Virus record (IMG/VR): IMGVR_UViG_3300032278_000136
Coordinates: 1 to 21,504 of that record
DNA: 21,504 bases
Reading direction: 5' to 3' (one strand)
Source of the DNA: a virus
Numbering within the stretch: position 1 is the first letter of the stretch; each line of letters begins with the position of its first letter. The position numbers were made by a program, and so were the translations under genes. Below the pieces are notes generated by a model. It was not told the DNA's origin, did not search any database, and was given only the letters and a program-made list of their open reading frames with translations. This document shows positions 1 through 21,504 of this stretch, piece after piece.

Positions 1-1
1 A

Positions 2-1156
2 GTAGTTCGGCATATTGAAGATGTTCGTGCAGATGGGAAGTATTCAAATACCAGACGACTTGTTCCTACTATGTCACTGGAAGATTTTACCCGATCTTAT
101 GAGAGGGTCCGACATCCTCATCGGATTGGATCTCAGGTATGGAATACCTCGACTAAAGGAAAGCCTGAGTATATTGAGTTGTGGGAGATTCATGATCGCA
201 GATCTGGTAGGATTAAAGTTATCAGTATGGGACATGATAAGTTCCTACGGAATGAGGAAGATGCTCTTCAGGTCGATGGACTACCATTTGTATCTTTCAC
301 ATTCGTTCCCTCAAGCCGTAACTTCTGGGTGACACCGGATACTCATTACCTCAGGCATATTCAAGCGGAGCTTCAGGACATATCCCTTCAGCGAGCTAAG
401 CAACGAAGGATTAGCTGCCTCAAGTTCCTCTATGATGGAGAGAGTATCCCTGAGGCTGAGCTTCAGAAAGCTCTTTCTAGTGAAGTGGGAATTGCGGTAT
501 CAGTTAATGGTGACCGCGGTCCTATCAGGGACCAGATCCAGATGCTTAATAATCCTGGGGCTAATCTTCCTCTACTACAAGAAGAAGAGACTGCTCGTAG
601 GAATGGTAGGGAGATGGTCGGATTCTCTCGTAATCAATTCGGTGAGTTTGAAAGTGCTGGACGCCGAACTGCTACAGAAGCGGGTATTGTGGATGATGCT
701 TCTCAGCGAAGAATGACTCGAAGGCAGCTTGCACTCTCTACAACCTACCGAGATGTATTTAAGAAAATAAACTCTACCATATTCTCCTTGTGGAGTGGTA
801 TGCAAGTGATTGAGACTGTAGGAGAAAATGGAGCGCCTGCTTGGGAATACTTTGTAGGCACTAAGTTAAAAGGTGACTATCACTATGAAATATCCTTTAA
901 TGCTAAGCCTGTGGAATCTTTGGAGGGCCGTCGTAGAGAAGCCTTACAATTATTCCAAGTCGCTGCTCAGATGGGGGCGGATCCTCAAGCGTTAGCAGGT
1001 TACTTAGCCTCCGCATTTAATGATCCTGAATTTAGTACATTATTCGGCGGTGTACCGCCTCAACCTGTAGGAGGACAAACTGATGAAAGTGGGCAACCAG
1101 TGCAAGGCGTGCAAGGAAACGTTCCTGGTGGACAGGGACTCCAAATCGCCCAGTAG
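2..1156 (+). CDS. Portal protein, C-terminal part (5' end cut by the window)
   Basis: The reading frame is open from base 2, and the first internal ATG (71) lies inside the protein, so the true start is upstream of the window; 384 residues are visible. The portal is the dodecameric ring at one capsid vertex through which DNA is packed and ejected. Support: the visible part is rich in long helices with many Arg/Gln residues, followed by the C-terminal segment typical of podovirus portals (a helical run near VESLEGRRREALQLFQVAAQMG and then a Pro/Gly/Gln-rich disordered tail). The order portal, scaffold, major capsid protein downstream fits exactly. The last 74 bases also encode the start of the next gene in another frame. 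The family call rests on recalled sequence character and gene order, not on a search. Confidence 0.8.
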   Translation, partial: VVRHIEDVRADGKYSNTRRLVPTMSLEDFTRSYERVRHPHRIGSQVWNTSTKGKPEYIELWEIHDRRSGRIKVISMGHDKFLRNEEDALQVDGLPFVSFTFVPSSRNFWVTPDTHYLRHIQAELQDISLQRAKQRRISCLKFLYDGESIPEAELQKALSSEVGIAVSVNGDRGPIRDQIQMLNNPGANLPLLQEEETARRNGREMVGFSRNQFGEFESAGRRTATEAGIVDDASQRRMTRRQLALSTTYRDVFKKINSTIFSLWSGMQVIETVGENGAPAWEYFVGTKLKGDYHYEISFNAKPVESLEGRRREALQLFQVAAQMGADPQALAGYLASAFNDPEFSTLFGGVPPQPVGGQTDESGQPVQGVQGNVPGGQGLQIAQ

Positions 1157-1355
1157 ATGCCCTTATTGTAAAGGTGAAGCTGAAAGACATTATTTAATTA
1201 AAGGTATGCGTAGAGAGTCTTATGTTAAGCCTTACTCCAACCCGTTCCCTATGACTTTGGAGCATATAGATGAACACCCCAGAACTTTTAGAACAAAAAA
1301 CGAACTCAGAGGCGCCCTTAAAGAAAAAGGATTCTCCTCCTCAGCCCTCCTCTAA
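1083..1355 (+). CDS. Small zinc-ribbon protein overlapping the portal 3' end
   Basis: This 90-residue protein has two knuckles near its N-terminus, CKAC (Cys7, Cys10) and CPYC (Cys26, Cys29), the spacing of a zinc ribbon like that of FmdB-type regulators and of small phage zinc-ribbon proteins. The rest is basic and has no recognisable fold. The start is supported by a good AGGAGG (about 1071-1076) placed 7-8 bases before ATG, inside the portal gene, giving a 74-base overlap in a different frame. Its position between portal and scaffold suggests co-expression with capsid assembly genes. It may bind a nucleic acid or simply be a small metal-stabilised virion or assembly factor. The zinc ribbon is clear from the cysteines; the role is unknown. 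Confidence 0.75.
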   Translation: MKVGNQCKACKETFLVDRDSKSPSRCPYCKGEAERHYLIKGMRRESYVKPYSNPFPMTLEHIDEHPRTFRTKNELRGALKEKGFSSSALL

Positions 1356-1584
1356 AGATCCGGTAGAGGTAGTTCATACTAAGTCCCTTCCGAAGAAGTT
1401 AGTCTTCTCTCTAGAAGATGGGTTCTGGAAAATTAAGTTCAAGAATCCGAAAGAAGATCCAATTAATATAATGGAATTTCGGAGACTTGAACGGGCCATA
1501 AAACATGCTTATGATCTTTACCGTTTCAAGAATCGTTTACAGTTACAACTAGAAAGGAAGGAAACCTCTAATGGCAAACGATGA
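1270..1584 (+). CDS. Unknown small basic protein
   Basis: A 104-residue protein that I do not recognise. The N-terminal 45 residues are Lys/Pro/Ser/Glu-rich and probably disordered; the C-terminal half (from about FSLEDGFWKIKF) has a short beta-like stretch followed by a charged helix (EFRRLERAIKHAYDLYRFKN) that could form a coiled coil or bind nucleic acid. The gene overlaps the zinc-ribbon gene by 86 bases and the scaffold gene by 14 bases. GGAG at 1259-1262 lies seven bases before the ATG, which supports the start. Tight overlap on both sides suggests translational coupling within the capsid assembly block. Confidence 0.7.
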   Translation: MNTPELLEQKTNSEAPLKKKDSPPQPSSKDPVEVVHTKSLPKKLVFSLEDGFWKIKFKNPKEDPINIMEFRRLERAIKHAYDLYRFKNRLQLQLERKETSNGKR

Positions 1585-2419
1585 AGTAGAACCTCTGTTG
1601 GAAGATCTTACGGATGAAGAGAACTTTACTGGAGGAGAGGAAAATTTTAGCGAGCCCGATAGCGATGCTCGTCTGCGGGAAAAATTAGGATCTGATGAGA
1701 GATCCCGATTAGCTGAACAACAAGAACTGGTCGCCCAGATTATTGCTGACCCTGATGTTAGAGCGGTCCTTAAAGCGAAAGAGAATGGTGAAAACGTGAA
1801 AGTAATTTCCGGTGAAACTGAAACCCCTTCCAGAACTCCTAACGTGTTAGACTTTCCTGCTGAAAGTATGGAAGAGGAAGTTGATGTCGAGGAAATGTCT
1901 AATCGCCAGCTCATGAAACGCTTTGGAGATCAGATTATATCATCAGTAAATTCCTCTATAGATAAAAAGCTGAAAGGCGTTAATGATAGACTAGGCCAGA
2001 TGGATGGCTATGTCAATCAAGTTGAAAAGAAAGAAGCAAACAAACAAATAGAAGCAGCTCAGAAAAAATTCTCAGATTTTGAAGACTATCGAACTATGAT
2101 GCACGGTATTTACCAGAACAATCCTAATCTCAGTATAGACGAACTCTATGCTTTGGCTAAGATTCGTACTGGACATCCTATATCTAGGGATAAGAATTTG
2201 GAATCTGAGAGACCGACCTCTACAAGTGGAAGGCCTCGACCAAATACTCGTCGTAGCGAGTCTCTTCCACCCGGAACAAAGGGACGCAGAATTGCGATGG
2301 ATGAAGCTTTTGAACATATGAAGGGTGAAGTAGACCTTGGTTCTTTGGCTGACTCTGCGCTAGGCTGGGATCCTAATGCTTCCAGAAATCCTAAAACTTC
2401 AAAAAGGAATAATTCCTAA
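1571..2419 (+). CDS. Capsid scaffolding protein (likely)
   Basis: A 282-residue protein, very acidic in its N-terminal third and with many Glu/Asp/Gln helices in the middle (about residues 100-160, likely coiled coil), ending in a basic, Ser/Arg/Pro-rich tail. That acidic-to-basic layout, with a helical core and a positively charged C-terminus that can touch the coat protein, is the usual character of phage scaffolds, and the position directly before the major capsid gene is the usual place. AAGGAAGGAAA just before ATG 1571 supports the start. The stop codon overlaps the next start (TAATG), so translation of scaffold and capsid is coupled. I see no protease motif. The call rests on composition and context because scaffold sequences are poorly conserved. 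Confidence 0.75.
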   Translation: MANDEVEPLLEDLTDEENFTGGEENFSEPDSDARLREKLGSDERSRLAEQQELVAQIIADPDVRAVLKAKENGENVKVISGETETPSRTPNVLDFPAESMEEEVDVEEMSNRQLMKRFGDQIISSVNSSIDKKLKGVNDRLGQMDGYVNQVEKKEANKQIEAAQKKFSDFEDYRTMMHGIYQNNPNLSIDELYALAKIRTGHPISRDKNLESERPTSTSGRPRPNTRRSESLPPGTKGRRIAMDEAFEHMKGEVDLGSLADSALGWDPNASRNPKTSKRNNS

Positions 2420-2421
2420 TG
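2403..2421 (+). promoter_or_regulatory. Ribosome binding site of the capsid gene inside a small inverted repeat
   Basis: The sequence AGGAATAATTCCT (2405-2417) is self-complementary, so the AGGA that should bind the ribosome can pair with TCCT just before the ATG. The predicted stem is short (five pairs with a three-base loop), and it lies across the last codons and stop of the scaffold gene. Ribosomes finishing the scaffold would open it, which would tie capsid translation to scaffold translation. The pairing is visible; the regulatory effect is inference. Confidence 0.35.
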
Positions 2422-3402
2422 GCAACCCCTCCTTCCTTTACAAAGGTAATGGATAATGCTGTGACGGAAACGTGGTATGCGATGATGCCCGATGTCATCG
2501 ACAATATCACGGATTCTATTGCGACTCTGGCTTTGCTTCGAGAGCGTGGACGCTTTAAGACGCAAAACGGTGGTCAAGATATTACCCGAACAGTTCGTTA
2601 TGCCTTACCTACGGTGAGCAATGTCTCGAAGGGTGACATCCTACCTCAGGGTGAAACTCAGTCAAAGACAGCTGCTCGATGGACTTGGCGATATACCGCC
2701 GGTCATGTGCAGAGAAGTATCTTTGATGATCAGATTAATTCTGGTCCAGATAAAGTCAAAGATTACGTTACAGATCGAATCGAAGAATTAATGCTTTCTC
2801 TTGAAGATGATTTTGAAGAGAAATTGCATGCTGCAAATGCTAGTACTTATTCAGCTGAGAGTGGCAAGGCTATGCAGAGTCTTGTTGATATGATTCCTTC
2901 CAATGCCAATAAGGGTACAGGAACCTACGGAGGTATTGACCGTAGCAATTCTTGGTGGAAGGCAAAGTATAAGGCTGGTACAGCTCCAAAGGAAGTTAAT
3001 CTTCTTGATGATATGAAGAACCTTTATAACACCATTGATTCTGGTGGAAAAGGTCATCCTAATTATATTGTCACAGATCAAACTTTGTTTGAGGTGTATG
3101 AGAACTATGCTTTAGATGCATCTCAGATCATTAAAGATGAAGGTACTAAGTTAGCAGATCTTGGTTTTAATGTTCTTCGGTTTAAAGGTCAGCCAATGGT
3201 CTACACAACTGAAGCAATTGATACCACTGATATGCTTATGCTTAATACTGACTTCATTGATGTTGTGTATGATCCTAAGATGTGGTTTAATCTTGGTCCG
3301 TGGAAAGACGTTCCCCTGCAAGGTGAGCGGATTGCCCACGTTATTAATGCGTGTAACCTTATCTCACCCCAGATCCGTCGTCACGGACGTCTTTACTATT
3401 AA
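2419..3402 (+). CDS. Major capsid protein, HK97-type fold
   Basis: A 327-residue protein with the traits of a podovirus major coat protein of the HK97 fold: an N-terminal helix, a stretch of beta structure (about residues 55-95, with TVRYALPTVSNVSKGD and WTWRYTAGHVQRSIF), a long spine helix rich in Asp/Glu (DYVTDRIEELMLSLEDDFEEKL), and a C-terminal part with NYIVTDQTLFEVYE, GFNVLRFKGQPMVYT and the ending ACNLISPQIRRHGRLYY, which I recall from phage coat proteins. No cleaved prodomain is needed: at 327 residues it is already mature-sized. The start shares a base with the scaffold stop (TAATG), and AGGA (2405-2408) serves it. The largest demand for product explains why it sits early in the operon. 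Confidence 0.9.
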   Translation: MATPPSFTKVMDNAVTETWYAMMPDVIDNITDSIATLALLRERGRFKTQNGGQDITRTVRYALPTVSNVSKGDILPQGETQSKTAARWTWRYTAGHVQRSIFDDQINSGPDKVKDYVTDRIEELMLSLEDDFEEKLHAANASTYSAESGKAMQSLVDMIPSNANKGTGTYGGIDRSNSWWKAKYKAGTAPKEVNLLDDMKNLYNTIDSGGKGHPNYIVTDQTLFEVYENYALDASQIIKDEGTKLADLGFNVLRFKGQPMVYTTEAIDTTDMLMLNTDFIDVVYDPKMWFNLGPWKDVPLQGERIAHVINACNLISPQIRRHGRLYY

Positions 3403-3416
3403 AAAGGAGTGTTAAT

Positions 3417-3881
3417 ATGTCTTCTGGAAAAACTATTTTTCGAACCAAACTGACAGATAACGACTCCACTGATAAAGATGGTGTCGGTACGATTCGTCAT
3501 GCGGAAGGTAAAATTTATAAGTATATTCAATATAATGATGGGACTGGTGACATTGCTGCTGTAGCAGGTCAGGTAGCCTATTATTACACTTTAGATGGAT
3601 ATAAGACTAGTGTAGTCACTTCAGATTTGAGTGATTCTACTGGTTCTATAGGTGCAGGTGTGTTGCAGGCTGCATTGACTACTACTTATTATGGTTGGAT
3701 TCAAATTAAGGGTCCTGCTACTTTGACTATCGCTCTGACAGCAGGTGGTGATGGAGCTCGCTTAACTCCTACAGGAGCCGGCGATGGCACACTTGATCTA
3801 GCTACAGCTTACACTGATCATATTTGTGCACATGCTGGAGATGCCTCTGACTACGAGATTCTTTGCGATTTCCCATTCTAG
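3417..3881 (+). CDS. Small beta-rich protein, possibly capsid decoration
   Basis: A 154-residue protein rich in Gly, Thr, Ala and Ser with alternating beta-like stretches (for example GQVAYYYTLDGYKTSVV and GWIQIKGPATLTIALTAGG) and no helices or membrane segments to speak of. It starts 15 bases after the capsid gene with AAGGAG in front, and a hairpin lies after it, so it forms a high-level expression pair with the coat gene. Small beta proteins in this place are often head decoration (cement) proteins that sit on the outside of the shell. I do not recognise the family by sequence, so the role is inferred from position and composition. Confidence 0.6.
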   Translation: MSSGKTIFRTKLTDNDSTDKDGVGTIRHAEGKIYKYIQYNDGTGDIAAVAGQVAYYYTLDGYKTSVVTSDLSDSTGSIGAGVLQAALTTTYYGWIQIKGPATLTIALTAGGDGARLTPTGAGDGTLDLATAYTDHICAHAGDASDYEILCDFPF

Positions 3882-3891
3882 ATCCTTCTCC

Positions 3892-3930
3892 CTCCAGTTC
3901 CTTGGGGGTGGTGAACCCACCCCCTCGGAG
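3892..3930 (+). terminator. Strong hairpin after the capsid genes, probable terminator or mRNA end
   Basis: A perfect eight-pair GC-rich stem, GGGGGTGG (3904-3911) with CCACCCCC (3917-3924) and the five-base loop TGAAC, can be extended by CTCC (3892-3895) pairing with GGAG (3927-3930). It lies in the 70-base gap between the decoration-like gene and the next gene. The run after the stem is CTTTATATAAGG, poor in uninterrupted T, so it may be a leaky terminator or a stop for RNA degradation that boosts capsid messages. It is the most stable visible fold outside coding regions in the window. Confidence 0.6.
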
Positions 3931-3951
3931 CTTTATATAAGGAATAAATAA

Positions 3952-4230
3952 ATGGCAGCTGTAACTTATTCAAGAAGTCCTCAGTTAAAGCAAAAAATCT
4001 TTAACCTTCTTCGTCATGGGGCTAATCAGAAATTAGCTAAAGGAAATCTTGGAACCTCCCCTATTGGAGGAGGGTTTGGATATTCTGCTGGAGTTCCTAC
4101 AGATGATAATGCAGAAGCAACTCCATTAGGACTTGGAACTATGGTTTTAGATCATTCAAATAATGATGTTTATGTTTGTTCTGCATATACAAATGGTACA
4201 TCTTATACTTGGACCAAGGCTGTAGACTAA
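3952..4230 (+). CDS. Unknown small virion-region protein
   Basis: A 92-residue protein, beginning with a short basic helix (about residues 9-30, LKQKIFNLLRHGANQKLAK) and followed by a Gly/Thr/Tyr-rich part with beta character that includes a VLDHSNNDVYVCSAY stretch with one Cys. AAGGAA (3939-3944) sits seven bases before the ATG. I do not recognise a family. Its place directly after the capsid/decoration pair and before the head-tail adaptor suggests a minor structural protein, perhaps another capsid or neck component, but that is only context. Confidence 0.6.
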   Translation: MAAVTYSRSPQLKQKIFNLLRHGANQKLAKGNLGTSPIGGGFGYSAGVPTDDNAEATPLGLGTMVLDHSNNDVYVCSAYTNGTSYTWTKAVD

Positions 4231-4250
4231 ATCTGTGGATTTGACATAAA

Positions 4251-4946
4251 ATGGCTCTCTCTAAAACAAACATTAGAACCGCTGTTCAAGATAACCTTGG
4301 TCGTACAGATAAAGACTCTGTTATCGACAACGGTATTACTTTAGCTCTCGAGGCCATCGGTCGGCGACATCGCTTCAGGGTGATGCGGACGGAGTCGGAC
4401 CTATCGATAGTTGCTGATGATCTACTCATTGCTCTCCCAAGCGGTACTGTAGATGTTCATGAAGTGCGAATTATCGACGGGACAAGTTCATATCCAATTC
4501 TGCTCAAAACCAAGAAGTGGATAACTGACCGGTGGCCTAATATTGACGGGGATTCTACGGGGAAACCTGTTAGAGCTTATGTAGAAGGATCTAATTTATA
4601 CTTGCAGCCCCAGTGTGATGATAGTTATACTGTTAGGTTGACAGTCACAAAGTATCCTACACTTGCTTCTGATAGTGATACCTTAAGTATCCCCGGAGTA
4701 GATGAGTGTGTGATTAATTGGAGTACAGCTTATGTTTTAAGGAGTTATGAGAAGTTTCAAGAAGCTGTACAGTGGGAACGGAGGTTTGAGACTGCTCTCA
4801 AGTTCGCTATGAAGGATGATAGAGCTAGGGATGCTGTTGACTTTAGGGCTGAGGACTCCAATCCTGTAGCTGATAGGGTGGGATATGGGAATGTTCAAAG
4901 TTCAGAACCTTGGTTAGATCCTTTTCATGGCACTAATAATTGGTAG
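4251..4946 (+). CDS. Head-tail adaptor protein, SU10-type (likely)
   Basis: A 231-residue protein with the helical N-terminal part (IRTAVQDNLGRTD, then IDNGITLALEAIGRRHRF), a beta core carrying LLIALPSGTVDVHEVRII, and a mostly helical C-terminal part (CVINWSTAYVLRSYEKFQEA and WERRFETALKFAMKDD) that fits phage adaptor proteins, which form a ring beneath the portal and connect it to the tail. I recall this layout from the family named after phage SU10. The position between coat genes and nozzle gene agrees. The ribosome binding site before ATG 4251 is weak (TGGA at best), so expression may rely on coupling to upstream translation. The adaptor call is moderately sure; the exact subfamily is not. 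Confidence 0.7.
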   Translation: MALSKTNIRTAVQDNLGRTDKDSVIDNGITLALEAIGRRHRFRVMRTESDLSIVADDLLIALPSGTVDVHEVRIIDGTSSYPILLKTKKWITDRWPNIDGDSTGKPVRAYVEGSNLYLQPQCDDSYTVRLTVTKYPTLASDSDTLSIPGVDECVINWSTAYVLRSYEKFQEAVQWERRFETALKFAMKDDRARDAVDFRAEDSNPVADRVGYGNVQSSEPWLDPFHGTNNW

Positions 4947-4955
4947 GAAATAACA

Positions 4956-5783
4956 ATGGCACATGATGGTAATGGTACTGGATGGTCAGAAACTTCTCCC
5001 CAAGATTCTGAGGATATCGAAGATGGTGCGTTGGAAATTCGAGATCTTCGAAAAGCTCTTAGAATCCGGGCAGAGTATGAGCATAATACTCCGGCTGGTT
5101 CCAGTGTAGGAATGATCCATAAGACAGGAAGTGCATTAGCTTATTATCAGTCCTTGGCAGGTCCGGGCGCTCCTACTACTGATGGTAAGAGTACATCTTT
5201 GGGGAATAATAATACCTCAAATGGTAGGCTCTGGATTAATAGTGACGATTCTTCTCTATACTTCTGGAATGGCTCGGAATGGTTGTACCTTAATCATGAT
5301 TCAGGGTATGTAATTGCTCAAGATAGTCCTGCCGCTAATACTAGTGGAGGAGCTTTATCTTCGGGAGCATGGAGACAAAGAAATCTTAATGAGGAACAGG
5401 GAGATACTAAAAGTATCATAAATGTTACCTCTAACTACATCTTGATGCAAGCATCCTCAGATGGTATATGGGAGATTGAAGCTTCAGTTCCGGGATATAA
5501 GGTTGGATTCCATAGATGTCGGATTAAGGTAGAAACGTCTACTGGAGATGATACAGAAATAGCTTCTCTCTATGGAACTACAGCTTTGGCAGATAGTTCT
5601 ACAGAGGTTATGACTCGCTCTGAGGCTAGAGGTACATTAACTCTAGCTGCGGGAAGAGTGATAAAAATTTTCCAGTTTGTTCAGACTACTAATGGAACAG
5701 ATGGAGGAGGAAAAGCGTCTAATCTTGATTCTAAGGAAGAAATTTACACTGTGGTTAGAATGAAAAGATTGAAAGCCACTTGA
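4956..5783 (+). CDS. Virion protein with a jelly-roll-like C-terminal domain
   Basis: A 275-residue protein in at least three parts. Residues about 20-70 carry ALEIRDLRKALRIRAEYEH and a GMIHKTGSALAYYQS stretch, a pattern I recall from N-terminal parts of phage tail and fiber proteins. Then comes a Gly/Ser/Asn-rich stretch with LWINSDDSSLYFWNGSEWLYL, the common phage fragment for a surface-exposed beta piece. Residues about 130-275 alternate strands (SIINVTSNYILMQASSDGIW, EIEASVPGYKVGFHRCRIKV, GTLTLAAGRVIKIFQFVQTT, EEIYTVVRMKRLKAT) like a C1q/TNF-type jelly roll used for surface binding. It is probably a short fiber, head fiber or tail knob. AGGA seven bases before the ATG supports the start. 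Confidence 0.65.
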   Translation: MAHDGNGTGWSETSPQDSEDIEDGALEIRDLRKALRIRAEYEHNTPAGSSVGMIHKTGSALAYYQSLAGPGAPTTDGKSTSLGNNNTSNGRLWINSDDSSLYFWNGSEWLYLNHDSGYVIAQDSPAANTSGGALSSGAWRQRNLNEEQGDTKSIINVTSNYILMQASSDGIWEIEASVPGYKVGFHRCRIKVETSTGDDTEIASLYGTTALADSSTEVMTRSEARGTLTLAAGRVIKIFQFVQTTNGTDGGGKASNLDSKEEIYTVVRMKRLKAT

Positions 5784-5799
5784 TTGAAAGGAGCGTGAT

Positions 5800-5886
5800 A
5801 TGCCTCAAGGAAAAGGGACTTATGGAAGTACGAGAGGACGGCCCCCTAAGAAGAAAAAGAAGAAGGGTAAGAAAGTTAGGAAATAG
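5800..5886 (+). CDS. 28-residue AT-hook-like basic peptide
   Basis: A very short gene between two tail genes. It starts at ATG 5800 behind AAAGGAG (about 5786-5792) and ends with TAG at 5884-5886. The product begins MPQGKGTYGSTRGRPP and continues with almost pure Lys/Arg, with no acidic residues. The core RGRP followed by a Lys run matches the AT-hook, a short peptide motif that slides into the minor groove of AT-rich DNA. I recall small phage proteins with the start MPxGKGTYGS and GRPPKK in similar positions, which speaks for a real gene. It could condense DNA in the capsid, or act as a virion peptide; the role is unknown. Confidence 0.75.
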   Translation: MPQGKGTYGSTRGRPPKKKKKKGKKVRK

Positions 5887-5888
5887 TA

Positions 5889-7751
5889 TTGAAAGCAAAT
5901 AATAGATCATACCTGCCTGTAGAACAGCACTATCATTTTGATGGGATAAATACAATCGTTCCCACTACGATGTTGGGAACAGGTTCTTCTCGTGAACTTA
6001 AAAATGTAGAGATATATAAAGGAGAGATTAGTAAAAGGTATGGATATACCCAGTTGGGAGGTGCTTTAGATAGCGCTATTATTGGAATTGTTAGCTATAC
6101 TGATGATGCAGGAGTAGAGTATGTTGTAGCTTCTACTCTTAAGTATCAATATAGATATAATAGTGGTACGGATGCGTGGGTAAATATTACAGCTAGACCT
6201 CAGTCAGGTACTCAGGCAGTTACTATCAACACTAGTCCTAATACAATATCTTGGAATCCCTCTCCAACAGGCGATGAAACTTCCGAATATCCTGTAGGCG
6301 GCTCCTTTTTGATGTCTGGAGCAACTGAGGGAAGCCATAACACTACTCATCCTATTACAGTTACAGCTTATAACTCTGGCTCGAATTTAATGACGGTCAC
6401 TACCTCATTTGATTTTACAAATGCGGCAGGATCTCCAGTAGTTCAAGGAATGGTTCCTCTTACTGGAGATGAGGATGACACTTTTGATTGGGCTGTAGGG
6501 ACTGATGCATCTGATGGTACAGTCTTATTCCTTACTAACGGGAAAGATAAGGTCAGAAGGTTTAAGGGAGGTGTTGCTGTTACAGACTTAGTGGATATTC
6601 CCACTTTTACTCTAGGTGGTAATGTTGTTACAAGAGCTAAAACTGTAGCTGTTTACTCTGGATCTTTAGTGTTAGGAAACTATACTGATAATGCCCTTCG
6701 TCCTAAGAATGTAGCTTGGAGTGATTCTAATGACTTAGATGATTTTGCTAATGGTAATGCTGGATCTAATCTCTTGACTGATTCTAGAGGAGATATTCAG
6801 TATATTACCAATCTTGCAGATCGTCTTGCAATTTATTCCTCAGATTCTATAGCAGTTCAGACTTTTATCGGAGGTGTTGGAATCTTCTCTTTCGAGAAAG
6901 TAGTAGATGATACGAGACTTCTTGGACCTCGAACTGTAGCTAATCTTGGTCCTTATCATATGTTTGCTTCGGAAGAAAATATCTATCTCTTTGATGGGAC
7001 TAGACAGATTAGAGCTGCCGGAGATAAGATCAGCAGGAGATATCGAGAGCAAGTAGATAGAGATAATGGAACTAAATCTTTTGCTTATCATGATAAAGCT
7101 CGACAATTAGTTTACTTTTGTATTTATAAGAGCGGGCATACTGTTGAGAATAAGCAACATATTATTTGGAGATTGGAGTATGACTTCTACAACTCTGGAG
7201 GATTTAACTGGACCCGAGAAGCGTACACTGTACGACCCCGAAGTATGGGATTATTCAGTCGACCTAGTACTATTAAGTGGAATACATCCTCAATTGACCT
7301 TGTTGATTGGGACGACTTTGGAGGATCTTGGACAGAAGGAGCTAGACGAGCAGGCTATCCCCTTCGAACAACGGGTGGAGCTACTGAAGTTTATGTGCAT
7401 GATGACACTAGTTACACCGACGATGGAACAGCTGTGACTAGCTATTGGGAGTCTAAGGACTTTTCCAGTCAAGTTACAAAGGATTATACTTCTATAATTA
7501 GTAGGTGGGAGGAGATTGAGATTGAGCTAAAGGGAACTCAAGTTGATGTTACATACAGTGTGGATAAAGGACAGAGTTATCACACCGCAGCCTCTGCCCA
7601 AACTCTTACTGGACCGATGCAATTGTATCGTTTCCCTATAGATAAGAGTGGAAGAACTTTAAGGGTCAGGATTGAGAATAATGAAGCTAAGGGAACTTTT
7701 ACTATGGGTGGTATTCTTCGTGTATGGTATAGACCCGGAGGAGCATATTAA
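5889..7751 (+). CDS. Tail nozzle / tubular protein (likely), TTG start
   Basis: A 620-residue beta-rich protein. The middle has the run GSRELKNVEIYKGEISKRYG (near the N-terminus), then NALRPKNVAWSDSNDLDDF, TNLADRLAIYSSDSIAVQTF, HMFASEENIYLFDGT and ACHDKARQ-like repeats that read as blades of a beta-propeller, the layout of podovirus nozzle or tubular proteins that form the lower part of the short tail. The C-terminal part (about residues 490-620) is another beta domain with YWESKDFSSQV and ELKGTQVDVTYSVDKGQ. TTG 5889 is the first usable start after the AT-hook gene; AGGA at 5878-5881 lies seven bases before it, and the next ATG would remove the conserved-looking start. No enzyme motif is visible. 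Call by fold character and gene order. Confidence 0.75.
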   Translation: MKANNRSYLPVEQHYHFDGINTIVPTTMLGTGSSRELKNVEIYKGEISKRYGYTQLGGALDSAIIGIVSYTDDAGVEYVVASTLKYQYRYNSGTDAWVNITARPQSGTQAVTINTSPNTISWNPSPTGDETSEYPVGGSFLMSGATEGSHNTTHPITVTAYNSGSNLMTVTTSFDFTNAAGSPVVQGMVPLTGDEDDTFDWAVGTDASDGTVLFLTNGKDKVRRFKGGVAVTDLVDIPTFTLGGNVVTRAKTVAVYSGSLVLGNYTDNALRPKNVAWSDSNDLDDFANGNAGSNLLTDSRGDIQYITNLADRLAIYSSDSIAVQTFIGGVGIFSFEKVVDDTRLLGPRTVANLGPYHMFASEENIYLFDGTRQIRAAGDKISRRYREQVDRDNGTKSFAYHDKARQLVYFCIYKSGHTVENKQHIIWRLEYDFYNSGGFNWTREAYTVRPRSMGLFSRPSTIKWNTSSIDLVDWDDFGGSWTEGARRAGYPLRTTGGATEVYVHDDTSYTDDGTAVTSYWESKDFSSQVTKDYTSIISRWEEIEIELKGTQVDVTYSVDKGQSYHTAASAQTLTGPMQLYRFPIDKSGRTLRVRIENNEAKGTFTMGGILRVWYRPGGAY

Positions 7752-7753
7752 CT

Positions 7754-8311
7754 ATGAGTCTTAAACAAGTATTGTCAGCAGAGCCTCTTCCTTTAATTCC
7801 AGCTGAACTGGAGCCTTTTTTAGATAAGTATATTCGAGATCTTCATAATTATCTAAGAAGGCTTTGGGTAATTATGTCAGAGGAAACTATCACTAACTCT
7901 TTAGAGGGTGAAGGTTTTGGAGGAGGTATTGTTCCTTTTAGAATTTCAGGTACACCTACTAGAAATTCTACAAGGAACCAGTGGTCTTATCCTATAACTG
8001 AAGCTGTTAAAGCTGGGGCTGGACATGAAGGTTGGGTAGTAAAACCTGAGGGTAGGACTAACATAACAGCATATTCTATTATAGAGGATAGTCAATCTGG
8101 AGCAGTTACTAATGGTGGAATTAATACTTCCTCAGATGACTTCCCAGATGGTTTTGACGGTAAGCCTTTGCAGAATAATACTGTACTTTACTGTAAAGAG
8201 GAAAGGTTTATTGGAGGAGGCTCAGAATGGCAGATTGTAAATCATGCAACTCAGGTTGATGGGACATGTGATCCTGCACCTCTTGCACAACAATTAGCGG
8301 CGGCGTATTAA
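7754..8311 (+). CDS. Unknown structural-region protein
   Basis: A 185-residue protein with a helical N-terminal part (about residues 17-50, LEPFLDKYIRDLHNYLRRLW) and a mostly beta/loop C-terminal part rich in Gly, Asn, Thr and Ser, including an NNTVLYCKEE stretch and a Gly-rich turn (FIGGGSEW). GGAGGAG (about 7737-7743), inside the end of the nozzle gene, gives a good ribosome binding site. An N-terminal helix bundle followed by a beta part is common in small proteins that anchor to the tail tube or connect fiber and tail, so a tail-attached role is plausible. I do not recognise the family. Confidence 0.6.
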   Translation: MSLKQVLSAEPLPLIPAELEPFLDKYIRDLHNYLRRLWVIMSEETITNSLEGEGFGGGIVPFRISGTPTRNSTRNQWSYPITEAVKAGAGHEGWVVKPEGRTNITAYSIIEDSQSGAVTNGGINTSSDDFPDGFDGKPLQNNTVLYCKEERFIGGGSEWQIVNHATQVDGTCDPAPLAQQLAAAY

Positions 8312-8312
8312 T

Positions 8313-8648
8313 ATGCCTACATGGACAGATAAATACTTAGGTCAGTCAAAGCCTTCTGCCACAACGAATACTTCGATTTATTCTCCGGGATCTTCGACAG
8401 AGACGATATTATCCTCTTTGATAATTTGTAATACAAATACTGCTGATACTACTATTAGAGTATTTCATGATAATGATGGAACAACTTATGATGCGACAAC
8501 AGCTCTTCTTTATGATGAGCCTATTAGAGGATTTCGTTCAATCTTGCTAAGATTACATGGAGTTATGGATAATGCTAGCGGTAATTTAGCTGTATACAGT
8601 ACAAGTGGACATGTAAACTTTACTTTATATGGAGCTGAGGTAACTTAA
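8313..8648 (+). CDS. Small beta-sandwich virion protein
   Basis: A 111-residue protein with regular alternating strands: ETILSSLIICNTNTADTTI, RVFHDNDGTTY, SILLRLHGVMDNASGNLAVYS and HVNFTLYGAEV. This short all-beta layout is frequent in phage structural clusters next to fiber genes. There is only a poor ribosome binding site before ATG 8313 (the stretch is GCGGCGGCG), but the start is one base after the preceding stop, so coupled translation is likely. Its own stop overlaps the fiber start (TAATG). It probably sits on the virion surface or at the fiber base. Family not recognised by name. Confidence 0.6.
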   Translation: MPTWTDKYLGQSKPSATTNTSIYSPGSSTETILSSLIICNTNTADTTIRVFHDNDGTTYDATTALLYDEPIRGFRSILLRLHGVMDNASGNLAVYSTSGHVNFTLYGAEVT

Positions 8649-11600
8649 TGGGCGTATCTCATCACATGGTTCCGAGACTATTTGACGACTTCTCTCCAGA
8701 GTTGGGAGGGGATCTTCGCACTAATGGTAATCGTATTGATCTTGATGAGGATAATGATTCAAGTATTAGAGCCTCATCCGATGATACTATAACGATAGAG
8801 ATTGGTGGAAGTGATCTAATTGCTCTCACAACTACTTCTACTTTTTCGTGTCCTATCACTGTTGGTGTTGATGATACTGGATACGATGTTAAGTTCTTTG
8901 GAGCGACTTCTGGCGCATATATGCTCTGGGATGAATCAGAAGATGACTTAATATTAGGTGGAGCATCTCGCCTTGTTGGTAGTGTTACTGGAAATGTAAC
9001 TGGGAATGTAACTGGATCATCTGGTTCATGTACTGGAAATGCTGCTACAGTAACCGCATTTCCGATTACTGGATTGTCAGATGTATATGCATCAATGAGT
9101 CCATCTGATGGGCATGTGTTGACATATGATTCAACTAATGGATGGCAAGCTGAAAGCCCAACGACAGGAGATATTACTGGGGTCACAGCAGGAACAGGTT
9201 TATCAGGAGGGGGAACATCTGGAACTGTTACACTTAACAATGCGGGAGTAACCTCTATTGTAGCAGGTACTAATGTATCTGTTAGTGGAGCTACAGGAGC
9301 TGTCACAGTAACTTCCACAGACACAAACACTCAACTGTCTACAGAGCAGGTGCAAGATATAGTAGGTGGTATGCTTGGTGGAACGGAAACACGGATTGCA
9401 GTTACTTACGATGACGCTAGTAATAATATTAGTTTTGTTGTCGATGACATGACTGCCAATACTCAGTTAACTTCTGAGGAAGTGCAAGACATAGTTGGAG
9501 CTATGTTTACCAGCAATACAGAAACTAGAGTAGCAGCTACTTATCAAGATGGTGACGGCACTATAGACCTTATAGTGGACGACATGACTGCTAATGATAA
9601 TACGTGGAGAACTATCACTGCTGGAGGTAATACCCTCAGTACCAGCGAAACTCTAGCCTTCACAGCAGGTACAGGTATTACCATAGCCGAATCTGCTGGA
9701 GCGGTTACTATAACAAACAGTATAGCTGACACTACTCTATCTGCTGAACAGGTGCAAGATATAGTGGGAGCTATGTTTACGGGCAATACTGAGACAAGGA
9801 TAGCGGCTACTTATGAAGATGGAGACGGAACCATTGACCTTGTAGTTACTGATATGACCGCCAATGATAACACTTGGCGAACGGTCACTGCTGGAGGAAA
9901 CACCCTTAGTACAAGTGAAACCCTAGCATTCACTGCGGGTTCTAATGTAACTATTTCAGAATCAGCTGGGGCAGTTACGATTGCTGGAACTGCCAATACT
10001 CAACTAACTGCTGAAGAGGTAGAGGATATAGTTGGGGCTATGTTTACTGGAAATACAGAGACGAGAATAGCCGCCACTTATCAAGACGGTGATGGTACTA
10101 TTGACTTAGTAGTAGATGATCTGAATACTGATACTCAACTAACTAACGAACAAGTACAAGACATAGTGGGTGCGATGTTTACTGGTAATACGGAAACACG
10201 TATTGCTGCTACCTATGAGGATGGGGATGGTACCATTGATTTAGTCGTAGACAATATGACGGCTAATGATAACACATGGAGAACCGTAACTGCGGGGGGT
10301 AATACACTCAGCACCAGTGAAACTTTAGCATTCACTGCAGGCTCAAATGTTACAATTTCAGAGTCAGCCGGTGCTGTAACTATCACATCTGCTGATACTA
10401 ATACTCAACTATCTACAGAAGCAGTGCAGGATATTGTCGGTGCGATGTTTAGCAGTAATACAGAAACTCGCGCAACTGTTACATATCAAGATGGCGATGG
10501 AACGATTGATGTTGTAATCGATGACATGACTGCCAACGACAATACTTGGCGGCCCATCACAGCTGGAGGGAACTCGCTTAGTACATCTGAAACATTAGCT
10601 TTCACGGCAGGCACAGGCATTACAATTGCTGAGTCCGCGGGCGCTGTTACTATTACTAACTCCATTAGTGACACTACCTTATCTAGTGAGAATGTTCAGG
10701 ACATAGTTGGAGCAATGTTTACATCAAACACTGAGACAAGAGGTTCGATTACCTATGATGATTCAGATGGTACTCTCGATCTTGTTGTGGATGATATGAC
10801 AGCGAATGATAATACTCAGAATGAGTATGCTACATCATGGGTTGATAGTTCCAATGACGTTCTTATTCGCTTGACTGAAAGTGGCGCAGGATCAGGGACT
10901 CAGGATATCAAAATAGTTGCTGGGAGTAATATAACTCTTACTCCATCCGGCACTGATATGACCATTGCCTCGACTGATACCAATACTCAACTCTCAACTG
11001 AAGAGGTTCAAGATATCGTGGGGGCGATGTTTGGAGGCAATACAGAAACACGAATTGCAGTAACGTATGAAGACGGTGATGGAACGCTGGATCTCGTAGT
11101 TGATGACATGACGGCGAATGACAATACATGGAGAACAATTACAGCTGGAGGTAATACTTTATCCACTAGTGAGACATTGGCCTTTACTGCGGGGTCTAAT
11201 GTGACTATTACTGAAAGTGCTGGTGCAGTGACCATTGCTTCAACAGATACGAATACTCAACTTACTCAGGAACAGGTGGAAGACTACGCTGGTGCGCTCG
11301 TCGCTAGTGGCGGAACTAAGACTGGTATCGCGGTGACTTACCAAGACGGTACTGGTGACATGGACTTGGTTGTGTCTGATCTCACTGTGGCAGGGGATTC
11401 AGGATCTACTGGAATGACTCCAGGTGATACTGTGACAATTGCAGGTGGAACGAACGTCACTACTGCTATGTCAGGGGATACCCTGACGATTACCTCAACT
11501 GATACCAATACTCAGTTGACCACTGAACAGGTCCAAGACATTGTTGGAGGGATGTTCACAGGAAACACAGAAACGAGGATTGCTGCTACTTATCAGGACG

Positions 11601-13039
11601 GTGATGGTACTATTGATCTAGTAACTGATGATATGACAGCCAATGATAATACATGGAGAACGGTAACTGCTGGCGGTAATACATTAAGTACTTCAGAGAC
11701 ATTAGCTTTTACAGCAGGATCTAATATAAGTATTTCTGAGTCTGCCGGAGCAGTTACTATAACTTCATCTGATCAGTATTCAGGTACTGTTGATACATCA
11801 GGAAGTCCTGTAGATAATGACTTCGCGAAATTTACAGATGCGGATACTATAGAAGGTAGAAGTTATGCTGAAACAAGATCAGATTTAGGCTTAGTAGCTA
11901 GTGCAACTACAGATACAACAAATGCCTCTAATATTAGTTCGGGGACATTAGCAGCTGGGAGGGTGGCAACTCTTAATCAAGACACTACAGGAACAGCAGC
12001 TACAGTTACTGGTGCAGCTCAAACGAGTATAACAAGTCTTGGAACTTTAACGTCACTTACTCTTTCTGGTGATGTTGATATTAACGGAGGATCTATAGAG
12101 ATTGAGGATAGTGAGTCCCTTATATTGGGAACTGGCGGGGACGTCACTATGTCTTATGATGGAAGTCACTGTTATCTCAATACTCAAGTGGCAGGATCAG
12201 GAAGTTTTTATGTCTTAGGAGGCGGTTTTGGCTTAAATAACAATACGAAAATTGAGTTCAAGGATGCGGCAGGAACATATCGAAAAGCAATAAGAGTAGA
12301 TACTGGAGATAACCTAGAACTTGGTAATGGTAATCTCGATGATATTGAAATCTTTGTAGGTACTACTGGAAAGGTTTTGACAATTAAAGAGAGTGGAGGG
12401 GATATTCATCAAATTGCAGATGATCAGAAGATCTTCTTTGGAGCAGCTCAAGATTCTTCGGTTTACTATGATGGCACAGATATGGTCTTAGATCCCGGTG
12501 TGGTAGGTACGGGGTCAGTAAAGATTCTAGATAAGCTCAAACTTCCCGAAAATTCTTCTGCCCCTACTGGAGGGGCTGCTGGTGATGTGTTTATATATAC
12601 TGCAACAGCAGGTGATCCTATTCCAATGTTCTATGACTCAGGTCGTAGTAAGTTTTTGAGCTTTGATAGGAATACGATTATAGCAGGTAGTACAGTATCA
12701 GGATCCAAGGGATCTACTAATCAGAATTTAAGAACTCCTAATAATGTCTCTATGGTTACAGCTGGCAAGGGATATAAGTTACCTTGGAATATGACTGTTA
12801 CGGCTATATCCGCTACGAATAATAATACAGCAACTTATACAGTAAATGTGAGGAAGAATGGGGTGGCTTCTAATCTTTTGCAATTAACTACTACTGGAGC
12901 GAAGGGTAGTTCTAGTGATGTGTCTAATCTAGATCTAGATGAAGATGATGTAATTAATATGAGATTTGATGTAGATGCTGGCAGTGCAAATGTTGTATCT
13001 AATATAACAGTTGGTCTTACTCTTGCAAGAAGGATTTAA
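8648..13039 (+). CDS. Large tail fiber with ten internal repeats
   Basis: A 1463-residue fiber. Residues 1-120 are the tail-attachment end with a DIDLDED-like loop and strands. Around residue 115-140 lies VTGNVTGNVTGSSGSCTGNAATVT. Residues about 224-1042 hold ten repeats built on VQDIVGAMFTGNTETR, TYQDGDGTIDLVVDD, NDNTWRTVTAGGNTLSTS and ETLAFTAGSNVTISESAGA. After this come GRVATLNQDTTGTAATVTG, SLTLSGDVDINGGSIEIED and LGTGGDVTMSYDG, and a final beta domain (about 1330-1463) with a TAGKGYKLPWNMTV start that is probably the receptor-binding tip. It has no S74 chaperone end. Fibers of this kind form trimers that recognise the host surface. Low stop frequency on the other strand comes from the repeats, not from genes. 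Confidence 0.88.
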   Translation: MGVSHHMVPRLFDDFSPELGGDLRTNGNRIDLDEDNDSSIRASSDDTITIEIGGSDLIALTTTSTFSCPITVGVDDTGYDVKFFGATSGAYMLWDESEDDLILGGASRLVGSVTGNVTGNVTGSSGSCTGNAATVTAFPITGLSDVYASMSPSDGHVLTYDSTNGWQAESPTTGDITGVTAGTGLSGGGTSGTVTLNNAGVTSIVAGTNVSVSGATGAVTVTSTDTNTQLSTEQVQDIVGGMLGGTETRIAVTYDDASNNISFVVDDMTANTQLTSEEVQDIVGAMFTSNTETRVAATYQDGDGTIDLIVDDMTANDNTWRTITAGGNTLSTSETLAFTAGTGITIAESAGAVTITNSIADTTLSAEQVQDIVGAMFTGNTETRIAATYEDGDGTIDLVVTDMTANDNTWRTVTAGGNTLSTSETLAFTAGSNVTISESAGAVTIAGTANTQLTAEEVEDIVGAMFTGNTETRIAATYQDGDGTIDLVVDDLNTDTQLTNEQVQDIVGAMFTGNTETRIAATYEDGDGTIDLVVDNMTANDNTWRTVTAGGNTLSTSETLAFTAGSNVTISESAGAVTITSADTNTQLSTEAVQDIVGAMFSSNTETRATVTYQDGDGTIDVVIDDMTANDNTWRPITAGGNSLSTSETLAFTAGTGITIAESAGAVTITNSISDTTLSSENVQDIVGAMFTSNTETRGSITYDDSDGTLDLVVDDMTANDNTQNEYATSWVDSSNDVLIRLTESGAGSGTQDIKIVAGSNITLTPSGTDMTIASTDTNTQLSTEEVQDIVGAMFGGNTETRIAVTYEDGDGTLDLVVDDMTANDNTWRTITAGGNTLSTSETLAFTAGSNVTITESAGAVTIASTDTNTQLTQEQVEDYAGALVASGGTKTGIAVTYQDGTGDMDLVVSDLTVAGDSGSTGMTPGDTVTIAGGTNVTTAMSGDTLTITSTDTNTQLTTEQVQDIVGGMFTGNTETRIAATYQDGDGTIDLVTDDMTANDNTWRTVTAGGNTLSTSETLAFTAGSNISISESAGAVTITSSDQYSGTVDTSGSPVDNDFAKFTDADTIEGRSYAETRSDLGLVASATTDTTNASNISSGTLAAGRVATLNQDTTGTAATVTGAAQTSITSLGTLTSLTLSGDVDINGGSIEIEDSESLILGTGGDVTMSYDGSHCYLNTQVAGSGSFYVLGGGFGLNNNTKIEFKDAAGTYRKAIRVDTGDNLELGNGNLDDIEIFVGTTGKVLTIKESGGDIHQIADDQKIFFGAAQDSSVYYDGTDMVLDPGVVGTGSVKILDKLKLPENSSAPTGGAAGDVFIYTATAGDPIPMFYDSGRSKFLSFDRNTIIAGSTVSGSKGSTNQNLRTPNNVSMVTAGKGYKLPWNMTVTAISATNNNTATYTVNVRKNGVASNLLQLTTTGAKGSSSDVSNLDLDEDDVINMRFDVDAGSANVVSNITVGLTLARRI
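9317..11773 (+). repeat. Ten protein-level repeats in the fiber shaft with scrambled codons
   Basis: Copies start near 9317, 9458, 9731, 9995, 10133, 10400, 10673, 10982, 11252 and 11507. Two modules make them up: A (about 46 residues, with VQDIVGAM and DGDGTIDLVVDD) and B (about 43 residues, with NDNTWRT and ETLAFTAG). The order is A, AB, AB, A, AB, AB, A plus a diverged B, AB, A plus diverged B, AB, so the spacing is about 138-141 bases for A alone and 255-309 for the pairs. At the DNA level the copies differ strongly at silent positions: between 9863-9940 and 10265-10342 all 26 residues are the same, yet 16 of 26 codons differ. Confidence 0.9.
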
Positions 13040-13042
13040 CTC

Positions 13043-13276
13043 ATGTCCCATGATATTACACTTACCATTCCTCATGAGAAGATTCAAAAAGTTACAGATG
13101 CTTTAAAGACTCTTTATCCAATTCCTGAGGACGAGGATAATAATCCATTATTCACCGATCAGGACTGGGTTAAAGAGTCTGTACGAAGGTTTATTGTTAA
13201 GACTGTTGCTCGATGGGAGCAGCAACAAGCAGTGAAAGAGATATCATTTACTTTAGATGAGGACATAGCGTCTTGA
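13043..13276 (+). CDS. Small conserved phage protein of unknown role
   Basis: A 77-residue protein with the pattern TIPHEKIQKVTDALKTLYP, a Asp-rich middle (IPEDEDNNPLFTDQDW) and a helix VKESVRRFIVKTVARWEQQQA. I recall small phage proteins next to fiber genes that read like this (strand, helix, then a helix with xxVIRxIKEVVxxxE), so it is probably real and widespread, but its role is not known to me. It follows the fiber by three bases; AAGAAGGA about nine bases before the ATG is the ribosome binding site. It might help fiber folding or attach to the tail; no motif shows this. Confidence 0.65.
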   Translation: MSHDITLTIPHEKIQKVTDALKTLYPIPEDEDNNPLFTDQDWVKESVRRFIVKTVARWEQQQAVKEISFTLDEDIAS

Positions 13277-13800
13277 GTAGCCTTCTTAAATGTTGTTGTA
13301 CTCCAAAGTTGGGAGCTGAAGCTTCTCTTCCTCTTCCTCCAGCTACTCCTACAGGATGTAATCCTGCACGGACTTTGGATGATTATAAGGTTACAGGTGG
13401 ACCTATAACGGTTAGAGATACTCAAGCATTAAATTGTGATGCTACACATTCATCAATAAGTAGTACTACTAAACCTTGGGATGGACTAATTCATAGACTT
13501 TCTATACAGTCTGAATATGATTCAGAATATGATTGTTCTTGGGGTGAAGGTGCAGATATAGGCCCGGAGGAGATAGAAAGTTGGGAAGGTAGAAATTTTC
13601 CGGGGAAAGTATTCCTTGGAATTGAAGATGGAAGTTATATGAGTGAACCATATTGGAAGTTGCGATTGGATGATGGTGCAATCGCTTCTAGATCTTGGGT
13701 AGGAGTTAAAGGAAGTGGTGATTCTCCTATAGGAGTATATAATGTTATATGTAATAATGGAAGTATGGAACCTAGATTCTTAACAATTATTCCAGCATGA
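13273..13800 (+). CDS. Unknown Cys-containing virion-region protein, TTG start
   Basis: A 175-residue protein starting at TTG 13273, where the stop TGA of the preceding gene overlaps (TTGA). A GAGGA lies about ten bases upstream. No ATG is available before residue 120, so TTG (or a nearby alternative) is needed. The N-terminus has three consecutive cysteines (Cys7-Cys9) followed by a Pro-rich linker, and further single cysteines are scattered; the rest is beta/loop with SWEGRNFPGKVFLGIEDGSY and SRSWVGVKGSGDSPIGVYNV. The family is not recognised. With its beta-rich body in a tail cluster, a structural or host-attachment part is possible. The N-terminal Cys cluster could bind metal or form disulfides. 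Confidence 0.6.
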   Translation: MSSLLKCCCTPKLGAEASLPLPPATPTGCNPARTLDDYKVTGGPITVRDTQALNCDATHSSISSTTKPWDGLIHRLSIQSEYDSEYDCSWGEGADIGPEEIESWEGRNFPGKVFLGIEDGSYMSEPYWKLRLDDGAIASRSWVGVKGSGDSPIGVYNVICNNGSMEPRFLTIIPA

Positions 13801-13821
13801 TTAAAAGGAAATTTAAATCTT

Positions 13822-14301
13822 ATGAAAGTTTACAGAATAAAATCCCCTGCCGGGATTGATTATGTTGAAGATTTTATTGGGCCAAGTGCTGAAGGTTTAC
13901 CGAAAGAAAAATATTCTCAGATCCTTAGAGATATCCTTCAGGCCGGAGATGACTCGACCGTATTCTTTTTAATAGCCTTTAAAGAAGGTGAAGAAAGTGT
14001 CCCGAGTGCGTTCTTACTTACTTGGGCTCCCCCAGATGTTGATCATACCTTTATCTTAAACTCTTGGTTTAATGATGAAGAAATTTCTCAGGTTACTAAA
14101 GATGAAATGTTTTTTAAAGCACTCACTTGGACTGATCAACTTGAGAGGAAAGAGATACGAATGACAGTAGAGGGAGAGATGAACGATGTGATGAAGAAAT
14201 GGGGATTCAAGCCCTTCTCAGTAAATGTAAGATATCCAGTTCCTGCTGAACTTGGCGCGAAAATGATGAACTTTTTAAAGGAATATCAAAATGGCCAGTA
14301 A
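13822..14301 (+). CDS. GNAT-like fold protein, probably without catalytic activity
   Basis: A 159-residue protein with the order of strands and helices seen in GNAT acetyltransferases: helix KEKYSQILRDILQAG, strands VFFLIAF and PSAFLLTW, strand HTFILNSWF, helix TKDEMFFKALTWTDQLE, strand EIRMTVEG, helix MNDVMKKWGF and strand FSVNVRYPV. The last helix with its KWGFKP ending is typical of the family. The acetyl-CoA loop (Arg/Gln-x-x-Gly-x-Gly/Ala) before the central helix is absent; that position reads SQVTKDEM. Small GNAT-like proteins without clear catalysis are found near phage tail and ejection genes. AAAGGA is 12 bases before the ATG, rather far. The gene overlaps the next by 11 bases. Confidence 0.5.
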   Translation: MKVYRIKSPAGIDYVEDFIGPSAEGLPKEKYSQILRDILQAGDDSTVFFLIAFKEGEESVPSAFLLTWAPPDVDHTFILNSWFNDEEISQVTKDEMFFKALTWTDQLERKEIRMTVEGEMNDVMKKWGFKPFSVNVRYPVPAELGAKMMNFLKEYQNGQ

Positions 14302-15316
14302 AACTCCACAACGTAGAGCGCACTTTATGGGCGCAGATGCACCGGGAAAAAAGACTCACCTTTCTCTCAATAGAGAATATTATCGTAAATTGTATAGGAT
14401 GATGGAAAGAGATGATTGGTCTCAGAGGTTTAAAGAACTTCCTTATAAACAGGATCTACTTCGGATGGGAAAAGAAATTGCTTCAGGTAAAGACGAAGGA
14501 GGGCGTCTTACTGGTATGGGTTTAGCTAGAAAATCTGTGGGCCGAGTTTTGAGGGGGGCTCCTGTCATGGGACAGAAAGCATCTAACCGGGCTCTTAAAG
14601 CAGATATAGCTCAACAAATGCAGATTTATGATAAAGAGTTTGCTCCTAGGTTAGGTGCTGAGTTTCTAGGCATAGGACAGGGTCCGGGAAGTTCAAGAGC
14701 GAGTCTTATGAGAGAAAATTACCTTAACAAAATTGGAATTGGTCTATCAGAAAGACAATTCGCACGACAGCAACAGCAATCTCAGTTGGCTCTAGCTGCT
14801 GCTCCTGCAATGGGACAGCTTCAATTAGGTCAACTTGGAGCTTTAAGAGGGGAAAGAGTTGCCGGTTTACAGGAAATGAAACTACGAGATCCTCTAAGTA
14901 GTCCTACAATGCAAGCAGTACAAGTAGCGACAAAAACTCCAGATTATGCAGGATCTCATCCGGGAGGATATGCAGATGATTCAAGTATCTGGGGTGATCT
15001 TGGAGCAGGACTTGGATTCTTATCAACCGCTTTTACTGGTGCTGGTGGTGGAGCTTTACCGAGTATTATAGCAGGAGTTGGAAGCCTTTTTTCTGATATT
15101 AGACTAAAAGAAAGCATCTCCTTGATAGGCCAATCTAAATCAGGGATTCCTGTATACAAGTTCAGTTACAAAGAAGATGATAAAGTATGGATTGGCGTTA
15201 TGGCTCAAGATTTACTAATAATGGGTAAGGAAGATGCTGTACACCGAGACAAAGAATCAGGTTACTACAAAGTTGATTATAGTAAAATTGACGTTAAGAT
15301 GAAACTTTTAAAGTAA
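14291..15316 (+). CDS. Internal virion (ejection) protein with a C-terminal S74-type domain
   Basis: A 341-residue protein. Residues 1-200 are helix-rich and Arg/Lys/Gln-rich (SERQFARQQQQSQLALAAAP, GQLQLGQLGALRGE), then a Gly/Ala-rich hydrophobic stretch (residues about 234-267, WGDLGAGLGFLSTAF and ALPSIIAGVGSLF) that may insert in membranes. The last 74 residues begin SDIRLKE and include GIPVYKFSY, WIGVMAQDLL and GYYKVDYSKI, the Peptidase S74 chaperone domain. Ser268 and Lys273, five apart, match the Ser/Lys pair that lets S74 domains cut themselves off. Hence this end may be cut off after folding. AAGGA nine bases before the ATG supports the start. Position fits T7 gp14-like ejection proteins; the S74 call is strong, the role is inferred. 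Confidence 0.7.
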   Translation: MASKTPQRRAHFMGADAPGKKTHLSLNREYYRKLYRMMERDDWSQRFKELPYKQDLLRMGKEIASGKDEGGRLTGMGLARKSVGRVLRGAPVMGQKASNRALKADIAQQMQIYDKEFAPRLGAEFLGIGQGPGSSRASLMRENYLNKIGIGLSERQFARQQQQSQLALAAAPAMGQLQLGQLGALRGERVAGLQEMKLRDPLSSPTMQAVQVATKTPDYAGSHPGGYADDSSIWGDLGAGLGFLSTAFTGAGGGALPSIIAGVGSLFSDIRLKESISLIGQSKSGIPVYKFSYKEDDKVWIGVMAQDLLIMGKEDAVHRDKESGYYKVDYSKIDVKMKLLK

Positions 15317-15374
15317 CATGACGAAAAGAGCTTTGATATTACCTTTATAGTAAAATGACAGAAAGGTTCCTGAT
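15317..15374. other. Short gap between two ejection-protein genes
   Basis: This 58-base gap is the largest gap after the one at 3882-3951. It is AT-rich, and its only reading frame with a start (ATG at 15319) gives a ten-residue peptide. AAAGG before ATG 15375 is the ribosome binding site of the next gene. I find no convincing promoter or hairpin in it. Confidence 0.5.
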
Positions 15375-16595
15375 ATGGCAGGTGAAATACTAGAATTTGC
15401 ACAAGCATTTGAAGCGACCAGTGGTTTATGGGATAAGCTATCACTTAGACGATTGCAACTCGAGACAGCAGGGGCAGAGGCTAAGGTATCTAAAGCGGAG
15501 TTACAAGCTAGGTTAAGAGCTATAGCAGCATCTCAAGATCCTAACTCTTTATCGAATAGGTTAGCTACTAAGAAGATGCAGAACGAGCTTGCTTTAGCTG
15601 AACAGCAAGAGAGGCTTATATCACAAAATCTGAATAAGCAAGGAGCAGAGGGTAATCAGGCTATGGCAACGACTAGAGCAAGTTATGCTAAACTGTTCTT
15701 TAAAGATAAAGCAACAAGAGATTTGTTAATAGCTCGATTAGAAGATGAGAAGCATAGAAATACTCTTCAAATAGGGGAAAATGAACTGAGATGGTACAAG
15801 GAAAATGCTGCAAAGGCTCCTTATGCTCTTAGAACTAGGGGTGAGACAGAGGCAAGATTAATTCAAACTCTTGTGGCATCATGGCCTCCACACGTACGGC
15901 AGCAATTGGCTCTCCTTTTGATGAATCAACAGGCAGAAGCAGTCAGGCAAGGAAATAGGATAGACCCACTGGATGCTTACTTTCTGCAAATGATTCAACA
16001 AAATCAAGGAGGTGTTCCACAGGGTAAGGCTAGTAATACAGATTGGGAAGGAGCGTTTTCGGAAGGGAGGAGAGGGGAAAGCCTGACGGCAGGATTAAAT
16101 CCTCTCAAGTGGTTTACAGGGAAGAAAGGAGATCATGTAGAGCCGGGGACAACTACTTCGTCGAGAGTAACTCCACCAGTAGCAACTGTACCAGCACTGG
16201 ATATGTCTCAACTCCAAAACACTAAATTAAAGAATCTCCAAGACGCTTTTGGAATGTCTACAGAGGAATTAACTGGAAGCTCGCTGCCTTGGGGAACGAA
16301 AGGAAATCCGGCACTTTATACTTTCGGCAAAACTAATCTACAAAACGATTATAATGAAGGGGCAAAATGGTATAAATTTTATAATGAGGGGGATCAAAGA
16401 TGGTATCGAGGTGAAATTGACATAAAGCTAGGTCAACTTCGGAATGTGGGACCGTTAAATGTTAAACTCAATCAGAGAACTACTACTGGTTTGGGATACC
16501 GTGGTGAGGCTCTATCGGATCGAGGTAAACTAAGGACGGGTATACGAGCCGGAGTTAATCAAGATATAGATCCCTTAGCTGATTTACTGAAGTAA
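15375..16595 (+). CDS. Internal virion (ejection) protein, coiled-coil type
   Basis: A 406-residue protein. The first 170 residues are nearly all helix with Ala/Gln/Glu/Leu heptad-like runs (LRRLQLETAGAEAKVSKAEL, KMQNELALAEQQERLISQNL, DKATRDLLIARLEDEKHRNT), likely long coiled coils. A middle helical part (HVRQQLALLLMNQQAEA) follows, then a Gly/Thr/Pro-rich linker (about residues 220-285) and a more compact end with FNEGDQRWYRG-like aromatic stretches. No enzyme motif and no clear transmembrane segment. It sits between an S74-bearing protein and the giant last gene, in the place where T7 gp15 lies between gp14 and gp16, so an ejectosome tube protein is likely. AAAGG eight bases before ATG 15375 supports the start. 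Confidence 0.6.
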   Translation: MAGEILEFAQAFEATSGLWDKLSLRRLQLETAGAEAKVSKAELQARLRAIAASQDPNSLSNRLATKKMQNELALAEQQERLISQNLNKQGAEGNQAMATTRASYAKLFFKDKATRDLLIARLEDEKHRNTLQIGENELRWYKENAAKAPYALRTRGETEARLIQTLVASWPPHVRQQLALLLMNQQAEAVRQGNRIDPLDAYFLQMIQQNQGGVPQGKASNTDWEGAFSEGRRGESLTAGLNPLKWFTGKKGDHVEPGTTTSSRVTPPVATVPALDMSQLQNTKLKNLQDAFGMSTEELTGSSLPWGTKGNPALYTFGKTNLQNDYNEGAKWYKFYNEGDQRWYRGEIDIKLGQLRNVGPLNVKLNQRTTTGLGYRGEALSDRGKLRTGIRAGVNQDIDPLADLLK

Positions 16596-16605
16596 AAGGT
16601 TCACA

Positions 16606-19600
16606 ATGGCACAAAAAAAGTCTGTTATAAATCTACCTATCTCTGTTCTAGATGGGACTTCATGGGAAGGGTTAGATGGACCTGTTAGTGAGGGTGAGAT
16701 TGGTCCCGGAAGATTTTTAGAAGAAGAAGAAAAAATTTCAGATGCAGATATTCTAAGAATGTCTGAAGGTGTGGCTATTGCTCCTCCTGTATCTGCTCCT
16801 TTTAGTCCTAAAGAAATTGAAGGATTGTACGGTCCTATTGGACCTGAGCTACAAGATCGTCCTGCTATGGAGAGAGATGTACCTCTCACAGGAGAATTAA
16901 AGAAATCTCTTGACGATTTAAGTACATTTTTTATAGATAAAAAGACAGGTAAACAGGTCTATGAAGGTCCCAGACCTAAGAAGGGATTCCTGCCAGATAA
17001 TATATTTCCTACTCCTCGTCGTACAGTAGTGACTGATACTGGTCAGTCAGGGAATGTACGTCTTAGCTCTCATACAGTCCTCATGGCTCCGAGTAAAAGA
17101 ACGAAAACGGGATTTCGAGAGGTTGGAAAGGGACATCCTTTAGGAGAAATGCGTACTGTTGTAATTCCTACTCTTATTGATGGGAAACAATATTCGCATG
17201 GTCAGGCTCTTGAGATTGCAAGAAAGTATGGGCTTGAACAATTTCCTTCATTTAAGACTATAGAAAAAGCTGAAAAATGGATACAGGATAATCATGATAG
17301 AGTCCCTGATACAGATCTATCTTATATTGATCTCGATTCAGCCACTAGGGTTAAACGTGCTGAACCCTCGGTTATAACGGGGCCAAGGCCAAGGATTGAT
17401 CTCTTAGAGGAAATTAGGAACCTACCTCCAGAAGAAAGAGGACTTTGGCAGGAGCTTGAAGGTAGTTTTATGGATGGCCTTACTGAAGGCAATCCTAAGG
17501 CTGGGTCTTATGCAGTATATGGAATAGGATTAACCTTAAATAGTCGTAGGATGGCTGACATGGGGAAAGAATGGATAGACCAACTTGGAGAAGATAATCC
17601 ATTCGCAACAATTTTTAAACCTCAAGTATCTTCTATGTCAGAGGTTGATAGTTTTAAGGAATTTCTTGATTTTACTGCATTCTCAATTGGAGCAGCTACT
17701 TCAAGTATGGCTGTCACTCTTGGAGGAATGGCAGTTGGAGCAGGTGCTGGAGTTGGAGCAGGTGCTTTAGGTGGAGCAGCAGTTGCTGGGCCTGCTGGAG
17801 CAGCTGTGGGTGCAGCAGCGGGATTACCTGTAGGTGCAATAGTAGGAGCTTTTTCAGGATCTTTGCTTTTAAACTATGGGAGTCTTGTTCAATCTCTTAT
17901 AGAGGAGCAAGGAGTAGATCCAGTTGTAGCTGCTAGGATAGCATTAGCTCCGGGAATGGTTATGGCAGCATTTGATTCATTTGCTGCAACTAAAATTATA
18001 TCTCCTCTTGCAGGTGAAGGTCGAGCTGAGGCAATCAAATATCTAGCTAACCGTACAGTCAAGCTGGTAAAAAGAGGCGGAAAGATAGAATCGTTAACTG
18101 AAGTTGCTCAGCAGTTAATACACGAAACTACTGGTGTTTTTGCACATGGTTTTGGGTTTGCAGATGTAGATATACCTATGAAAGAAAGGTTTTGGAACCT
18201 AGTTGATGCTGCTTATATGGGATTTGCTGGGGGTACAACTATAGGTGGAGCAGCTGGTGTTCTCTCTTCACCCTTTGTTCAAATTCCTAGGCCAGAAGCA
18301 CAGAAACAGATAGGACGAGATCCTACCCCTCAAAGGAAGCGAATTGGAGTTGATACTGTAAGTGATCCTGATAAGGCTCCCATTATAACCCCTCGAGTTC
18401 ATGTCACTCCTGATCTAGCAGCTCAGCCTACATTAGGAGCTAGATGGAGGGGTGTGACTGGGTTGATTGCACATGTAGGAGAAGGAAGTACACTATTATC
18501 TCAAGAAGTTAAAGATAAGATATTCCGCTTGAATGTCCTTGGAGGGAAACTTCTTGAAGGTAATATTTCAGACTCTGAACAGGTAGCAATTAGGGAGGAG
18601 ATAGCTAGGATAGAGCAGGATCCAGAGATTCAAGGAGTAATGAAGAGGTTTAATGCTAGGCCTCGTAGAGGTAAAGGAGGAAAGTTTGAGCCTAAGATGA
18701 TACCTCTAGATAAGGTTACAGGGGAACCCAAGCCTGAGCCTACTAAAGTAAAGGTTGCAAGGAAAGAACGTCCTAAGCCTGCTCCGAAGAAAAAGCCATC
18801 AGTTGAGACAAAAGTAACTTCAAAGCAACTCGAACAAGATATAAAAGAGTATGAGGAGAAAAAAGCACGTTCTATAGAGTTGCAGAAGAAGGCTGAGGCT
18901 ATAGATAAGGATATTAAAGATCGTAAGAAGTCAAAACCTCCGGCAGATTCTGTAGCTGATATAGAGTTTAAGAAAGGAAAAAGTGAGGGAAGTGGACCGA
19001 TAAGTGTTGCTATATTTACAAAAGAAGGTGCAAAGGTAGAGGCTAAAAAGGTCTATGGTAAAGCAGCTAAGAAGAAGAAGAAAACGACAACGAAGAAAAA
19101 GCGTATAAAAAATGAGGGAATGGCATATATTCCTGTTAAAGAAATCAAGGAAATGTCAGATCAGGCTTGGAAAGTCTTAGTAGATAGACTAAGAATTGAG
19201 GGAACAAGAGCTAAAACAATTGAGGATCATACCACAAATATTACTAATGTAAGTAATCTAGTTTTAGCAGTTGCTGCTGCTGGAGAGCAAAGTTCCCGTC
19301 TGCTCCCAAGGTCTGAGTGGAAAGATGCAAGTTCTCCTACAACAGTGGGGGGTAAGATTAATGTGAAAAGGCGTTCTAGAGATGCACAAAAACTTTTAAG
19401 AGAAGCAGAAAAAGGTCTTAATAGAAAGCTAATTTCAGAGGGCAAAGCAGATATTTATGTGAAAGAGGTACAAACCGCAAGAAATAATATTGTTCCTTTA
19501 TATAGGGAGACAGTGGAACAAGCTATAGAAACTTTTGCAGGTTGGAGTGATTTGGAGGGTCAAGGTGAGAGTAAGATAGCCCAAGCTCAAACTCCTACGG

Positions 19601-21504
19601 AGAAGGTAATAGCAGGAATTTTAGCTGTAGTAAATACTACTCCTATTTTCTTTGATAGTGAAACGATTTCAGAGGGCAGGGCTGGAGTTTATTATCCTGA
19701 TACTCCCGGATATATTTATATAAACAGATTAGTAGGTTTTGATAAGATGGTGGAGGTAGCTCTTCATGAGTATATACATAGTCTCCATGAATCCCATCCT
19801 CGCCAGTATGATCGTATATTTGATATAATGTGGGAGGAAGGTGCTGCGGATATTCCTAAGTATGCTTATTCAGAAGTAGATCCTACTTTACCTGAAGTAT
19901 TTGCTCGAGAAGAACAAGTTGCTGAAAATATCAGCAATTTTCTTGGTGAAGGTTTACAGGTTTATGATCCTAAAAGTAAGAAGAATGTAGATACTAATCA
20001 TGCAGTGATGTTGAAGAATTTTATAGATCCTGAAGATCCTATTACACTTGAAGCTCCGGGTAGGACATTTTTAAGGGCAATTTTAACTGGAGATGTTAGT
20101 CAGTTAGATCTTATACGCGGTAAATTTAGTTTCTATGAAGCTGCGGCAGTAAAACAGAAAAGGCATTTTTTTACTTTAGCATCTATAGAAAGAGAGATAA
20201 AAGACTATGGTCAAAAGATACAAGTAGTAAAAGTGCTGCATGAGATACATGATGCAGCTGTCCCAAAGGGAAAGCTCATACAACATAAAGCAGCAACAGG
20301 AAAAGTAAGCGATATTTACTTAAGACCGAAACCTAAAAAGGTGCTTACTCGACGGGTCAATGAAGACGGCACAGTTACTATAAGCATGAGCCTTGTGGGA
20401 GGTCTTGAAGTTCTTACTCCTAAAGCTGTTAAATCTATTGTTAAGATATTGGAAATAACTCGTAGAAGGATGCAGAGTGGACATGTACCTTTCCGAATGT
20501 TGACAGATATTTTATTCATGAGAAGTACTAACCTTGTCCGAAAATATGGAGGAGAAGCAGGGAAGCAGTGGGCTGATTCTGTAATGAGGTTAGCTACTCA
20601 TATTGATCGTGTAGTAGCTGGATATGTTGAGGATACTAAGGGTTATTATAATAAGTTAAAGGCTGTGTCTGGTCGTAACTCTACAGAGGATGTGAAGAGA
20701 GCTACTAAGCTCATGAACCAGCGTATTTCTTTTGAAGACTTAGTAAGCCAAGTAGGAAAGAGAAGAGCTGAGGCTATTAAAGAATTAGCGACTAGGCTTG
20801 CTGCAATTGAAAATACGTTACTTGATGTTGCAACAAAGCTAGGAATTAAAAGGAGGGTGAGAGGGAAGATGGTAGTGCAGAGGCGTGGAGGTAAGCCTTA
20901 TCCTCAGATACCTAATGCTGAGGGAAAGCTGAATCTGGCAGCGGCAGCAAATATGATAGGAAAAAATGGAGAAATAGGAGAAATCCATCCTAAGGTAAAA
21001 CAAGGTATAGATGAGATCTTATTCTCAAATCCAAATATTGATTATAATGCGATGACTCCTGAACAGCAACAGGAAGCCTTTAATACAGTTCTTAATGAGT
21101 TGGCTGAGGCTCACAAGGATTGGGAAAGCTCGATAGCTAATGAGGGATACTTTACTAGAACTAGAGTAGAGCTTCCTGAATCTTGGGTAGAATGGGATCC
21201 TCGAAAGACTCTAGCGGATCACTATCAGAGTTCTGTTAGGTATCTTGCAGCTGTAAGAGAGTGGGGATGGCTAGAAACAGTAAATGAAAGAACAGGAAAA
21301 GTTATTAAAGTAGTAGATCTCACCTTTAAGAGGCTTCATGCTATTTTCCGGGAAATAGGAAATGCAGCAGGAGATAGAGCTTTTGGAGAAATGGTCAAAA
21401 ACTATCATATGTACGAGTTTGGTGTCCGAGGTAGGGTACTAGGTTGGAGTGCTCAACTAGCTGGTAAGGTGAGTGTGTATGAGAGTTTAACTAAACTTGG
21501 ACTT
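16606..21504 (+). CDS. Giant multi-domain internal virion protein with a zincin-type metallopeptidase motif (3' end outside window)
   Basis: The frame stays open from ATG 16606 to the window end, giving at least 1633 residues; AAGG six bases before the ATG is the ribosome binding site. Visible in order: residues 1-130 charged and acidic; about 150-233 a compact alpha/beta piece (RTVVIPTLIDGKQYSHGQAL, then KTIEKAEKWIQ) that I recall from phage ejection proteins; about 355-422 a long Gly/Ala-rich hydrophobic stretch typical of membrane-inserting proteins; about 700-840 Lys-rich helical linkers (AAKKKKKTTTKKKRIKN); about 1015-1110 a zincin-like part with YIYIN (1036-1040), HEYIH (1054-1058) and EEQVAEN (1102-1108); then helices to the window end. 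Size, position and parts suggest a T7 gp16-like ejected protein, but no lysozyme motif is seen. Confidence 0.8.
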   Translation, partial: MAQKKSVINLPISVLDGTSWEGLDGPVSEGEIGPGRFLEEEEKISDADILRMSEGVAIAPPVSAPFSPKEIEGLYGPIGPELQDRPAMERDVPLTGELKKSLDDLSTFFIDKKTGKQVYEGPRPKKGFLPDNIFPTPRRTVVTDTGQSGNVRLSSHTVLMAPSKRTKTGFREVGKGHPLGEMRTVVIPTLIDGKQYSHGQALEIARKYGLEQFPSFKTIEKAEKWIQDNHDRVPDTDLSYIDLDSATRVKRAEPSVITGPRPRIDLLEEIRNLPPEERGLWQELEGSFMDGLTEGNPKAGSYAVYGIGLTLNSRRMADMGKEWIDQLGEDNPFATIFKPQVSSMSEVDSFKEFLDFTAFSIGAATSSMAVTLGGMAVGAGAGVGAGALGGAAVAGPAGAAVGAAAGLPVGAIVGAFSGSLLLNYGSLVQSLIEEQGVDPVVAARIALAPGMVMAAFDSFAATKIISPLAGEGRAEAIKYLANRTVKLVKRGGKIESLTEVAQQLIHETTGVFAHGFGFADVDIPMKERFWNLVDAAYMGFAGGTTIGGAAGVLSSPFVQIPRPEAQKQIGRDPTPQRKRIGVDTVSDPDKAPIITPRVHVTPDLAAQPTLGARWRGVTGLIAHVGEGSTLLSQEVKDKIFRLNVLGGKLLEGNISDSEQVAIREEIARIEQDPEIQGVMKRFNARPRRGKGGKFEPKMIPLDKVTGEPKPEPTKVKVARKERPKPAPKKKPSVETKVTSKQLEQDIKEYEEKKARSIELQKKAEAIDKDIKDRKKSKPPADSVADIEFKKGKSEGSGPISVAIFTKEGAKVEAKKVYGKAAKKKKKTTTKKKRIKNEGMAYIPVKEIKEMSDQAWKVLVDRLRIEGTRAKTIEDHTTNITNVSNLVLAVAAAGEQSSRLLPRSEWKDASSPTTVGGKINVKRRSRDAQKLLREAEKGLNRKLISEGKADIYVKEVQTARNNIVPLYRETVEQAIETFAGWSDLEGQGESKIAQAQTPTEKVIAGILAVVNTTPIFFDSETISEGRAGVYYPDTPGYIYINRLVGFDKMVEVALHEYIHSLHESHPRQYDRIFDIMWEEGAADIPKYAYSEVDPTLPEVFAREEQVAENISNFLGEGLQVYDPKSKKNVDTNHAVMLKNFIDPEDPITLEAPGRTFLRAILTGDVSQLDLIRGKFSFYEAAAVKQKRHFFTLASIEREIKDYGQKIQVVKVLHEIHDAAVPKGKLIQHKAATGKVSDIYLRPKPKKVLTRRVNEDGTVTISMSLVGGLEVLTPKAVKSIVKILEITRRRMQSGHVPFRMLTDILFMRSTNLVRKYGGEAGKQWADSVMRLATHIDRVVAGYVEDTKGYYNKLKAVSGRNSTEDVKRATKLMNQRISFEDLVSQVGKRRAEAIKELATRLAAIENTLLDVATKLGIKRRVRGKMVVQRRGGKPYPQIPNAEGKLNLAAAANMIGKNGEIGEIHPKVKQGIDEILFSNPNIDYNAMTPEQQQEAFNTVLNELAEAHKDWESSIANEGYFTRTRVELPESWVEWDPRKTLADHYQSSVRYLAAVREWGWLETVNERTGKVIKVVDLTFKRLHAIFREIGNAAGDRAFGEMVKNYHMYEFGVRGRVLGWSAQLAGKVSVYESLTKLGL

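Follow-up and report, generated by a model that had tools for sequence, protein, structure and literature searches.

The tandem module array of a fiber-like protein encoded by this virus is best explained, with a probability of roughly 0.86, as a set of old structural modules whose copies evolved independently, the silent sites becoming saturated while purifying selection held the residues. Under this reading, the modules arose long ago in a fiber-like phage protein, and the copies then evolved independently; silent positions have mutated to saturation, leaving the codons as random draws from the codon usage of the array, and purifying selection has kept the amino acids across copies. The copies do not homogenise one another (in relatives, each module is far closer to its positional counterpart than to its neighbours), and array content still changes through module-sized length differences and patchwork exchange, as seen in relatives rather than in the window (the whole stretch of 21,504 nucleotides analysed here). 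The modules may form the shaft of the fiber, assumed to be a trimer, and contacts common to all copies may be what keeps them alike. Having copies of low DNA identity probably makes the array less prone to internal deletion; this protection would be a by-product of age and not a selected feature.

The array is carried by an ORF of 1463 aa, downstream of portal-, major-capsid- and SU10-type-adaptor-like genes (PHROG/Pfam matches). Its assignment as a tail fiber is based on this position within a virion structural cluster (capsid, adaptor and portal neighbours) and on its kinship to fiber proteins; A modules are present in annotated tail fiber genes of phage isolates. The features, all on the plus strand, are as follows:

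8648 to 13039, plus strand: fiber-like ORF, 1463 aa, carrier of the array (ORF call; PHROG/Pfam matches of neighbours)
9326 to 9457, plus strand: A1 module, divergent, 44 aa
9458 to 9592, plus strand: A2 module
9593 to 9727, plus strand: B1 module
9728 to 9862, plus strand: A3 module
9863 to 9994, plus strand: B2 module, containing the first member of the pair compared in the initial annotation
9995 to 10129, plus strand: A4 module
10130 to 10264, plus strand: A5 module
10265 to 10399, plus strand: B3 module, containing the second member of that pair
10400 to 10534, plus strand: A6 module
10535 to 10669, plus strand: B4 module
10670 to 10804, plus strand: A7 module
10805 to 10981, plus strand: differing B-like segment where a B module would stand (read from the translation)
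10982 to 11116, plus strand: A8 module
11117 to 11251, plus strand: B5 module
11252 to 11389, plus strand: A9 module, divergent, 46 aa
11390 to 11506, plus strand: differing B-like segment (read from the translation)
11507 to 11641, plus strand: A10 module
11642 to 11776, plus strand: B6 module
11777 to 13036, plus strand: C-terminal part of the fiber, presumed distal or tip region, without a Pfam match

The array (9326-11776) thus comprises ten A modules (NTQLSTEQVQDIVGAMFTGNTETRIAATYQDGDGTIDLVVDDMTA-like) and six B modules (NDNTWRTVTAGGNTLSTSETLAFTAGSNVTISESAGAVTI-like), both of 45 aa, along with two other B-like segments. The initial annotation had seen ten copies of a two-module repeat; this holds for the A modules, but only six clear B modules could be recognised, since the module next to A1, like that next to A4, is again an A module, while A7 and A9 precede the other B-like segments. 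Likewise, its description of the amino acid sequences as near-identical is too strong for the A modules, with a mean pairwise identity of 0.71 (range 0.44-0.89), the corresponding mean for the B modules being 0.83.

Single modules had no match in Pfam, and solved structures searched by profile with the A module gave no credible match. Matches of the whole fiber protein to THUMP and Laminin G were discarded, as neither contained a significant single stretch. Single-chain structure predictions were of low confidence and too weak for a fold search, both for an A-B-A-B segment (pLDDT 40) and for the C-terminal 310 residues (12107-13036; pLDDT 35); the predicted secondary structure, also of low confidence, is a helix plus a β-hairpin for A and a β-hairpin for B. 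The first ~110 residues of the C-terminal part are found again in other viral contigs. A tblastn search of phages with the whole fiber gave no match, probably owing to the low-complexity filter, and a 90-aa piece did match. Further along the window, positions 16606-21504 hold a very long ORF of at least 1633 aa, which is open at the window end.

Silent sites in the array are saturated. Averaged over all pairs of copies, pS is 0.78 for the A modules and 0.79 for the B modules, so that most JC dS values between copies exceed 1.5 or are undefined, whereas pN is only 0.19 and 0.14, respectively. Saturated silent sites alongside conserved replacement sites are what is expected of an ancient array that has not been homogenised, and they bear out the earlier proposal of old copies maintained by selection at the protein level. 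The codon diversity that had originally been reported is real, even if the layout, the near-identity and the serine details of that report need correction. In the pair of segments that it compared (9863-9940 and 10265-10342; both NDNTWRTVTAGGNTLSTSETLAFTAG), the residues are identical throughout (26 of 26), yet 16 of the codons differ, by one base each. The changes of codon box claimed for this pair exist for Arg (CGA/AGA) and Leu (CTA/TTA), both single-step silent changes, but Ser varies within its box only (AGT/AGC); true Ser box switches (AGY/TCN) occur at other homologous positions, such as B columns 16, 18 and 34 and A column 19. Array-wide, a single codon is used in none of the 31 invariant degenerate B columns and in one of the 11 A columns. 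This one is A column 2 (Thr), where ACT stands in 10 of 10 A modules of the window and where a mild codon preference is also visible in other arrays.

The scrambling in the compared pair is randomness and no more than randomness: if each copy draws independently from the codons of the array, 10.2 ± 2.3 of the 26 codons are expected to be shared, and 10 are. Over the whole array, the fraction of same codons at identical residues is 0.395, against 0.378 ± 0.010 when the codons of the array are shuffled (z of +1.7 and +2.0 in two computations). This small positive z may be explained by position-specific codon preference, which is slight (for example, GCT at A column 15). Codon sharing shows no trend with the spacing of the copies (Spearman -0.03), and exact repeats reach 20 nt at most, against 22.5 ± 3.7 nt for the longest in shuffles. 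Codons in the array are thus random, neither homogenised nor actively avoided. The marks of concerted evolution, namely neighbours more alike in DNA and long identical tracts, are absent from the window array; no recent gene conversion between neighbours was seen, nor any neighbour effect, in line with the initial annotation.

The initial annotation had offered, next to protein-level selection on old copies, active selection against DNA sameness: recombination between identical copies would shrink the array, which would favour silent changes that make the copies differ. Only the former part of that interpretation is supported, and we consider the latter highly improbable. Judged by the codon usage of the other genes in the window, a match of 0.435 would be expected and 0.395 is seen (P 0.006), as avoidance would predict; the deficit vanishes once the array's own codons are shuffled. 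Codons in the array are more even (weighted homozygosity 0.372, against 0.423 in the other window genes pooled), and single window genes match this value (0.370 for the portal gene, 0.375 for the gene at 1571-2416).

The same question was addressed in related marine viral arrays. Scanning IMG/VR yielded 503 related stretches, from which 75 loci were kept; together with later scans, and with the window's own modules included, this gave a codon alignment of 481 A and 120 B modules. Forty-five non-redundant arrays, the window among them, have at least four A modules each; they are not fully independent, as some come from related phages. None of these shows a significant deficit of codon sharing (lowest z -1.07, mean +1.4). 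Codon evenness does not differ between arrays and flanking genes (p 0.89, 35 arrays). Nor is there any depletion of exact repeats, whether measured as the longest repeat (20 of 37 arrays below the null mean, p 0.82) or as 15-mers (19 of 37, p 0.73). Neighbouring copies should recombine most, yet they are no more different than distant ones (p 0.95 per array). On the side of avoidance, four arrays (L004, L017, L030 and L031) lie at the low end for exact repeats, and relatives differ by single-module length steps. The pattern is common to related viruses, without the need for a special codon-scrambling mechanism. One surveyed locus, L116, on a contig titled Poseidoniales archaeon that is possibly viral, has a 3567-aa ORF with three A modules as well as B modules.

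Some arrays share more codons than expected by chance (L008, L010, L041, L046, L049, L054 and L068), and thus younger duplication or conversion does happen in some arrays of this module family. The fiber ORFs of L008, L010, L041, L020 and L046 are clearly enriched in exact repeats (of as much as 47 nt), unlike the window. Nevertheless, only 1 of 828 within-array pairs shares at least 80% of codons. Two adjacent units in L019 share 83 of 89 residues and 42 of 89 codons. This scarcity of intermediate pairs, alongside module-sized length differences between relatives, is what would be seen if near-identical duplicates were deleted fast by phage or host recombination, such that only copies that diverged early persist, without any selection on codons. 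Such survivorship is compatible with the old age of the modules and is a possible addition to it, with the odds leaning somewhat against; in a saturated array it leaves the same picture as plain old age, and the data contain no deletion event with a mapped junction.

Short-read metagenome assembly may also fail on near-identical arrays, so that collections would hold only diverged ones. Array ORFs contain contig ends at 1.8 times the density of their flanks (29 in 315 kb against 29 in 572 kb; p 0.03), which suggests that assembly may hide near-identical arrays, and the contig L077, nearly identical to the window, stops inside the array at 10182. This explanation, which bears on the survey of relatives and not on the window, is nonetheless quite unlikely to account for the pattern: it cannot produce the saturation in the window, and partly diverged duplicates, having only short exact runs, should assemble, yet are rare.

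Further support for old age comes from orthologous modules. The initial annotation had proposed setting silent distances between copies against those between orthologs in related phages, and the former turned out to be far larger: in five related pairs, pS is 0.12-0.28 and pN 0.002-0.087 between orthologous A modules, whereas the pS between paralogs of the same array is 0.69-0.93, so the copies are older than those phage splits. In L004/L005 and most of L003/L006, positional orthology holds at a constant offset, and the pairing is hence not a best-match artefact; in the other pairs, it was chosen to maximise codon sharing and is biased upward. For the window itself, this comparison is confined to the near-identical L077, which overlaps it with six mismatches overall, one of them in the array (9326-10182). 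L078 is too short to reach the window fiber, and scans with the neighbouring genes found no fiber ortholog at an intermediate distance. The latter, together with the relatives that share too many codons and the more even codons of the array, counts against the preferred reading.

Changes in array length, which the initial annotation had suggested looking for, do occur between relatives, as module-sized differences in L015/L065, L003/L006 and L013/L069. Moreover, module identity can be patchy on a conserved backbone: it ranges at the codon level from 0.55 to 1.00 in L013/L069, with a backbone identity of 98.1% (heterogeneity p 1.8e-9), and from 0.52 to 1.00 in L019/L038, whose backbone is 100% identical over 3770 bp; L018/L056 is likewise heterogeneous (p 4e-7). 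Between L019 (7740-8350) and L038 (9150-9498), kilobases of identity give way abruptly to ~80% inside an array module. L038 is apparently one A-B unit shorter and its contig stops ~300 bases past the drop, the break being a fiber exchange, a deletion or a chimeric contig end. Arrays of relatives thus differ by single-module length steps and patchwork exchange far more than by recent internal duplication.

Modules might even have been acquired singly from different phages, with silent sites already unrelated on arrival. Some modules at different array positions, in phages without detected backbone similarity, share 0.88-0.89 of their codons (L002@1350/L004@1106, L002@1495/L019@1455 and L006@1164/L069@710); the 46 module-sharing pairs of seemingly unrelated phages are an upper bound, as some are overlapping contigs with flanks that were not captured (L031/L039, L004/L005). 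GC3 in the array (9326-11776) is 0.29, compared to 0.21 elsewhere in the fiber ORF, and Asp is encoded by GAC at 27 of 69 positions against 17% in other genes, both possibly reflecting a foreign origin of the modules. Import is nevertheless an unlikely source of the window array: elsewhere, no clear close relative in DNA was found for any window module (the best outside match, among hundreds of comparisons, is 24 of 34 codons), and once silent sites are saturated it looks like old duplication.

The closest published parallel is found in the BACON tail arrays of crAss-like phages (PMC6949934), where a tail-associated phage protein is likewise built of modules in tandem. One lineage has a conserved domain order, with a separate clade for each position; in others, single domains have moved horizontally between phages. 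BACON modules differ in sequence (the fiber modules have no Pfam match) and belong to gut phages, and the part of that report concerned with these domains gives their phylogeny, not silent-site saturation. In the repeats of Persi, Wolf and Koonin 2016 (PMC5120217), divergence is much greater between paralogous than between orthologous copies, and individual copies are vertically conserved, as in the fiber array; their horizontal dN/dS is accelerated, whereas the inter-copy ratio in the fiber array looks low, as judged on saturated silent sites. No silent-site study of phage tail repeats turned up in a literature search. Two cultured marine phages, Synechococcus phage RN05-S and Pelagibacter phage HTVC033P, carry in their tail fiber genes a module of the same A family by profile, with one recognisable A module each and not an array.

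A further extension, which we regard as decidedly improbable, is that the arrays are recombination-proof within a genome, near-identical copies being lost fast, while their modules still serve as crossover sites with the fibers of other phages. In that case, the divergence of silent sites would be a functional trait of the array, gained by survivorship and not by codon-level selection, and the switch between L019 and L038 inside an array module would be one such exchange between phages.

Reading the array as old modules with saturated silent sites provides a clear control: codon scrambling in a repeat protein tempts one to see design, yet in the window and across the 45 arrays it equals random saturation. 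Fiber modules of these marine viruses appear to be old and position-stable, with reshuffling more visible between phages than within a genome, which bears on how fibers diversify.
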